From contig NZ_JAFGYF010000001.1 of the NCBI RefSeq assembly GCF_016921195.1, positions 124,001 through 188,000 on the forward strand: a stretch of DNA of 64,000 bases. Reading direction: 5' to 3'. Below the pieces are notes generated by a model that was not told where the DNA came from, made no database searches, and saw only the letters and a program-made list of their open reading frames with translations. Shown here in pieces: positions 1 through 64,000 of this stretch (position 1 is its first letter; each line of letters opens with the position of its first letter). A program made the translations under genes and the position numbers. The stretch comes from Cellulosimicrobium cellulans (GTDB lineage Bacteria > Actinomycetota > Actinomycetes > Actinomycetales > Cellulomonadaceae).

Positions 1-63
1 TTCGTCCTTCGGTGTCGTCGGAGCCGCGGGCGCGTCCGCGCGCGGCACATCTGGCGCAATCAT
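1..63 (-). CDS. Possible 5' end of a downstream gene (pknB expected), cut by window edge
   Basis: After the pknA stop, the minus strand has an ATG at 63 followed by 21 open codons to the window edge, beginning MIAPDVPRADAPAAP. In many actinobacteria pknA is followed by pknB in this operon, so a second kinase would fit, but no kinase motif lies in the visible part. The ribosome binding site is weak. The call rests on position only. Confidence 0.3.
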   Translation of the reverse strand, partial: MIAPDVPRADAPAAPTTPKDE

Positions 64-107
64 CCCACTGGAGGGCGTCCGGGAAAGCCGGGAACACAAC
101 GATGTCG

Positions 108-1733
108 TCACGATGTCACCCGCCCGGAGGGAGCCGGGGCGACCGGTGAGGCGGCGTCGGTGACCCTCTCGACGGCGGCCGCGGGAGCCGCGTCGGCGTC
201 ATCCCCGTCCCGGTCCCCCAGGGAGGCGATCGTCGCGACGACCAGCACGAGGAGCAACCCCAGCAGGGCGACCAGGGGCCACGTGAGGCCGTTCGGCAGC
301 CCGCCGAGGCGCCGGCCCGTCGTCGTGGACGTCCGACGGCCGGAGGACGACCGCGACGGCGCCGCCTGCGACTGCCGGCGCGCCTCGGCGCGGGTCGCGG
401 GTGCGGTCGGCGGGGCCCCGCCGGACCCGGAGCCGCCCGCCGGCCGGGCGCCACCGCGGGCCGGCTGAGGGCGGCGCGACGCGCGTGTACCGCTGTGCAT
501 CTCGCGGCGCGGCGGGTACGCACGAGGAGCCGACGCGTCGTCGCTCGTGGCGGCGGGGACGGGGCGCTCCCACGGCAGGGCCGGCCCCGGCGCGACGTCG
601 GCCGCCGGTACGGGGCCGGGCGCGGGCGACGCGACCGCGTCGCCGTGCCGGGCGACCGGGCGGACGTCGCGGGCGTCGTCGTCCGCGAGGTGTTCCGCGG
701 CGTGCGCGCCCGCGCGCGACTCCGCGGCGACCCAGGGCGTCGTCGGGTCCGCCGCGTGCGGGTCGCGCACGGCGGCCGGGATCACGAGGGGGGTGATGAC
801 GGGCGCGGGGTCGGGCTCCGGAGCAGGTGCCCCGTCGTCGGCTGCTGCACGGGCGCGCCGAGCGCGCCGGGTGTTGGCGGGCGCACCGGCGCGAGCGGAC
901 CAGGGGTCGGCCGCGAGGCGCGCCTGGATCTCCTCGAAGACCCGCGCGAGGGCGTCGGCCGGGTGCGGCCGCGCGAGCGGGTCCTTGGCGAGCATGACCA
1001 TGACGAGCTCGGCGAGCTCCGGGTCGACCGACGACGGGAGCGGTGGCACGGGCTCGTTGACGTGCGCGACGGCGATGTCGACCGGTGTGGACCCGGTGAA
1101 CGGCCGGTTCCCGACGATCGACTCGTACGCGACGATGCCCAGCGCGTAGATGTCCGACGCCCCCGTGGCCGCCTGCCCGACGGCCTGCTCGGGCGACAGG
1201 TACTGGGCGGTGCCCATCACCATGCCGGTCGCGGTCATCGGGACCTGGTTGGCGGCGAGCGAGACGCCGAAGTCGGTGATCTTCACCGCGCCGGAGCGGT
1301 CGATGAGGATGTTGCCCGGCTTGACGTCGCGGTGCACGACGCCGGAGAGGTGCGCCGCGTGGAGGCCGCGCGCCGTCTGGGCGAGGATCGGCAGGAGCCG
1401 CGCGGGCGGCAGCACGGGTTCCCGCTCCAGCAGGTCCGCCATCGGCTCGCCCACGACGAGCTCCATGACGAGGTACCCGGAACCGTTGGTCTCGCCGTAG
1501 TCGTACATCTGGGCGATGTTGGGGTGCGAGAGCGCGGCGCTGTTGCGGGCCTCGGTCCGCAGCCGGTTGAGGAAGTCCTCGTTCCCCGCGTACTCGGTCC
1601 GCAGGACCTTGACGGCCACCTCGCGCCCGAGCGCGTCGTCGGCCGCGACCCACACCTCGCCCATCCCACCGACGGCGATACGCCGGACCAGGCGGTAACG
1701 GTTCCCGAGCGTCAGCCCCCTCACGGGCTTCAT
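108..1733 (-). CDS. pknA: Membrane Ser/Thr protein kinase PknA-like
   Basis: 541-residue Hanks-type kinase. Visible motifs are the glycine loop VGGMGEVW (21-28), the ATP-binding lysine in AVKVL (Lys42), the catalytic loop HRDVKPGN (134-141) and DFG (154-156). A long Pro/Ala-rich linker leads to one membrane helix near residues 490-512 and a very short outer tail without PASTA repeats, which fits PknA rather than PknB. The start is the ATG at 1733, sharing ATGA with the pbpA stop; the frame stays open upstream, but the kinase domain begins at once after this ATG. Last visible complete gene of the fhaA-fhaB-pstP-rodA-pbpA-pknA operon. In this family it phosphorylates cell-division and wall-synthesis proteins and is reversed by PstP. 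Confidence 0.93.
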   Translation of the reverse strand: MKPVRGLTLGNRYRLVRRIAVGGMGEVWVAADDALGREVAVKVLRTEYAGNEDFLNRLRTEARNSAALSHPNIAQMYDYGETNGSGYLVMELVVGEPMADLLEREPVLPPARLLPILAQTARGLHAAHLSGVVHRDVKPGNILIDRSGAVKITDFGVSLAANQVPMTATGMVMGTAQYLSPEQAVGQAATGASDIYALGIVAYESIVGNRPFTGSTPVDIAVAHVNEPVPPLPSSVDPELAELVMVMLAKDPLARPHPADALARVFEEIQARLAADPWSARAGAPANTRRARRARAAADDGAPAPEPDPAPVITPLVIPAAVRDPHAADPTTPWVAAESRAGAHAAEHLADDDARDVRPVARHGDAVASPAPGPVPAADVAPGPALPWERPVPAATSDDASAPRAYPPRREMHSGTRASRRPQPARGGARPAGGSGSGGAPPTAPATRAEARRQSQAAPSRSSSGRRTSTTTGRRLGGLPNGLTWPLVALLGLLLVLVVATIASLGDRDGDDADAAPAAAVERVTDAASPVAPAPSGRVTS

Positions 1734-3196
1734 CCGTTCAACACCGCCTCCATGACGGCGCGCGCGATCGGCGCGGCGATCGCGCCGCCCGTCGCCTCGT
1801 TGCCCAGCGAGCCGCCGTTCTCGACGATGACCGCGACCGCGACCTGCGGGTCGTCCGCGGGAGCGAAGCTCGTGAACCACGCGTGCGGTGCTGCCTCGCC
1901 GCCCGTCTCGGCGGTGCCGGTCTTGCCCGCCACCTGCACGCCCGGGATCTGCGCCGCCTTCCCGGAGCCGTTCTCGACGACTCCGAGCATCATCTGCGTG
2001 AGCTGGTCAGCGGTCGACGGCGACACCGACGTGCGCAGCCGGCGCGGCTCGGACTGGCGGACGACGTCGAGGTCGGGGTTGCGGATCGTCTCGACCGTGT
2101 ACGGGGCCATCTGCACGCCGTCGTTCGCGATCGCGGCGGCGACCATGGCCATCTGCAGGGGCGTGACCTTGACCTCGCCCTGCCCGATGCCGGCTCGGGC
2201 GATGCCGGCGGGGTCCGCGCCCTCCGTCCCCGCGGCGGGGAACCGGCTGGGAGTCACGTCCATGGGGATCTCGAGCGACGCGTCGAAGCCGAAGTCCTCG
2301 GCCTGCTCGCGCATGGCGTCCTCCCCGAGCGTCATGGCCAGGTCCCCGAAAGCGGTGTTGCACGAGATGCGCAGCGCGTCCGCGAGCGTCATCTCGCCCG
2401 TGGGTGAGCAGCGCGACCCGCCGAAGTTCTTCATCGTCTGCGTCGACTGGGGGTACGGCAGCTCGTCCGGTGCCGGGATCACGGTCTCGGCCGTGTACTG
2501 CCCGCTCTCGAGCGCCGCAGCCGAGGTGACGATCTTGAACGTCGACCCCGGGGGGTAGGTGTTGCCACGGATGGCGCGGTTCGACATCGGGTTGCCCTCG
2601 GCGTTGAGCAGCTCCTGGTACCGCTCGCGCGCGAGGGCGGTGTCGTGCGTCGCGAGCTCGTTGGGGTCGTAGCTCGGCTTCGACACGAGCGCGAGGACCC
2701 GCCCGGTCTTGGGCTCGATCGCGACGACCGCGCCGCGCTGGTCGCCCAGCGCGTCCCAGGCGGCCTGCTGCGCCGCGGGGTCGATCGTCAGCTCGACGGA
2801 CGCGCCCTGCGGCTGCTTGCCCGTGAACAGCGCGCTCAGCCGGTCGAGCCACAGGGAGCTCGCCTCGCCGTTCAGGTAGTCGTTCTCCTTGTCCTCGATC
2901 TCGGTGCGCCCGTTGGTGAGCGAGAGGAACCCGGAGACGGGCGCGTACAGCGGGCCGTTCGAGTACTGCCGCTGGAAGCCGAACGCGTCGTCCACGGGGG
3001 TCGAGGACGCGATCGCGTCGCCCGCGACGACGATCGGGCCGCGGAACTTGTTGTACTCGCGGTAGATCGTGCGGGCGTTGCGCGAGTCGTTGTTGAGCGA
3101 GTCCGCCTGGACGAACTGGATGTACGTCGTCGACACCATGAGCGCGAGGAACATGACGAGGACGACCGTCGCGACGCGACGCAGGGGGACGTTCAC
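1730..3196 (-). CDS. pbpA: Class B penicillin-binding protein (transpeptidase) PbpA
   Basis: 488 residues. An N-terminal membrane helix (about 8-25) anchors a periplasmic dimerisation region and a transpeptidase domain with all three active-site motifs: SxxK as STFK (Ser218-Lys221), SCN (278-280) and KTG (425-427). It crosslinks peptidoglycan and normally pairs with a SEDS glycosyltransferase, here the adjacent rodA. The GTG start at 3196 overlaps the rodA stop as GTGA and has GGAGG just upstream. Its own stop overlaps the pknA start by four bases, so the three genes are probably translationally coupled. The frame is open far upstream, but that part is antisense-like to nothing recognisable and lies inside rodA. 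Confidence 0.95.
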   Translation of the reverse strand: MNVPLRRVATVVLVMFLALMVSTTYIQFVQADSLNNDSRNARTIYREYNKFRGPIVVAGDAIASSTPVDDAFGFQRQYSNGPLYAPVSGFLSLTNGRTEIEDKENDYLNGEASSLWLDRLSALFTGKQPQGASVELTIDPAAQQAAWDALGDQRGAVVAIEPKTGRVLALVSKPSYDPNELATHDTALARERYQELLNAEGNPMSNRAIRGNTYPPGSTFKIVTSAAALESGQYTAETVIPAPDELPYPQSTQTMKNFGGSRCSPTGEMTLADALRISCNTAFGDLAMTLGEDAMREQAEDFGFDASLEIPMDVTPSRFPAAGTEGADPAGIARAGIGQGEVKVTPLQMAMVAAAIANDGVQMAPYTVETIRNPDLDVVRQSEPRRLRTSVSPSTADQLTQMMLGVVENGSGKAAQIPGVQVAGKTGTAETGGEAAPHAWFTSFAPADDPQVAVAVIVENGGSLGNEATGGAIAAPIARAVMEAVLNG

Positions 3197-4854
3197 CGGG
3201 CTCCTCCCCAGGGGTCGGTCTCCGGATGGGTGCCGGCGTCCGTGCTCTCGCGACCGTCCCCCCGCCGCACGACCTCGGTGCGCAGCTCGTCCGGGTGGGC
3301 GGAGACCTCGCCGGTCTGCCCGACGGCGGGCTGCACGCCCGTCGTCGCGCGCGTCGGACCCGTGGGCGGCCCGGCGACGGCGGGCGCGCCGACCGTGGTG
3401 GGCGCGTCGTCGGGCCTGGCCCCGACGGCGGGAGCTCCGCCGCCCACGACGGCCACCGGGTCGGAGTCGGTGCGCGAGCGCGCGCCGCCGGGCGCGACCT
3501 GCCCGCGCACCGGCAGCGACGACGGGCGCCGCGCGTCGTCGGAGATGCGCAGCAGCAGCCCGACCACCAGCCAGTTCGCGAGGAGCGACGACCCGCCCTG
3601 CGCGACGAACGGCATGGTGAGGCCCGTGAGCGGGATGATCCGGGTGATCCCGCCGACGACGACGAAGAGCTGCCACGCCATGACGAACGCGAGGCCGCCG
3701 GCGAGGAGCTTGCCGAACCCGTCGCGCACCCCGATCGCGGTGCGCAGGCCGCGCTCCGCGAGGATGAGGTACGCGAGCAGGATGCCGATGAGGCCCGTGA
3801 GGCCGAGCTCTTCGCCGAGCGACGCGTAGATGAAGTCGGAGAACGCGTACGGGACCGTCCGCGGGTAGCCGGCGCCCCAGCCGGTGCCGAACAGGCCGCC
3901 GTTGCCGAGCGAGAACAGGCCGCCCACGAGCTGGCCCGAGCCACCCGGGCTGCGGCCGAAGATCTCGGGGTCGAACGGGTGCAGCCACACGTCGACGCGC
4001 GCCTGCACGTGGCCGAACGTCGACGCCGCGAGCACCGCGCCGACGGCGATGAGCAGCAGACCGATGACGACCCAGCTCACGCGCTCGGTCGCGATGTACA
4101 GCATCGCGACGAACAGGCCGAAGAACAGGAGCGACGTGCCGAGGTCGCGCTCGAACACGAGGATCGCGAGCGAGACGAGCCAGACGATGATGATCGGCCC
4201 GAGGTCGCGCAGGCGCGGGAGCTGCAGACCGAGCACCTTGGGCCCGGCCAGCGCGAGGGTGTCGCGGTTCGTCACGAGGTAGCCGGCGAAGAAGATCGCG
4301 AACGCGATCTTCGCGAACTCGGCGGGCTGGAGCGAGAAGCCGAAGACGTTGATCCAGATCTGCGCGCCGTTGATGCGCGTCCCGAGGCCCGGGACGAGCG
4401 GCAGGGCGACGAGCACGATGCCCGCGATCATCGCGGTGTACGTGTAGCGGCGCAGGGTCCGGTGGTCGCGCAGGAACCAGATCAGCGCGAACGCGCAGAG
4501 GATGCCGAGCGCGGTCCACTGGAGCTGGCGTGGCGCGAGGTCCTGGGTGCCGCCCGTGACCTGCGAGCCGAGGTCCAGGCGGAAGATCATCGCGAGGCCG
4601 ATGCCGTTGAGCGCGACCGCGATCGGCAGGATCACCGGGTCCGCGTACGGCGCCTTGAACCGCAGCAGCACGTGGGCGGCGCCCGCGAGCACCACGGTGC
4701 CGATGCTGTACACGTAGAAGCGGCCCGGGAGCTCGCCCGTGAGCTGGAGGCCCACGAGCGCGTACGCCCCGATGCCCAGCGCGAGCGCGAGGACGAGCAG
4801 ACCGAGCTCCGCGCCCCGGCCGGGGCGCACCTCGGTGGTCTCCACCGTGGCCAT
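3193..4854 (-). CDS. rodA: SEDS-family peptidoglycan glycosyltransferase RodA/FtsW
   Basis: 553 residues with about ten to twelve hydrophobic helices in residues 15-430. The SEDS signature is visible as GLGTRINGAQIWI and LQPAEFAKI in the middle and as GLTMPFVAQGGSSLLANW near the end of the membrane part. It polymerises lipid II at the cell membrane together with the class B PBP encoded directly downstream. A hydrophilic Gly/Pro/Thr-rich tail of about 120 residues follows, longer than in well-studied RodA proteins, and could carry kinase target sites (inference). The ATG at 4854 shares one base with the pstP stop, and the stop shares four bases with pbpA. Confidence 0.93.
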   Translation of the reverse strand: MATVETTEVRPGRGAELGLLVLALALGIGAYALVGLQLTGELPGRFYVYSIGTVVLAGAAHVLLRFKAPYADPVILPIAVALNGIGLAMIFRLDLGSQVTGGTQDLAPRQLQWTALGILCAFALIWFLRDHRTLRRYTYTAMIAGIVLVALPLVPGLGTRINGAQIWINVFGFSLQPAEFAKIAFAIFFAGYLVTNRDTLALAGPKVLGLQLPRLRDLGPIIIVWLVSLAILVFERDLGTSLLFFGLFVAMLYIATERVSWVVIGLLLIAVGAVLAASTFGHVQARVDVWLHPFDPEIFGRSPGGSGQLVGGLFSLGNGGLFGTGWGAGYPRTVPYAFSDFIYASLGEELGLTGLIGILLAYLILAERGLRTAIGVRDGFGKLLAGGLAFVMAWQLFVVVGGITRIIPLTGLTMPFVAQGGSSLLANWLVVGLLLRISDDARRPSSLPVRGQVAPGGARSRTDSDPVAVVGGGAPAVGARPDDAPTTVGAPAVAGPPTGPTRATTGVQPAVGQTGEVSAHPDELRTEVVRRGDGRESTDAGTHPETDPWGGAR

Positions 4855-6263
4855 CAGGCCCCCGAGCCGGCGCCGTCGGTGGGTGCCGGGGTCACGTCGG
4901 GCGCCCCGGCCTCCGGGGTCTCGGTCGCACCCTCGGTGGGTGCCTGGGTGGGGCCGTCGGTCGCGGGGCCGTCGGTGGACTCCTCCGCGGCCTCGACGAC
5001 GAGGCGCTCCGCGCGCGCTCGGGCGTCCTCGAGCGACTCCGCGGGGATCGTCGTCTCGAGACGGTCGACGACGTAGCCCGGCAGGTCGGCGACCCGCGTC
5101 CCGGTGAGCTCGATCGGCGACGACAGCGTCACGGGGCCCGCGTTCTCCGGGATGCCGCGGAACACGGCCACCTGACCGTCGGCGACCCCGACGTAGTACT
5201 GCGTCTGCGTCCAGCGGTAGCCCGCCCACCCGGCCACGCCCAGGCCGACGACGACGAGGAGGACGGCGACGACCGTGATCCACCGCCGCGGCGCGCGGCC
5301 GGGTCGCACGTCGTCGTCACCGTCCCCCGGGGTCTCGCCCGCTGCCTCGTCGCCCTCCGCGGGGTCGGCCGCGCCGTCAGCGGAGGGCTCCTCGGTGGGG
5401 GCGTTCGCGCTCGCCATGAGCGCCGCCGCCCGGGCCGCGGGGCCGTCCGCGGCCGACGTCGGGGCGTCGCGGTCGATCGCGGCGGACCCGACGATCTGCG
5501 CCCCGGTGCCGGGCGCCGCACCGTCGGGCAGCGCGTCGACGTCCACGATGTCCGCGACGACGACCGTCACGTTGTCGGTGCTGCCGGCGCGCAGCGCGAG
5601 CTGGAGCAGGTGGTCGGCGCACTCGTCGACGTCGGGGACGTCCGCGAGCGTCTGGGCGATCGTCTCCGGGCTGACGAAGCCCGAGAGGCCGTCGGAGCAC
5701 AGCAGCCAGCGGTCCCCCGGCTTCGCCTCGCGCACCGACATGTCCGGCGTGAGGTCGATGTCGAAGTCCCCGAGCACGCGCATGACGACGTTGCGCTGCG
5801 GGTGGGTCTCCGCCTCGTCGGGCGAGATGCGGCCCGTGTCCACGAGGTGCTGCACGAACGTGTGGTCGGTCGTGACCTGGGTGAGCTCGCCGTCGCGCAG
5901 CAGGTACGCGCGCGAGTCGCCGAGGTGCGCCATCGCGAGCTTGTTGCCCGCGCGCAGGATCGCGGTGACGGTCGTGCCCATGCCGACGAGCTCGGGGTCG
6001 GTCACGCTGCGGTCCACGAGGTCCTGGCGCGCGTGGTCGATCGAGCGCTCGAGCTCGGCGAGCGCGTCGTCCGGGCCGTGCGACTCGCCGTCGAGCGGCG
6101 CGAGCGCCGCGATGGCGATGGACGAGGCGACGTCGCCCCCGGCATGCCCGCCCATGCCGTCGGCGACGACCAGCAGGTGCGGGCCCGCGTAGCCGGAGTC
6201 CTGGTTGTTGGAGCGCACGAGCCCGACGTCGGAGCGCGCGGCGTAGCGCAGGGCGATGTTCAC
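4854..6263 (-). CDS. pstP: PP2C-family Ser/Thr protein phosphatase PstP
   Basis: 469 residues. The PP2C domain (about 1-235) shows RSNNQDS, VADGMGGHAGG, GMGTTVTA, HLGDSRAYLLRDG and CSDGLSGFV, which include the metal-binding aspartates. A cytoplasmic acidic linker leads to one membrane helix (about 325-348) and an outer domain ending in a Thr/Pro/Ala-rich tail. This is the usual PstP layout. It removes phosphate from targets of the kinases in the same operon. The start is GTG at 6263, five bases after the fhaB stop; the frame is open further upstream, but the PP2C fold begins directly at this codon. Confidence 0.93.
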   Translation of the reverse strand: MNIALRYAARSDVGLVRSNNQDSGYAGPHLLVVADGMGGHAGGDVASSIAIAALAPLDGESHGPDDALAELERSIDHARQDLVDRSVTDPELVGMGTTVTAILRAGNKLAMAHLGDSRAYLLRDGELTQVTTDHTFVQHLVDTGRISPDEAETHPQRNVVMRVLGDFDIDLTPDMSVREAKPGDRWLLCSDGLSGFVSPETIAQTLADVPDVDECADHLLQLALRAGSTDNVTVVVADIVDVDALPDGAAPGTGAQIVGSAAIDRDAPTSAADGPAARAAALMASANAPTEEPSADGAADPAEGDEAAGETPGDGDDDVRPGRAPRRWITVVAVLLVVVGLGVAGWAGYRWTQTQYYVGVADGQVAVFRGIPENAGPVTLSSPIELTGTRVADLPGYVVDRLETTIPAESLEDARARAERLVVEAAEESTDGPATDGPTQAPTEGATETPEAGAPDVTPAPTDGAGSGA

Positions 6264-6268
6264 TGCGG

Positions 6269-6772
6269 CTACCTCTGCAGCTCGACGACGGACTGACCGA
6301 TCCGCACCCGCGTGCCCGGACCCAGCGGCGTCACCTGGCCGATGCGTTGGTCCTCGACGTAGGTGCCGTTGGTGGAGCCGAGGTCCTCGACGAACCACGA
6401 CCCGTGCTGCGGGAAGATGCGCGCGTGGCGCGACGAGGAGTAGTCGTCGTCGAGCACGAGCGTGCAGCTCGGCGCCCGACCGATGAGGATCGACGACGTC
6501 GTCAGCGGGATCGTCGTCCCCGTGAGGGGGCCGGCGGTGACGACGAGCCGGGACGGCCCCGTCGGCGCGGTGGGCCGCGCGGGCTCCGCCGCCGCGGCGG
6601 GGGTCGGGCCCGACGCCGGGCGCGCGGCCTGCGCGGTGCCCTTGCGGCTCCGGCGAGGCGTGATCTTGGTGCCGTACAGGTCCCGACGCAGCACCCCGAT
6701 CGCGGAGAGCACGAACACCCAGAGCAGCACCAGGTAGCCCAGCCGCAGCAGGGTGAACGTGAGATCGGTCAT
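6269..6772 (-). CDS. fhaB: FHA-domain membrane protein FhaB/FipA
   Basis: 167 residues. One membrane helix near the N-terminus (about 8-27) is followed by a basic, Pro/Ala-rich linker and a C-terminal FHA domain (about 85-165) with IGRAPSCTLVLDDDYSSSRHARI and GSTNGTYV, the phosphothreonine-binding loop residues. In mycobacteria the homologue binds phosphorylated division proteins and links the kinases to FtsZ and wall synthesis. It lies ten bases after fhaA and five before pstP, in one transcription unit. Confidence 0.92.
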   Translation of the reverse strand: MTDLTFTLLRLGYLVLLWVFVLSAIGVLRRDLYGTKITPRRSRKGTAQAARPASGPTPAAAAEPARPTAPTGPSRLVVTAGPLTGTTIPLTTSSILIGRAPSCTLVLDDDYSSSRHARIFPQHGSWFVEDLGSTNGTYVEDQRIGQVTPLGPGTRVRIGQSVVELQR

Positions 6773-6782
6773 GCGGGCCGGA

Positions 6783-7490
6783 TCACCACTCCTCGTTGTC
6801 GGACGCGCCGGTCCAGAACATGATGCGGGTACGGCCGATCGTCAGGGAGTTGCCGTCGAGCAGCGTCGCGGCCGGCACCTGGTGACCCTCGACGAACAGG
6901 CCGTTGGTCGAGCCGAGGTCCGTGGCGATGACGCCCTCCGGCGTCACGCGGATCTCCAGGTGGCGGCGCGAGACGCCCGGGTCGTCGACGACGATGTCGG
7001 CCTCCGAGCCGCGCCCGATGACGGTGACCGGACCCGTGAGCAGGTAGCGCTGCCCGTCGATGTCGACGAGCGGGTGCCGGGTGCTCGGGGACGCGGACGT
7101 CGCGGGGGCGACGTTGCCGCGCACGCTCGCGGAGCGGAGCTGGAAGCGACCGACGTCGAGCGTGTCGTTCTGCTCGAAGCTCACGCTCACGGGGCCGACG
7201 AACGCGTAGTGCTGCGACGCCGCGTACTGCGTGACGTTCGACGCCAGCTCGTCGGCCAGCGTCTCCGCACCCCACCCCTCGACCTGGCCGAAGTCGTCCA
7301 CCGACAGCTCGATGGTGAACTCGTTGGGCACGACCGTGCGCTCGCGGTCCACGACGGCGGCGCGGTCGTCGACCTCACGCCGCAGCGCGCTCGCGAGCTC
7401 GACGGGCTTGACCTCGCTGCGACCGACCTTGGCGAACGCGTTGTTCACCACGCGTTCGACGCCCTTCTCGAAGCGGTCCAGGACTCCCAT
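6783..7490 (-). CDS. fhaA: FHA-domain protein FhaA (DUF3662 plus FHA)
   Basis: 235 residues. The N-terminal FhaA-type domain (DUF3662, about 1-115) begins MGVLDRFEKGVERVVN, and the C-terminal FHA domain (about 150-230) carries IGRGSEADIVVDDPGVSRRH and DLGSTNGLFV. Mycobacterial FhaA binds phosphorylated MviN/MurJ and dampens late peptidoglycan synthesis. It is shorter than mycobacterial FhaA because the central disordered linker is small. The ATG at 7490 is preceded by AGGAGGTGGC, a strong ribosome binding site, so earlier in-frame starts are rejected. First gene of the operon; the promoter should lie in 7491-7690. Confidence 0.93.
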   Translation of the reverse strand: MGVLDRFEKGVERVVNNAFAKVGRSEVKPVELASALRREVDDRAAVVDRERTVVPNEFTIELSVDDFGQVEGWGAETLADELASNVTQYAASQHYAFVGPVSVSFEQNDTLDVGRFQLRSASVRGNVAPATSASPSTRHPLVDIDGQRYLLTGPVTVIGRGSEADIVVDDPGVSRRHLEIRVTPEGVIATDLGSTNGLFVEGHQVPAATLLDGNSLTIGRTRIMFWTGASDNEEW

Positions 7491-7769
7491 GCCACCTCCT
7501 CCTCGTGCTCGCTCGTGCTGCGGCTCGTGCCGCGGTCCTCGTCTGCGCCTCCCGGACGTGCTCCCGGCGGCACCCTGGTGCACACCTGCGTCCCGGGCAG
7601 ACTACCTAGATCGTATCGATCACGTCTGCGACGGTGGCCCCGATTCGTCGCACGATCTCCGGACGGATGTGGCGCGTTCGTGGTGGACCGTGTGAACGTC
7701 GGGCGTCGGGCGTCGCCGTGCCCCGCGATTCCGGGGCGCGAGCCGTCCCGTGCTAGTCTTCTGCGGCAC

Positions 7770-7853
7770 GCGCGAGTGGCGGAATAGGCAGACGCGCACG
7801 GTTCAGGTCCGTGTGCCCGAAAGGGCGTGGGGGTTCAACTCCCCCCTCGCGCA
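7770..7853 (+). tRNA. tRNA-Leu (anticodon CAG)
   Basis: Cloverleaf of 84 bases. The seven-pair acceptor stem joins 7770-7776 to 7846-7852, with discriminator A at 7853. The anticodon stem CACGG/CCGTG (7797-7801 with 7809-7813) encloses loop TTCAGGT, giving anticodon CAG at 7804-7806. A long variable arm and a T arm with loop TTCAACT are present, as expected for class II tRNA-Leu. CCA is not encoded. It reads CTG, the commonest Leu codon at this GC. A TAGTCT hexamer at 7755-7760 is a plausible -10 element. Confidence 0.95.
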
Positions 7854-7893
7854 CGTGACGAGGGTTTCGACTTCCGAGTCGGAAGACCTTCGG

Positions 7894-7925
7894 AAAGTCC
7901 CGGTCAGGATCCTGGCCGGGACTTT
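7894..7925 (+). terminator. Hairpin terminator after tRNA-Leu
   Basis: AAAGTCCCGG at 7894-7903 pairs perfectly with CCGGGACTTT at 7916-7925. The twelve bases between (a near-palindrome around GGATCC) can extend the stem almost to the loop. It begins 40 bases after the tRNA and ends in TTTCTG. Confidence 0.75.
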
Positions 7926-8100
7926 CTGCGTCCCGGGGTCAGTGCGGAGCGGTGGACGACGGCGTTCGCCGGGTCTCGGAGTGGCTGGCCAGGGTCATGT
8001 CCGATGGCTCACGGTGTGCCTCGATGTCAGTCTCGGTGTGCCTGGCAGCGGTACCTCACCGGTACGCCGGTCAGCGAGTTTCCGAAACCACCCACGTGAC

Positions 8101-8135
8101 GAGGTCCCGGTCAGGCAGGTCCTGACCGGGACCTC
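8101..8135 (+). terminator. Perfect 15-pair hairpin in gene-free stretch
   Basis: 8101-8115 pairs perfectly with 8121-8135 around loop CAGGT. It repeats the core GTCCCGGTCAGG of the tRNA terminator (7897-7908) and, like it, follows a copy of CACGTGACGAGG (7852-7863 and 8093-8104). No gene lies between the two hairpins, so this looks like a duplicated terminator module. The rest of 7926-8260 shows no gene I can support. Confidence 0.55.
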
Positions 8136-8262
8136 GTGTTGTGCGGCGGTCAAGTCCGGTGTCGTGCGCCCGCGCGGCCGCCGCGTGCTGTGCCAGGGCC
8201 CCTCGCTCGAGGCCCCGCCATCTCGTGCCCACGAGATCGCCCGACGCGCCGGGCTTGCGTCA

Positions 8263-8297
8263 CGGGAAACCGGTATCCTACGATCGGGAAACCGGTT
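8263..8297 (+). promoter_or_regulatory. Tandem LacI-family-like operator before the pectate lyase gene
   Basis: Two copies of CGGGAAACCGGT lie at 8263-8274 and 8285-8296. Each is followed by TATCC or TCC, making near-palindromes of GGAAACCGGTTTCC type, the shape bound by LacI/GalR-family repressors. They start 22 bases apart, close to two helical turns, about 205 bases before the lyase ATG. The cognate repressor is not identified here. Confidence 0.5.
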
Positions 8298-8500
8298 CCT
8301 CAGTTCCCACCTCCTCTGATCGCCTCGACGAGATTTTCCGAGGCGGGCCGCCCGACGTCGTCGTCGGCGGTCGCGCAGGGCGCACGACCCAGCGCCCGCG
8401 CACCAGGACGAGGTCGTCGCGTCGACCGGCGCGAGCGAGGACTGGACCGTGAGTCACCACGCACTGCCCCCGGTTCGATGACGAAAGGTGAGGCACCACG

Positions 8501-11185
8501 ATGAGACGACCCGTCGCACGACGACTGCTCGCGGCCACCGCCGCGACGGCCCTGGCGACCACGATGGGCGTGACCGCCCTGACCACGACCGCGAACGCGG
8601 CCGTGACCGGCAGCCCGACCGGCTACGCGACCCAGAACGGCGGCACGACCGGTGGCGCCGGCGGCCAGACCGTCCGCGCCACGACCGGCACCCAGATCCA
8701 CGCCGCCCTGTGCAACAGGGCCAGCGACGACACCCCGATCGTCATCGAGGTCGAGGGCACCATCAACCACGGCAACACGGCCAAGGTCTCGGGCGACAGC
8801 TGCAACACGGCGGCCGGCGTGATCGAGCTCAAGCAGATCAGCAACGTGACGATCGTCGGGGTAGGGAGCGGCGCCACGTTCGACCAGCTGGGCATCCACA
8901 TCCGTGAGGCCAGCAACATCATCATCCAGAACGTCACGGTGAAGAACGTCAAGAAGTCCGGCTCGCCCACGTCCAACGGCGGCGACGCCATCGGCATGGA
9001 GAGCGGCGTGCGCAACGTGTGGGTGGACCACGTGACGCTCGAGGCGTCGGGCGGGGAGTCCGAGGGCTACGACGGCCTGTTCGACATGAAGGCGGGCGTC
9101 CAGTACGTGACGTTGTCCTACAGCATCCTGCGCAATTCCGGCCGCGGCGGCCTCATCGGCTCGAGCGAGAGCGACACGTCCAACGGCTTCGTGACGTTCC
9201 ACCACAACAAGTACGAGAACATCGACTCGCGCACACCGTTGCTGCGCGGGGGCGTCGCCCACATCTACAACAACCACTACGTGCACCTCAACGAGTCCGG
9301 GATCAACTCGCGGGCCGGGGCGAAGGCGAAGGTCGAGAACAACTACTTCGAGGACTCGAAGGACGTCCTCGGCACGTTCTACACCGACCAGAAGGGCACC
9401 TGGCAGGTCGCCGGGAACGTCCTCGACAACGTCACGTGGTCGAGCCCGGGCGGCGACATCCAGCCGGCCGGCCCGAACATGACGTCCACGACGTCGGTCA
9501 GCATCCCCTACTCGTACACGCTCGACGGCGCGAGCTGCGTGCCGAACCTCGTGAACCAGACCGCGGGCGCGAACAAGGGCCTCAAGGTCTCGGACGGCTC
9601 GTGCACGCCGCAGACGCCGGACCCCGACCCGTCGGACCCGACGGACCCGGGTCCCGTCGACCCGACGGACCCGCCGGAGCCGAGCGCGGAGACGATCTAC
9701 GTCGCCCCGAACGGCAGCGCGAGCGCCGCCGGCACGCTGTCGGCGCCGACGACGCTCCCCGTCGCGATCGAGCGCGTCGCCTCGGGCGGGGAGATCTTCC
9801 TGCGCGGTGGCACGTACGACCTGTCGTCGACCGTCACGATCGAGCCGGGCAACGACGGCACGTCGGGCGACCGCACCCTGCTCTCCGCGTACCCCGGCGA
9901 GCGGCCGGTGCTCAACTTCTCGGCGCAGGCCGAGAACTCGGCGAACCGCGGGCTCGCGATCGGCGGCGACTGGTGGCACGTCTACGGCATCGTCGTCGAG
10001 CACGCGGGCGACAACGGCATCCTGCTCGGCGGCAGCAACAACGTCATCGAGCGCGTCGTGACCCGCTACAACCACGACACCGGCCTCCAGCTCTCCCGCC
10101 TCGTGGCCGGCGCACCGGCGAGCGAGTGGCCGTCGAACAACCTCGTCCTCAGCAGCGAGTCGCACGACAACGCGGACTCGGACGGCGAGGACGCGGACGG
10201 CTTCGCCGCCAAGCTCACGTCCGGCCCGGGGAACGTGTTCCGGAACACCGTGGCGCACAACAACATCGACGACGGCTGGGACCTGTACACGAAGTCCGAC
10301 ACCGGGCCGATCGGTGCGGTGACCATCGAGAGCTCCCTCGCCTACGAGAACGGCACGCTGTCCGACGGCGGCCAGGCCGGCAACGGCGACCGCAACGGGT
10401 ACAAGCTCGGCGGCGAGGACATCGAGGTCGACCACGTCGTGCGCAACTCGTTCGCCGTGAACAACGGCAAGCACGGGTTCACCTACAACTCGAACCCGGG
10501 ATCGATCACGGTCAGCGGCAACGTCGCGGTGGGGAACGAGGAGCGCAACTTCAGCTTCGACGCCGGGACCCACCGCTTCAGCGGCAACGTGTCGTGCGAC
10601 TCCGGGACGACCGACAAGACGGTCGGCACGGACTCGGGCGGCAACTCGTTCTGGTCCGGCTCGAACGGGTCGGCGTGCTCCGCCTACGACGGCGAGCTCG
10701 GCTGGTCGTTCGCGGCGGACGGCTCGCTCCGGGTCACCTTCGGCGGCGAGCCGACGAACCCGACCGACCCGACCGACCCCACGGACCCCACCGACCCGAC
10801 GGACCCGACCGACCCGCCGTCGGGCACCAACCTCAGCATCGGTGCCGGCGCGGACGGCTCGAGCAAGGCCAGCGGGACGAGCTACGGCAACGCCATCGAC
10901 GGCAGCACCGCGACCTGGTGGTCGCCCAGCGGCTCGACGGGGACCGTCTCCGTCAAGTGGGGCACCGCGACGACCGTGGGTCGGGTCGTCGTCAAGGAGG
11001 CCGCAGGTGGCGGCAGCATCGGGACGTGGCGCCTCGTGAACAACGACACGGGCGCCGTCCTCAAGACGGGTTCCGGCGCGGGGACCATCACGTTCACCGC
11101 GACGTCGCTCAGGAAGATCAACCTCGAGATCACCGGTGCGTCGGGCACGCCCCGCGTCGCCGAGCTCGAGACCTACGCCGGGTAG
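8501..11185 (+). CDS. Secreted two-catalytic-domain pectate lyase (PL1 + PL9 + F5/8C-type module)
   Basis: 894 residues. Signal peptide 1-33 ends in ANA. A PL1-type right-handed beta-helix domain (about 38-345) has VWVDHVTLEAS, the YDGLFDMKAG aspartate region and SRTPLLRGG (Arg244/Arg249, where the PL1 catalytic arginine lies). An Asp/Pro/Thr linker (about 370-395) leads to a second lyase domain of PL9 type (about 398-745) with HDNADSDGEDADGFAAKL, which holds the calcium-binding acids and the lysine position used by Pel9A. A second linker of TDP repeats (about 752-772) leads to a C-terminal sugar-binding module resembling F5/8 type C (775-894). Both domains should cleave polygalacturonate by beta-elimination outside the cell. 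GAAAGGTGAGG supports the ATG at 8501. The upstream operator pair suggests substrate induction. Confidence 0.9.
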   Translation: MRRPVARRLLAATAATALATTMGVTALTTTANAAVTGSPTGYATQNGGTTGGAGGQTVRATTGTQIHAALCNRASDDTPIVIEVEGTINHGNTAKVSGDSCNTAAGVIELKQISNVTIVGVGSGATFDQLGIHIREASNIIIQNVTVKNVKKSGSPTSNGGDAIGMESGVRNVWVDHVTLEASGGESEGYDGLFDMKAGVQYVTLSYSILRNSGRGGLIGSSESDTSNGFVTFHHNKYENIDSRTPLLRGGVAHIYNNHYVHLNESGINSRAGAKAKVENNYFEDSKDVLGTFYTDQKGTWQVAGNVLDNVTWSSPGGDIQPAGPNMTSTTSVSIPYSYTLDGASCVPNLVNQTAGANKGLKVSDGSCTPQTPDPDPSDPTDPGPVDPTDPPEPSAETIYVAPNGSASAAGTLSAPTTLPVAIERVASGGEIFLRGGTYDLSSTVTIEPGNDGTSGDRTLLSAYPGERPVLNFSAQAENSANRGLAIGGDWWHVYGIVVEHAGDNGILLGGSNNVIERVVTRYNHDTGLQLSRLVAGAPASEWPSNNLVLSSESHDNADSDGEDADGFAAKLTSGPGNVFRNTVAHNNIDDGWDLYTKSDTGPIGAVTIESSLAYENGTLSDGGQAGNGDRNGYKLGGEDIEVDHVVRNSFAVNNGKHGFTYNSNPGSITVSGNVAVGNEERNFSFDAGTHRFSGNVSCDSGTTDKTVGTDSGGNSFWSGSNGSACSAYDGELGWSFAADGSLRVTFGGEPTNPTDPTDPTDPTDPTDPTDPPSGTNLSIGAGADGSSKASGTSYGNAIDGSTATWWSPSGSTGTVSVKWGTATTVGRVVVKEAAGGGSIGTWRLVNNDTGAVLKTGSGAGTITFTATSLRKINLEITGASGTPRVAELETYAG

Positions 11186-11217
11186 CCCGACCCTCCTCCG
11201 GGAGACCCGGGCACGAC

Positions 11218-11247
11218 CCCGGGCGGGACCACCTGGTCCCGCCCGGG
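11218..11247 (+). terminator. Terminator hairpin after pectate lyase
   Basis: A 14-pair stem (11218-11231 with 11234-11247) with a two-base loop starts 33 bases after the stop. No T tract follows. Confidence 0.7.
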
Positions 11248-11253
11248 CTCGAC

Positions 11254-11288
11254 GACGGCCCCGCCGCGCCGTCCGCGGCGGGGCCGTC
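11254..11288. terminator. Second hairpin, bidirectional between convergent genes
   Basis: A 15-pair stem (11254-11268 with 11274-11288) has loop CCGTC. It ends two bases before the stop of the convergent WYL regulator gene, so it probably stops transcription from both sides. Confidence 0.65.
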
Positions 11289-11290
11289 CA

Positions 11291-12274
11291 TCACGGCGTG
11301 CCGTCCGCAGCGCCGTAGCGTCGCGCTGTCGCGACGGCGCGGTCCCGCAGCACGTCGCGCAGCGGTGCCGGGTCCAGCACCTCGGCGTCCGGCCCGAGCT
11401 GCCACACGGCCCAGACGGCGTGCCGGAGGTCCTGAAAGCTGACGTCGAGCACCAGCAGTCCGTCGTCGCCGACGGACTCGGCGTGGACGGAGACCGCGGT
11501 GCCCACGAGCGCCGCCCGGAGGTCCGGCACGAGCCGGACGCGCGCGACGACCTGGTCGCCACCCGCCCGGAACCGGGCGCTGCGCTCACGCCAGAGCTGC
11601 TCGAGGTCGACGACGTCGGGACGGTCCGCCGGTTCGGCGAGGGCTTCGGCAGCGAGGATCCGGGAGAGGCGGTAGGTGCGGTCCTCCCCGCCGACGGTGG
11701 CGAGCAGGTAACCCGTGCCGCGGGCGGTGACCATGCCCACCGGGTCGACCTCGCGCGAGGCCGGCGGCCGGTCGACGGCGGCGTAGCGGATCCGGAGCCT
11801 CCGTCCGTCGAGCACGGCGCGCCGGACCTCGCGCAGGACTGCCGCGGGGACCTCCTCGGCGGCCTGCCGGCGAGCGAGCAGGTCGATCTCCGGCTCCACG
11901 AGGATCCGTCGGGCCGCGTCGTCGTCGGCGTCACGGTGGGCCTCGGGAAGCGCGTCGACGACCTTGCGGACGGCCGACGCGAGCGCGGGCCCGAGGCCGA
12001 GCACCTGCTCGCCGCGGCCCGACGCGGCGCTGAGCACGGCGAGCGCCTCGTCCGGGTTGAGGCCCGTGAGCTCGGTGCGGAACCCGGGCAGCAGCGCGAA
12101 CCCGCCATGGCGACCGCGCTCGGCATAGATCGGCACGCCCGCGGCGGAGAGCGCCTCGACGTCACGCAGGACCGTCCGGGTCGACACCTCGAGCTCGCGC
12201 GCCAGGGTGGTCGCGGACAGCCGGCCCCGCTGCCGGAGCAGCAGCACCAGGGAGACCAGCCGGTCGGCGCGCAC
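11291..12274 (-). CDS. WYL-domain transcriptional regulator (YafY/DeoR-like HTH)
   Basis: 327 residues from GTG 12274 (VRADRLVSLVLLLRQRG). The N-terminal winged helix (about 1-60) has ATTLARELEVSTRTVLRDVEAL and GRHGGFALLPG; the latter is typical of the wing in this family. A WYL domain (about 135-215) and a C-terminal WCX-like extension (about 230-325) follow. Such proteins bind DNA and sense small ligands through the WYL pocket. It is divergent from the ridA-like gene with about 130 bases between, so it may control that gene (inference). The frame is open further upstream, but this GTG fits the domain start and family length. Confidence 0.85.
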   Translation of the reverse strand: MRADRLVSLVLLLRQRGRLSATTLARELEVSTRTVLRDVEALSAAGVPIYAERGRHGGFALLPGFRTELTGLNPDEALAVLSAASGRGEQVLGLGPALASAVRKVVDALPEAHRDADDDAARRILVEPEIDLLARRQAAEEVPAAVLREVRRAVLDGRRLRIRYAAVDRPPASREVDPVGMVTARGTGYLLATVGGEDRTYRLSRILAAEALAEPADRPDVVDLEQLWRERSARFRAGGDQVVARVRLVPDLRAALVGTAVSVHAESVGDDGLLVLDVSFQDLRHAVWAVWQLGPDAEVLDPAPLRDVLRDRAVATARRYGAADGTP

Positions 12275-12401
12275 CCGAGAAACGTACCGGGATACATGAC
12301 AGAGGGTGTCGTCTATCGCCGACAGGCTCGGGGACGGGCGTGCGGGACGTCGGCCACGAGGGTCGACGCGCGCCCGGCAGGACGAGTCGGACGGAGTCGG
12401 C

Positions 12402-12803
12402 ATGGCAGTGGAACGAACGGCGATCAACCCCGTGGCGTGGTCGCAGGAGCTGGGGTTCAACCAGGCAGAGCTGGTCTCCGGGCATACCCGGACCCTCTTC
12501 TGCTCCGGGCAGACGGCGATGTCGCACGACGGTCGCCCGCAGCACGACGGTGACCTCGCGGCGCAGCTCACGCTGAGCCTGGACAACCTGGAGGCGGTGC
12601 TGACGGAGGCGCGCATGACGCTCGCGGACGTCGTCCGGTTGAACGTCTACACGACCGACGTCGACGCGCTCTTCCAGCACTACGGGCTGATCGCCGCGCG
12701 ACTCGGGGCCGCGCGCGTGGCCCCGGCGACGACGATGCTCGGGGTGACCCGCCTGGCGGTCCCCGGACAGCTCGTCGAGCTGGAGGCGACCGCCGTCGCC
12801 TGA
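12402..12803 (+). CDS. RidA/YjgF family enamine/imine deaminase-like protein
   Basis: 133 residues from ATG 12402. The Rid fold is shown by FNQAELVSGHTRTLFCSGQTA, DLAAQLTLSLDNLEAVLTEA, VVRLNVYTTDV and the end LVELEATAVA. Rid proteins form trimers and hydrolyse reactive 2-aminoacrylate-type intermediates. The Arg of the canonical RidA active site is not obvious, so it may belong to one of the other Rid subfamilies. It is divergent from the WYL regulator, an arrangement common in actinobacteria. Confidence 0.85.
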   Translation: MAVERTAINPVAWSQELGFNQAELVSGHTRTLFCSGQTAMSHDGRPQHDGDLAAQLTLSLDNLEAVLTEARMTLADVVRLNVYTTDVDALFQHYGLIAARLGAARVAPATTMLGVTRLAVPGQLVELEATAVA

Positions 12804-12966
12804 GCACGCCGGCGGCGCCGGACCAGGGTCACCCGGCTCCGGCGCCGCCGCCCTCCGCGTCCTCCAGCACGCGGGCGAGCTCGGAACGGGGTCGCGTCGC
12901 CGTCGCCGACGAAGGTGAGGCTCTCGACGGCGCCGCAGAACACGCGATGGCGCCGACGGCTTCCAA

Positions 12967-13006
12967 CCCTAGATCTGCTAGGGTCAGTACCCCTAGAAGA
13001 ACTAGG
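12967..13006 (+). promoter_or_regulatory. Two CCTAG-type palindromes, probable PadR operators
   Basis: CCCTAG-5 bases-CTAGGG (12967-12983) and CCTAG-5 bases-CTAGG (12992-13006) share the same arm and 5-base spacer, with centres 24 bases apart. They end 12 bases before the PadR ATG, over the likely promoter, and suit autoregulation by the PadR dimer. GGAG for translation follows at 13011-13014. Confidence 0.65.
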
Positions 13007-13018
13007 CATAGGAGTGCC

Positions 13019-13393
13019 ATGCGTATCGACAAGGACCTCGTGGCCGCGTCGGCCACCCCGCTCGTGCTCGGGATCCTCGCCGACGGCGAGTCGTACGGGT
13101 ACGCGATCCTCAAGCGCGTCGACGAGCTCTCGGGCGGCCGCATGCAGTGGACCGACGGCATGCTGTACCCCCTGCTGCACCGGCTGGAGCGGCTCGGGCT
13201 CGTCGAGGCGTCGTGGGGCACGTCCGACGTCGGGCGGCGCCGCAAGCACTACGCGATCACCTCGGCGGGGCGCGAGGCGCTCGTCGAGCGGCAGGCGCAG
13301 TGGGACGTCGTCGCGCACGCGCTCCGGCAGGTGTGGCGCTCCGCACAGGACGGGCTCCAGAGCCCTCCGCGCGTCGCGGAGGGGTGGGCCTGA
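13019..13393 (+). CDS. PadR-family transcriptional regulator
   Basis: 124 residues from ATG 13019 (MRIDKDLVAASATPLVLGIL). The winged-helix signature is clear in ESYGYAILKRVDELSGGRMQWTDGMLYPLLHRLE and RRRKHYAITSAGREAL. PadR proteins are dimeric repressors, often released by toxic or envelope-active compounds. The stop overlaps the next start (TGATG), so it forms a two-gene operon with the membrane protein. Two matching palindromes directly upstream suggest autorepression. Confidence 0.9.
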   Translation: MRIDKDLVAASATPLVLGILADGESYGYAILKRVDELSGGRMQWTDGMLYPLLHRLERLGLVEASWGTSDVGRRRKHYAITSAGREALVERQAQWDVVAHALRQVWRSAQDGLQSPPRVAEGWA

Positions 13394-14775
13394 TGGCCCC
13401 CGGTACGACGGCGCCCGCCGCCGGCGCCGCGAGTCCCGGTCCGCACGCCGCGCTCGAGGCCCAGATCGACCAGTGGCGCGGGTACGTCCGCCGCCGCGAG
13501 GCCATCTCCGCGGCGGACGTCGACGAGATGGAGGACCACCTGCGCGAGCGGGTCGAGGACCTGCGCGCGACGGGGCTCGACGACGACGAGGCGTTCCTCG
13601 TCGCGGTGAAGCGCATGGGCACGCTCGACGACCTGTCGCGCGAGTTCGCGCAGGAGCACTCCGAGCGGCTGTGGAAGCAGCTCGTCCTCGTCGGCGAGCA
13701 GCCGGGACGCGCGCGGTCGTGGCGCGAGCTCGCGGTCGTGCTCGCCCTCGCCGTCGCGGTGGGCGTCACGGTCAAGGTCGCGACCGTGCTCCTGCCCTGG
13801 GAGACGGTCGCCCTCAACGTCGGGCTCCTCGTGCTGCCGTTCCTCACGGCCTACCTCGCGTGGAAGCGGCAGGTCACGGCGCGCGTGGTCGGGGCGCTCG
13901 TCGTGCCGTTCGTCGCGCTGGGCCTCGTCCTCAACCTGTACCCGTTCGCGCCCACGGACTCGACCTTCGTCCTCGCGGCGCTCGCCGCCCCCGTGACGCT
14001 GTGGTCCGTCGTCGGGCTCGCGTACGTCGGCGGGCGGTGGCGCTCGGACGCGCGCCGCATGGACTTCGTGCGGTTCACGGGCGAGCTCGCCGTGTACTAC
14101 ACGCTGATCGCGCTCGGGGGCGGCGTCCTGCTCGGCCTGACGATCGGGATCTTCTCGCTCGCCGGCGTCGACCTCGAGCCCTACCTCGATTCGTGGATCC
14201 TGACCCTGTGCGTCCCCGCGGCGCTGATCGTCGCCGCGTGGCTCGTCGAGGCCAAGCAGAACGTCGTCGAGAACATCGCGCCCGTGCTCACGCGCGTCTT
14301 CACGCCGCTGACGCTCGTCATGCTCCTCGCCGCGTTCGTCGTCCTCGCGACCGCGGGGAACCTCGCCGCCGTCGACCGCGAGCTGCTCATCCTCATGGAC
14401 GCGATCCTCGTGCTCGTCCTGTGCCTGCTCCTCTACTCCGTCTCCGCGCGCGACCCGCTCGCGCCGCCGTCGTTCTTCGACGGGCTCCAGGTGGTCCTCG
14501 TCGTCGCGGCGGTCGCGGTCGACGCCGTCGCGCTCACCGCGATGCTCACGCGCATCGCGGAGTTCGGCGTGAGCCCCAACAAGGCCGCGGCGCTCGGTCT
14601 CAACCTGCTCCTCCTCGTGCACCTCGTGCGGTCCGCGGTGCTCGCGACGGCGTTCCTGCGCGGGCGGCGCCCGTTCGCCGACCTCGTGGCCTGGCAGACC
14701 CGGTTCCTGCCCGTGTACGCGGCGTGGGCGGCGATCGTCGCGATCGTCTTCCCGCCCCTGTTCGGGTTCGTCTGA
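13393..14775 (+). CDS. HAAS-domain (permease prefix) polytopic membrane protein
   Basis: 460 residues. The soluble N-terminal part (about 20-100) matches the HAAS/permease-prefix signalling domain seen next to PadR regulators (SAADVDEMEDHLRERVEDL, DDDEAFLVAVKRMG). About ten hydrophobic helices follow to the end (about 115-460). No transporter motif is visible, so its job is unknown. The PadR partner and 1-base overlap suggest a stress- or envelope-responsive module. Confidence 0.8.
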   Translation: MAPGTTAPAAGAASPGPHAALEAQIDQWRGYVRRREAISAADVDEMEDHLRERVEDLRATGLDDDEAFLVAVKRMGTLDDLSREFAQEHSERLWKQLVLVGEQPGRARSWRELAVVLALAVAVGVTVKVATVLLPWETVALNVGLLVLPFLTAYLAWKRQVTARVVGALVVPFVALGLVLNLYPFAPTDSTFVLAALAAPVTLWSVVGLAYVGGRWRSDARRMDFVRFTGELAVYYTLIALGGGVLLGLTIGIFSLAGVDLEPYLDSWILTLCVPAALIVAAWLVEAKQNVVENIAPVLTRVFTPLTLVMLLAAFVVLATAGNLAAVDRELLILMDAILVLVLCLLLYSVSARDPLAPPSFFDGLQVVLVVAAVAVDAVALTAMLTRIAEFGVSPNKAAALGLNLLLLVHLVRSAVLATAFLRGRRPFADLVAWQTRFLPVYAAWAAIVAIVFPPLFGFV

Positions 14776-14816
14776 GGGGCTGACGCCGCACGCACCCCGG
14801 GCGTAGCGTGACTCGG

Positions 14817-15893
14817 ATGACGGATGCCGCTCCCGGAGGGCCGCCCGACGGCGGGCTGGTCGACTGGCTGCTCGACTCGGACCCGGCGCTGCGCTGGCGG
14901 GTGGAGCGCGACGTCGTGCACGCGCCGCCCGAGGTGTGGGAGGCGACGCGGGCGCGCGTCGCGACCGACGGCTTCGGCGCGCGCCTGCTCGCGCTGCAGG
15001 ACCCCGACGGGCAGTGGGCGGGCGGCGCCTACTTCCCCGCCGACGCGGGAGCGGTGGACGCCGGCGGGGCGCCGGAGGAGGGCCAGCCCTGGACTGCCAC
15101 CACCTGGTCGCTCGTCGCGCTGCGCGAGTGGGGGCTCGACCCGGACGTCCTGCGCGCGCGGCGCACGCCCGAGCTGCTCGCCGCGCACAGCCGCTGGGAG
15201 TACGACGACCTGCCCTACTGGGGCGGCGAGGTCGACTGGTGCATCAACGGGTACACGCTCGCCGCGGGCGCCTGGCTCGGGGTCGACGTCTCGGAGCTGC
15301 TCGCCGCGGTGCTCGCGGGCCGGCTGCCCGACGGCGGGTGGAACTGCGACTGGGTCGAGGGCGCCACGGTGTCGTCGTTCCACTCGACGCTCAACGCCCT
15401 CAAGGGCCTGCTCGCGTACCAGGAGCTCGCCGGCGGCGGCGACGAGCTGCGTGCCGCGAGACGGTCCGGCGAGGAGTACCTGCTGCGCCGCGGCCTGTTC
15501 CGCCGCCTGAGCACGGGCGAGCCCGTCGGCGACTGGGTGTTCCGCCTCGCGTACCCGTTCCGCTGGTACTACAGCGTGCTCAACGCGCTGGTCTACCTGC
15601 GCGAGGCGTCGCTGCTCGACGGGACGCCGCCGGACCCCCGCGCGGCGGACGCCGTCGAGCACGTCCGCCGCGCGCGGCAGCCGGACGGCACCTGGCTCCA
15701 GGGCCGGCGCCACCCGGGTCGGGTGTGGTTCGAGGTCGACGCGCCCGCGGGCGAGCCGTCACGCTGGCTCACCTACCACGCGACCGTCGTCCTCGACTGG
15801 TGGGACGGCGCGCGCGGTCAGGACGCGGGGGCGCCCGACACGACCTCCGCGTCGTCCAGCACCGCGATCAGCTCGTCGAACCACTCGACGTAG
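14817..15893 (+). CDS. Terpene-cyclase/prenyltransferase-fold (alpha/alpha toroid) protein
   Basis: 358 residues. Repeated helices with QDPDGQWAGG, GRLPDGGWNCDW and RQPDGTWLQG resemble the QW-type repeats of squalene/oxidosqualene cyclases, but the catalytic DxDD motif is absent, so catalysis of cyclisation is doubtful. No signal peptide. TAGCGT (14804-14809) lies seven bases before the ATG, a leaderless-type start; a GTG at 14808 is an alternative. The last 76 bases overlap the convergent siderophore-binding-protein gene. The final 25 or so residues are low-complexity Ser/Thr and probably not part of the fold. Confidence 0.7.
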   Translation: MTDAAPGGPPDGGLVDWLLDSDPALRWRVERDVVHAPPEVWEATRARVATDGFGARLLALQDPDGQWAGGAYFPADAGAVDAGGAPEEGQPWTATTWSLVALREWGLDPDVLRARRTPELLAAHSRWEYDDLPYWGGEVDWCINGYTLAAGAWLGVDVSELLAAVLAGRLPDGGWNCDWVEGATVSSFHSTLNALKGLLAYQELAGGGDELRAARRSGEEYLLRRGLFRRLSTGEPVGDWVFRLAYPFRWYYSVLNALVYLREASLLDGTPPDPRAADAVEHVRRARQPDGTWLQGRRHPGRVWFEVDAPAGEPSRWLTYHATVVLDWWDGARGQDAGAPDTTSASSSTAISSSNHST

Positions 15894-16876
15894 CTCGCGT
15901 AGGTGAACGGGCGCTTGTCGTCCCAGCCGACGACCTGACCGGCCTGCACCGCGGGCAGACCTGCGTAGACCGGGTTGGCGGCCATCGCCTCGGCGGAGCC
16001 CGTGTAGCTCAGCACGACGTCGGCCGGGTGGTCGGGCACGCGCTCCCAGCTCAGCTCGGCCCAGCCCTCCTGGTCCTGCGGGCCGCCGATCGTGAAGCCC
16101 AGCTCCTCGAGCAGCGCGAGCTGGCCCAGGTTCTTCTGACCGACCCACAGCTGCTCGGCGCCGTTGAGCGGCAGGATCGTCAGCGGCTTCGTGGCCGCGA
16201 TGCCGCGCAGCGTGGCCAGCCGCTCGTCGAACGCAGCCTTCGCCTCGGTGACCTCCGGCGCGTCGACGTCGCCTCCGAGCGCCTCCGCCAGGGACGCGTA
16301 GTCCTCGATCACCTCGACCACCGGGCGGCCCGAGAACTTCATGCCGACGAACGGCGCGACGGCGGTCGCCTCCTCGGTGACCGTGTCGTCCCACCAGGTC
16401 CAGGCGCTGCCGTCCTCGTTGCCGAACCCGATCACGAGGTCGGGGTCGAGCGCGAGCAGCTTCTCCAGGTTGAGCTCGGCGTCGGCCCCCACGACCTCCA
16501 TCTCGTCGACCTGGGCGTTGCCGATCGACAGCGCACCGGCGTCGGAGAAGCCGTACCCGAACACCCCGGCGGGGCGCACTCCGTAGTCCCACAGCGCCGC
16601 GGCGGTGTAGCCGTCCACGACGACGCTGTCCGGCACGTCGTCGAGCTGGTACGTCGTGCCGTAGCCCGAGGACGTCCAGGACCAGCCCTCCGCGGCCGAC
16701 GGCGCCGCGTCGGCCGCGTCGTCGGCGCCCGGCTCGGTGCCGGTCGAGCACGCCGCGAGCGTGACCGCGAGCCCGACGGCGAGCGTGCCGGCGGCGAGGG
16801 AACGCACCGGGCGCCAGGGTCGGGTCGGGCCGGCCGCCGTGGGCAGGGTGGACGAGGGACGGGTCGTGCGGGTCAT
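15818..16876 (-). CDS. Iron-siderophore ABC transporter substrate-binding lipoprotein
   Basis: 352 residues. A signal sequence with lipobox LAAC (Cys about 43) anchors it to the outer face of the membrane. The periplasmic-binding-protein fold of FepB/FhuD type is shown by DSVVVDGYTAAALWDYGVRPAGVFGY, NLEKLLALDPDLVIG and the C-terminal helix region. It should deliver a ferric siderophore to the FepD/FepG-like permeases upstream. The gene lies about 100 bases after the ATPase gene on the same strand, so it probably belongs to the same iron-controlled unit. It overlaps convergently with the preceding gene by 76 bases. Confidence 0.88.
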   Translation of the reverse strand: MTRTTRPSSTLPTAAGPTRPWRPVRSLAAGTLAVGLAVTLAACSTGTEPGADDAADAAPSAAEGWSWTSSGYGTTYQLDDVPDSVVVDGYTAAALWDYGVRPAGVFGYGFSDAGALSIGNAQVDEMEVVGADAELNLEKLLALDPDLVIGFGNEDGSAWTWWDDTVTEEATAVAPFVGMKFSGRPVVEVIEDYASLAEALGGDVDAPEVTEAKAAFDERLATLRGIAATKPLTILPLNGAEQLWVGQKNLGQLALLEELGFTIGGPQDQEGWAELSWERVPDHPADVVLSYTGSAEAMAANPVYAGLPAVQAGQVVGWDDKRPFTYASYVEWFDELIAVLDDAEVVSGAPAS

Positions 16877-16972
16877 GCGGTGCTCCTCCGACGAGGCGGT
16901 GCGGGCGAGCGCAGGACGGTGGGGGGCCGGTCGGTCGGGTGGGTCGACCGGCTGGGGAACGGGGCCGTGCGG

Positions 16973-17881
16973 TCAGGCGCGGCGAGGACGACCCTCGGGC
17001 ACGACGAGCGGGGTGCCCGTCACGGGGTCGGCGATGATGCGGCACGGCAGGCCGAACACGTCCTCGACGAGCTCGGCCGTCACGACGTCGGCCGGCGCGC
17101 CCTCGGCGACGATCGCGCCGTCCTTCATGGCGATGAGGTGGGTCGCGTAGCGGCAGGCGTGGTTGAGGTCGTGCAGCACCGCGACGAGCGTGTGCCCACG
17201 GTCGCGGTTGAGGTCGGCGCACAGCTCGAGCAGCTCGATCTGGTGCGCGATGTCGAGGAACGTCGTCGGCTCGTCGAGCAGGAGGATGGGGGTCTCCTGC
17301 GCGAGCACCATCGCGACCCACACGCGTTGGCGCTGCCCGCCGGAGAGCTCGTCGACGAGGCGGCCCGAGAGCTCGGTCGTCCCGGTCGCGGCGAGCGCGC
17401 CGACCACGGCGGCCTCGTCCTCGCGGGACCACTGCCGCAGGAGCTTCTGGTGCGGGTAGCGCCCGCGCGCCACGAGGTCGGCGACGGTGATGCCCTCGGG
17501 CGCGATCGACGACTGCGGCAGGAGGCCGAGACGGCGCGCGACCTCCTTCGCGGGGATCGAGGAGATCGAGCGGCCGTCGAGCACGACCTGCCCCCGCGAC
17601 GGCTTGAGCAGGCGCGACAGCGCGCGCAGCAGCGTCGACTTGCCGCACGCGTTCGGCCCGACGATCACCGTGAACGAGCCGTCGGGGATGCTCACGTCCA
17701 GGTCGGTGGAGATGACGCGGTCGTCGTACCCGACCGTGATCTGCTCGGCGTGCAGGCGGTCGGCGGGCGGGACGCGGTCCGCGCGCGCGTCGGCCGACGC
17801 GTCGGCGACGGCGCCGCGCGGGTCGGCCGCGAGGTTCGTGAGAGCCACCGAGGTCCTTCCGGTCTGCGGGTTCGTGGTCAC
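16973..17881 (-). CDS. Iron-siderophore ABC transporter ATPase (FepC/FecE-like)
   Basis: 302 residues. Walker A GPNACGKST, signature LSGGQRQRV, Walker B ILLLDEPTTFLD and the switch histidine in AVLHDLNH are all present. About 45 residues of Ala/Asp-rich extension precede the ABC domain. The GTG at 17881 shares GTGA with the permease stop; a second GTG at 17848 with GGAAGG upstream would remove eleven residues and is nearly as good. It powers the two permeases encoded immediately upstream. Confidence 0.93.
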   Translation of the reverse strand: MTTNPQTGRTSVALTNLAADPRGAVADASADARADRVPPADRLHAEQITVGYDDRVISTDLDVSIPDGSFTVIVGPNACGKSTLLRALSRLLKPSRGQVVLDGRSISSIPAKEVARRLGLLPQSSIAPEGITVADLVARGRYPHQKLLRQWSREDEAAVVGALAATGTTELSGRLVDELSGGQRQRVWVAMVLAQETPILLLDEPTTFLDIAHQIELLELCADLNRDRGHTLVAVLHDLNHACRYATHLIAMKDGAIVAEGAPADVVTAELVEDVFGLPCRIIADPVTGTPLVVPEGRPRRA

Positions 17882-18984
17882 TTGCGGGCCTCGCGCACGA
17901 GGAGCCAGACGAGGTAGGCGCCGCCGACGCTCACGGTCACGACGCCGACGGGGAGCTGGGTCGGGGCGAACGCGCGCTGGGCGACGAGGTCGCTCGCGGC
18001 GAGCAGGACGGCGCCCATGACGGCGGCGGGAAGGATCCGCACGCCGGCGGCGCCCGTGAGGCGGCGGGCGAGCTGCGGCGCGGCGAGGGCGACGAACGCG
18101 ATGGGCCCGGCCGCGGCGGTGACGAGCGCGGTGAGCGCGACGCCGACGACCACCAGGGCGAGGCGCACCCGCTCGCTGCGCAGGCCGAGCGCGGCCGCGG
18201 CGTCGTCCCCCAGCTCGAGCAGGCCCATGCGTGGCGCGAGCCACACGAGCGGCAGCGCGAGGAGCGCCGCGAGCACGCATGCGGGTACGGCCTGCGCCCA
18301 GGTCATGCCGTTGAGGGAGCCGGCGCCCCACACGGCGGCAGCCATCGCGGTCTCGAGGTCGGCCTTGATGATGAGCCACTGGTTGACGGACGCGAGCATC
18401 GCGGACACGGCGATCCCGACGATGATGAGCCGGAAGCCCTGCACGCCGCGCCGGTACGCGAGGACGTACACCACTCCCGCGGTGACGATGCCGCCCACGA
18501 GCGCCCCGGCCGCGACGCCGACGTACCCGCCACCGAGCAGCATGATGACGACGAGCGCGCCCGTGTACGCGCCGGTGTTGAACCCGATGACGTCGGGGCT
18601 GCCGAGCGGGTTGCGCGTGAGGGACTGGAAGATCGCGCCGCTCGCGCCGAGCGCCGCGCCGAGCACGAGCGCCATGAGCGCGCGCGGCAGGCGCCACTCC
18701 ACGACGACCATGTGCACGGGGCCGTCGGTCGCGCCCACGAGAGCCTGGAGGACCTGCGGGACGGTGAGCGGGTAGTCGCCGGTGGTGAGCGCGACGACGC
18801 CGATCGCGAGCGCGACGAGCAGCAGCACCCCGCACACCCCGAGCGTGCGCAGGTCGAACCTGAGGCTCGCGCGGCCGCGGAGCCCGCGCACGACGCGCGT
18901 GGGGCGGCCGAAGTCGACGCGGCGTGCGCCGCCGTCGGCCATGCGGGGTCCCACGGGCGCGTCGTCCCGGACCGGGGCGCTCAC
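17878..18984 (-). CDS. Iron-siderophore ABC transporter permease (FepG-like)
   Basis: 368 residues, FecCD family. About nine to ten membrane helices follow a 40-residue N-terminal stretch. Family motifs are RLPRALMALVLGAALGASGA, NPLGSPDVIGFNTGA and GPIAFVALAAPQLARRL, the last forming the ATPase-coupling loop. The GTG at 18984 overlaps the stop of the first permease (GTGA), and its stop overlaps the ATPase start likewise. It forms a heterodimeric channel with the next entry. Confidence 0.93.
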   Translation of the reverse strand: MSAPVRDDAPVGPRMADGGARRVDFGRPTRVVRGLRGRASLRFDLRTLGVCGVLLLVALAIGVVALTTGDYPLTVPQVLQALVGATDGPVHMVVVEWRLPRALMALVLGAALGASGAIFQSLTRNPLGSPDVIGFNTGAYTGALVVIMLLGGGYVGVAAGALVGGIVTAGVVYVLAYRRGVQGFRLIIVGIAVSAMLASVNQWLIIKADLETAMAAAVWGAGSLNGMTWAQAVPACVLAALLALPLVWLAPRMGLLELGDDAAAALGLRSERVRLALVVVGVALTALVTAAAGPIAFVALAAPQLARRLTGAAGVRILPAAVMGAVLLAASDLVAQRAFAPTQLPVGVVTVSVGGAYLVWLLVREARK

Positions 18985-20093
18985 AGCCCGCTCGCCTTCG
19001 AGCGGCGCACGAGCGCGATGAGGACGGGCGCCCCGACGAACGCCGTGACGATGCCGACCTGCAGCTCGCCCGGCATGACGACGACGCGACCGACCACGTC
19101 GGACACGAGGAGCAGGACGGGCGCGAGCACGGCCGAGTACGGGAGGATCCAGCGCTGGTCGGGGCCGACCGTCCAGCGAGCGACGTGCGGCACCATGAGC
19201 CCGACGAATGCGATCGGCCCGGCGGCGGCCGTCGCGGCCCCGCACAGGAGCATCACCGCGACGCCGACGAGCACGCGCGTGCGCCCGACGTGCGCGCCGA
19301 GCGAGCTCGCCAGGTCGTCGCCCAGCGCGACGGTGTTGAGCGGGCGCGCGACGACGAGCGCGAGGACGAGCCCGACCACGACGAACGGGGCGATCGTGCC
19401 GGCCATCTCCATCGTGCGGCCGGCCAGCGAGCCGGCGCCCCAGAAGCGCATCCGGTCGAACGCCGCGGGGTCGAGCAGCGTGATGCCCTGGGAGATGCCG
19501 CTCAGGACGGCCCCCAGCGCGACGCCCGCGAGGGTCAGGCGCACCGGCGTCGCGCCGCCGCGCCCCTGGGAGCCGATGGCGTAGACCGCGACCGTCGCCA
19601 CGACCGCCCCGGCGAACGCGAACCAGATGAACGACCGGATGTCCGTGAACCCGAGGAACGCGACCGCGAGCACGACCGCGAACGCGGCCCCGGCGTTGAC
19701 GCCGAGGATGCCCGGGTCGGCCAGCGGGTTGCGCGTCATGGCCTGGATCAGGGCGCCCGAGACGCCGAGCGCGGTGCCGACCAGCAGCCCGACGATCGTG
19801 CGCGGCAGGCGCAGGTCGCGGATGATCACGTGGTCGCCCGAGCCGTCGTACCCGGTCAGCGCGTCCCACACGGTGCCGAGCGGGACCGGCTTGGAGCCGA
19901 CGACGAGGCTCAGCACGATCGCGAGCACGAGGGCCACGACGGCGACGAGGAGACCCAGGCTGCGGCCCGCGTTCGTGCGGGCGACCCCGGCGGGCCGGTC
20001 GCCGCGGTCCGTCGCGGGCCGGACGGTCCCGCCGGTCCCGTCGGTCCCGTCGGGGACGTCGGCCGGCGCGGCGGCGGTCGCGGGCGAGGTCAT
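18981..20093 (-). CDS. Iron-siderophore ABC transporter permease (FepD-like)
   Basis: 370 residues from ATG 20093, FecCD family, with RLPRTIVGLLVGTALGVSGA, NPLADPGILGVNAGAAF and GPIAFVGLMVPHVAR. A Thr/Gly/Pro-rich N-terminal extension of about 45 residues comes first. A TTG at 20141 would add 16 residues but lies inside the iron box, so the ATG is preferred. First gene of the four-gene uptake operon. Confidence 0.92.
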   Translation of the reverse strand: MTSPATAAAPADVPDGTDGTGGTVRPATDRGDRPAGVARTNAGRSLGLLVAVVALVLAIVLSLVVGSKPVPLGTVWDALTGYDGSGDHVIIRDLRLPRTIVGLLVGTALGVSGALIQAMTRNPLADPGILGVNAGAAFAVVLAVAFLGFTDIRSFIWFAFAGAVVATVAVYAIGSQGRGGATPVRLTLAGVALGAVLSGISQGITLLDPAAFDRMRFWGAGSLAGRTMEMAGTIAPFVVVGLVLALVVARPLNTVALGDDLASSLGAHVGRTRVLVGVAVMLLCGAATAAAGPIAFVGLMVPHVARWTVGPDQRWILPYSAVLAPVLLLVSDVVGRVVVMPGELQVGIVTAFVGAPVLIALVRRSKASGL

Positions 20094-20138
20094 GGCGCTC
20101 GGATCTGCTCGGGGGGCGGGTGCCCGGTCGGTCAGGGA

Positions 20139-20164
20139 CAAGTGAGGTTACCCTCACCTTAGGT
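20139..20164 (-). promoter_or_regulatory. DtxR/IdeR-type iron box
   Basis: The palindrome GTGAGG-4 bases-CCTCAC at 20142-20157 lies in a context reading AAGGTGAGGGTAACCTCAC on the minus strand, close to the published IdeR consensus (TTAGGTTAGGCTAACCTAA). It sits about 50 bases before the first permease start. Binding by an Fe2+-loaded DtxR/IdeR repressor would shut the siderophore operon under iron sufficiency. Confidence 0.8.
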
Positions 20165-20337
20165 CACCGACGGGTGCGCCCGGCAAGGCCGTGCCTTCGC
20201 CCGCCGAGGTGATCCGCCTCACGCACCGCGGCGGGAGACGGTCCCGCCGACGTGCCGGCTCCCCGCTCTCCCCCGGCGCGGGGCGAGCCCGGCCGAGGGT
20301 TGCCGCGCCCCGGTCGCGCGTGTGCGAGAGTGGCCGC

Positions 20338-20934
20338 ATGACCTCGCACGTTCCCGTCGCCGCCGACCACGTCGTCACCGTCGACGACCAGGGTCGTCGG
20401 ACCGGCACCTTCGAGCGCGCCGCGGTCCACACGACCGAGACGCCCCTCCACCTCGCCTTCTCCTGCTACGTGCTCGACGACGCGGGCCGCCTCCTGCTCA
20501 CGCGGCGCGCACTGACGAAGCGCACGTGGCCGGGCGTCTGGACCAACTCCTTCTGCGGCCATCCGCGCTGGACCGAGACCACCGAGGAGTCGATCGTCCG
20601 CCACGCGCGCCACGAGCTCGGGTTCGAGATCGCCGACCTCGAGGTCGCGGTGCCCGGGTTCCGCTATCGCGCCGTCGACGCCTCGGGCGTCGTCGAGAAC
20701 GAGATCTGCCCCGTCTACGCGGCGCGCGCCGCGGGCACGGTCGAGCCGAACCCCGACGAGGTGATGGAGACCGTCTGGGCGGACCCCCGCGACGTCGCGC
20801 GCGCCGTCGCCGCCACCCCGTGGGCCTTCAGCCCGTGGATGGTGCTCCAGGTCGCGGCCCTCGGCGCCGCGAGCGCGGAGGGCGACGCCCCGACGGCGCT
20901 CCTCGCCGCGGCGTTCCGGCCCCCCTCGGCCTGA
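20338..20934 (+). CDS. idi: Isopentenyl-diphosphate delta-isomerase (type 1)
   Basis: 198 residues. NUDIX-fold type 1 IDI with the active-site segments TNSFCGHPRW (catalytic Cys), HARHELGF (Nudix-like acids) and FRYRAVDASGVVENEICPVYAA (catalytic Glu region). It interconverts IPP and DMAPP for isoprenoid synthesis. No Shine-Dalgarno is visible; GAGAGT six bases before the ATG fits a leaderless start. No other isoprenoid gene is adjacent. Confidence 0.93.
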   Translation: MTSHVPVAADHVVTVDDQGRRTGTFERAAVHTTETPLHLAFSCYVLDDAGRLLLTRRALTKRTWPGVWTNSFCGHPRWTETTEESIVRHARHELGFEIADLEVAVPGFRYRAVDASGVVENEICPVYAARAAGTVEPNPDEVMETVWADPRDVARAVAATPWAFSPWMVLQVAALGAASAEGDAPTALLAAAFRPPSA

Positions 20935-21229
20935 GATCCGTCGCCGTCCGCGAGACGCTCAGCGTGTCGTCCGGGGTGCAGCGCCCTGGTGCTGCGCAGG
21001 TCTGCGGGACCCCGAGGCCGTCTGCGCCCCACATACCGCTCACGTCGCCCGCGTCCCCCCTCGTCGGTCGGCCGGCGCGGTCTGCGTTCCACGCGACCCT
21101 CGCAAGACAGGCATCGCGGGGGGTCACCGTGCGCCGCGTGCTCCGGGCGATGGGGGGTGTCCCCGTCGGGGTTCCGCCGGTCCGGCGCGCGCGTTCGGCG
21201 TCGGCGCCGAGCCGGGTGACAATCGACGC

Positions 21230-22078
21230 ATGCCTGCCGCGGTCCCCGACTCCCCCGCCATCTCCGACCGGGCGGCCGGCGTGCCCGTCCCTGCCCGCGA
21301 CGCCTCGTTCGAGGAGCACGTCGCGTGGGCCCGTGCCGTGCCCGTGGTGGGGTTCGACCTGACGCCCGTGGCGCAGCGCGTGATCGAGGACCCGCTGCCG
21401 TGGGACTACGCCGCGCTCGCGCGCGAGCTGGTCGGGAGCGGCCGAGGCTCGGTGCTCGACCTGGGGACGGGCGGCGGGGAGCTCCTCTCGACGCTCGGAC
21501 CGTTCCCCGCCGGGACCGCGGCCACGGAGGGCTGGGCGCCCAACCTGCCGGTGGCCCGACGTCGGCTCGAGCCCCTGGGCGTCGAGGTCCGGTCCGTGGA
21601 GGGCGACGACGAGCAGCTCCTGCCGTTCTTCGACGGCCAGTTCGCGGTCGTGCTGGACCGGCACGAGGAGTTCGACCCCGACGAGGTGCTCCGCGTGCTC
21701 GAGCCGGGCGGAGTGTTCCTCACCCAGCAGGTCGACACCCGCGACGGCCTGCGGCTCAGCACGGCGCTCGGCGCCGAGCTGCCGTGGGACCCGGACTCGG
21801 TGACGCTCGAGGCCGCGGTCGAGGTGCTGCGCGACGCGGGGTTCGTCGTCGACGTCGCGCGCGAGCACGAGGGCCTGCGCCGGTTCCGCGACCTGTCGTC
21901 CGTGCTCTGGTACCTCAAGGTCGTCGCGTGGCAGGTGCCCGACCTGGCGTCGCTCTCCCCCGAGGCTGTCGCGCGGTACGAGGCGCCGCTGCGCGCCCTG
22001 CACCTGCACCTGGCCGCGGGCCACGAGTTCGTCGACGAGGCCCCGCGCTTCCTCGTCGTGGCGCGCAAGCCCTTCTGA
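21230..22078 (+). CDS. Class I SAM-dependent methyltransferase
   Basis: 282 residues. Motif I VLDLGTGGGELL (about 75-86), the acidic end of strand 2, and DRHEEFDPDEVLRVLEPGGVFLTQQV show a Rossmann-type methyltransferase. The substrate cannot be told from sequence. GACAAT lies six bases before the ATG with no ribosome binding site, a leaderless-type start. The 295 bases before it show no feature I can support. Confidence 0.82.
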   Translation: MPAAVPDSPAISDRAAGVPVPARDASFEEHVAWARAVPVVGFDLTPVAQRVIEDPLPWDYAALARELVGSGRGSVLDLGTGGGELLSTLGPFPAGTAATEGWAPNLPVARRRLEPLGVEVRSVEGDDEQLLPFFDGQFAVVLDRHEEFDPDEVLRVLEPGGVFLTQQVDTRDGLRLSTALGAELPWDPDSVTLEAAVEVLRDAGFVVDVAREHEGLRRFRDLSSVLWYLKVVAWQVPDLASLSPEAVARYEAPLRALHLHLAAGHEFVDEAPRFLVVARKPF

Positions 22079-22120
22079 GACGCTCCTGACCCGCCGCCGG
22101 TCCCGGGCCGCGCCTGACGC

Positions 22121-23257
22121 TCACGGCGCGACGGGGCCGGGTCGCGGTGGGGCCGTGGAGTCGCGGACGACGAGCACGTGGTCGGTGCGCTTGCGGCGGG
22201 GGCGGGCCGACGGCGGGCGGAGCGCCATCTCGAACGCCGCCGCTCCCATCTCGCTCATCGGCAGGCGCACGGTCGTCAGCGCGGGCGCGAGGTCCTGAGC
22301 GACCTGGATGTCGTCGAACCCGGTGACGGACATGTCGCGCGGCACGACGACGCCGCGCTCGCGCAGGAGCGAGAGCACCCCGGTGGCCATGGCGTCGTTG
22401 AGCGCGAGGATCGCCGTGGTGTCCGGGCGCTGGGCGAGGATGCGCTGCGTGGCGTCGCGCCCGCCCTCGCGCGTGAAGGGCGCGTGCACGACGAACAGGT
22501 CGTCGGGGTCCAGCCCGTGGGCCGCGACGGCGCTCCGGATGCCGGCGGTGCGGTCGGCGACGGTCGTGAGGCGCTCGGGTCCCGCGGCGATCGCCAGTCG
22601 GCGGTGGCCCAGGCCGAGCACGTGGTCCGTGAGGCTCGCCGCGGCGGCCTCGCTGTCCGGGAGCACGGCGTCGCTGTGCAGGTGGTGCCGCCCGATGACG
22701 ACCACCCGCCCCCCGGCCTCCTGGAACGCCTCGAGCTCGCGCGCGGCGTCGGCCTCCATGGCGGGCTCGACGTACCCGGACCCGGCGACGAGGATCGCGC
22801 CGACGCGGTGCGCGCGCATGAGGCGGATCTGCGTGACCTCGGCGCTCGGCTCGCGCTCGGTGTGGCTGATCTGCACGCTCCACCCGTGCTCGGTCGCGAC
22901 CCGCACGACGCCGCTCGCGATCTCGGAGAAGTACGGGTCGCCGATCTCGTAGACGAGCAGGCCGGCGACGGAGGTCGTGCCCCCGGCGAGCGTGCGCGCG
23001 TGCGGGTTGGCGATGTAGCCCATCTGCGCGGCGACCTCGCGGACGTGCTCCGCGAGCACCTCCGAGACACCGTCGCTGCCCGACAGCGCGCGCGACGCGG
23101 TCGCGAGCGACACGCCCGCCCGCTCGGCGACGTCCACCAGCCGCAGCGCGCTCCGGCCCTTCGTGGTCCGACCCTCTCGACGCACCCCTGCTCCGCTCGT
23201 CCGCGCGTCGCCCGGTCGGCGGCCCGAGGGCCCTCCCCGACGTGACGCTTGCCACAT
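22121..23257 (-). CDS. LacI/GalR-family transcriptional repressor
   Basis: 378 residues. The N-terminal HTH (about 40-62, LRLVDVAERAGVSLATASRALSG) is followed by the hinge helix region (ANPHARTLAGGTTSVAGLLV) and a sugar-binding-protein-like effector domain to about residue 350. About 37 basic residues precede the HTH, so the true start may be an internal GTG. It is divergent from the LIV-type importer operon with two LacI-type palindromes between them, which makes it the likely local repressor. The effector is presumably the imported compound or a metabolite. Confidence 0.92.
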   Translation of the reverse strand: MWQASRRGGPSGRRPGDARTSGAGVRREGRTTKGRSALRLVDVAERAGVSLATASRALSGSDGVSEVLAEHVREVAAQMGYIANPHARTLAGGTTSVAGLLVYEIGDPYFSEIASGVVRVATEHGWSVQISHTEREPSAEVTQIRLMRAHRVGAILVAGSGYVEPAMEADAARELEAFQEAGGRVVVIGRHHLHSDAVLPDSEAAAASLTDHVLGLGHRRLAIAAGPERLTTVADRTAGIRSAVAAHGLDPDDLFVVHAPFTREGGRDATQRILAQRPDTTAILALNDAMATGVLSLLRERGVVVPRDMSVTGFDDIQVAQDLAPALTTVRLPMSEMGAAAFEMALRPPSARPRRKRTDHVLVVRDSTAPPRPGPVAP

Positions 23258-23279
23258 CCGCTGTCCGCACCGTACTCTA

Positions 23280-23306
23280 GCGGAAGCGCTTACGAAAGCG
23301 CTTTCG
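23280..23306 (+). promoter_or_regulatory. Paired LacI operators between repressor and importer operon
   Basis: GGAAGCGCTTAC (23282-23293) and the perfect 14-base palindrome CGAAAGCGCTTTCG (23293-23306) stand side by side. Both have the central CG of LacI-family operators. They lie 23 bases before the repressor start and about 73 before the binding-protein start, so one site set could govern both directions. Confidence 0.8.
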
Positions 23307-23378
23307 CAAACAGGCAGTCTCGTACGGAGCAGTACGACCTCAGGTCTTCACTACGACGAAGTAGGGAGAGTCACGTCC

Positions 23379-24641
23379 ATGCATTCTCGGTCGACTCCAC
23401 GGATGTCCACCCGCCCCCGCTCACGCCGCGCGCTCGCCCTCGCGGCCGGCGTGTCCGCGACGGCGCTCGTCCTCACGGCGTGCTCCGGCGGGTCCGACGG
23501 CGAGGGCGGAGGCGGCGGGTCCGACGACCCGATCGTCATCGGCATCTCCCTCCCGCTCACCGGCGACTTCTCCGAGCCCGGCAAGGGCGTCCAGCGCGGT
23601 TACGAGGCCTGGGCGCAGTTCGTCAACGAGGACGGGGGCCTCCTCGGGCGTCAGGTCGAGCTCAAGATCCTCGACGACCAGTCCAACGCCGACCGCGTCG
23701 TGCAGGACTACGAGGCGCTCATCGCCCAGGACGAGGTCGACCTCGTGTTCGGCCCGTTCTCCACACGCCTCGTCGTGCCGAGCGCCCGCGTCGCCGAGGA
23801 GTACGGGATGCTCTTCGTCGAGCCCGCGGGCGCCGCGAACGAGGTCTTCGAGCAGGGCTTCGAGAACCTCTTCTACGCCGCCCCGGCCGTCGCGGACGAC
23901 CACTACAACTACCTCGCCGACCACATCCTCGACATGCCGGAGGGCGAGCGCCCGCAGACGGTCGCCGTCGCGGCGATGGACGACCCCTTCGCCCAGGGCA
24001 CGGCCTACGGCCTGCGCGACAAGCTCGCCGACGCCGGGCTCGAGATCGTCGTCGACGAGGTCTACCCGCCCAACACGACCGACTTCTCCTCGATCGCCGC
24101 GAAGATCAACGACTCGGGCGCGGACATGGTCATCGGCGGCACGCAGTACCAGGACGCGGTGAACCTCATCGTGGCGCTGCAGCAGCTCAACTACCAGCCG
24201 CAGCTCGCGGCCTTCTCCACCGCGCCGACCAACCCCGAGTTCTCCGCGGCCATCGGCGCCAAGACCGAGGGCATCCTCTCCCCCACGGGCTACACCGAGA
24301 CCGCGAGCTGGCCGTCCAACGTCGACTTCGTCGAGCGGTACACGGAGCTGCACGGCAACCCGCCGGGCGAGGACGAGGCGAACGCGTACACGACCGGCCA
24401 GGTCGTCGCCGCCGCGGTCGAGGCCGTCGGCTGCGCCGAGCAGGGCGAGTGCCAGCAGGAGCTCATCTCGTGGCTGCGCAGCAACGAGGTCGAGACCGTC
24501 GTCGGACCGCTGACCTGGGACGAGACGGGCAAGCCGCAGGGCGCCCACCTCATCCAGCAGTACGTGGGCGGCGAGATCCAGATCGTCCTGCCGCAGGACG
24601 CCAAGGAAGCCGACTTCGTCTTCCCCAAGCCGGCCTGGTGA
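23379..24641 (+). CDS. LIV-type (HAAT) ABC transporter substrate-binding lipoprotein
   Basis: 420 residues. The signal sequence has lipobox LTAC (Cys about 33), followed by a Gly/Ser linker. The binding domain matches the Leu/Ile/Val-binding family (IVIGISLPLTGDFSEPGKGVQRG, GGLLGRQVELKILDDQSN, YPPNTTDFSSIAAKI). GGGAG precedes the ATG at 23379. The family binds branched amino acids, amides or urea; here the LacI repressor and downstream sugar-type enzymes suggest a carbohydrate or hydroxylated ligand (inference). First gene of an eight-gene run. Confidence 0.9.
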   Translation: MHSRSTPRMSTRPRSRRALALAAGVSATALVLTACSGGSDGEGGGGGSDDPIVIGISLPLTGDFSEPGKGVQRGYEAWAQFVNEDGGLLGRQVELKILDDQSNADRVVQDYEALIAQDEVDLVFGPFSTRLVVPSARVAEEYGMLFVEPAGAANEVFEQGFENLFYAAPAVADDHYNYLADHILDMPEGERPQTVAVAAMDDPFAQGTAYGLRDKLADAGLEIVVDEVYPPNTTDFSSIAAKINDSGADMVIGGTQYQDAVNLIVALQQLNYQPQLAAFSTAPTNPEFSAAIGAKTEGILSPTGYTETASWPSNVDFVERYTELHGNPPGEDEANAYTTGQVVAAAVEAVGCAEQGECQQELISWLRSNEVETVVGPLTWDETGKPQGAHLIQQYVGGEIQIVLPQDAKEADFVFPKPAW

Positions 24642-24648
24642 TCGCCTC

Positions 24649-25533
24649 GTGACAGGAACGCTCCTCTTCCAGAGCCTCGTGCTCGGCGTGCTGCTGGGAG
24701 GGCTCTACGCCCTCCTGGCAGCGGGCCTCACCCTGTACTTCGGCGTGATGCGCGTCGTGATGATCGCCCACTCGGCGTTCCTCATCCTCGCCGCGTACCT
24801 CGCCTGGTTCTTCAACCAGCAGACCGGCATGGACCCGCTGCTGTCGCTCGTCGTCACCGTGCCGCTGTTCTTCCTCGTCGGTGTGGGCATGCAGCGGCTG
24901 CTCATCACGCGCCTGCGGCCCGCGACGCTCACGATGATGTCCGTCCTCCTCACGTTCGCCGTCGCGCTCTTCATCGAGGGCATGATCGGCTTCGTCTGGA
25001 GCGGCACGCAGCGGCGCATCCAGCTCCCGTACTCGGGCGCGAGCATCGAGTTCTTCGGGGCGCGGATCGCCGTCGTGAAGCTCGTGGCCTTCGGGCTCGC
25101 CGCGCTGTCCCTCGCGCTGCTGTACCTGCTCATGAAGCACAGCCGGTTCGGCCAGGCGCTGCGCGCGACGATCCAGCATCGTGAGGCCGCACAGCTCGTC
25201 GGCATCAAGACCGACCGTGTCGCGGGCTACGGCTTCGGCCTCGGCCTCGCGACCGCCGCCATCGGCGGGACCGCGCTGTCGCTCGACGCGACGATCTACC
25301 CGTCGCTGCACTGGCACTGGATCGGCCCGCTCATGGCGATCATCGTCGTCGGCGGCCTGGGGTCCATCCCGGGCGCCGCGATCGCCGCCATGGTGCTCGG
25401 CATCGGCCAGAGCCTGCTCCAGGTGCCGCTCGGCACCACGTGGGCGCAGACCATCTTCTACGTCGCGCTCTTCGCGACGCTGATGCTGCGGCCCCAGGGA
25501 TTCTTCGGAGGTCGCCTTGCCCAACGCTTCTGA
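24649..25533 (+). CDS. LIV-type ABC transporter permease (LivH-like)
   Basis: 294 residues with about eight hydrophobic helices. Family markers are GGLYALLAAGLTLYFGVMRVV, the coupling-loop region HSRFGQALRATIQHREAAQLVGI and IVVGGLGSIPGAAIAAMVLG. The GTG start is seven bases after the binding-protein stop. It overlaps the next permease start by 17 bases. Confidence 0.92.
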   Translation: MTGTLLFQSLVLGVLLGGLYALLAAGLTLYFGVMRVVMIAHSAFLILAAYLAWFFNQQTGMDPLLSLVVTVPLFFLVGVGMQRLLITRLRPATLTMMSVLLTFAVALFIEGMIGFVWSGTQRRIQLPYSGASIEFFGARIAVVKLVAFGLAALSLALLYLLMKHSRFGQALRATIQHREAAQLVGIKTDRVAGYGFGLGLATAAIGGTALSLDATIYPSLHWHWIGPLMAIIVVGGLGSIPGAAIAAMVLGIGQSLLQVPLGTTWAQTIFYVALFATLMLRPQGFFGGRLAQRF

Positions 25534-26758
25534 CACCCGTCCCGCGAGCGGCCGCGGCGCCGCGGCCGGTCGCGCGGTGCCCGACGCCGCAGGCGCGGCC
25601 GCCGCCCCCGCCGCACCTGCCGCACGCCGCCCCTGGGGCCGCGTCGTCCGCCTCGCCGCGCTCGTCGTCCTCGCCGTGCTCGTCCTGGCCTTCCCGACGA
25701 TGGCGCCCAACGCGTACATCCTGTCGGCCGGCATCGTCGTCCTCAGCTACGCGTGCACCGCGACCGCCTGGAACTTCATGGGCGGCTTCACGGGGTACGT
25801 GTCGCTCGGGCACGCCGCATTCTTCGGCCTCGGCGCCTACGGCACGGGGTTGCTGATCCGCGACCTGGGGCTGCCGAGCTTCGTCGCGTGGCTGACCGCC
25901 GGCGCGATCGTGCTGCTCGTGACGATCCCCGTCGGGATCGCGGCGCTGCGCGTGCGCGGCGCGTCGTTCGTCATCGTCTCCATCGCGTTCGTCCTCATCC
26001 TGCTGCTGGTCTTCCAGGCGTGGGGCACGTTCACGGGCGGCTCCGACGGCCTCGTGGTGCCGCGTCCGTTCCCGGACATGCTGCGGCCCGAGCACCACCG
26101 CACGTTCTTCTACCTGTTCGCCGCGCTGCTCGTGGTCATGCTCGTCGCGTGGTGGGCCATCGACCGCTCACGGTTCGGCACCGGTCTCAAGGCGGTGCGC
26201 GAGGACGAGGACAAGGCCCAGGCGCTCGGCGTCCCGACGCGCAACTACAAGCTCGTCGCGTACGTCGTCTCGGCGACCTTCACCGGCCTCGCGGGCGGCA
26301 TGTACGCCCTGTGGTTCGGCGACCTCGACCCGATCTTCCAGTTCTCCATCATGCTCGGCGCCTACATGGTGCTCATGGCCCTGCTGGGCGGCGTCCGGCA
26401 CCTGTTCGGCCCGCTCCTCGGCGCCGTCATCGTCGGCTCCGGCCTGGAGTACTTCAAGCTCGAGTTCGGCGACACCCAGTTCCACCTCGTCGCCACGGCC
26501 CTGCTGCTCGGGATCGTCGTCCTGTTCATGCCGGACGGGATCATCCCCGCGGTCCAGTCGCTCGTGAAGCGCTTCGGCCCGCAGGACTCCTCGATCCGCG
26601 AGATGACCGCGGCCGAGCTGCTCGAGCGCAACCGCGCCGCGGCCGCCGAGCCGGCCGCCGAGGCGCCCGCTGAGCCGAGCGCCGCCGTCGTGCCGCAGGG
26701 ACGGCACGCGGACGACGAGCCGGTCGCGGAGGGCACGGGAGAGGAGAAGGACCGATGA
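25517..26758 (+). CDS. LIV-type ABC transporter permease (LivM-like)
   Basis: 413 residues. TTG start at 25517 with GGAGG six bases upstream, inside the previous gene. A 50-residue Ala/Pro-rich leader precedes about eight helices. Markers are AWNFMGGFTGYVSLGHAAFFGLGAY, RSRFGTGLKAVREDEDKAQALGV and LMALLGGVRHLFGPLLGAV. The C-terminal 60 residues are hydrophilic and acidic. The stop overlaps the LivG-like start (ATGA). Confidence 0.92.
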   Translation: MPNASDTRPASGRGAAAGRAVPDAAGAAAAPAAPAARRPWGRVVRLAALVVLAVLVLAFPTMAPNAYILSAGIVVLSYACTATAWNFMGGFTGYVSLGHAAFFGLGAYGTGLLIRDLGLPSFVAWLTAGAIVLLVTIPVGIAALRVRGASFVIVSIAFVLILLLVFQAWGTFTGGSDGLVVPRPFPDMLRPEHHRTFFYLFAALLVVMLVAWWAIDRSRFGTGLKAVREDEDKAQALGVPTRNYKLVAYVVSATFTGLAGGMYALWFGDLDPIFQFSIMLGAYMVLMALLGGVRHLFGPLLGAVIVGSGLEYFKLEFGDTQFHLVATALLLGIVVLFMPDGIIPAVQSLVKRFGPQDSSIREMTAAELLERNRAAAAEPAAEAPAEPSAAVVPQGRHADDEPVAEGTGEEKDR

Positions 26759-27510
26759 CGACGACCGCACCCCCGACGACACGCAACCTCGAGACCGTCG
26801 GCCTCACCAAGTCGTTCGGCGGCGTCCACGCCGTGCGCGACGCGACGGTCACGTTCCACCACGGCAAGATCAACGCGCTCATCGGCCCCAACGGGTCGGG
26901 CAAGACGACGTTCTTCAACTGCGTGACGGGCATGATCAAGCCGGACTCCGGCACGGTCACGTTCCGCGGCGAGGACATCACCCGGCGCGCGCCGCACAAG
27001 ATCGCGCGCGCCGGGATCGGGCGCAGCTTCCAGCTCTGCCGCGTGTTCCCGCGCATGACCGTCCTCGAGAACATGCTCGTCGCGGTCCGGCGCACGAAGG
27101 TGCGCGAGCTGCTCGCCGGGGCGCGCAACCCCGAGGAGATCGACAAGGCGCGCGCGCTGCTCGTGCGCGTCGGCATCGACCACCTGGAGAACGTCGAGGC
27201 GCGCAACCTGTCCTACGGGCAGCAGAAGCTGCTCGAGCTCGCCGGCGTCCTCATGGGCGACCCCGACACGATCATGCTCGACGAGCCGGCGGGCGGCGTG
27301 AACCCGGCGCTCGTCGGGCGCATCGGGACGCTCGTGCAGGAGCTCAACGCCGAGGGCAAGACGTTCCTCGTCGTCGAGCACAACATGGACATGGTCATGA
27401 GCCTGTCCCACCACGTCATCGTGTTCGACCGGGGCCGGCCGATCGCCGAGGGCACCCCCGCCGTCGTGCAAGCCGACCCGCGAGTGCTGGAGGCCTACCT
27501 TGGTGTCTGA
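26755..27510 (+). CDS. LIV-type ABC transporter ATPase (LivG-like)
   Basis: 251 residues. Walker A GPNGSGKTT, signature LSYGQQKLLEL, Walker B IMLDEPAGGVNP and switch histidine in VVEHNMD are present; NLSYGQQ and AGGVNP are typical of LivG. GGAGAAGG precedes the ATG at 26755. It energises the LivH/LivM-like pair with the next ATPase. Confidence 0.93.
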   Translation: MTTTAPPTTRNLETVGLTKSFGGVHAVRDATVTFHHGKINALIGPNGSGKTTFFNCVTGMIKPDSGTVTFRGEDITRRAPHKIARAGIGRSFQLCRVFPRMTVLENMLVAVRRTKVRELLAGARNPEEIDKARALLVRVGIDHLENVEARNLSYGQQKLLELAGVLMGDPDTIMLDEPAGGVNPALVGRIGTLVQELNAEGKTFLVVEHNMDMVMSLSHHVIVFDRGRPIAEGTPAVVQADPRVLEAYLGV

Positions 27511-28285
27511 CCCGACCCCCGGGACGGGGGCGAAGCAGGAGTACCTCCTCGAGCTGGACGACATCCAGGCCGGTTACGGCCGCGCGGCGATGGTGCTGCG
27601 CGGGCTGACGATCAAGGTGCCGGCGGCCACGGTGGTGTGCCTCGTCGGGCCGAACGGCGCGGGCAAGTCGACCGTGCTGAAGGTCGCGAGCGGGCTGCTC
27701 AAGCCGCGCTCGGGCCGCATCCTCGTCGGCGGTCGCGACGTCACCGGCCAGGGCCCGCAGGAGATGCTGCAGTCCGGCCTGGCGCACGTGCTCCAGGGCC
27801 ACAGCGTGTTCCGCGAGATGACGGTCGCGGAGAACGTGCTCCTCGGCGCGTACACGCTGCGCGACAAGCAGAAGATCGCGGAGCGCGTGGCGTTCGTGCA
27901 GAACCTCTTCCCCATCGTGGGCGAGCGGTGGAAGCAGCTCGCGGGGCTGCTGTCCGGCGGGCAGCAGAAGCAGGTCGAGTTCGCGCGCTCGCTCATGGTG
28001 AGCCCGGAGGTTGTGCTGCTCGACGAGCCGTCGATGGGCCTCGACCCCAAGACGACGTCGACGGTGTTCGAGCAGGTCGTGCGCATGCGCGACGCCGGTG
28101 TCGCGGTCCTGCTCGTCGAGCAGAACGCGCGTCGCGCGCTCGAGACGGCGGACATCGGGTGCGTGCTCGACCTCGGCCGCGTCCACATCACCGGGCCCGC
28201 CCCGGAGCTCCTCGCCGACCCCCAGCTCTCCGAGCTCTACCTCGGCGGTCGTCCCGCCGAGCGCTCGCTCTCGCAGAACGGATGA
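27503..28285 (+). CDS. LIV-type ABC transporter ATPase (LivF-like)
   Basis: 260 residues. Walker A GPNGAGKST, signature LSGGQQKQVEF, Walker B VLLDEPSMGLDP and VEQNARRA are visible. The GTG at 27503 has GGAGG nine bases upstream inside livG; a TTG one codon earlier is possible. The stop overlaps the next start (ATGA), joining importer and enzyme genes into one unit. Confidence 0.93.
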   Translation: MSDPTPGTGAKQEYLLELDDIQAGYGRAAMVLRGLTIKVPAATVVCLVGPNGAGKSTVLKVASGLLKPRSGRILVGGRDVTGQGPQEMLQSGLAHVLQGHSVFREMTVAENVLLGAYTLRDKQKIAERVAFVQNLFPIVGERWKQLAGLLSGGQQKQVEFARSLMVSPEVVLLDEPSMGLDPKTTSTVFEQVVRMRDAGVAVLLVEQNARRALETADIGCVLDLGRVHITGPAPELLADPQLSELYLGGRPAERSLSQNG

Positions 28286-29526
28286 CCGCCAGCATGACCA
28301 GCCAGACCACGGACGCCGCTGGGTCCGACCGACCGACCACCCGCACCGTGCGCATCGTCATGAACGGCGTGACCGGGCGCATGGGGTACCGCCAGCACCT
28401 CGTGCGCTCGATCCTCGCGATCCGGGACGACGGCGGCGTCGAGCTCGACGACGGCACCCGCCTCCAGGTGGAGCCCGTGCTCGTGGGCCGCAACCGCGCC
28501 AAGCTCGCCGAGCTCGCCGCGCGCCACGGCGTCGCCGAGTTCACGACCGACCTCGACGCGGCGCTCGCGGACCCGACGGCGAGCGTCTACTTCGACGCGC
28601 AGGTCACCTCGGAGCGCACCAAGGCGATCCTCAAGGCGCTCGCAGCGGGCAAGCACGTGTACACGGAGAAGCCGATCGCGGAGTCGGTCGCCGAGGGCGA
28701 GGAGCTCGCCGAGGCGGCGCGCGCGGCCGGGGTGATCCACGGCGTCGTGCACGACAAGCTCTACCTGCCCGGCCTGCTCAAGCTCAAGCGGCTCGTCGAC
28801 GGCGGGTTCTTCGGCCGCATCCTGTCCGTCCGCGGCGAGTTCGGGTACTGGGTGTTCGAGGGCGACTGGCAGCCCGCGCAGCGCCCGAGCTGGAACTACC
28901 GCGCCGAGGACGGCGGCGGGATGGTCCTCGACATGTTCTGCCACTGGAACTACGTGCTGGAGAACCTGTTCGGGCCGGTCGAGGCGGTCATGGCGAAGGC
29001 CGTGACCCACATCCCCGAGCGTTGGGACGAGCACGGCAAGCCGTACGCCGCGACGGCCGACGACGCGGCGTACGGGATCTTCGAGCTCGCCGGGGCGGAC
29101 GGCCCGATCGTCGCGCAGGTGAACTCGTCCTGGGCCGTGCGCGTGGACCGGGGCGAGCTCGTGGAGTTCCAGGTCGACGGGACGTACGGGTCCGCGGTGG
29201 CGGGACTGTTCGGGTGCCGCATCCAGCCGCGCGCCCGCACGCCCAAGCCCGTGTGGAACCCGGACCTCCCCACCGACCAGGACTTCCGCGCCCAGTGGGA
29301 GCAGATCCCGGACAACCAGGAGTTCGTCAACGGGTTCCGCGCGCAGTGGGAGGAGTTCCTGCGCGACGTCCACGCCGGGCGCCCGCACCCCTACGACTTC
29401 GACGCCGGCGTGCGCGGCCTGCGCCTCGTGGACGCGGGGTACACGTCGTCGCGCGAGGGGCGGCGTGTCGAGCTGGGCGCGGCCGCGGAGGCCCCGGGGA
29501 GCGCGGCGTCCGGGGCGGGGGCGTGA
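28282..29526 (+). CDS. Gfo/Idh/MocA-family NAD(P)-dependent oxidoreductase
   Basis: 414 residues. The Rossmann segment (about 15-150) opens MNGVTGRMGYRQHLVRSIL, and the family hallmark EKP occurs in KHVYTEKPIAES. The C-terminal alpha/beta domain includes GGGMVLDMFCHWNYVLENLFGPV, where the catalytic His/Asp region lies. Such enzymes oxidise or reduce a hydroxyl of sugars, inositols or sugar acids. Overlap with the transporter and with the DUF993 gene (GTGA) makes it the probable first catabolic step. Confidence 0.88.
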   Translation: MTASMTSQTTDAAGSDRPTTRTVRIVMNGVTGRMGYRQHLVRSILAIRDDGGVELDDGTRLQVEPVLVGRNRAKLAELAARHGVAEFTTDLDAALADPTASVYFDAQVTSERTKAILKALAAGKHVYTEKPIAESVAEGEELAEAARAAGVIHGVVHDKLYLPGLLKLKRLVDGGFFGRILSVRGEFGYWVFEGDWQPAQRPSWNYRAEDGGGMVLDMFCHWNYVLENLFGPVEAVMAKAVTHIPERWDEHGKPYAATADDAAYGIFELAGADGPIVAQVNSSWAVRVDRGELVEFQVDGTYGSAVAGLFGCRIQPRARTPKPVWNPDLPTDQDFRAQWEQIPDNQEFVNGFRAQWEEFLRDVHAGRPHPYDFDAGVRGLRLVDAGYTSSREGRRVELGAAAEAPGSAASGAGA

Positions 29527-30722
29527 GCGCCGGGGTGCGGGTCCCGCTGCCCGACGGCGGCACGCGGCTCGTCGAGCTGCGCGCGCCGCGGGAGTGGGTG
29601 GACCATCCGGGCCCGTACGCCTCACGCGTCGCGTTCGCGGCGGCGCACGTCGTCGCGGACCCGCGCGGCGAGAACGTCCCCGGCGCGCCGGCCGTCGTCG
29701 ACTGGGACTCGACGCTCGCGTTCCGGCGGCACCTGTTCCGGTACGGGCTGGGCGTCGCCGAGGCGATGGACACCGCGCAGCGGAACATGGGCCTCGACTG
29801 GCCCGCGGTCCAGGAGCTCGTGTCGCGCAGCGCGGCCCAGGCGCAGGAGGTGGGCGCGCGCGTCGCGTCGGGCGCGGGGACGGACCACCGGTCGCCCGAC
29901 GAGCTGCGGACCGTGGACGACGTGATCGGGGCGTACGCCGAGCAGGTCGAGTTCGTCGAGGGCACGGGGTCGCAGGTCATCCTCATGGCCTCGCGGCACC
30001 TCGCGCGCGTGGCCGCGTCGGCCGACGACTACCTGCGCGTGTACGACGCGATCCTGTCCCAGGTGCGCGAGCCGGTCGTGCTGCACTGGCTCGGCGAGGC
30101 GTTCGACCCCAACCTGCGCGGGTACTGGGGGTCCGGGGACGTCGACACCGCGACCGCCACGTTCGTCGACCTCGTGCGCGCGCACGCCGCGAAGGTCGAC
30201 GGGGTCAAGGTGTCCCTGCTCTCGGCCGCGCACGAGGTGGGTCTACGTGCTGTACTTCCCGAGGGTGTCCGGTTGTACACGGGCGACGACTTCCACTACC
30301 CCGAGCTGATCCGGGGCGACGGCGAGCGGCACTCCGACGCGTTGCTCGGCGCGTTCGCGGCCGTCGCGCCCGCCGCCTCGGCCGCGCTCGCCGCGCTCGA
30401 CGACGGCGACCTGGACCGGTACGACGCCGAGATGGCGCCGACGCTCGCCCTCTCGCGGCACGTGTTCGAGGCGCCGACGTACTACTACAAGACGGGGATC
30501 GCGTTCCTCGCGTGGCTCGCGGGCCACCAGCCCGGCTTCACGATGGTCGGCGGCCTGCAGTCGGCCCGGAGCGTCGTGCATCTCGCGCGCGCGTTCGAGC
30601 TCGCGAACGAGGCGCGCCTCCTGCCGGACCCGGACCTCGCTGCGCACCGCCTCGGTCTCGTGCTCGCGGCGGCGGGCGTCGACGCGGACGTCGCGGCCGT
30701 CGTCGGGCAGGGGGCCGCATGA
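29523..30722 (+). CDS. DUF993 family protein (dihydrodipicolinate-synthase-like)
   Basis: 399 residues. It belongs to DUF993, distantly related to class I aldolases of DapA type. Features are VVDWDSTLAFRRHLFRYGLGVAEAMDTAQRNMGLDW, KVDGVKVSLLSAAHE (where the Schiff-base lysine would be expected) and YTGDDFHYPELIRGDGERHSDALLG. Chemical function is not established; an aldol cleavage of the oxidised substrate is the natural guess. GTG at 29523 shares GTGA with the preceding stop and its stop shares ATGA with the next start. Confidence 0.8.
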   Translation: MSAGVRVPLPDGGTRLVELRAPREWVDHPGPYASRVAFAAAHVVADPRGENVPGAPAVVDWDSTLAFRRHLFRYGLGVAEAMDTAQRNMGLDWPAVQELVSRSAAQAQEVGARVASGAGTDHRSPDELRTVDDVIGAYAEQVEFVEGTGSQVILMASRHLARVAASADDYLRVYDAILSQVREPVVLHWLGEAFDPNLRGYWGSGDVDTATATFVDLVRAHAAKVDGVKVSLLSAAHEVGLRAVLPEGVRLYTGDDFHYPELIRGDGERHSDALLGAFAAVAPAASAALAALDDGDLDRYDAEMAPTLALSRHVFEAPTYYYKTGIAFLAWLAGHQPGFTMVGGLQSARSVVHLARAFELANEARLLPDPDLAAHRLGLVLAAAGVDADVAAVVGQGAA

Positions 30723-31765
30723 GCACCGAGATCTCGGAGTTCCCGTCGAACTCCGCGCGCGCGTCCTCTCCGGTCGAACATGCGGTTGCGTCCGTCGAGC
30801 ATGCGGCTGCTGCCCGTCAGAGCCCCGGGACGGGCGACAACCGCATGCTCGACGGGGATGTGGCGGGGATCGATATTCCGAGCGGGCTGGCGGCGCGGGT
30901 GCCGACGCCGGCGCCCGGTGATCCTCGGCTCGCGCGGCTCTCGCTCAACCAGCGCACGACCGCGAGCTGGTCGCTGCGCGAGGCGATCGACGGGTGCGTC
31001 GCCGCGGGGCTCCCGGCGATCGGGGTCTGGCGCGAGCCCGTCGCCGAGGTCGGGCTCGACACCGCGGTCCGGTGGGTGCGCGACGCCGGGCTGCGCGTCT
31101 CGTCCGTGTGCCGCGGCGGCTTCTTCACCGCGAGCGACCCGGACGCGCGCGCCGCCGCGCACGCGAGCAACCTCGCCGCGATCGCGGAGACGGCGGCGCT
31201 CGGCGCGCCGACGCTCGTGCTCGTCCCGGGTGGCCTGCCCGACGGCGACCGCGACCTCGTGGGGGCGCGCGAGCGGGCGGCGGACGCGATCGCCGCGCTG
31301 GTCCCCCACGCGCGCGACGCGGGCGTGACGCTCGGGATCGAGCCGATGAACCCGATCTTCGCGGCCGATCGCGGCGTCGTCTCGACGCTCGAGCAGGCCC
31401 TCGACCTCGCCGAGCCGTTCGCGCCCGGCGAGGTGGGCGTCGTCGTCGACACCTACCACCTGTGGTGGGAGCCGAAGGTCCACGAGCAGCTCGCCCGGGC
31501 GGGCGCAGCGGGCCGGATCGTCAGCTACCAGGTGTGCGACTGGATCACGCCGCTGCCCGCGGACACGCTCCTGGGCCGCGGCATGATGGGCGACGGCCAC
31601 GTGGACTTCGCCGCGTTCACGCGCTCGGTGGCCGCGGCGGGCTACACCGGCGACGTCGAGGTCGAGATCTTCCACGCCGACGTCTGGGCCGCGCCGGGCG
31701 CCGAGGTCCTGGCCACGCTCGCCCGCCGGTACGTCGAGCTCGTGGAGCCGCACCTCGCGTGCTGA
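30719..31765 (+). CDS. Sugar phosphate isomerase/epimerase-like TIM-barrel protein
   Basis: 348 residues. The AP-endonuclease-2-type TIM barrel begins near residue 65 (LSLNQRTTASWSLREAIDGC) and shows LGIEPMNPIFAADRGVV, VGVVVDTYHLWWEP, QVCDWITPLP and GDVEVEIFH, which contain the usual metal-binding Glu, Asp, His and Glu. The first 60 or so residues are not part of the fold; residues 18-46 are encoded by a palindromic repeat cluster. It closes the importer operon and probably acts on an intermediate of the same pathway. Confidence 0.85.
   Translation: MSTEISEFPSNSARASSPVEHAVASVEHAAAARQSPGTGDNRMLDGDVAGIDIPSGLAARVPTPAPGDPRLARLSLNQRTTASWSLREAIDGCVAAGLPAIGVWREPVAEVGLDTAVRWVRDAGLRVSSVCRGGFFTASDPDARAAAHASNLAAIAETAALGAPTLVLVPGGLPDGDRDLVGARERAADAIAALVPHARDAGVTLGIEPMNPIFAADRGVVSTLEQALDLAEPFAPGEVGVVVDTYHLWWEPKVHEQLARAGAAGRIVSYQVCDWITPLPADTLLGRGMMGDGHVDFAAFTRSVAAAGYTGDVEVEIFHADVWAAPGAEVLATLARRYVELVEPHLAC
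30772..30854. repeat. In-frame palindromic repeat cluster, 21-base period, inside the epimerase gene
   Basis: Units at 30772-30788 and 30793-30809 (core TCGARCATGCGG) start exactly 21 bases apart; 30838-30854 is an inverted copy matching them at 15 and 16 of 17 positions. Between them GCCCGTC and GACGGGC can pair. The cluster sits in the 5' end of the coding sequence and does not break the frame. Confidence 0.8.
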
Positions 31766-31779
31766 GCGACCTCGGTCGC

Positions 31780-31811
31780 GACCGGCCGGGGCGAGACCGC
31801 CTCGGCCGGTC
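31780..31811 (+). terminator. Hairpin after the importer/catabolic operon
   Basis: GACCGGCCG (31780-31788) pairs with CGGCCGGTC (31803-31811), 15 bases after the epimerase stop. There is no T tract. Confidence 0.55.
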
Positions 31812-31860
31812 GGCCGGCGCCGGGTAGGGTGCCCGGAGGCCCGAGCACGGAGGTGGACGG

Positions 31861-32172
31861 ATGAACGGGGCGCCGCGGACGCGGTTCGTGGGCGACACGA
31901 AGCAGGCACGCACGTACGCGTGGTTCCTGACCTTCGCCGCCGTCGTGCCGCCCGCCGTCGTCGCGGTCTTCGTGCTCGGCTGGTACCGCGCCCAGGTGTT
32001 CGGCTGGACGGACGGCTTCCGCAGCTACCACGCGGGCGACCCGTTCCCCTGGGGCTGGGTGGCCGTCGGGGTGCTCGGTTGCGCGTTCCTCGCGCGCTTC
32101 GCCGTCCGGCAGTGGCGCCGGTACCGCGAGCTCGTGGCCGACGACCGTCGCCGCGGCGTGCGCCCGTCCTGA
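31861..32172 (+). CDS. Small membrane protein, two helices
   Basis: 103 residues with hydrophobic helices at about 20-41 and 62-81, and a basic C-terminus (RQWRRYRELVADDRRR). GGAGG lies eight bases before the ATG. I do not recognise the family. It precedes the WXG-like gene on the same strand by 126 bases. Confidence 0.7.
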   Translation: MNGAPRTRFVGDTKQARTYAWFLTFAAVVPPAVVAVFVLGWYRAQVFGWTDGFRSYHAGDPFPWGWVAVGVLGCAFLARFAVRQWRRYRELVADDRRRGVRPS

Positions 32173-32298
32173 CGGGCATGGGGACCGGTCACCATCGACG
32201 GGTCGCGCTCCGCCTCCGTACCCTGTCGGCGGCGCCGGCACGGCGTGGCCGGCCGGGAAGCGTGCGGGCGGAGTGGGTGAGAGCGCAGAGGGGCGAGG

Positions 32299-33237
32299 AT
32301 GAGCAGCGGGATGTACGGGGCCGACGTCGAGGCCCTGCGCTCGCTCGCGGGCCGCGTGGCGGACGGCGCGCAGGCGTTGGAGCAGGCCGCGGCGGCGATC
32401 GAGACGGCCGTGGGCGGAGCACGCTGGGAGGGCTCCGACGCCGCCGAGTTCCGTACCGCGTGGACGTCGACCCTGCGGCCGAGCCTGACGGGGACCGCCG
32501 CGCTGCTCACGGACGCGGCCGACCTCTTGCGCGGCAACGCCGAGCAGCAGGACGCGACGAGCCGCGACGGTGGCGCAGGCGGGCCGGGTGGGCCGGGTGG
32601 GCCGGGCGGCCCGGGTGGGCCGGGGTCTCCGGGTGGGCCCGGTGACCTGGTGACGCAGGGGGGCGACGGCGGTCCGCCGGACTGGCTGGTCCCGCCGTCG
32701 TGGCTCACGACCGACATGACCCAGGGCGGCGTGCTCAACTGGATCGCGTCCCAGGGGGTCGACGCGTGGGCCGCGATGAACAAGCTCGACGACCCGCTCA
32801 ACGTGGCGGGGCTCGCGGACAACCTCGCGTCCGCGGGCAAGGTGCTCAAGGGCGCCGGGTTCCTGTTCGACGGCTACTCCGTGTACAGCGGCTCGGTGCA
32901 GGCCTGGGAGGGCTTCGCGGAGGGCGACGGGTTCAAGGGGACCGACGGCGTCATCACCGCGGGGCTCGGCGCCGCCGGCATCGGCGCGGCGATCTTCCTC
33001 GCGAGCAACCCCGTCGGCTGGGCGATCGCGGGCGCCGGTGCCGTGTGGGGCGTCGCGACCCTGCTGTCCGGCGACGTCCCCGTGACCAAGCGCATCGCCG
33101 ACGGCGCGGGCTGGCTGTGGGATCGTGGGGGCGACCTCGTCGACGGTGCCGCCGACCTCGCCGGCGACGTGTGGGACGCGGGCGGGGACTTCGTCGACGG
33201 GGCGACCGAGACGCTGAAGAAGGTGTGGCCGTGGTGA
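32299..33237 (+). CDS. WXG100-like protein with Gly-Pro linker and hydrophobic C-terminal region
   Basis: 312 residues. The N-terminal 90 residues form two predicted helices with the turn ARWEGSDAAEF, a WxG motif at about residue 42, as in WXG100 proteins exported by type VII systems. A GGP repeat linker (about 92-115) follows. The C-terminal part has a long Gly/Ala hydrophobic hairpin (about 215-255, GLGAAGIGAAIFLASNPVGWAIAGAGAVWG) and a repeated WDRGGDLVDGA/WDAGGDFVDGA pattern at the end. There is no signal peptide. It could be a type VII substrate, possibly membrane-acting, but no secretion machinery is in the window. The next gene is 55 bases downstream. Confidence 0.75.
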   Translation: MSSGMYGADVEALRSLAGRVADGAQALEQAAAAIETAVGGARWEGSDAAEFRTAWTSTLRPSLTGTAALLTDAADLLRGNAEQQDATSRDGGAGGPGGPGGPGGPGGPGSPGGPGDLVTQGGDGGPPDWLVPPSWLTTDMTQGGVLNWIASQGVDAWAAMNKLDDPLNVAGLADNLASAGKVLKGAGFLFDGYSVYSGSVQAWEGFAEGDGFKGTDGVITAGLGAAGIGAAIFLASNPVGWAIAGAGAVWGVATLLSGDVPVTKRIADGAGWLWDRGGDLVDGAADLAGDVWDAGGDFVDGATETLKKVWPW

Positions 33238-33292
33238 CCGCGGCGCACGCGCCGGACCGCGGCCGCGGGCCGCACGAGGAGAGGGACGACCG

Positions 33293-33934
33293 ATGACCAC
33301 GCAGACCGAGGCGGCGAACCGTCCGGACGACGGGCTCATCGAGCTCACGGGGCCGGAGCTGCTCGTGCTCCTGTCGCTCAACGAGGGGTCCGCCGCCACG
33401 AGGACGCGCGAGAACCTGCGCCTGCCCGACGTCCCCGCCGACTCTCCCCTCCTCGCGGCGGGGCTCAGCTCGCTCGTCGTGCGGCGGCTCGCGCGCGTCG
33501 AGGGCGAGGTGCTCGCGCCCGTCGGCAACGTCGTCCCGCTCACCCGCGTCCTCACGACCGCGACCGAGTGGGTCGAGGCGGCGGCGATCGCGGACGAGCG
33601 CACCAACGCCGCGCTGCTCGTCGGCGCGCAGGGTGGTGCGGTCGTGCTCGAGCCGCGCCCGTTCGGCATCTGGCACGTGCGCCCGCTCCAGATGGGCGAC
33701 CCCCTGCCCGACGCCGCGTCGCGGTTCGTCCGGGCCGCGTTCGCGCAGCTCCCGGGCCGGCCGTTCGGGGGGAGCATCAAGGTCGTCGACGCGTCCGGTG
33801 CCCGGACGGCCGCCGTCCGCGTCGAGAGCGACGGGACGTGGGAGATGACGAGCGGAGCGGCCGGCGAGGAGCCCGCGCCGTCGCCGATCGCGCCCGACCC
33901 GACGTTCGGCGTCCTGGCGACCGCGGTCGCCTGA
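33293..33934 (+). CDS. Uncharacterised protein paired with the WXG-like gene (possible EspG-like chaperone)
   Basis: 213 residues, soluble, no signal peptide or membrane helix. Predicted alternating strands and helices with IELTGPELLVLLSLNEGS, TRVLTTATEWVEAAAIADE and FGIWHVRPLQ. The size and position after a WXG protein resemble ESX-specific chaperones of EspG type, but I cannot show the fold from sequence. GGAGAGGGACG precedes the ATG. Immunity protein is the other reading. Confidence 0.6.
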   Translation: MTTQTEAANRPDDGLIELTGPELLVLLSLNEGSAATRTRENLRLPDVPADSPLLAAGLSSLVVRRLARVEGEVLAPVGNVVPLTRVLTTATEWVEAAAIADERTNAALLVGAQGGAVVLEPRPFGIWHVRPLQMGDPLPDAASRFVRAAFAQLPGRPFGGSIKVVDASGARTAAVRVESDGTWEMTSGAAGEEPAPSPIAPDPTFGVLATAVA

Positions 33935-33973
33935 CCGACCCCGCCGCCCTCGGCGGGCGGCCGGGCAGCGAGA

Positions 33974-34200
33974 AGCCCGCGGGCTGGAGGTTTCCTCCTG
34001 TCGTGCTGGACGAGGGCACGACACCCGCGGGCTCCGGTGGTTGCGTGGTACTCGCTCGCCGTCGGGCGCCTCCCCTCGGGAGACCCCGCCCGGTTCACGG
34101 GCTCACCGCATCCGGTCCGTTGCTGGATCGGTTGCGCGACGACTAGCGCGCAACCACCTCACGAGTCCGAAGAATCTTCACTTCCAGGACCACCTCCTTT
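33974..34200 (-). ncRNA. Candidate structured leader or small RNA in gene-free stretch
   Basis: Minus strand, 5' to 3': an extended ribosome binding site (AAAGGAGGTGG, 34200-34190), a 12-codon ORF, a 9-pair hairpin GGTTGCGCG/CGCGCAACC (34155-34130) whose loop holds the stop TAG, then a domain closed by AGCCCGCGGG and CCCGCGGGCT (34033-34024 with 33985-33974 region) enclosing hairpins GTCGTGC/GCACGAC and GGAGG-TTT-CCTCC. No minus-strand gene follows, so it may be a free RNA, or the relic of a leader. I matched it to no known RNA family. The remaining gaps here (33935-33973, 34201-34275) show nothing further. Confidence 0.4.
34143..34181 (-). CDS. Micro-ORF (12 codons) with very strong ribosome binding site
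   Basis: GTG start, peptide VKILRTREVVAR, stop in the loop of the following hairpin. The upstream AAAGGAGGTGGTCC complements nearly the whole 16S anti-Shine-Dalgarno tail, with eleven bases from GGAGG to GTG. A ribosome translating it would unfold the 9-pair hairpin, as in attenuators. Whether it is translated is unknown. Confidence 0.35.
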   Translation of the reverse strand: MKILRTREVVAR

Positions 34201-34275
34201 CGCGTGTACGACGACGGTACGTCCGCCCCCGCGGACCGCGCCAGGGGTTTTCGCGCACGGCGTGGAGACGTCGGG

Positions 34276-35184
34276 TCAGGCGGGACGCAGGTGCGCCCAC
34301 TCCTCGGGGAAGTCGTCGAGCCACGCGGCGAACGACTGCGCCGGACGCTCGACGAGCCGCGGCACGGTGTCGCTCACGCGGGCGAGCTCGCCGGCCGCGA
34401 TCGCCGTGTACGAGGACACCCACCCGTCGACCTCGAACCGCTGCGCCCCGTAGCGCTCGCGCGACGCGTACGCCTCCTCCAGCGTCTCCGCGTGATACGT
34501 GATCTCGCGCCCGGTGGCCGAGGACAGGGCGCCGGCGACCTCGGCGAGCGTCAGGGCCTCGGGTCCGGTGACGTCGTAGGTCACGCCGTCGTGGCGGTGC
34601 GGGTCGGCGTCGAGCAGGACGACGGTCGCGACGTCGGCGATGTCGTCGTGCGACACGGACGCGACCCGCCCGTCCCCCGCGGGGCCGCGGATCACGCCGT
34701 CGTCGCCGACCATGAACGCGAGCCCGCGGTGGTAGAGGTTGTCGCGCAGGAACGTGTGGCGCACGCCCGTCGCGCGGATGTACTCCTCGGTGCGCCAGTG
34801 GTCGCGCGCGAACGTGAAGACGGCGTCCGGCGCCGCGCCGACGAACGACACGTAGACGATGTGCCCCACGCCCGCGGCGATCGCCGCGTCGACCGCCGCG
34901 CGGTGCTGCGCGACGCGGTCGAGGTCCTCGCGGGCGGAGACGAGGAAGACGGTGTCGACGCCCGTGAACGCCTCGACCATCCCGCGCGTGTCCGTGTACC
35001 CGCCGACGACGGCGACGTCCGACTCCGGGAGGGGGTCGTCGCCGAGGCTGGGCGCGCGTGCGGCGTCGCGCACGACGAGGCGCTGCCTCGCGCCCTCGGC
35101 GGCGAGGCGGAACGCGAGCTTCGACCCCAGGAGACCGCTCGCACCCGTCACGGCGATCCGCCCCGACCCCGCCCCGATCATCAT
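34276..35184 (-). CDS. NmrA/QorB-like NAD(P)H-binding oxidoreductase (atypical SDR)
   Basis: 302 residues. The nucleotide-binding loop is VTGASGLLGSKLA near the N-terminus, followed by LVVRDAARAPSLG and ADVAVVGGYTD-type segments of the NmrA/quinone-oxidoreductase-2 group. The SDR catalytic Tyr-x3-Lys is not in the usual position, as is common in this group. The C-terminal part is substrate-binding. Likely reduces a quinone-like compound or acts as a redox sensor; substrate unknown. A second Met one codon in is an equal start. Confidence 0.82.
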   Translation of the reverse strand: MMIGAGSGRIAVTGASGLLGSKLAFRLAAEGARQRLVVRDAARAPSLGDDPLPESDVAVVGGYTDTRGMVEAFTGVDTVFLVSAREDLDRVAQHRAAVDAAIAAGVGHIVYVSFVGAAPDAVFTFARDHWRTEEYIRATGVRHTFLRDNLYHRGLAFMVGDDGVIRGPAGDGRVASVSHDDIADVATVVLLDADPHRHDGVTYDVTGPEALTLAEVAGALSSATGREITYHAETLEEAYASRERYGAQRFEVDGWVSSYTAIAAGELARVSDTVPRLVERPAQSFAAWLDDFPEEWAHLRPA

Positions 35185-35282
35185 GACCTCACGGTAGACG
35201 CGGCGGTCGCGGGTCGCCCGGCGACGGGCCGCACGCGAGGACCGCGCGCGAGGACCGCGCGCGGCTCGCGCAGAATGGGCCC

Positions 35283-35804
35283 ATGACCAGTGCCGAGGCC
35301 TTGGGGCCCTACCGCGTCATGACCGTCTGCACCGGCAACATCTGCCGGTCCCCCATGGCCGAGGTGGTGCTGCGCGACCGCTTCGAGGCCGCCGGTCTCG
35401 GCGGTCGCGTCGTCGTCGACTCGACCGGCATCAGCGACGAGGAGCGGGGCAACCCGATCGACCGCCGGGCGCGCAGCGTCCTGGCCGAGCACGGGTACGT
35501 CGTCGACGGGACGCACCGCGCGCGCCAGGTGCGCGCGGGCGACCTCGCCGGGCGCGACCTCGTGCTCGCGATGACGTCCCAGCACGCGCGTGCCCTGCGC
35601 CGGCTCGACGGGTCCGCGCCCGTGCGCCTGTACCGGTCGTTCGACCCGGCCGCTCCGCGCGTCGAGCCGGGCGAGCCCGAGCACGTGCTCGACATCGCCG
35701 ACCCCTGGTACGGCGGGCAGCAGGACTTCGAGGACTGCCTCGCCGAGGTGGAGGCCGCCGCGGCCGGCATCGTGGACTTCGTGCGCGCGCGGCTGGACTC
35801 CTGA
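35283..35804 (+). CDS. Low-molecular-weight protein-tyrosine phosphatase
   Basis: 173 residues. The active-site loop is CTGNICRS (C-x5-R-S) near residue 17, and the general acid aspartate lies in DIADPWYGG near the C-terminus. It dephosphorylates phosphotyrosine, though arsenate-reductase-like and polysaccharide-export roles exist in the family. CAGAAT six bases before the ATG and no ribosome binding site suggest a leaderless transcript. Confidence 0.92.
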   Translation: MTSAEALGPYRVMTVCTGNICRSPMAEVVLRDRFEAAGLGGRVVVDSTGISDEERGNPIDRRARSVLAEHGYVVDGTHRARQVRAGDLAGRDLVLAMTSQHARALRRLDGSAPVRLYRSFDPAAPRVEPGEPEHVLDIADPWYGGQQDFEDCLAEVEAAAAGIVDFVRARLDS

Positions 35805-35823
35805 CCCGCCGCGGGCGTACCGG

Positions 35824-36858
35824 TCACCCCCGCCGGGCCGGTGTGCCGTCCGTCGAAGGGGCGGCGGCGACGTCGTCGGTCGCGACGGGCCCACGGCGCG
35901 GGACGTACGCGTCGACCCACTGCGCGACGCGCCCGTACGCGAGCGCGCGCACGGGCCGGGCCGAGAGCACGACGTCGTGCAGCGCGCCGTCGAACCGCGC
36001 GACGGTGACGAGGTCGCCGAGCTGGACGGACCGCCGCGCGACGCCGTCCACGTCGATCGCCGTGTCCGTGTGCATCATCTCGGGCGTCCAGCGGGGCAGC
36101 AGCGTGCTCCGGGCGGAGAGGAGCACGAGCACGGGCGCGCTGATGGACAGACCGCGCGCGACCGTCTGCTGACCGTGGAAGACGGCGGACAGCCACCCGG
36201 GCGTGGTGCGGAACCCGTGCTGGGGCCGCCACGTGAGGTCGTACGTCCACTCGCCGTCGAAGTCCTTGCTCACGGCGCGCGTGTAGAAGCCGAGGTCGAC
36301 GTTCGGGAGCGGCCGCGTGGGCATGAGGCGTGCCCGCGCGCCGATCACGGGCTCGAGCAGCAGCCGCCCCACCTCGCGCGTCTGGAACTCCAGCCACGGG
36401 CTGTTGAGGACGAGCGCCGCCGCGCGGCCGGGGTTCCGGGCGAGCCAGAGGCTGAGCGTCAGGCCGCCCGTGGAGTGGCCCATGAGGACGAGCCCGCGCG
36501 GGGAGCGCCCGTCGCCGCGGTGCCCCATCGCGGCCAGCGCGGCCTCGACGTCCTCGTCGTACGTCGCGAGGTCCGTGGCGTACCCCGGTGTCTGTCCGGG
36601 GCGCAGGCTGCGTCCGTACTTGCGCAGGTCCAGCGCGTGGAACCGTGCACCGCGCGCCTCCCAGAAGTCGGCGAGCTCGGTCTGGAAGAAGTAGTCGGAC
36701 CAGCCGTGGACGTACAGCACGTCGAGGTAGGGGGAGTCGACCCCGGCCCGACGGCGGCGCACGAGCGTGGCGACGACGTCGCCCTCGGCGTCGGGCTCGA
36801 GCGGCAGCGTGAGCTGCTCGTAGTCGTCCCCGAGGACGTCGGGCTGCCAGTCGGCCAT
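35824..36858 (-). CDS. Alpha/beta hydrolase (serine lysophospholipase type)
   Basis: 344 residues. Nucleophile elbow GHSTGG, oxyanion region VLYVHGWSDYFFQ, and the probable catalytic histidine in GALHDVVLS at the C-terminus match the serine aminopeptidase/monoacylglycerol-lipase group. No signal peptide. Substrate unknown. It converges on the phosphatase gene with 19 bases between. Confidence 0.85.
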   Translation of the reverse strand: MADWQPDVLGDDYEQLTLPLEPDAEGDVVATLVRRRRAGVDSPYLDVLYVHGWSDYFFQTELADFWEARGARFHALDLRKYGRSLRPGQTPGYATDLATYDEDVEAALAAMGHRGDGRSPRGLVLMGHSTGGLTLSLWLARNPGRAAALVLNSPWLEFQTREVGRLLLEPVIGARARLMPTRPLPNVDLGFYTRAVSKDFDGEWTYDLTWRPQHGFRTTPGWLSAVFHGQQTVARGLSISAPVLVLLSARSTLLPRWTPEMMHTDTAIDVDGVARRSVQLGDLVTVARFDGALHDVVLSARPVRALAYGRVAQWVDAYVPRRGPVATDDVAAAPSTDGTPARRG

Positions 36859-36944
36859 GCGCCGACCCTAGGCGCGCGGGCGGGCGACCGCTCGGCGGTG
36901 GTCCGGAGCGGTCGCACGCGAGGCGGCACCGGTGCCGGCGGCGC

Positions 36945-37514
36945 TCAGCGGGCGGCGCGCCGGGCGCGCCACCGCGCGACCTCGTGCTCGACGTCGCGCG
37001 TCGGGGTGACCACGGGTGGACCACCCAGGAGCTGGCGGCGGGCGTCGACCACGCGGGCGTTGAAGTCCGCGAGGATCTCGCGGACGGCTGTCTCGTCGAG
37101 CTCGCGGTCGAGCCGGTCGTCGAGCTCGCGGTCCTCCTGCTTGAGCAGCATCGCGGGAGGCCCGAGGCCGGTGAGCTGCTCCCGTTCGATCACCGACTTG
37201 AGCCACCAGTCGGGGTCGTGGGTCCCCGTGAGCCCGGGGATCGGCTTGCCGGCGAGCGGAAGGTCGTCGAACTCGCCGCGTCGGATCGCCTGGTCGATCA
37301 CCGTGTCGACGTACATCGCACGGTCCTCGGGTCGTACACGACGTGGGCCGCGCGGCGCGGTCTCCTCGTCGTCCGACGGCGCGGTGTCGGACGCCTCGTC
37401 GGGGGCGTCGTCACGCTCCGCACCCTCGCGCGCGATCTCGCGGTCGACCCGGTACTGCGCGCCGCGACGGACCGGGTCGTCGTCGGGGGTGCTGCGGGAC
37501 CGCCGTCGGAACAC
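36945..37514 (-). CDS. DUF1992 (DnaJ-homologue C28-like) protein
   Basis: 189 residues from GTG 37514, preceded by GAGGAGG. The conserved part (about 70-150) has AMYVDTVIDQAIRRGEFDDLPLAGKPIP, then DPDWWLKSVIERE and LADFNARV, which define DUF1992. The N-terminal 65 residues are charged and disordered. Function unknown; the related eukaryotic protein has a J-domain, absent here. Confidence 0.85.
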   Translation of the reverse strand: MFRRRSRSTPDDDPVRRGAQYRVDREIAREGAERDDAPDEASDTAPSDDEETAPRGPRRVRPEDRAMYVDTVIDQAIRRGEFDDLPLAGKPIPGLTGTHDPDWWLKSVIEREQLTGLGPPAMLLKQEDRELDDRLDRELDETAVREILADFNARVVDARRQLLGGPPVVTPTRDVEHEVARWRARRAAR

Positions 37515-37578
37515 GAGGACCTCCTCTGTCGCTGCCTCCCACCCTAGGCACGCTCCGAGGCCCGGCACGAGCCGACGG

Positions 37579-38220
37579 TCAGCCGTCCAGGAGCGGGTGG
37601 TAGCGGCGCCGCAGCCCGCGGTCGACGGCTGCGACCACCCCGGCCACGGACAGCACCGTGTTCACGGAGGCGGGGAGGTCCGGCACGAACGGGGGCGTCC
37701 AGCCGGTGAACCCGGAGACGACGTCGAGGAGCTGCGGCACCTGCGTCACGAGCGCGACCACGAGCACGACCCACGCGGCGACGCCCACGACGCGGCTCGC
37801 CGTCGGGCGCTCGCGGTCCATCCGGTCGCGCCACGCCTCGGCGGTCCCGGGCATGGGTGCGACGTCCCGGACGTCTCCCACGGCGTCGACGACGCGCACG
37901 TACCGCATCCCGTACAGGCTCATCCGGGCCTCGAGGGTCGCGCCGCCGAGGTCGAAGCGGGCCCGCGACCGCTGCTCGTCGACGAGGCGGCGGTCGCGGT
38001 AGAGCCGGATGCGCTCGTCCCAGTCGAGGAAGTCGACGTCGACGACGTACTCGTGCCCGCCGTGCCACAGCACGAACGCGCTGCGCCACAAGACGCCCCA
38101 CCCCCGGACCGGCCGGAAGGCCTCGTCGCGCCCGTCGCGGCCGCGACCGTCCCGAGCGCGATCGTCCCTCGCCCGGTCCTCGGCGCCGTCGTCCCACACG
38201 TCCTCGGTCATGCTGCCCAT
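37579..38220 (-). CDS. Membrane protein with two C-terminal helices, function unknown
   Basis: 213 residues. An acidic/basic N-terminal 35 residues precedes a soluble beta-rich part (WRSAFVLWHGGHEYVVDVDFLDWDERIRLYRDRRLVDEQ, about 48-86) and helices at about 143-163 and 180-200. ATG at 38220 or 38211. I do not recognise a family; the soluble part looks like a ligand- or partner-binding domain on the cytoplasmic side. Confidence 0.65.
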   Translation of the reverse strand: MGSMTEDVWDDGAEDRARDDRARDGRGRDGRDEAFRPVRGWGVLWRSAFVLWHGGHEYVVDVDFLDWDERIRLYRDRRLVDEQRSRARFDLGGATLEARMSLYGMRYVRVVDAVGDVRDVAPMPGTAEAWRDRMDRERPTASRVVGVAAWVVLVVALVTQVPQLLDVVSGFTGWTPPFVPDLPASVNTVLSVAGVVAAVDRGLRRRYHPLLDG

Positions 38221-38316
38221 CCGACCCCGTCGCCCGACGACGGCGCGTCGCCCGGACGACCGACCCCGCCCGGTGAGGAACGCCAACATCGGTCGAAGGA
38301 ATGACCCGACCCGCGT

Positions 38317-38393
38317 CGAACCCGGGGTTGTGGGCGCCTCCGCCGCCGAATCCGGCCGCAACCCCGGGTTCGGCGCCGTGGGTGCAACCCCGG
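38317..38393. repeat. Inverted-repeat element before the aminotransferase gene
   Basis: CGAACCCGGGGTTG (38317-38330) has a perfect inverted copy at 38359-38372, and a third partial copy CAACCCCGG lies at 38385-38393. The arms are 28 bases apart. It lies in a 204-base divergent region and may be a REP-like element or a regulatory hairpin. Confidence 0.65.
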
Positions 38394-38424
38394 TCGGCGG
38401 CGGGTGAACCGGCATGATGGCTTC

Positions 38425-39621
38425 ATGTCTGGGTCGATGAAGGTCTCGCGCCGTTCGCACGTGCCGCCGTTCGCGGTCATGGAGGTGCTCGCGGAGGCGA
38501 ACCGCCTGCGCGACGCGGGGGCGTCCGTCCTCAACCTGTGCGCGGGCGAGCCGTCGACGGGCGCGTCGGACGTCGTGCGCCGGCGGGCGATCGAGCTGCT
38601 CGAGCACGGCGACCTCGGCTACACGGAGTCGCTCGGCGTCCCGGCCCTGCGGCGGGCCATCGCCGAGCACTACGACCGCTGGTACGGCGTCGAGGTCGAC
38701 CCCGCGCGCGTCGCGGTGACGACCGGGTCCTCCGGCGGGTTCCTCCTCGCGTTCCTCGCGGCGTTCGACGTCGGCGACCGCGTCGCGCTGGCCCGTCCCG
38801 GCTACCCCGCGTACAAGAACATCCTGCGCGCGCTGGGCTGCGAGGTCGTCGAGCTCGACTGCGGGCCGGAGACGCGCTACCAGCCCACGGTCTCGCAGCT
38901 CATGGAGGCGTACTACGACGGCGGCCTCGACGGGCTCGTCGTCGCGAGCCCCGCGAACCCCACGGGGACGATGATCCTGCCCGCCGAGCTCGACGCCGTC
39001 GCATCGTGGTGCGCCGACCACGACGTCCGCCTCGTCAGCGACGAGATCTACCACGGCATCACGTACGGCGACACGGCGGACGACGCGCCCGAGGCACTGC
39101 CCACCGCGGCGCGGTACGTCGGCGAGGGCGCCGTCGTCGTCAACTCGTTCTCCAAGTACTGGGCCATGACGGGCTGGCGCCTCGGGTGGCTCGTGCTGCC
39201 CGACGAGCTCGTCGGGCCCGTCGACGCCCTCGCGGGCAACGTCGCGCTGTCGCCGCCCGCGCTCGCGCAGCACGCGGGCGTCGCGGCCTTCTCGCCCGAG
39301 GGGTACGCGGCCGCCGCGGAGAACGTCGCGCGCTACGCGGCGTCGCGCGAGCTCGTGCTCTCGCGCCTCGACGACCTCGGGTGGTCGCGCGTCGCCCCGG
39401 CCGACGGCGCGTTCTACGTCTACGCGGACGTCTCCGGCGACCGCCTCGACTCGGTGACGTGGTGCGAGCGCCTGCTCGCCGAGGCGGGCGTCGCGCTCAC
39501 CCCGGGCACGGACTTCGACGGCGTCCGCGGCGGCGACTGGGTGCGCCTCTCCTTCGCCGCCGCCCCCGCGACCGTCGCCGAGGCCGTGGAGCGCATCGTC
39601 GCGTGGCGGCGCACCCTCTGA
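38425..39621 (+). CDS. Class I/II pyridoxal-phosphate aminotransferase
   Basis: 398 residues, fold type I. NPTG (178-181), DEIYHGI (206-212) and the PLP lysine in NSFSKYWAMTGWRLGW (Lys244) match the aspartate-aminotransferase subgroup. The specific amino acid cannot be told. CATGAT lies six bases before the ATG at 38425, with no ribosome binding site; an in-frame GTG at 38404 is less likely. Confidence 0.92.
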   Translation: MSGSMKVSRRSHVPPFAVMEVLAEANRLRDAGASVLNLCAGEPSTGASDVVRRRAIELLEHGDLGYTESLGVPALRRAIAEHYDRWYGVEVDPARVAVTTGSSGGFLLAFLAAFDVGDRVALARPGYPAYKNILRALGCEVVELDCGPETRYQPTVSQLMEAYYDGGLDGLVVASPANPTGTMILPAELDAVASWCADHDVRLVSDEIYHGITYGDTADDAPEALPTAARYVGEGAVVVNSFSKYWAMTGWRLGWLVLPDELVGPVDALAGNVALSPPALAQHAGVAAFSPEGYAAAAENVARYAASRELVLSRLDDLGWSRVAPADGAFYVYADVSGDRLDSVTWCERLLAEAGVALTPGTDFDGVRGGDWVRLSFAAAPATVAEAVERIVAWRRTL

Positions 39622-39736
39622 GCCTCCTCCGACGCCGGGAGAGCGACCACGACCGGATAGCCGGGTTCCCGTCGGCCGGAAGTCCCGTCTCGCGCGCCTG
39701 GTCGCGTCGATCGGCAGTCGGCGCGAGGATCGTGCG

Positions 39737-40627
39737 GTGCCGACCCACGCCACCGCTCCCCGACCGGCTCCGCGACCCGACGGCGCCCTGCGCCTCGCGA
39801 CGTTCAACGCCCTGCACGGCGCCGCGCTCGACGGCACGGTCGACGTCGAACGGTTCGCGCGCGCGGTGGCGTACCTCGATGCGGACGTCCTCGCGCTGCA
39901 GGAGGTCGAGCGCGACTCGCCGCGCTCGCAGCGTGCGGACCTCGTCGCCGTCGCCGCGGAGGCGCTGCGGGCCGACCACCGGCACTTCTCCCCGACCCTG
40001 CGGGGCGTCTCCGGCGCGTGGGTGCGCGCCGCCCGACCGGGGTCGGGCGTGCGGCGCGTCCCCGGCGTCGCCTCCTACGGAGTCGGGCTGGTCAGCCGGT
40101 TCCCGGTGAGCCGGTGGTCGCGGCTCGAGCTCGACCGGATGCCGTGGCGCTCGCGCGTGCGCCGCCGGACGCCGGGCACGGCGCGCGGGGCCGCGCGCCT
40201 CGTCCCGTTCCGCGTGGTCCCGGACGAGCCCCGCGCGGCGCTCGCGGCCGCCGTCGTGACGCCGTGGGGACCGCTCACGGTGGTGACGACCCACACGACG
40301 TCGCGACCCGAGTTCACGTCCGACCAGCTCCGGTCCTTCGCGCGGGCCTGCGCGCCTCTCCCCCGCCCGCTCGTGCTGCTGGGCGACCTCAACCTGCGCG
40401 CGCCCGAGCCCGCGGAGATCACCGGGTTCACGTCGCTGGCCGACGTCCTCACCCACCCCGTCGACCGGCCCGTGCGCCAGATCGACCACGTGCTCGCCGA
40501 CGCCAGTCCCGGCGGGGCCACCGTGCGGGCGCTCGGCCCCGCGACCGCCGTCGACACGGGCCTGTCCGACCACCGCGCCGTCGTGGTCGACGTCGTCGTG
40601 GAGCCCGCGTCGGGCGCCTCGACCTGA
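39737..40627 (+). CDS. Endonuclease/exonuclease/phosphatase family metal-dependent hydrolase
   Basis: 296 residues. EEP-fold motifs are LRLATFNALHG, VLALQEVERDS (catalytic Glu), THTTSRPEF, LVLLGDLNLRAPE (Asp/Asn) and LSDHRAVVVDV (catalytic His). No signal peptide, so an intracellular phosphodiesterase or nuclease. Starts at GTG 39737 with AGGA upstream. Confidence 0.87.
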   Translation: MPTHATAPRPAPRPDGALRLATFNALHGAALDGTVDVERFARAVAYLDADVLALQEVERDSPRSQRADLVAVAAEALRADHRHFSPTLRGVSGAWVRAARPGSGVRRVPGVASYGVGLVSRFPVSRWSRLELDRMPWRSRVRRRTPGTARGAARLVPFRVVPDEPRAALAAAVVTPWGPLTVVTTHTTSRPEFTSDQLRSFARACAPLPRPLVLLGDLNLRAPEPAEITGFTSLADVLTHPVDRPVRQIDHVLADASPGGATVRALGPATAVDTGLSDHRAVVVDVVVEPASGAST

Positions 40628-40634
40628 GCAGCCG

Positions 40635-41009
40635 TCAGGCGGCCAGCCCGACCTCGCGCGGCGACGGCTCGCCGTCGGGCAGGACGGCGGCCGGCGCGTC
40701 CGGGACCGCCGCGCCCACGGGCGCCACCGGCTCGGCGACGGCCGCCCGGCGGCGCGCCCGCGCGCGGACGAGCACGACGACCGCCTGCACGCCGATGACG
40801 ATCCACACGAGGTTGGCGGCCACCGACGGCCACACGCCGTTCGCCGCGGCGACCATGCCCATGAGGCCCGCGGCGGTGAGGTTGGTGAGCTGGAACGGGG
40901 CGGACGACGCGGCCCAGCGGCCGCGGCTGACCATCGCGTAGGCGACGACGCCGGCGGCGGCGCCGATCCAGCCGAGGAACATGACGATCGCGTCGAGGGT
41001 GACGGGCAC
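40635..41009 (-). CDS. Small membrane protein of the CBU_0592-like type
   Basis: 124 residues from GTG 41009 (VPVTLDAIVMFLGWIGAAAGVVAYAMVS). Three hydrophobic helices (about 5-24, 35-55, 59-78) are followed by an Ala/Pro-rich cytoplasmic tail. The pattern resembles the CBU_0592 family of small membrane proteins. No function known. GGAG supports the start. Confidence 0.65.
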   Translation of the reverse strand: MPVTLDAIVMFLGWIGAAAGVVAYAMVSRGRWAASSAPFQLTNLTAAGLMGMVAAANGVWPSVAANLVWIVIGVQAVVVLVRARARRRAAVAEPVAPVGAAVPDAPAAVLPDGEPSPREVGLAA

Positions 41010-41223
41010 AGCGGTACTCCGGTGACGAAGAGGGGTGGAGGGGGGTACCGCGACGCTGCGGCGGCTGTGCGCTCCGGGCCGATGGCTGGTGGCGCGGGTG
41101 GTGCGAAGCTCGGGCGCCGACCCGTAGGAGGAGGAGGTAACCGACCGGCGCCACGACAAGTGTGAGGCCTCCTGGGCTTCAGCACAATCGAAGGGATCTG
41201 CACCGGCCGTTTAGCATCTCTAC

Positions 41224-42141
41224 ATGGCGACGGACCCACGCAGACTTGGTTTCCTCCTTGCCGTGCACCGCGGCGGGGGCATTCTCGCGGCAGCGGACCT
41301 TCTGCACGTCACCCCGTCCGCGGTCTCCCAGCAGATCCAGCGGCTCGAGGCCGAGGAGGGCGTCGTCGTGCTCGACCGCGGCCCGCGCGGCGTGACGCTC
41401 ACACCCGCCGGGCGCGTGCTCGCGGAGACGGCCGAGCGCATCGAGACCGAGCTCGTCGAGGCGCGCAAGGCGCTCGCGGCGCTGGGCGACGAGGTCAGCG
41501 GCCGCGTGGCGGTCGGCTCGTTCCAGACGGCGATCCGCGCTGTGGTCGCGCCCGTCGCCGGGCGTCTCGCGGAGACGGCGCCGGGCATCGAGCTCGACGT
41601 GCAGGAGCGCGAGCCCACCGAGGCGCTGCGCCTCCTGCGCGCGGGTGAGCTCGACGTCGTCCTCCTGGAGCGCGACTACGAGGCCGACTCCCCCGCCCCG
41701 CGCGGCACGCGCGAGATCGTGCTGCTCGACGAGCCGTGGCGCCTCGTCGTCCCCGCCGCCATGCCGACCCCGACCCGCCTCGACGACGTGCGCGACGCCG
41801 TCTGGCTCGGTCCCGAGCCGGGAACCGCTGCGGCGCGCGCCCTGCGGCGTCTTTCCCGCGGGCTCGGCGGGACCCTGCGCACGCGGCACAACTACTACGA
41901 CTTCGACGTCGCGCTGTCGCTCGTCGCGGCCGGGCTCGGCGTCGCGATGCTCCCGGCGCTCGCCGTGGAGGGCGGTGCGTCCGACGAGGTGCCCGACGGC
42001 GTGACGGTCGTCGGCCTGCCCGGCCTCGGCTCCCGGCGCCTCGTCGCGCGCCACCGCGCGACGCGCCACGAGCCCCGCCCGGTCGTGTCCGCAGTCCTCG
42101 ACGAGATGGTCGCCGCGGCGGCCGACATCGCCTTCGCCTGA
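41224..42141 (+). CDS. LysR-family transcriptional regulator
   Basis: 305 residues. The N-terminal winged HTH (about 5-65: FLLAVHRGGGILAAADLLHVTPSAVSQQIQRLE) and the two-lobed effector domain (about 90-300) are clear. The frame starts at ATG 41224, with TAGCAT exactly six bases upstream and no ribosome binding site, a textbook leaderless start. Divergent from the small membrane protein gene; target unknown. The gene ends where the 21-base repeat array begins. Confidence 0.93.
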   Translation: MATDPRRLGFLLAVHRGGGILAAADLLHVTPSAVSQQIQRLEAEEGVVVLDRGPRGVTLTPAGRVLAETAERIETELVEARKALAALGDEVSGRVAVGSFQTAIRAVVAPVAGRLAETAPGIELDVQEREPTEALRLLRAGELDVVLLERDYEADSPAPRGTREIVLLDEPWRLVVPAAMPTPTRLDDVRDAVWLGPEPGTAAARALRRLSRGLGGTLRTRHNYYDFDVALSLVAAGLGVAMLPALAVEGGASDEVPDGVTVVGLPGLGSRRLVARHRATRHEPRPVVSAVLDEMVAAAADIAFA

Positions 42142-42303
42142 CACCGAGGCACACCCGTGGTGTCGCGAGGTAGACCCGTGGTGGCGCGAGGTAGAACCGT
42201 GGTGGCGCGAGGTAGAACCGTGGTAGGCCGAGGTCGTCAACCACGGTTCTACCTCGGCAGACCACCGTTCTACCTCGGCGAACCAGGGGTTTCTCTCGGC
42301 GCG
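42141..42303. repeat. Inverted array of 21-base repeats between convergent genes
   Basis: Direct units with core GCGAGGTAGAACCGTGG start at 42161, 42182 and 42203, with a degenerate one before (42141-42160) and a broken one after (42224-42236). From 42241 the same unit runs inverted (core CCACGGTTCTACCTCGG) at 42241, 42262 and 42283. The period is exactly 21 in both arms, and the arms can pair into one long stem. It follows lysR and covers the last eleven codons of the flavin-oxidase gene. Confidence 0.9.
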
Positions 42304-42839
42304 AGGTCGAAGCGGGTGGCGCCGTAGGGCTCGGCCGTGCCGAACGCGAAGACACGCTCGGGGAGCAGGCGGTAGACGGCCCAGGGTGGCGGCCCGGCCG
42401 AGGGCGCGCTGAACTCCGCGGTGAGGGCGTCGCCGTCGACGGTCGCGGGCCACCCGTCGGCGCGGAAGCCCGCGGCGACGCGCTCGAGCGCCTCGGGGTC
42501 GGTGACGCGCTCCGCCCGGCCCTCGACGGTGAGGTCGAACGGCTCGGTCGCGACGGTGAGCGTGCACCGGGGGTCGCGGTGCAGGTTGCGGTTCTTGCGC
42601 GTGCCCTCGCCCGAGCACAGGTAGATCTCCTCGTCGAGCACGAGCGCGCCGAACGGCACGACGTGCGGCTTCCCGTCAGGGTCCGTCGTGGCGAGCCACG
42701 TCGTGTGCCGGTTCGGGCCGCCCGCACCGGGCTCCTGGGGGAGCCGGCCGAACAGCGTGTCGTGCACGCGCGCCCACTCGATCGGCGGCGTGCCGTATCC
42801 GTCGAGGTTCTTCACGTCGATGCGGTCGATGGCGTACAT
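42270..42839 (-). CDS. Pyridoxamine 5'-phosphate oxidase-like flavin/F420-binding protein
   Basis: 189 residues. Split-barrel fold shown by HTTWLATTDPDGKPHVVPFGALVLDEEIYLCSGEGTRKNRNLHRDPRCTLTV. This group binds FMN, F420 or haem and includes general-stress oxidoreductases; the cofactor cannot be fixed. AAGGTGAG precedes the ATG. The C-terminal residues ETPGSPR and the stop come from the neighbouring repeat array, so the original end was probably replaced. Confidence 0.85.
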   Translation of the reverse strand: MYAIDRIDVKNLDGYGTPPIEWARVHDTLFGRLPQEPGAGGPNRHTTWLATTDPDGKPHVVPFGALVLDEEIYLCSGEGTRKNRNLHRDPRCTLTVATEPFDLTVEGRAERVTDPEALERVAAGFRADGWPATVDGDALTAEFSAPSAGPPPWAVYRLLPERVFAFGTAEPYGATRFDLAPRETPGSPR

Positions 42840-42946
42840 CTCGGCTCACCTTCGCTCGGGGCGGATGCCTGTACCCGACGAGACCGGCCGCACCACGAGA
42901 ACTCATCGCCGTTCCGGCACCGGTATCGGCGTCGGCATCGACAGAG

Positions 42947-42966
42947 CGATATCGGAATCGATATCG
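42947..42966 (+). promoter_or_regulatory. Repeated CGATATCG sites before the toxin-antitoxin genes
   Basis: The palindrome CGATATCG occurs at 42947-42954 and 42959-42966, 12 bases apart, in a locally AT-richer stretch 26 bases before the antitoxin start. Binding by the antitoxin's own XRE domain would explain it. Confidence 0.5.
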
Positions 42967-42991
42967 GAGGCGCACGGATGCGGCGACGGCG

Positions 42992-43426
42992 GTGCGACGA
43001 GCGCGAGAACGGGCAGGGCTGACGCAGCGGGAGCTCGCCCACGCGTCTGGCGTGTCCCAGCCCGACATCGCGGCGATCGAGGCGGGGCGACGCTCGCCTC
43101 GGCCGGTCACGCTGGAGAGGCTGCTGGCTGCCGCGCAGATCAGACCGTCGGTCGCGCTCGATCGGCACCGGGCCGCGGTTCGTCGTCTCGTCGCCGCCCG
43201 TCGCGGTCATGACCCGCGCGTCTTCGGTTCCGTGGCGCGCGGGACCGATCGACCGGGCTCGGACGTCGACCTCCTCGTGACGATGGAGAGGGGTGCGTCC
43301 GCCTGGGACCTCACGGGCCTCGAGCTGGATCTCGAGGAGCTCCTGGGCGTCCATGTGGACGTCGTGCCCGACGACGGTATCTCCCGGACTCTTCAGCGTG
43401 CGCGCGCCGAGGCGGTCCCGCTGTGA
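42992..43426 (+). CDS. MntA-type nucleotidyltransferase antitoxin fused to an XRE HTH
   Basis: 144 residues. The N-terminal XRE helix-turn-helix (about 4-50: TQRELAHASGVSQPDIAAIEAG) is joined to a minimal nucleotidyltransferase with GSVARGTDRPGSDVDLLV (79-96), the G-S-x10-D-x-D motif with Asp91 and Asp93. MntA enzymes silence the HEPN toxin by adding AMP to its tyrosine. The HTH adds autoregulation in the same chain. The GTG at 42992 lacks a good ribosome binding site; GGAGG at 42966-42970 instead serves an out-of-frame ATG at 42978. Confidence 0.88.
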   Translation: MRRARERAGLTQRELAHASGVSQPDIAAIEAGRRSPRPVTLERLLAAAQIRPSVALDRHRAAVRRLVAARRGHDPRVFGSVARGTDRPGSDVDLLVTMERGASAWDLTGLELDLEELLGVHVDVVPDDGISRTLQRARAEAVPL

Positions 43427-43821
43427 GCGCGCTCGACGACGAGCAGCAGGATCGCGTCGACCGTGCGCTCGCCGACCTCGCATCCTTCGGGCGGTCCGCG
43501 CACCGCATCGTCCAGCGTGGGGAGGCCGCGTTCCTCGACTCGGAGGACGACCTGCTGCGCCGGGCTGGACGTTCGGTGATCGTCGACGTGTCCGCGGTGG
43601 CGGACCGGCTTCCCGACGCCTTCGCAGCACGGTATCCGAACGTCCCGTGGCGCGAGATCAGGGCGACGCGGAACCGGACCGCCCACGAGTACGACGGCGT
43701 CAGCGACCAGATCGTCTGGGAGACGCTGCGGACCCACCTGCCCGACCTGCTCCGGACGCTGGGTGTCGAGCGACCGGAACCGGGACGCGGCCCGGCGTCG
43801 TCCAAGGCCTTGCCGTCGTAG
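43423..43821 (+). CDS. HepT-type HEPN ribonuclease toxin
   Basis: 132 residues, all-helical. The HEPN active-site motif R-x4-H-x-Y is present as RNRTAHEY (83-90), where Tyr90 is the residue AMPylated by MntA in studied systems. GTG at 43423 shares GTGA with the antitoxin stop. In the family the free dimer cleaves RNA (tRNA or mRNA) and stops growth, possibly against phage. Confidence 0.9.
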   Translation: MSALDDEQQDRVDRALADLASFGRSAHRIVQRGEAAFLDSEDDLLRRAGRSVIVDVSAVADRLPDAFAARYPNVPWREIRATRNRTAHEYDGVSDQIVWETLRTHLPDLLRTLGVERPEPGRGPASSKALPS

Positions 43822-43830
43822 CCTGCCGGG

Positions 43831-45297
43831 GTGGACGTAGCGGTGGTGGGGGCGACGGGAGACGTCGGCCGGCAGGTGTGCACGCAGATCGTCGAGCGAC
43901 GCGTGCTCCCGCCGACGGCGCGGCTCCAGCTCGTGGGACGCGCGGGCGGGGCGTCGGGCCGGGCCGTGCACGGGCTGCGCGCGGACCTGGTCGACGCGTA
44001 CGACGAGCACGCGCCGCTGCTCGACGTCGCGCACTCCCCCGAGGACGTCACGGCCGACGTGATCGTCGTCGCCGCGGGACTGACGCCTCCGGCCCGGACG
44101 GGCGCGGACCCCGACCGCCGCGTCCTCGCCGCCACGAACGGCGCCGTGCTCGCCGAGTACGCCGACGCGATCGCGCGGCACGGCTCGGGGCACGAGGTGG
44201 TCGTCGTCGTGACGAACCCCGTGGAGCTCGGCGTGGCGGTCATGGCGGAGCGGCTCGGGCGGCACCGCGTGCTCGGGATGGGCGCGTGGCTCGACACCCT
44301 GCGGTTCCGGCGCGAGCTCGCGGTCGAGCTCGGCGTGCGGCGGCACCGCGTCGGCGGGTTCGTCGCGGGCCAGCACGGCGAGGACGCCGTGCCGCTCTGG
44401 TCGACGGTCCGGGTGAGCGGGCTCGACGCCGACGAGCGCGCGCGGGCCGTCGCGACGCTGCGCCGGGGCCGCACGCTCGACGCGCTGCCCGCGGAGATCG
44501 CGGCCGCGAAGGACGAGCTCGCGCGCGTCGCCGCCGACGACATGGGCGCGGCGTTCGACCTCATCGACACGTGGCCCGCCGACCTGCGGCTCGTCACGCG
44601 CCCATGGATGACGCACCAGTCCGGCGCCAAGACGCCCGCCGGGACGGCCAGCGCGACCGTCGACCTGCTCGAGGTGATCCTCGACGGACGCGAGATCGTC
44701 GTCGCCGGGCAGGTCGCCCTCGACGGCGAGCTCGACGGGAGGCTCACGGGACCCGACGGCGCCCCGCACCGCGGCGTGCTCGGCGTCCCGGTGGTCCTCG
44801 GCCCGGGCGGGTGGACGCGGGTGCTCCTCGACGACCCGCCCGACGACGAGGCGCGCCGCCTCACGCACGCGGCAGACGGCATCGAGCGGATGGTCGCCGC
44901 GAGCACGGTGCCGCGGGACGACCGGCCGGCCGGCCGGGAGAGGGCGCGGACCGGAGCGCCCGTCCCGGGTGCGTCGACCGCGACCGGCGACCGGGCGCCG
45001 TCGGGCCGGGGCGGTGCGGAGGCCGCGTGGGTCGCGACCGTGCACGGCCTCGACCAGCCGGGCACGCTCACCGCGCTGACGGGGGTGTTCTCGACGCGCG
45101 GGGTCAGCTTCGACTCGCTCGCGACGGAGCCGGTGGGCGACGACGGCCCGGCCGGTCGTATCGTCGTGACCTTCCGCGCGACGCCGCGCCGCACGCGGGC
45201 CCTCGAGCGCGCGGTCCGGCGCCTCGCGACGGTCCGGTCCGTCGTGGTCGAGCCCGCGCCGGGTGCCGAGATCTCACAGGGTGGCCCCGCGCGCTGA
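43831..45297 (+). CDS. Lactate/malate-dehydrogenase-like enzyme fused to a C-terminal ACT domain
   Basis: 488 residues. Residues 1-330 match the LDH/MDH fold: NAD loop GATGDVG (7-13), VVVVTNPVELG, the Asp/Arg segment LDTLRFRREL and catalytic His in GQHGEDAVPLWS. A linker of about 45 residues rich in Arg/Ala/Pro leads to an ACT domain (about 390-480: WVATVHGLDQPGTLTALTGVFSTRGVSFDSLAT), which resembles the regulatory ACT of IlvH. ACT domains bind amino acids, so allosteric control of a 2-hydroxyacid dehydrogenase is the simple reading. TAGCCT six bases before the GTG suggests a leaderless transcript. Confidence 0.85.
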   Translation: MDVAVVGATGDVGRQVCTQIVERRVLPPTARLQLVGRAGGASGRAVHGLRADLVDAYDEHAPLLDVAHSPEDVTADVIVVAAGLTPPARTGADPDRRVLAATNGAVLAEYADAIARHGSGHEVVVVVTNPVELGVAVMAERLGRHRVLGMGAWLDTLRFRRELAVELGVRRHRVGGFVAGQHGEDAVPLWSTVRVSGLDADERARAVATLRRGRTLDALPAEIAAAKDELARVAADDMGAAFDLIDTWPADLRLVTRPWMTHQSGAKTPAGTASATVDLLEVILDGREIVVAGQVALDGELDGRLTGPDGAPHRGVLGVPVVLGPGGWTRVLLDDPPDDEARRLTHAADGIERMVAASTVPRDDRPAGRERARTGAPVPGASTATGDRAPSGRGGAEAAWVATVHGLDQPGTLTALTGVFSTRGVSFDSLATEPVGDDGPAGRIVVTFRATPRRTRALERAVRRLATVRSVVVEPAPGAEISQGGPAR

Positions 45298-45417
45298 GCG
45301 ACCCCGGTAACGAGGTCGCTCCCGGGCGGGAACGCGGTCGAAACCGCCGCTTCCTAGCGTGGGACGCGCCGTCGGGCACTCCCCTGCCGCGACGCCGCCC
45401 CAGAGACCGGAGCCGCC

Positions 45418-46281
45418 ATGTCCTACGTCAAGCCCGCCGAGCTCGTCCCGACGATCATCGACGCCGGCGCCAACAAGGTCCTGCTGTCCACGCGCGACAC
45501 GCTCGTGCGCTCGACGATGGGCGGCGCGATCCTCGCGATCGCCGCCGCGTTCGCGGTGACGGTCACGGTCACCACGGGCCACGCGATCCTCGGCGCCGTC
45601 CTCTTCCCGGTCGGGTTCATCCTGCTGTACCTGCTCGGGTACGACCTGCTCACCGGCATGTTCGTCCTCGCCCCGCTGGCCTGGCTCGACAGGCGGCCCG
45701 GCGTCACGCTGCGCGGCGTCCTGCGCAACTGGGGCCTGGTGTTCGTCGGGAACTTCCTCGGCGCGTTCGCCGTCGCCGTGATGATGGCGATCGTCGTCAC
45801 CTACGGGTTCGACACCCCGCCCAACGAGGTCGGCCAGGCGATCGGGCACATCGGCGAGGGCCGCACGGTCGGGTACGCGGAGCACGGGGCGTCGGGCATG
45901 CTCACGCTGTTCGTGCGCGGCATGCTGTGCAACTGGATGGTCTCCATGGGCGTCATCGGCGCGATGCTCGCGAAGGACGTGCCCGGCAAGGCGATCGCGA
46001 TGTGGATGCCCGTGATGCTCTTCTTCTTCATGGCGTTCGAGCACTCGATCGTCAACATGTTCCTGTTCCCGTCCGGGCTGCTGCTCGGGGGCGAGTTCAC
46101 GATCATGGACTACCTCGTCTGGAACGAGATCCCCACGGTGCTCGGCAACCTCGTCGGCGGCCTGCTCCTCACCGGACTCCCGCTCTACCTCACCTACGGC
46201 CGCCCGGCGTCGCGCCGCTCGGCCCAGGAGCCCCAGCCGGGCCCGACGGCGGAGCGCGAGCTCGTCTCCGAGCCCGCCTGA
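45418..46281 (+). CDS. Formate/nitrite transporter family channel (FNT)
   Basis: 287 residues with six hydrophobic helices. FNT markers include GAVLFPVGFILLYLLGYDLLTGMF and GMLCNWMVSMGVIGAM, with the pore region and FFFMAFEHSIVNMF, which carries the central His. It moves formate, nitrite, lactate or hydrosulfide across the membrane. A dehydrogenase for 2-hydroxyacids lies 120 bases upstream, so lactate is a candidate substrate (inference). Confidence 0.92.
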   Translation: MSYVKPAELVPTIIDAGANKVLLSTRDTLVRSTMGGAILAIAAAFAVTVTVTTGHAILGAVLFPVGFILLYLLGYDLLTGMFVLAPLAWLDRRPGVTLRGVLRNWGLVFVGNFLGAFAVAVMMAIVVTYGFDTPPNEVGQAIGHIGEGRTVGYAEHGASGMLTLFVRGMLCNWMVSMGVIGAMLAKDVPGKAIAMWMPVMLFFFMAFEHSIVNMFLFPSGLLLGGEFTIMDYLVWNEIPTVLGNLVGGLLLTGLPLYLTYGRPASRRSAQEPQPGPTAERELVSEPA

Positions 46282-46293
46282 CCCACGGCCGGG

Positions 46294-46659
46294 TCAGCGC
46301 CGGCGGTCGACCTGGCGGCGCACGGCGCGGGTCCCGACGACGAGACCCCCGAGCGTGAGGGCGAGCGTCAACCCGGCCGCGACGAGGACGAGGGCGAGGC
46401 CCGCGTCGTCGCCGACGAGGAGCAGCACCGGGGCCGCTGCGACGAGCACCCAGCCGGCGGCCTCGCTCAGCGGTCGGGCCGCCCGGTGGGCGGTCCGCCA
46501 GGCCTCGTCGCTCGCGAGCGTCGTCGCGGTGCGGATCCCGGCGACCTGGTTGCGTCCCACGCGCCCGGACGCGGTCGCCCGGGCGCACCAGACGAGCAGG
46601 AGACCCGCGCCCGCGAGCACGAGCAGGAGCACGACGTCGGCCCAGGTGTCGGCGGTCAC
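46294..46659 (-). CDS. SdpI-family-like small membrane protein
   Basis: 121 residues from GTG 46659 ([29 protein letters not shown]). Helices at about 8-26, 65-80 and 85-105; the stretch [33 protein letters not shown] matches the conserved segment of SdpI/YhfL proteins (GIRT, W..H). Function unknown; SdpI itself gives immunity to the SdpC toxin in Bacillus. An in-frame GTG three codons earlier is possible. Confidence 0.75.
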
Positions 46660-46792
46660 GGCACCCACCCTGCCACGACCGCTCCGGTACGGACGGGTTC
46701 GCAGGGAGCGCGGAGACGTTCCGGACGTCGCGACGGCGGGAGGCGCCCGCCCGGTATGATCGAGCGCACAACTGCAGTAGCCGCCCGAACCA

Positions 46793-47045
46793 CGACGGGA
46801 GAGCTCGGCACCTGGTCTCAGCGGACCGGCGCCGGCGCCGAAGGAGCAAACCCTCCCCGGGAATCTCTCAGGCCCCCGTACCGTCGAGGTGAGGCAACTC
46901 TGGAAAGCGGCCGCGCGCTCGTCGGACCTCCGGCGGCCTCGGCCCACCGACGGTGCAAGTCGGCGCGCCCCGGCCCTCACGGGCATGGCGGACCGGCAAA
47001 ACTCTCAGGTCGACGCGTGCGTCCGATGACAGAGCGGGGAGGGAC
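46793..47045 (+). promoter_or_regulatory. Tandem glycine riboswitch
   Basis: Two aptamers in series. The first (about 46793-46888) has CGACGGGAGAG, GCCGAAGGAGCAAACCC and AATCTCTCAGGCCCC; the second (about 46885-47030) has GAGGTGAGGCAACTCTGGAAAG, GTGCAAGTCGGCG and GGCAAAACTCTCAGGTC, then GATGACAGAGCGGGG. These are the conserved blocks of the gcvT-type element. TATGAT (46755-46760) is a likely -10. Glycine binding should switch on gcvPTH. Confidence 0.95.
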
Positions 47046-47076
47046 CCGCCGCCGTCCCCTCCACCGGGAGTCCCTC

Positions 47077-50000
47077 GTGACCCAGCCGTCCTTCGACCCC
47101 AGCTCACGGCACAACGCCGCGACCGGCGCGTTCGCGCCGCGCCACCTCGGCCCGCGCGGGCGCGAGGTGGGCGCCATGCTCGACCAGCTCGGCTACGTTT
47201 CGCTCGACGCGCTCGTCGACGCGGCCGTCCCGGCGTCGATCCGCACCGACCGCCCTCTCGACCTCCCGGCGGCGCGCACCGAGACCGAGGTGCTGGACCA
47301 CCTGCGCGCGCTGGCCGCCAAGAACGTCGTCAAGACGCAGATGATCGGGCTCGGCTACTACGGCACCGTCACTCCCCCGGTGATCCGCCGCAACGTCCTC
47401 GAGTCCCCCGCCTGGTACACGGCGTACACCCCGTACCAGCCGGAGATCTCGCAGGGCCGTCTGGAGGCTCTCCTCAACTTCCAGCAGGTCGTCGAGGACC
47501 TCACGGGCCTGGACGTCGCGAACGCGTCGCTCCTCGACGAGGCCACTGCGGTCGCCGAGGCCGTCGCGCTCATGTGGCGCGCGTCGCGCGCGAAGAGCGG
47601 CTACGTGGTCCTCGACGCCGACCTCTTCCCGCAGACGCTCGCGGTCACGCTCGGTCGCGCGCACGCCGTCGGCCTGCCCGTCGTGGTCGCGGACCTGTCG
47701 GGTGGCCTGGAGGCCGGCCTCGCCGCGGCGCGTCTTGCGGGGGCCTTTCCCGCCGGGGTGGACGACGACGCGCAGCTCGTGGGCGTCGTCGTCCAGCAGT
47801 CGGGGGCGTCGGGGCGCGTCGTCGACTGGCGTCCGGTGGTCGCGGAGGCCAAGGACGCGGGCGCGCTCGTCACCGTGGCGAGCGACCTGCTGGCCCTGAC
47901 GCTGCTGGTCTCGCCCGGCGAGCTCGGCGCCGACGTGTCGGTGGGCTCTGCCCAGCGGTTCGGCGTCCCGCTGTTCTACGGCGGCCCGCACGCCGCGTTC
48001 ATGGCGGTGCGCAAGGGCCTCGAGCGCTCGCTGCCCGGCCGCCTCGTGGGCGTCTCGATCGACGCCGACGGCGACACCGCCTACCGCCTCGCGCTCCAGA
48101 CCCGCGAGCAGCACATCCGCCGCGAGAAGGCGACGAGCAACATCTGCACCGCGCAGGCGCTCCTCGCCATCGTGGCGTCGATGTACGCCGTCTACCACGG
48201 CCCCGACGGTCTCCGGGCGATCGCCGAGCGCACGCACGCGCACGCCACGACCGTCGCGGACTCCCTGCGCGCGGGCGGCGTCACCGTCGAGCACGACACC
48301 TTCTTCGACACCGTCCGCACCTTCGTCCCCGGCCGCGCGGACGCGGTCGTCGCCGCCGCGGCGGCCGCGGGGGTGAACCTGTACAACCCTGATGCCGACC
48401 ATGTACAGATCGCCTGCGACGAGACGACGACCTCCGCGACTCTCGCCACAGTGCTACAGGCCTTCGGCCTCACGGACCAGGCCTCTACCTCGTCGGACCA
48501 GGCCTCTACCTCGCGAGGTCGAGGCGTGGTCACGAGCGGTGGTGAGGCGGACGGCGCGGTCGCTTCGCTCGCCGGAACCGACCGTGGGCTCCCGACGTGG
48601 GCACGACGCGCGACGGAGTACCTCCAGCACCCGATCTTCCACCTGCACCGCTCCGAGACCTCGATGCTGCGCTACCTGCGCCGGCTCTCGGACAAGGACC
48701 TGGCGCTGGACCGGACGATGATCCCGCTGGGCTCGTGCACCATGAAGCTCAACGCCACGGCGGAGATAGAGGCGATCTCCTGGCCGGAGTTCGCGGACCT
48801 CCACCCGTTCGTGCCTGCTGACCAGGCGCTCGGCTACGCGGAGCTCATCGGCGGCCTGGAGTCCGCGCTGGCGGAGATCACGGGGTACGCGGGGGTCTCG
48901 GTGCAGCCGAACGCGGGGTCGCAGGGCGAGTTCGCGGGCCTGCTGGCGATCCGCGACTACCACGTGTCGCGCGGCGAGACCGAGCGCGACGTCTGCCTCA
49001 TCCCGGCGTCGGCGCACGGGACGAACGCGGCGTCGGCGGCTCTGGCGGGTCTGCGGGTCGACGTGGTGAGGACGGCCGAGAGCGGCGAGGTGGACCTCGA
49101 CGACCTGCGCGCCAAGCTCGCCGACCACGGTCCCCGGGTCGCCGCGATCATGATCACGTACCCGTCGACGCACGGCGTCTACGAGGAGCACGTGCGCGAG
49201 GTCTGCGACCTCGTACATGAAGCCGGTGGTCAGGTGTACATCGACGGCGCCAACCTCAACGCGCTCGTCGGCCTCGCGCGCCCGGGCGAGTTCGGCGGCG
49301 ACGTGTCGCACCTGAACCTGCACAAGACGTTCTGCATCCCGCACGGCGGGGGAGGGCCCGGCGTCGGCCCGGTCGCCGTCGCCGAGCACCTCGTCCCGTT
49401 CCTCCCCGGCGACCCGCTCGCGCCGGGAGCGGCCACCCCCGTCTCGGCGACGCGGTACGGCTCGGCCGGGATCCTGCCGATCTCGTACGCGTACGTCGCG
49501 CTCATGGGTCCGGACGGGCTGACGGAGGCGACGAAGACGGCGGTGCTCACGGCGAACTACGTCGCGAGCCGCCTCGCCGACCACTACCCGGTGCTGTACA
49601 CCGGGCCGAACGGCCTGGTCGCGCACGAGTGCATCCTCGACCTGCGCCCGATCACGGCCGAGACCGGCGTGACGGCGGAGGACGTCGCCAAGCGCCTCAT
49701 GGACTACGGGTTCCACGCGCCGACGCTGTCGTTCCCGGTCGCGGGCACGCTCATGGTCGAGCCGACCGAGAGCGAGGACCTGGCGGAGCTCGACCGGTTC
49801 GTCGACGCCCTCGTCGCGATCCGCGGCGAGATCGACGCCGTCGCGTCGGGCCGCTGGGCCGTCGAGGAGTCCCCGCTGCGCGGTGCGCCGCACACGGCGG
49901 CGGCGCTCGTCGCGGAGACGTGGGACAAGCCGTACTCGCGCGAGCTCGCGGCATACCCGGTCGCGAGCCTGCGGTCCGGCAAGTACTGGCCGCCGGTGCG

Positions 50001-50085
50001 CCGCATCGACGGCGCGCGGGGCGACCGCAACCTCGTGTGCTCGTGCCCGCCCCTGGAGTCCTACGTGACGGGAGACCTCGCATGA
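47077..50085 (+). CDS. gcvP: Glycine dehydrogenase (decarboxylating), P protein
   Basis: 1002 residues, full-length fused P1+P2 type. It decarboxylates glycine and passes the aminomethyl group to the H-protein lipoyl arm. The PLP lysine is Lys750 in [28 protein letters not shown] and [10 protein letters not shown] are other active-site segments of the C-terminal half. GTG 47077 with GGGAG seven bases upstream starts the protein after the riboswitch. Residues 466-486 ([13 protein letters not shown] region) are encoded by a palindromic repeat inserted in the junction between the two halves; the frame is kept. The stop overlaps gcvT (ATGA). Confidence 0.96.
48473..48533. repeat. In-frame palindromic repeat inside gcvP, 21-base period
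   Basis: Two direct units (core GGACCAGGCCTCTACCTCG) start at 48473 and 48494, 21 bases apart, and an inverted copy runs 48513-48533. On the minus strand the unit reads CGAGGTAGAGGCCTGGTC, clearly related to the CGAGGTAGAACCGTGG unit of the array at 42141-42303. Coding frame is not disturbed. Confidence 0.85.
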
Positions 50086-51308
50086 CCGACAGCACGGAGC
50101 AGCAGACCAGCGGGCCCGGCGGGCCGACCGAGAAGCACAGCCCGCTGCACGACGAGCACGTCGCGCTGGGCGCGAACCTCACGAGCTTCGGCGGCTGGCT
50201 CATGCCGCTGCGCTACACGTCCGACCTCGCCGAGCACCGTGCGGTCCGGGAGGCCGCGGGCCTGTTCGACCTGTCGCACATGGGCGAGATCGAGGTCGCC
50301 GGACCGCAGGCGGCGGCCGCGCTGGACCACGCGCTCGTGGGCGACCTCAGCGCGGTGGTGCCCGGGCGGGCGCGCTACACGATGATCTGCCAGGAGGACG
50401 GGGCGGTCCTGGACGACCTCGTCGTGTACCGGCTGGACGAGGAGCGGTTCCTCGTCGTCGCGAACGCGGGGAACGCGGACCTCGTCGCGCGCGAGCTCGC
50501 GACCCGTGCCGCGGGCTTCGACGCCACGGTCGACGACCAGGGTGCGCGGACGGCGCTCGTCGCGGTGCAGGGCCCTCGCGCCGAGGAGATCGTCGTGGGC
50601 CTGACGGACGAGGCGGAACCTGCCGCCGAGACGGTGCGCGCGATGAAGTACTACGCAGCCGCCCCCCTCGCGCTGCGGACCGCCGCCGGCCCGGTGGAGG
50701 CGCTCGTCGCGCGCACCGGGTACACGGGCGAGGACGGCTTCGAGCTGTTCGTGCCGGCCGACCGCGCCACGGACCTGTGGCGCACGGTGCTCGCCGCCGG
50801 TGCGCCGCTGGGTCTCGTGCCGGCCGGCCTCTCCGCGCGCGACTCGCTGCGGCTCGAGGCGGGGATGCCGTTGTACGGGCACGAGCTCGACACCACGACG
50901 ACCCCGTACGAGGCGGGCCTCGGACGCGTGGTGAAGCTCGACAAGGTCGCCGCCGACGGCACGCCGCTCGAGTTCGTCGGTCGGGCCGCGCTCGCGGCGC
51001 GCCGGGCGTCCGCGCCCGCGCGCGTGCTCGTCGGCCTCAAGGGCCTGGGGCGCCGTCCCGCCCGGGCGGGGTACGCCGTCGTGCTCACCGACGCCGAGCC
51101 CGGGGGAGCGGTGGGGGAGTCCGCGCGCCGGGTCGGCACCGTGACCTCGGGGGCGCCCTCGCCGACGCTGGGCCACCCGATCGCGCTCGCGTACGTGACG
51201 CCGGAGCTCTCGGCGGAGGGCACCGAGCTCGCCGTCGACGTGCGCGGCCGCGCGGAGCCCGTGGTGGTCGTGCCGCTCCCGTTCTACCGTCGTCCCCAGC
51301 AGTCCTGA
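50082..51308 (+). CDS. gcvT: Aminomethyltransferase, glycine cleavage T protein
   Basis: 408 residues. Typical T-protein segments: [71 protein letters not shown] and [21 protein letters not shown]. It releases ammonia and transfers the one-carbon unit to tetrahydrofolate. ATG overlaps the gcvP stop, so the two are translationally coupled. Confidence 0.96.
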
Positions 51309-51345
51309 CCCGCCCCAGCCGTCCCAGAGCTCGAAGGAGAACCCC

Positions 51346-51723
51346 ATGACCGAGGCCCAGTTCCCGGCCCACCTGCAGTACACGGCGGAGCACGAGTGGA
51401 TCGACGGTTCGGACCCGGCCGTCGTCGGCATCACGGCGACGGCCGCCGAGGCGCTCGGTGACATCGTCTACCTGGAGCTGCCGGAGGTGGGCTCCGAGGT
51501 GACGGCGGGCAGCGTCATCGGCGAGGTGGAGTCCACCAAGTCGGTGTCGGAGCTCTTCTCGCCCGTCACGGGCACCGTCGTGGAGGTGAACCATGCCGCG
51601 ATCGACGACCCGGCGGTCGTGAACTCCGACCCGTACACCGACGGCTGGCTGTTCAAGGTGGACGTCGTGGAGACGGGCGACCTGCTCACCCCGGACCAGT
51701 ACGCAGCGCACGTCGGGAACTGA
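51346..51723 (+). CDS. gcvH: Glycine cleavage H protein
   Basis: 125 residues. The lipoylation site is Lys65 in GEVESTKSVSELFSP; YTAEHEWI and NSDPYTDGWLFKV are further family marks. It shuttles the aminomethyl group between P, T and L proteins. GAAGGAG precedes the ATG, 37 bases after gcvT. No L protein gene (lpd) is in the window. Confidence 0.97.
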   Translation: MTEAQFPAHLQYTAEHEWIDGSDPAVVGITATAAEALGDIVYLELPEVGSEVTAGSVIGEVESTKSVSELFSPVTGTVVEVNHAAIDDPAVVNSDPYTDGWLFKVDVVETGDLLTPDQYAAHVGN

Positions 51724-51762
51724 TCTGGTCGACAAAGTGTGACGCAGATCACACCTCTCAAT

Positions 51763-51810
51763 CGGCGTCGGACGGCGTGTGGAGTCCTTCCACCGCGTCG
51801 TCCGACGCCG
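51763..51810 (+). terminator. Terminator of the gcvPTH operon
   Basis: A 12-pair outer stem (51763-51774 with 51799-51810) has an inner region that can add TGGA/TCCA pairs. It starts 40 bases after the gcvH stop. The remaining 51811-52009 holds the promoter region of the next gene and no other feature I can support. Confidence 0.75.
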
Positions 51811-52009
51811 GTTCCGTCTCCCCGGAAAACCACCCTGACCTGCGAAGACCAGCCCGCGCGCGACGCGCCCGACCGGCTTGTGACGTGCGGTCAGATCTCG
51901 GGGTGAAAAGTCGCGTCATGAACGGGACCTTGGTCCATCTCTTCTTGTAGCAACACACCGGAACTCGCCACGTGGGGATGACGTGACCGGAGAGCATCTG
52001 GAGGAGAAC

Positions 52010-52264
52010 ATGAGCACCATCGAGCTGGTCCGCCCTGCGGCGGCCCCGTCGGAGCTGGTCGCCACGCCGATCGCTCCGCTGACCCGCCGCGAGCGGGTCG
52101 TCCTGTCGAACCTGTCTGAGGACGTCACGCTCGAGCAGATCGCCACCAAGCTCTTCGTCACGCGCAACACGGTGAAGTCCCAGGTCCGCAGTCTCTACCG
52201 CAAGCTCGGGGTCTCGACGCGCGCCGAGGCCGTGGCGTGGGCGCGGGCGGCCGGCCTGCGCTGA
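52010..52264 (+). CDS. Stand-alone LuxR-type HTH regulator
   Basis: 84 residues: about 30 residues of leader, then a complete LuxR/GerE HTH (LTRRERVVLSNLSEDVTLEQIATKLFVTRNTVKSQVRSLYRKLGV). There is no sensor or receiver domain, so activity is set by expression level or a partner. GGAGGAG gives a strong ribosome binding site for ATG 52010. The helix NTVKSQVRSLYRKLG nearly matches that of the large LuxR protein at the right end. Confidence 0.88.
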   Translation: MSTIELVRPAAAPSELVATPIAPLTRRERVVLSNLSEDVTLEQIATKLFVTRNTVKSQVRSLYRKLGVSTRAEAVAWARAAGLR

Positions 52265-52343
52265 CGAACGGCCCGGCGCTCCCGCCTGGCCGCGGGCGTG
52301 ACCGCGTCACCCGCGCGACACGACGTCGTGCGACACTCCGCGT

Positions 52344-52772
52344 ATGACTCTGCGCAGACTGGTGGTGGCCGCGGCGATCGTCGACGATCTCGTCGCTCCG
52401 CGGCTCCTGCTCAGCGCGCGCCGGTCACGACCGTCGCACCTCGCAGGTCGCTGGGAGTTCCCCGGGGGCAAGGTCGACCCCGGGGAGACGCCGACGCAGG
52501 CGCTGCACCGCGAGCTGCGTGAGGAGCTGGGCGTCGCCGTCGAGCTCGGTGACGAGCTCGTGGGGCCCGACCACGGGACGTGGATCATCACCGACCGTCA
52601 CGTCATGCGCCTGTGGTTCGCGCGCATCACCGCGGGGGAGCCGCAGCCGCTCGTGGAGCACGACGAGCTGACCTGGCTCGACGCCGGGAGCTGGCTGACC
52701 GTGCCGTGGCTGGACGCGGACGTGCGGATCGTCGAGGCGCTCGCGCGCCAGGTCGCGGCCGAGGCGGTCTGA
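52344..52772 (+). CDS. MutT-type NUDIX hydrolase (8-oxo-dGTPase-like)
   Basis: 142 residues. The Nudix box is complete: [17 protein letters not shown] then REELGV. WEFPGGK and the size match MutT, which hydrolyses 8-oxo-dGTP, though a CTP/other NTP pyrophosphatase is possible. GACACT six bases before the ATG points to a leaderless start. The following 294 bases hold only a terminator. Confidence 0.9.
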
Positions 52773-53006
52773 CGCGGCACCCCGTGCCGGCGTCGTGAGG
52801 TGCCGTCAGTCGCCGTCGATGACCGGCATCGCGGCAAGCCGGCGTTCGACCTCGCGCCGCGGCCGCAGCCGGACGACGAGCACGTCCGGGGCGTCTCGCG
52901 GGATCTCCGCCGGTACGACGTGCGCCACAGGCGAGCGACGACGTCGTCGTCCTGTCCGCGGAGAAGCATCGGCCGACCCTGGCCACCACCCCGTCCGTGA
53001 GTGCAC

Positions 53007-53046
53007 GAGAGAGCCGCGGCCGAATCGATCCGACCGCGACTCTCTC
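53007..53046 (-). terminator. Terminator hairpin of the GH87-like gene
   Basis: GAGAGAG (53007-53013) pairs with CTCTCTC (53040-53046); CGCGG/CCGCG extend the stem with single mismatches around loop AATCGATC. It ends 21 bases past the stop on the minus strand. Confidence 0.65.
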
Positions 53047-53066
53047 ATGCGCTCAGCGGGGTGGGG

Positions 53067-55160
53067 TCAGCCGGCCGGCTGGACCCACGGGGATGGGGCC
53101 GGGGGAGCGACGACCGGGGGCCGGTCGGTGCAGCTCGGCGCGTTCGGCACGAACCGGCCGAGCCAGTTGACCGTGCCCGGCTCCCACGGGCTGAGCGACG
53201 TGCCGTCGTTGCCGCCGAGGTCGGTGAGCGTGAACTCGGTGCCGCCGTCCGGGAAGTTGAACGCTCCGCAGTTGTTCACGCCCGCCCAGCCGACGTTGCG
53301 CGCGTCGACGTTCTCGAACGACGCGCCGCCACGCACACGGGCGCTCACCACGGACGTCCCGGTGCCGTCGACCCGCACGTCCTTGAACGCGACGCCCTCG
53401 ATCGCGACCTGGTCCTTCACCCCCCAGTCGGAGACCAGCATGATCGCGTTGTAGGTGCTGTCGAGGTAGTGGTCGCCAGTGACCCGGACGTCGGCGTCGA
53501 TGTCGCGGTCGAGCGCGTAGAACCAGATCGCACCGAGCCCGATGTTCCAGTTGAGCTCGTAGGTGCCCGCGCGCACCGCGGTGTTGTCGGTGAGGTCGAG
53601 CCGCCCCGCGAACGGCTCGGCGCCGAACCGCGACCCGACGTGCAGCCCACTGCCCTCGCGCACCGGGTCGGCGACGAGGTTCGCGCGCACCGTGGTGTCC
53701 GTGCCGCCGTAGACCGCGATGCCGTTGGCGAGGGTGTTCGACTGGATCGTGTTGTTCTCGAACACGTTGCCGGAGTTCTGCAGCTTCTCCGACCACAGGG
53801 CGAGGCCGTCGTCGCCGGTGTTCCGGACGAAGACGTTCCGCACGACCGAGTTCGTCACGCCCCCGTGGAAGTTCAGGGCGTCGGCGATCTGGTCGACGAC
53901 GACGGTGTTCTCCACGCGCAGGTCGTCCATCGGTCCGTCGAACCACAAGCCGACCTTGGTGTGCTGGATGTACAGGCCGGAGATCGACGACGCGCTCAGC
54001 GCCCCGCCGACGCCGTTCACCTGGTCGGTGTCGATGCGCTCGCGCACGTCCCCGACGATCGCGAAGTCGCGCAGGTGCACGTTCGTGCTCCCGCCCTCGT
54101 CGGCGTACTTCCCGTAGAACCCGACCCCGGTGTGCACGGACCCGTCGGGGGCGGGCGCGTCGAGCGCGACCTCCTTGCCCCGGAAGATCGTGTACCAGCT
54201 GCCGGCGCCCTGGATCGTCACGTCGTCGACGACGACGTGACGGTTCACCTGGTAGACGCCCGGCGGGACGTACACCTCGAGGCGGTGCTTCCTGGCGAAC
54301 GCGATCGCCTTGTCGAGCGCGTCGGCGGAGTCGCGTCGGCCGGTGGGGTCCGCCCCGAAGAGCAGCGCGTTCGCCGCGAGCAGGCGTACCTTCGGCGGCG
54401 CGACCTTCTCGGAGTCGAGCAGGTCGACGACGGTCCACTCCGCGGCTCCGCGCGTGGGCACCGTGAGGCGGACGACGTCGCCCTTCTTGTAGGTCTTCCC
54501 GAGCAGGAGCCGCTGCTCGTCGTAGAACTTCATGGGGCGGAACGGCTTCTCGAACGTCGGGGTCGGCGAGGTCTCCGCGGGGACGCACGCGCACTCGGTG
54601 ACCCACCAGCCGGGCTGGAGGAGGTCCGCCGTGGGGTCGTTGGTGAACGGGTACTGGTTGTACAGGTAGGAGTATGCCGACGTGAGCGTCATACGCCGGT
54701 CGAGGCCGACCTTCTTGCCCTGGCGCAGGACCGACACGTCGAGCGGCGACGTGATCCCGCCGCCCGTGGGGGAGTCGGGGATCGAGTACCTGACCGTGAT
54801 CGCGTTCGCGTCCGCGGGGAGGGTGAACTCCACCTTCTGCCCCGCCGTGAGCCGGACGGCCGAGCGACCCGATGCCTCGGCCTCGATCGTGTAGGCGTCG
54901 CGCCCTGGACCGATCACGGTCCCCGTCGTCACGGCGTTCTCCGCCTCCTGCTCGAGGAACGGCACGGCGGCCCCGCGGCCCTCGACGAGTGCAGGGTCGA
55001 CGGCGGCCCGTGTCACCACGGCCGGGGCCGGCGGCTGGGGCTTGCCGTGGGCGAGGGCCGCCGACGCGGTGCCCGCCACGAGCGTGAGAGCGACCGCCGT
55101 CGCGGCCGCGACGCGAGCGCGACGGCGGCGCGCCGAGGGGTGGTTCGTGCTGCGAATCAT
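53067..55160 (-). CDS. Secreted beta-helix glycoside hydrolase, GH87-like (alpha-1,3-glucanase/mycodextranase type)
   Basis: 697 residues. Signal peptide 1-37 ends ALA. A CBM35-like beta-sandwich (about 65-175) begins FLEQEAENA. The catalytic part is a right-handed parallel beta-helix (about 260-650) starting LLFGADPTGRRDSADALDKAI. Three aspartates in the arrangement used by GH87/GH28 are seen: Asp428 in IADALNFHGG and Asp450-Asp451 in NTGDDGLALWS. The GH87 assignment rests on overall resemblance, including WWVTECACVPAETSP and the CBM, and could be wrong at family level. It would cleave alpha-1,3-glucan of fungal walls or dental-type mutan. An AT-rich stretch with TATCAT (minus, 55315-55310) may be its promoter. 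Confidence 0.75.
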   Translation of the reverse strand: MIRSTNHPSARRRRARVAAATAVALTLVAGTASAALAHGKPQPPAPAVVTRAAVDPALVEGRGAAVPFLEQEAENAVTTGTVIGPGRDAYTIEAEASGRSAVRLTAGQKVEFTLPADANAITVRYSIPDSPTGGGITSPLDVSVLRQGKKVGLDRRMTLTSAYSYLYNQYPFTNDPTADLLQPGWWVTECACVPAETSPTPTFEKPFRPMKFYDEQRLLLGKTYKKGDVVRLTVPTRGAAEWTVVDLLDSEKVAPPKVRLLAANALLFGADPTGRRDSADALDKAIAFARKHRLEVYVPPGVYQVNRHVVVDDVTIQGAGSWYTIFRGKEVALDAPAPDGSVHTGVGFYGKYADEGGSTNVHLRDFAIVGDVRERIDTDQVNGVGGALSASSISGLYIQHTKVGLWFDGPMDDLRVENTVVVDQIADALNFHGGVTNSVVRNVFVRNTGDDGLALWSEKLQNSGNVFENNTIQSNTLANGIAVYGGTDTTVRANLVADPVREGSGLHVGSRFGAEPFAGRLDLTDNTAVRAGTYELNWNIGLGAIWFYALDRDIDADVRVTGDHYLDSTYNAIMLVSDWGVKDQVAIEGVAFKDVRVDGTGTSVVSARVRGGASFENVDARNVGWAGVNNCGAFNFPDGGTEFTLTDLGGNDGTSLSPWEPGTVNWLGRFVPNAPSCTDRPPVVAPPAPSPWVQPAG

Positions 55161-55400
55161 CGTTGACCCGTCTTCTCTCGGGAGGCGTCCGCCTCCGTGC
55201 TCACCGGAGGGCGTGCTGACCTTCCGGCCCGCTGCGCGGTCGCACCTCCGCGCAGGGTCGTCTCGTGCCGAACACTAGAGCGCCGTCGAGGCGAACACAA
55301 GGCTCTGTAATGATATTGCGCTCGATAGTCCATTTTTTGCGTGCGCAGTCCGCGCCTGCCGGTCGACGGAGCGCGAGCCGTGGACACCGGTTGAGCACGC

Positions 55401-55417
55401 GTCTACCCTGGGTAGAC
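55401..55417 (+). promoter_or_regulatory. Palindromic operator before vapBC
   Basis: GTCTACCCTGGGTAGAC is a perfect 17-base palindrome around its central T, 31 bases before the vapB ATG. A half-site-like GGTAGAAG follows at 55433. It suits repression by the VapBC complex. Confidence 0.65.
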
Positions 55418-55448
55418 GAACTGCTCCGCCATGGTAGAAGGGTGTCCG

Positions 55449-55718
55449 ATGAGCCTCAACATCAAGAACGAGCGCACCCACGCGCTGGTGCGCCGGCTGG
55501 CGGAGACCACGGGCCAGTCGCAGACGAGCGCGATCGAGGAGGCGGTCCAGCACCGTCTCGACGAGGTGCTCGAGTCCCGGTCGAGGGGCGACGAGGCCGT
55601 CGCGGCCCGACGCGCCGAGATCGCCCGGCTCCTCGACGAGATCCGCGTCGACCTCGACGTCGACAGCGTCCGTGCCGCCGAGGCGTCCCTCTACGACGAG
55701 AGCGGTCTCCCTCGGTGA
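55449..55718 (+). CDS. vapB: VapB-type antitoxin
   Basis: 89 residues. The N-terminus MSLNIKNERTHALVRRLAETTGQSQTSAIEEAVQHRL matches the Rv0623-like VapB family, with a DNA-binding first part and a long helix that wraps the toxin. ATG 55449 starts the conserved part; an earlier in-frame start would add six residues. The stop overlaps vapC (GTGA). Confidence 0.9.
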   Translation: MSLNIKNERTHALVRRLAETTGQSQTSAIEEAVQHRLDEVLESRSRGDEAVAARRAEIARLLDEIRVDLDVDSVRAAEASLYDESGLPR

Positions 55719-56125
55719 TCGTCGACACCTCGGCGATCGTCGCGGTCGTCCTGGGCGAGCCGGGTGCCGACACGCTCTCCGAGATCCTGCTCGCCGCCAG
55801 CCGTCCGCGTATGGCCGCACCGACCCTCGTCGAGCTCTACGCCGTCCTGGACAACCGGTCGTCCCCAGCACAACGTCGCCGGCTCGACGCCCTCCTCGAG
55901 CTGTACGGGATCGAGATCGAGCCGTTCACGGCCGAGCACGCCGAGATCGCCCGCGAGGCCTACCGGGAGTTCGGCCGGGGGAGCGGACACCCCGCGCGGC
56001 TCAACCTCGGGGACTGCTTCGCGTACGCGCTGGCTGCCGCGACGCGCGACCGGCTCCTCTTCGTGGGCGACGACTTCTCGCGCACCGACCTGCGCCCCGC
56101 GCACGAGGCCGCACCGCCGGCCTGA
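55715..56125 (+). CDS. vapC: VapC-type PIN-domain ribonuclease toxin
   Basis: 136 residues. PIN acids are Asp4 (VIVDTSAIV), Glu40 (TLVELYAV), Asp100 (NLGDCFAYALA) and Asp119/120 (FVGDDFSRTD), complete for Mg2+-dependent RNA cleavage. GTG start at 55715 inside the vapB stop. VapC toxins cut tRNA or rRNA when the antitoxin is degraded. Confidence 0.92.
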   Translation: MIVDTSAIVAVVLGEPGADTLSEILLAASRPRMAAPTLVELYAVLDNRSSPAQRRRLDALLELYGIEIEPFTAEHAEIAREAYREFGRGSGHPARLNLGDCFAYALAAATRDRLLFVGDDFSRTDLRPAHEAAPPA

Positions 56126-56196
56126 GCCGCCACCGCGCGCCGGGCGCCGACGACGGCCGACGCGCGGAGCGGCCCCGTGCCCGGTACGTTCGCGGC

Positions 56197-58071
56197 GTGA
56201 GCCGCCTCGGAGCCAGGATGCGCGCGTCGGTCGCCGCCGCGGGGGAGAGGGTCCCGCCGTGGGCGTCCGTGACGCTCGGGGTCGTGTGCGCGCTCGTCGG
56301 CGCGGTGCTCGTCCTGCGCCCGTTCGCGTCGCTCGCGCTCCTGGTGGTCGCGGTCGTCGTGGGTGCCGTCGTCCTCGGCGTCACGGAGCTCGTCGCCGGT
56401 CGGTCGCCCGACCGGGGCGACGAGACCGGCCCCGGCGCACCGCAGTCCCCGCGCTGGCCGCACGTCGCGCGCGGCCTTGTGTTCCTGGCGCTCGCGGTCG
56501 CGGTCGTCCTGTGGCCGGCTCCGTCGATCGTCGTCGTCGCGGTCCTCGTGGGCGTCGGGCTCGTCGTCGCGGGTGTGCTGGACGGGTTCGAAGGACTGCG
56601 GTCGACCGGCGCCGACCGCTGGACGCGCCTGGCGCTCGGTGCGGCCTCGGTGGTGCTGGGCGTGCTGGCCCTCGTGTGGCCCGACGTCACGGTGCTCGTC
56701 GTCGCCGTGGTCTTCGGCGTCCGCGTCGTGGTCCTCGGCGTGCGCCTCGTCGTCTCCGGGGTCCGCCGTGCTCGCGCGCAGGCGGGACCGTCCGGCGCCA
56801 CGTACGGCGCCGTGCCCGTCGGCGCGGGCGGCGCGCTCGCCGCGCGCGAGCCGTCCGAGCCCCGGCGCCACGGCCGGGTCGCGCTCGTCGGGGCGGTCCT
56901 CGCCGTCGTCGCGGCCGGAGCGCTCGCCGCCGTCAGCGTCGGCCTGCACCGCGCGGCGCGGCAGGTCGACGCGTTCTACGACCCGCCCGCGTCCCTCCCG
57001 GCCGAGCCCGGTCGCCTCGTGCGGGCAGAGCCGTTCACGCGGAAGATCCCCGACGGCGCGACCGCGTGGCGCATCCTCTACACGACCACCCGCGACGAGG
57101 GCGAGCCTGTCGTGGCGAGCGGGATCGTCGTCGTGCCGGACGCCCTCGAGGGCGACGCCGCGCCGCCCGTGGTCGCGTGGGCCCACGGCACGACGGGCTC
57201 CGCGCGCGGCTGCGCGCCGTCGGTCCTCGACGAGCCGTTCGAGTCCGGCGCGTTCTTCCTGCTCGACGACGTCCTCGCGCACGGCTGGGCGCTCGTCGCC
57301 ACGGACTACGTCGGCCTGGGGACCGACGGACCCCACCCGTACCTCGTCGGCCAGGGCGAGGCGCGGTCCGTCCTCGATGCCGTCCGCGCCGCGCGCGAGC
57401 TCGACGGCGCGACGCTCGGCGAGCAGACCGTCGTCTGGGGCCACTCGCAGGGCGGACACGCCGCACTGTGGACCGGGGCCGTCGCCCCGGAGTACGCGCC
57501 CGACGTCCCTCTCGCCGGCGTCGCCGCGCTCGCGCCCGCGAGCGACCTCACCGGCCTCGTCCCCCACCTGGAGAACGTCGCGGGCGGCAGCGTGTTCGCG
57601 TCGTTCGTCGTCGAGGCGTACGACGCGATCTACCCGGACAGCGACGCGGCCGGGTACGTCCGTCCCGGGGCGCGGTTCGTCGTGCGGGAGATGGCGTCGC
57701 GCTGCCTGTCCGAGCCGAGCACGCTCGTCTCGGTCGCCGAGGCGTTGTCGATGGACCAGCCGCTGTGGACGACCGACCCGACGACGGGCCCGCTGGGCGA
57801 GCGCCTGGCCGAGAACGTGCCGACGGGTCCGGTCGCCGCGCCGCTGCTCGTCGCCCAGGGAGCGTCCGACACGCTGATCCTCCCCACCGCGCAGGACGCG
57901 TACGTCGGCGCGCGGTGCGCCGCCGGACAACCGGTCGACTACCGCACGTACCCGGGGCGCGACCACGTCGGGCTCGTGCAGGCCGACTCCCCGCTCGCCC
58001 CGGACCTCGTGCGGTGGACCGAGGCGCGCCTCGCGGGCGAGCCACCGACCCCCACGTGCGCCGCGGGGTGA
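56197..58071 (+). CDS. HdeD-like (DUF308) membrane region fused to a secretory-lipase-type hydrolase
   Basis: 624 residues. The N-terminal 200 residues contain six hydrophobic helices in the three-hairpin pattern of HdeD (LRPFASLALLVVAVVVGAVVLGVTELVAG and LALGAASVVLGVLALVWPDVTVLVV). A further helix (about 228-250) leads to an outer hydrolase domain (about 260-620) with the nucleophile elbow GHSQGGHAA, Asp in GASDTLILP and His in GRDHVG. It matches secretory lipases/triacylglycerol lipases of fungal LIP type. The enzyme is thus probably membrane-tethered outside. TACGTT six bases before the GTG suggests a leaderless start. Confidence 0.83.
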   Translation: MSRLGARMRASVAAAGERVPPWASVTLGVVCALVGAVLVLRPFASLALLVVAVVVGAVVLGVTELVAGRSPDRGDETGPGAPQSPRWPHVARGLVFLALAVAVVLWPAPSIVVVAVLVGVGLVVAGVLDGFEGLRSTGADRWTRLALGAASVVLGVLALVWPDVTVLVVAVVFGVRVVVLGVRLVVSGVRRARAQAGPSGATYGAVPVGAGGALAAREPSEPRRHGRVALVGAVLAVVAAGALAAVSVGLHRAARQVDAFYDPPASLPAEPGRLVRAEPFTRKIPDGATAWRILYTTTRDEGEPVVASGIVVVPDALEGDAAPPVVAWAHGTTGSARGCAPSVLDEPFESGAFFLLDDVLAHGWALVATDYVGLGTDGPHPYLVGQGEARSVLDAVRAARELDGATLGEQTVVWGHSQGGHAALWTGAVAPEYAPDVPLAGVAALAPASDLTGLVPHLENVAGGSVFASFVVEAYDAIYPDSDAAGYVRPGARFVVREMASRCLSEPSTLVSVAEALSMDQPLWTTDPTTGPLGERLAENVPTGPVAAPLLVAQGASDTLILPTAQDAYVGARCAAGQPVDYRTYPGRDHVGLVQADSPLAPDLVRWTEARLAGEPPTPTCAAG

Positions 58072-58078
58072 CCCGACC

Positions 58079-59377
58079 TCAGGGGGCGACCAGGCCGCCG
58101 TCGGGCGCGCGGACGCCCGCGGCCCACGCGTCGTGGCCGGCGAGGTCCGCCGGGTAGCGGGCCGCGGCGCGCTCGTCGAGGTCGACGCCGAAGCCCGCCG
58201 CGTCGTGCGGGCGCAGCCACCCGTCGACGATCCGCAGCGTGCCGGGGAAGACCTCGTGCACGGCGTCCGAGTACACGTGGCCCTCCTGGATGCCGAACGC
58301 GGTCGACGTGACGTCGAGCGCGACGTTCGCCGCGGCACCCACCGGTGACGTGTCGCCCGGCGCGTGCCAGGCCGTGCGCACCCCGACCATCTCGGCCGCC
58401 GTCGCGATCGCCCGGCCCGCGCTGAGGCCGCCGATCGCGCTGATGTGGCACCGGATCAGGTCGACGCCGCCGCCGAGGACGAGCCGCGCGGCGTCGGGGA
58501 AGGACGTCGCGAGCTCGCCCACCGCGATCGGCACGGGTGAGGCGGCGCGCACCTCCGGGAGGCGGTCCCAGTGCTCGGGTGCGAGGACGTCCTCGAGGAA
58601 GAACGGGCGATACGGCTCGAGCGCCCGGGCGAGCATGACGGCCTGCTTGGGCGTGAGGCGCGAGTGGACGTCGTGCAGCAGCTCGACCTGCTCGCCCAGC
58701 GCCTCGCGCGCCGCCGCGAAGAGCCGCGGCGTGCGGCGCAGGTACTCCTCGACGCTCCACCCGTGGGGGTGGGGCGCCGCGGGGTAGCCGGGCTCGGGGT
58801 CCGCGGCGGTGCCGTAGTGCCCGAGGCCCGGCTGGCCGGTCTGGATGCGCACGTGCCGCCACCCGGCGTCGACGATCCGCGCCGCGTCGTCGACGGTCTC
58901 CTCGACGGTCCGCCCGCTCGCGTGGAGGTACGTGTCGGCCGCGTCGCGGACCTTGCCGCCGAGCAGCTCGTGCACCGGCATGCCCGCGCGCTTGCCGGCG
59001 ATGTCCCACAGTGCCATGTCGAGGCCGGAGATCGCGTTGTTCCCCACGGGCCCCTCGCGCCAGTAGGGCGCGAGCCGCGCGAGGCGCACGAGGTCCCCGA
59101 TGTCGCCGGGGTAGCGGCCGACGACGATCCGCTCGAGGTGGCGCTCCACGTACGCGGCCACGGCGTGCCACCGCTGCGTGTACGTCGCGCACCCGAGCCC
59201 GTACAGGCCGGGCACGTTCGTGTCGACGCGCACGACGACGAGCGGGATGCCGTCCGGCGCGGTGACGATCGCGCGCACGCCGGTGATGCGCGTGCCGTCG
59301 CGCGCGGGCCAGGGGTTCGCAAACGCCGGGTCCACGGGGTCGACGGTGGGCAGCGGCGTGGGCGGGGCGTCGGTCAC
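58079..59377 (-). CDS. Enolase-superfamily sugar-acid dehydratase (ManD/RspA-like)
   Basis: 432 residues. Mandelate-racemase/enolase fold: N-terminal capping domain with VVRVDTNVPGLYGLGCATYTQR and NAISGLDMALWDIAGKRAGMPV, then a barrel with metal ligands in LLHDVHSRLTP, FLEDVLAPE and AVGELATS and the HAPGD segment near the end. It resembles D-mannonate/D-gluconate dehydratases of the ManD (RspA) group. GTG 59377 overlaps the stop of the SDR gene (GTGA), so the two enzymes likely act in sequence on a uronate or aldonate. Confidence 0.87.
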   Translation of the reverse strand: MTDAPPTPLPTVDPVDPAFANPWPARDGTRITGVRAIVTAPDGIPLVVVRVDTNVPGLYGLGCATYTQRWHAVAAYVERHLERIVVGRYPGDIGDLVRLARLAPYWREGPVGNNAISGLDMALWDIAGKRAGMPVHELLGGKVRDAADTYLHASGRTVEETVDDAARIVDAGWRHVRIQTGQPGLGHYGTAADPEPGYPAAPHPHGWSVEEYLRRTPRLFAAAREALGEQVELLHDVHSRLTPKQAVMLARALEPYRPFFLEDVLAPEHWDRLPEVRAASPVPIAVGELATSFPDAARLVLGGGVDLIRCHISAIGGLSAGRAIATAAEMVGVRTAWHAPGDTSPVGAAANVALDVTSTAFGIQEGHVYSDAVHEVFPGTLRIVDGWLRPHDAAGFGVDLDERAAARYPADLAGHDAWAAGVRAPDGGLVAP

Positions 59378-60243
59378 GGAGACTCCGGGGTGGGACGGGC
59401 GTCGGGACGGTGGATCGAGTGCCGTGGGCGGAAGCCGAGCAGCTCGCGCGCGCGGCGCGTGTCGACGAGGCCGTCGCGCGGCCCGATCGCGCGGGTGAGC
59501 GGCACGTCGGGGGCGAACCGGGCAAGGAGGTCGGGCGTCGGGGCGTCGAGGAGCGTGTCGTCCGCGGCGAGCCCGACGACGTGCGCGCCCGCCAGGTCGG
59601 CCGTCAGCCCGGCCTCGATCGCCCGGACGGCGTCGCGCAGGTCCAGGTAGGCCCAGCCCTCGCGCGCCATGACGCGCGGGTCGCGTGCGACGGCCGTCGC
59701 GTTCTCCCGGAGCCCCGCGGCGTCCCGGACGAAGGGGAAGCGGAGCGCGACGACGTCGATGCCCCACCGCCGCCACGCGGCCCGGGCCGCGGCCTCGTCC
59801 GCCTGCTTCGAGAGCGAGTACGCGTCGGCGACGTCGGCGGGCACGTCCTCGTCGAGCGGGTAGTAGGCGGGCCGGACGTCGTGCGGGTTCATGGGCACAC
59901 CGAAGGCGTTGATGCTGCTCGCGATCACCGCACGCCGCACGCCCCGCTCGCCCGCGAGCGAGAGCACCGCCCAGGTCGCGGTCGTGTTGGTCGCGTACAC
60001 CTCGAGCGGGGTGCCCAGGTCCGGGTGCGGGATCGCCGCGAGGTGCACGACGGCGTCCGCGCCGGCGAGCCCGCGGCTCACGTCCTCCGCGCGGCGGGCG
60101 TCGCCGACGACGAGCCGGTCGGCGGGGCACGGGTGCTCGAACGCGGTGGACAGTGCGGTGACCTCGTACCCGCGGTCGAGGAGGTGGCGCACCGTCGCGC
60201 GGCCGATGCCGCCGTCGGCACCGGTGACGAGGATGCGCGTCAT
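59374..60243 (-). CDS. NAD-dependent epimerase/dehydratase-family SDR, uronate-dehydrogenase-like
   Basis: 289 residues. Extended-SDR nucleotide loop VTGADGGIGRATV, DAVVHLAAIPHP, the ASSINAFG serine segment and catalytic YSLSK. The pattern (AAIPHPD, SSINAFGVP, a long C-terminal dimer part) resembles uronate dehydrogenases (Udh), which oxidise galacturonate or glucuronate to the lactone. Coupled by overlap to the dehydratase gene. This would suit breakdown of pectin products made by the lyase at 8.5 kb, though the two loci are far apart. Confidence 0.8.
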   Translation of the reverse strand: MTRILVTGADGGIGRATVRHLLDRGYEVTALSTAFEHPCPADRLVVGDARRAEDVSRGLAGADAVVHLAAIPHPDLGTPLEVYATNTTATWAVLSLAGERGVRRAVIASSINAFGVPMNPHDVRPAYYPLDEDVPADVADAYSLSKQADEAAARAAWRRWGIDVVALRFPFVRDAAGLRENATAVARDPRVMAREGWAYLDLRDAVRAIEAGLTADLAGAHVVGLAADDTLLDAPTPDLLARFAPDVPLTRAIGPRDGLVDTRRARELLGFRPRHSIHRPDARPTPESP

Positions 60244-60263
60244 GGCCTCACCCTACGTCGCCG

Positions 60264-60650
60264 TCACGGGTGGTCGTCACGTTCTTGCGGTCCGCTTGTC
60301 GAGGTCTTGCTCTCGGGCGGGGCGGCGCCCGCTCGTGCGCGGAGCATGCTCGCGACGTCCGCGAGCGTGCTGCCCACCGCGCGCGGCGCGCGCTCGGGGC
60401 GGAGGTAGCGCGCGTCGTCGTCCGGGTCGTCGGCCTCGTCGGGCGCCACGTCCGCGCCGGTCCAGGCTCTCGGGGTGTCGGGCGGGACGGGTGCCGCCGT
60501 CGTGCCCGGCACCACGCGGGCGCCGCCCGCGCGCCATGCGAGCGTCGCGTCGACGAGGCGCCGGTACACGCCCGCGTCGAGCGGGTCGCGGAGCCACGCG
60601 TCCGCCGCCTCGGCGACGTGCCGCGCAAGCCGCGCGTCCTGGTCGGTCAT
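60264..60650 (-). CDS. Conserved-looking hypothetical protein
   Basis: 128 residues, acidic, no membrane segment. The first 40 residues form predicted helices (LARHVAEAADAWLRDPLDAGVYRRLVDATLAWR), and the rest is Pro/Asp-rich and disordered. A very strong ribosome binding site (GGGAGGAGG) precedes the ATG, so translation is likely. It lies 20 bases before the SDR gene on the same strand. No family recognised. Confidence 0.65.
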   Translation of the reverse strand: MTDQDARLARHVAEAADAWLRDPLDAGVYRRLVDATLAWRAGGARVVPGTTAAPVPPDTPRAWTGADVAPDEADDPDDDARYLRPERAPRAVGSTLADVASMLRARAGAAPPESKTSTSGPQERDDHP

Positions 60651-60876
60651 GCGGTCCTCCTCCCGCGCCGGTGCCTTGAGGGGCGAGCCTAGACCCGGCC
60701 GGTCGTCGCCACCGGACGGGCCCCGCTCGGAGCGGCGGGTGCCGTCGACCGGCTCGCGGGCGACGACGGGACGCGCACCTCGTGGCGGACCTGCGTCGGA
60801 TCGAGGTCGCGGGGGCTCGGCGCAGGGCCGGTCGGGTGCGGTCCGGCTCGACGGCTGCCGCGCCCGACGACGAGGG

Positions 60877-62436
60877 TCAGGGTGTCGGGAGCCTGCTGTC
60901 GTCGGTCGCGTTCGTGAGGAAGAGGGCGCTGAGCTCGATCGCCTCGTTCCTCGTCGAGCATCCGAGCTTGCGGTAGAGGGACTTGAGCTGCGACTTGATC
61001 GTGTTCGGCGAGACGTGGAACTGGGCAGCCAGCTCGGCGACGGTGCGATGGAGGGGGAGCGCGTACAGCACGCGCCGCTCGCTCTCCGTCAGCGCCGACC
61101 GGTTGGGCACGTCGCGCAGCTCGAGGCCGTCGACCGAGCGGTCGAACTGGAGTGCCGAGTGTTCGCCCAGGCGGTCCCGGACCGCGTCGACGAGCTGCCG
61201 CGGCGTCGACGCGATCAGCCGACGGATGTCGCCCGTGCTCGCGGCACGAGCGACGGCCAGCGCGGTGTGGTGGCTGACCCTCCCGTTGTGGGCCTGCTCG
61301 AGCCATGCCGAGAGCACCACGTGCTCGGCACGCAGACGAGGGCCGAGCGGCGAGTCGCCGGCAAGCCGCCGGAGTGCCTTCGTCGCGGCGTCGAGGCGGC
61401 CCAGGTGCAGGTCCACCCGGACGGCGGCGAGCCTGGTCATCGGACCGCACCGGGACCGGTCCTCGGCCAGGCGGCGCGCGGTGACCTCGTCGCCCATCGC
61501 GAGCAACGCCTCGATCGACACGGCCGCGACGATGTCGTTCGCGATCGAACCGTGCTGACGCGGATGAGACTCCTGAGCGAGCTCGGCCACCTCGATCGCC
61601 TCGCTCGGCCGGTGCTGGGCGACGAGCGCGCGTGCACGGGCGAGGAGCGCGAACGGCCACGTCATCTCCACGCTGTGGTAAGGCTCGAGCCGCGCGAGCC
61701 GCAAGTCCATGTCCGCGCTCATCCGGTCGACGGCGATGAGGGCCTCGGCGGTGGCCTCGGTCGCGTGCGTCGACCTCTCGTGCGCCGGGGTGGGGCCGGG
61801 CTTGTGCGAGCCCTCGTCGAGCGCCGTGCGCGCGTCGTCCAGCGATCCGCGCAGCGCGTGGGCGAGGGCGAGCCGGCTCAACGCGAACCGCTCGGCATCC
61901 GGCTGGATCGAGTGCCGGCCGAGCTCTCTGGCCGTCGCGAACTCCAGGAGCGCCCGGCGTGAGTCGCCGGCCAGGAGGTACGTCGAGCCGACCTGGACGT
62001 GCGCGAACCAGAGGGGCCCGTCGGTCCGCTGGTGCCACTCGGCATCGACGTTCGCGAACCGCTCCGCGAGACGCTGGGCGCAGACCACCGCCGCCGCGAC
62101 GTCCCCGCTGAGGCGGAACGCGAGCATCTGGGCGAGGGCGAGGAAGTCGAACTCCTCCGGGCTCAGGGTCCGCGCCTCGTCGGGATCGATGAGCGGCTTG
62201 AACGGGCGGTGCGTCCGGGCGAGGAGGGGTGTCATCGGATGGACGATGCGGAGCGCGAGGTACCGCTCGAGCATCGTGGCCGGCAGCCCTTCGATCGTCC
62301 GGACGAGCAGGTCGTAGTGCGAGCTGTAGAGCGGCCAGAGGTTGGTCATCGCCGCCGCCGCGATCGCCTCGGACGACCCCGAGTCGACCGCCTGCTCGAG
62401 CGCGGCGAGCGCCGCGTCGGGGTCGTTGAGGTTCAC
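60877..62436 (-). CDS. Large LuxR-family regulator with TPR-like helical region
   Basis: 519 residues from GTG 62436 (VNLNDPDAALAALEQ). Residues 10-400 are repeated helical pairs (TPR-like, as in LAL/MalT-type proteins without the ATPase), and the C-terminal 65 residues are a LuxR HTH (LTESERRVLYALPLHRTVAELAAQFHVSPNTIKSQLKSLYRKLG). A TTG at 62556 would add 40 basic residues and has GGAGG too close to it. Divergent from the amidohydrolase gene, which may be its target. The 321-base gap between them is divergent promoter DNA, noticeably lower in GC over 62620-62760. Confidence 0.82.
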   Translation of the reverse strand: MNLNDPDAALAALEQAVDSGSSEAIAAAAMTNLWPLYSSHYDLLVRTIEGLPATMLERYLALRIVHPMTPLLARTHRPFKPLIDPDEARTLSPEEFDFLALAQMLAFRLSGDVAAAVVCAQRLAERFANVDAEWHQRTDGPLWFAHVQVGSTYLLAGDSRRALLEFATARELGRHSIQPDAERFALSRLALAHALRGSLDDARTALDEGSHKPGPTPAHERSTHATEATAEALIAVDRMSADMDLRLARLEPYHSVEMTWPFALLARARALVAQHRPSEAIEVAELAQESHPRQHGSIANDIVAAVSIEALLAMGDEVTARRLAEDRSRCGPMTRLAAVRVDLHLGRLDAATKALRRLAGDSPLGPRLRAEHVVLSAWLEQAHNGRVSHHTALAVARAASTGDIRRLIASTPRQLVDAVRDRLGEHSALQFDRSVDGLELRDVPNRSALTESERRVLYALPLHRTVAELAAQFHVSPNTIKSQLKSLYRKLGCSTRNEAIELSALFLTNATDDSRLPTP

Positions 62437-62745
62437 GAAGCCCCCCGCCCGGCGTCGGCGGCAGCTGCTTCCCCGGATCTGCCCCGCCAGGTCTCCGCGC
62501 ACCGCGGCGGACGTCTCCCCCCGCTGTCGAGAACGTCGTTCGACATCGTCCGTCAAACCTCCAGATCGGCCGCTCCGGGCCGCAGGTCGGTCAATCCGGA
62601 TCCAGTCGTATCACGGGACCCGCAGATCAGCATGCCCAAGAAGAGGAATGACGGGTGAAAGCGCGGGTGAAAGGCCGGGTGGCGCACCGTATGAGGGGGA
62701 GGGGGAAATTGCGGACTCGACGTCCGGTGTGCAAGTAGTGCTGGT

Positions 62746-62751
62746 TAGCAT
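62746..62751 (+). promoter_or_regulatory. -10 element for leaderless amidohydrolase transcript
   Basis: TAGCAT lies exactly six bases before the ATG at 62758, and there is no ribosome binding site. The same hexamer and spacing occur before the lysR ATG (41212-41217). Confidence 0.6.
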
Positions 62752-62757
62752 CGCCGC

Positions 62758-64000
62758 ATGAGCGCATCCACGACGGCAACCCAGCGAATGATTATTCGGA
62801 ATGTCCGAGTTTTCGACGGCGTGAGCGAAAAGACGCTCGACAATGCGGACGTACTGGTCGAGGGCCAGCACGTCGTCGCCGTCTCGTCGTCACCCGTCGG
62901 GGGCCACGAGACCGACGGCGTCATCGAGATCGACGGCGCGGGGAAGTTCCTCATGCCCGGCATGAGCGACGCGCACGCGCATTTGATGGGCAACGCCAAC
63001 ACCATGATGGATTTCGTCCAAGGGCCGACCGGGACGTTGTACGGCAACACCATCGCGGAGGCGCGGCGCATGCTCCTGCGCGGGTTCACGACGGTGCGCG
63101 ACATGGGGGGTGACACGGCGCCGGTGAAGGCGCTCATCGACCGTGGCGTCTTCGAGGGCCCGCGCATCTTCCCGAGCCAGGCGATGATCTCCCAGACGTC
63201 GGGGCACGCGGACTTCGCGTTCGTCTACGACGTGCCCCAGGAGTTCGGCGGTCGACCGAGCCGCACCGACGATCTCCACTTCACGCGCGTCGCCAACGGC
63301 GTGCCCCATGTCCTCGCCGCGGTGCGCGAGCAGCTGCGGCAGGGAGCGAGCCAGATCAAGCTCACCCTCGGCGGCGGAGCGGCCTCGATGTACGACCCGC
63401 TGAGCACGCTGCAGTACACCCCGGAAGAGATCCGCGCCGCCGTGCAGGCGGCGTCCGACTACGGGACCTACGTCGCCACGCACGTGTACACCGTCGACGG
63501 CATCCGGCGTGCGATCGACGCCGGCGTCCGTTCCATCGAGCACGGTCACCTGGCCGACGAGGCCACGATCCGCCTCGTGGGAGAGACCGGGACGTGGCTC
63601 TCGATGCAGCCGTTCGCTGAGCCGGACCACCACTACCCCGACCCGGCGCGCGCCGCGAAGAACGCGCAGATCTGCACGGGGACGGAGCAGGTGTACGAGT
63701 GGGCGAAGAAGTACGGCGTCAAGACCGCGTGGGGGACCGATCTTCTCCTGGAGCCGCAGTCGGCGTCCCGGCAGAGCGTCATGGCGGCGCGCATGAGCGA
63801 GTTCTACAGCAACGTCGAGGCGCTGAGGATGCTGACGTCCGGGAACGCGGAGCTGTTCGAGCTCGCGGGGGAACGGAACACGTACCGTGCCGGAAAGCTG
63901 GGCGTCATTGCCGAGGGGGCGTGGGCCGACCTCGTGCTGGTCGACGGTGACCCGCTCGCCGATCTTTCCGTGATCGCCGACCCCGACGCGAACTTCAAGC
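62758..64000 (+). CDS. Metal-dependent amidohydrolase (imidazolonepropionase/prolidase-like), cut by window edge
   Basis: Open from ATG 62758 to the last base (414 codons visible, no stop). Amidohydrolase-superfamily metal motifs are complete: HxH in DAHAHLMG (His73, His75), the carboxylated-lysine candidate in QIKLTLGGG, His in ATHVYTVDG, His in SIEHGHLAD and Asp in AWGTDLLLEP. The C-terminal composite-domain segment GKLGVIAEGAWADLVLVDGDPL is near the edge, so only some 15-30 residues should be missing. The closest groups are Xaa-Pro dipeptidase-like and imidazolonepropionase-like hydrolases. No signal peptide. First codons (AAT, GTT, ATT) are less GC-rich than neighbours. Confidence 0.88.
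   Translation, partial: MSASTTATQRMIIRNVRVFDGVSEKTLDNADVLVEGQHVVAVSSSPVGGHETDGVIEIDGAGKFLMPGMSDAHAHLMGNANTMMDFVQGPTGTLYGNTIAEARRMLLRGFTTVRDMGGDTAPVKALIDRGVFEGPRIFPSQAMISQTSGHADFAFVYDVPQEFGGRPSRTDDLHFTRVANGVPHVLAAVREQLRQGASQIKLTLGGGAASMYDPLSTLQYTPEEIRAAVQAASDYGTYVATHVYTVDGIRRAIDAGVRSIEHGHLADEATIRLVGETGTWLSMQPFAEPDHHYPDPARAAKNAQICTGTEQVYEWAKKYGVKTAWGTDLLLEPQSASRQSVMAARMSEFYSNVEALRMLTSGNAELFELAGERNTYRAGKLGVIAEGAWADLVLVDGDPLADLSVIADPDANFK

Follow-up and report, generated by a model that had tools for sequence, protein, structure and literature searches.

The 19-codon insert in the interdomain linker of gcvP is very probably a coding copy of a lineage-specific dispersed repeat, according to the following explanation. 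Units of the repeat stack head to tail into arms, opposed arms can form hairpins, and the arrays so formed sit mostly after the 3' ends of genes. The sense unit carries TAG in one frame, often used as a stop codon, whereas the antisense unit is free of stops in every frame, so that copies inside genes would persist mainly when antisense, in the hydrophilic frame giving DQxSTSx heptads and where extra coil does little harm, as in interdomain linkers. In gcvP, one element would have entered the linker between the P1 and P2 halves before the divergence of a group of seven species, its unit number would afterwards have been altered in whole steps of seven codons, and it would have been lost in one of the seven.

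The window analysed is a stretch of 64,000 nucleotides from the genome of a high-GC actinobacterium (4.58 Mb in 23 contigs, referred to as G000). The gene, whose start codon is GTG at 47077, and its insert are composed as follows:

47077..50085, plus strand: gcvP, glycine dehydrogenase (P-protein), 1002 aa, assigned from Pfam GDC-P and GcvP2_C, its open reading frame and solved homologues
48475..48531, plus strand: in-frame insert in the interdomain linker of gcvP, codons 467-485 (19 residues)
48476..48492, minus strand: repeat unit CGAGGTAGAGGCCTGGT, no mismatch, antisense to gcvP
48497..48513, minus strand: second repeat unit CGAGGTAGAGGCCTGGT, no mismatch, antisense to gcvP, 21 bp from the first
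48514..48530, plus strand: repeat unit CGAGGTCGAGGCGTGGT, one mismatch, inverted, abutting the second minus unit

Two direct units 21 bases apart and one inverted unit had been proposed by an earlier sequence-only reading, and they were found at 48476-48530 with the architecture <<> (two antisense CGAGGTAGANNCNTGGT units and one sense), the DNA of the insert giving a hairpin on folding. The same reading had placed the insert at the junction of the two halves of the enzyme. In the solved homologue 1wyt, which we take to be the Thermus P-protein, these halves are two separate chains, and in the alignment subunit 1 corresponds to residues 29-432 and subunit 2 to residues 526-915, the insert lying between these stretches as proposed. 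In a predicted model of GcvP, residues 463-509 are without helix or strand and residues 470-501 have a pLDDT below 50, in a model of only moderate quality (mean pLDDT 68.6) where other regions are low too. The insert, which is presumably translated and may be neutral for the enzyme, is thus predicted to occupy coil between the P-protein halves.

The repeat units in gcvP are not a matter of chance. When one mismatch is allowed, CGAGGTAGANNCNTGGT occurs 433 times in the genome, on the plus strand in 203 cases and on the minus strand in 230, whereas the reversed pattern occurs once. The 317,435 fetched bases of G000 contain 164 units at up to two mismatches versus 0 for the reversed pattern, and 204 versus 17 at up to three, while the window itself gave 13 matches at up to three mismatches versus 4.9 +/- 2.3 in 100 shuffles (largest 11). 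Matches were present in all 17 genomes of the genus, own included, with totals from 2 to 441, the totals of 2 to 6 (G013, G003, G001, G015) being near the control counts of 0 to 2. In a family sample of 121 genomes, those outside the genus had 0 to 12 matches, except G026 (22) and G098 (88). The starts of G000 contigs C2, C3, C4, C5, C7 and C8 (first 434 bases) were often near or within repeat arrays, and copy number in draft genomes may therefore be undercounted.

The anatomy of the repeat was drawn from 20 stretches of G000 and 20 of G002 and G004, picked around listed units. The repeat consists of a 17-bp unit and a 4-bp spacer, stacked mostly head to tail at 21 bp. When 200 units were profiled, positions 1-3, 7-9 and 15-16 were constant at 96-99%, partly because the units were selected via the pattern, and positions 10 and 13 were variable (A/G and C/G). 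A plus unit followed by a minus unit was seen in 46 of the 75 clusters with an exact unit in the fetched loci of G000, G002 and G004. Base pairing between opposed arms was judged by eye only. A single unit has no real hairpin, and an opposed pair of units folds at -30.6 kcal/mol. Short elements frequently have a CATG loop and long elements a core of 123 to 615 bp between opposed arms, with two recurrent core kinds, A and B, discerned by eye (loci L150, L151, L165, L170, L176, L179). Core A has a long inverted repeat (GGGGTGGGTGGTGGTGCCGCGTC...), and relatives of core B also lie in frame within genes of low-copy species. A search with core A beyond the genus matched 73 of 297 genomes of the order, own included, at E <= 0.001, mostly with short pieces. 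The predicted folding of one core string is stronger than that of its shuffled versions (z = -3.4). As for known structured RNAs, 7 loci with long cores, all outside the window, gave 0 Rfam matches at gathering score.

Within the window, the pattern was claimed to be common to the gcvP insert and an intergenic array, and this array was indeed recovered, with 4 plus and 3 minus units at up to three mismatches, between two convergent genes:

41263..42141, plus strand: LysR-type regulator gene, ending 3 bp before the array
42145..42298, no strand assigned: intergenic array of four plus units, a 15-bp loop and three minus units, between convergent genes
42261..42277, minus strand: unit supplying the TAG stop of the minus-strand gene (gene end 42270)
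42270..42839, minus strand: pyridoxamine-phosphate-oxidase-like gene, convergent on the array

The whole array folds as one long hairpin. The minus-strand gene reads through a decayed first unit without TAG and stops in the second (offset -29 = -8 - 21). With gene calls made around the arrays by a purpose-written gene finder, 34 of the 47 intergenic arrays of G000, and 32 of the 43 of G002 and G004 taken together, were placed in sense behind the 3' end of a gene. The gene's own stop is a TAG within the first unit of the array in 8/34 and 9/32 of these cases, respectively (17/66 together), and since 21 is a multiple of three such TAGs recur in one frame along sense arrays. Convergent genes flank 31 of the 65 classified intergenic clusters of G000, G002 and G004, and 22 of 34 in G098, compared with a baseline of 46 convergent junctions among 258 gene junctions in the G000 loci. 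Intergenic copies may have a role as terminators or mRNA ends.

At the junction orthologous to that of the window array, the six genomes seen to retain both neighbour genes have 7, 4, 2, 2, 1 and 1 units (G000, G005, G004, G012, G006 and G007), and the four others shown (G002, G008, G009, G010) have no right-hand gene there and no units. The unit subtype at this junction (window array compared with L306, L307 and L314) is AACCG in G000 and G012 and AGGCC in G005 and G004, as if arrays had been replaced or converted. Gene conversion could mimic some of the spread of the repeat. Insertion by a mobile process, with entry by transposition, is the route that we would suppose. No transposase was found among four genes near arrays checked by Pfam:

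L140:5317-6312: gene between arrays, DUF2510
L154:5134-5568: gene between arrays, GNAT acetyltransferase
L140:4630-5232: gene beside an array, no family
L158:13511-14560: gene beside an array, aldo/keto reductase

A relative of the repeat was found in G098 (loci L210-L225 and L339-L354), where the unit is CGAGGTAGAACCCTGG, with a 16-bp period, no spacer and often opposed arms. This relative bears on the possibility that the unit is the binding site of a nucleoid or regulatory protein, with arrays spaced at two helical turns being bound and the coding copies as well. In its favour, a period of 21 bp comes close to two turns of the helix, G098 has the core motif at another period, and several positions are 96-99% constant, in part as a result of pattern-based picking. 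On the other hand, the 16 bp of G098 are not a whole number of turns, and an essential site fits poorly with a copy number of 2 to 441 within the genus and with array sizes that differ at the same site. A binding site is considered unlikely as the explanation.

Along contig C1 of G000, 5 of 20 clusters lie inside a gene, the hosts being gcvP, a heavy-metal P-type ATPase (copA-like), hemD, a short-chain dehydrogenase (SDR) fusion and an EamA transporter. For G004, where the first 2.16 Mb were covered, the figure is 4 of 24 clusters, excluding the stop-overlap loci L323 and L326; the hosts are gcvP and hemD again, a membrane protein and a xanthine-dehydrogenase-like fusion. The other 12 clusters fetched from G000 (C2, C4) and the 19 from G002 were all outside genes, though units are present in hemD of G002. 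At up to two mismatches, units occur in 11 of 16 parsed hemD orthologues and in 8 of 15 SDR orthologues, leaving out G013 (hemD and SDR unparsed) and G014, whose loci included no orthologue of the SDR gene.

All seven genes (five in G000 and two further in G004) have their stacked units in antisense orientation and share a single codon phase, reading mostly as DQxSTSx heptads, the hydrophilic frame; gcvP and hemD each have one added sense unit. A further match with three mismatches in another phase, at L335, looks like chance. All three antisense frames are open, the other two being TRPLPRR-like and the more hydrophobic PGLYLVG-like, and the sense unit has TAG in one frame. The chance of one frame across seven genes is 3^-7 = 4.6e-4 given equal frames, a value that triples when no particular frame is specified in advance. 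As for position in the proteins, the insert lies between Fer2_2 (110-170) and Ald_Xan_dh_C (241-356) in the xanthine-dehydrogenase-like fusion, after the HMA domain (88-146) in the ATPase and ahead of the SDR domain in the SDR fusion. In hemD it is within a single Pfam HEM4 match (39-279) and not between two models, and in the G004 membrane protein, which has no Pfam match, the units are near the C-terminus.

It had also been proposed that a period that is a multiple of three lets the element enter genes without breaking the frame. The frame of gcvP is indeed kept with 1-4 units, as a period divisible by three allows. That period decides entry into genes is only suggestive: copies inside genes were seen in 0 of 34 fetched G098 array loci (16 bp) versus 9 of 75 (21 bp; Fisher p = 0.055), in a comparison of one genome with three of another genus among the matches listed. 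When restricted to two census stretches, the counts are 9/44 versus 0/34 (p = 0.004), a figure that leaves out 12 G000 clusters (C2, C4) and 19 of G002.

Across species, the gcvP linker has one antisense unit in G004, two in G000 and G005, three in G006 and G007 and four in G014, each of these six carriers having one sense unit besides. These steps in unit number probably arose by tandem duplication and deletion. The segment had been expected to be absent from GcvP of most relatives, and its conservation across many genera would have spoken against an insertion. Of the 17 genus genomes, G000 among them, 6 have units in the gcvP linker and 11 have none. Beyond the genus, 105 GcvP loci were fetched and 0 of them contained a unit when one mismatch was allowed, all of which is in line with that expectation. 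The closest named GcvP relatives among the matches listed are from Krasilnikoviella (79% identity), Promicromonospora (77%) and an uncultured Cellulomonas (73%). In a tree built from the gcvP flanks with the linker removed, the six carriers and the insert-free G002 form one fork (support 91/95), and the same set with G012 has a support of 100/96; one gain and one loss is the simplest history, with G002 appearing to have lost the insert. The gcvP of G013 (G013:C7:85586-87042) gave a three-piece match and a very long branch, which may reflect a broken gene or a poor assembly (83% complete). No target-site duplication or clean empty site was found; the gcvP linker is too different between carriers and non-carriers.

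The codons of these units bear on whether selection has acted on the DQxSTS heptad at the protein level, the heptad being a flexible and hydrophilic module of linkers that would help the enzymes. This would account for the presence of the peptide in the same frame in seven unrelated proteins and for unit numbers that differ by 7-residue steps. However, the gcvP of 11 of 17 genus genomes is without heptads, that of G002 having apparently shed them. In addition, the Ser codon is TCT in 15 of 15 gcvP units, while TCT makes up 1% of Ser codons in the fetched genes, and the 10 constant codons of the first and last gcvP units show no synonymous change, compared with about 30% expected from the flanks; the test is a weak one on a small sample, with P about 0.03 when codons are treated as independent. 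The third codon of each of these units has changed its amino acid, and the spacer codon varies synonymously (CCA/CCG). The retention of TCT and the lack of synonymous change hint at DNA copying or homogenisation rather than protein selection, and we regard a selected linker as quite improbable.

Other repeats occupy the same place in GcvP. In G003, G009 and G013, an in-frame ASDAKGVEAA...GDGAASPSTE stands in the linker instead of the 21-bp repeat, and this stretch recurs in two other genes, the SDR gene in G003 and hemD in G011 (loci L129, L121, L130, L267, L249). Its DNA, which by eye has a likeness to core B, was searched for in 8 genus genomes, each of which gave between 2 and 21 matches, full or partial. 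In GcvP of Krasilnikoviella, Promicromonospora and three further family genomes (L009, L062, L097, L099, L101) there is a third stretch, ...VEGALAPVNA..., which is palindromic. A search of 8 genomes for it gave 1 to 5 matches in 5 genomes and no match in the remaining 3, one place in G022 being scored on both strands.

From these repeats a wider reading is offered tentatively, as one that is possible and rather less likely than not to be correct. The interdomain linkers of core enzymes in this family would be recurrent landing sites of several unrelated dispersed repeats. Their coding fate would be set by arithmetic, which asks for a period divisible by three, a strand free of stops and a frame that is hydrophilic. 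On this view the 21-bp repeat would be a genome-wide generator of one standard, length-adjustable DQxSTSx linker, which in the sense orientation would be a ladder of TAG every seven codons. Such a system would be a natural test case of how dispersed repeat DNA turns into protein, as copies of one repeat family within genes can be set against those outside them across 17 species, at sites whose unit number differs by 7-codon steps and beside a relative of 16-bp period. The period as the decider of gene entry becomes testable by counting.

Among the matches listed, the open-licence literature contained no paper on the 21-bp repeat in this group. The repeat could be a canonical GTAG REP family mobilised by a RAYT, as GTAG is in the unit and as the placement at 3' ends and between convergent genes, the use of TAG as stop and the intragenic copies are those described in the excerpts of PMC3733652. 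However, a REP unit is defined in PMC2817692 by an imperfect, GC-rich palindrome that comes after a GT(A/G)G head, and no internal palindrome of this type was found in six single units, which fold at only -0.9 to -4.9 kcal/mol compared with -16.3 for a published Stenotrophomonas REP. Furthermore, a profile search for the Y1 transposase (Y1_Tnp, PF01797) gave no match in any of the 17 genus genomes at E <= 0.001, with matches in 5 of 14 named genomes as control. Both results disfavour this origin, which is judged very improbable.

Finally, an ordinary low-complexity linker grown by local codon slippage, with only an accidental likeness to the array, would agree with the variable length of the linker across the family and has next to no probability, being ruled out by DNA identity with the genome-wide repeat (two exact matches to a motif with 433 genomic copies, control 1) and by an inverted unit, as at other loci.

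The dispersed repeat retained as the source of the gcvP insert resembles several known systems in part. The MIRU are actinobacterial tandem intergenic repeats with a variable number of units that overlap stop codons; their unit length and sequence differ from those of the 21-bp repeat, which has opposed arms of its own. The BOX elements of pneumococcus are modular, with a tandemly variable internal unit, and differ in their modules and host.

Closer likeness is seen with the GTAG REPs and BIMEs. GTAG REPs are, in the excerpts of Di Nocera et al. 2013 (PMC3733652), dispersed elements in opposite-orientation pairs near gene 3' ends or between convergent genes, which donate TAG stops, sometimes lie inside ORFs and are linked to a Y1 transposase. 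The 21-bp repeat is likewise of high copy, intergenic and near gene 3' ends, and like BIMEs it is a composite of oppositely oriented units; judged against those excerpts, it has in common with both the GTAG, the opposed pairing, the 3'-end placement, the donation of stops and the copies in ORFs. It is unlike the GTAG REPs described there in having no unit palindrome and no Y1 transposase found in 17 genomes, in its head-to-tail arrays of fixed period and in its actinobacterial host. The word Actinobacteria is absent from the main text of PMC3733652, but REPs are listed for three Actinomycetota species, all from other genera, in a 2025 survey (PMC12306157).

The likeness to Rickettsia palindromic elements (RPEs) suggested by the sequence-only reading holds for behaviour only, namely for the persistence of a dispersed repeat in frame inside seven unrelated genes. 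As outlined in PMC10969869 and PMC3733652, RPEs, which are about 150 bp, share with the 21-bp repeat a dispersed palindromic DNA in frame in unrelated genes at tolerated protein positions; the 21-bp coding period, the 7-codon steps and the use of one of three open antisense frames set the latter apart from them. Since neither the palindrome nor Y1 was found and the copies persist in frame as RPEs do, the 21-bp repeat is filed, by analogy, as a putative REP/BIME-like and RPE-like element in behaviour.
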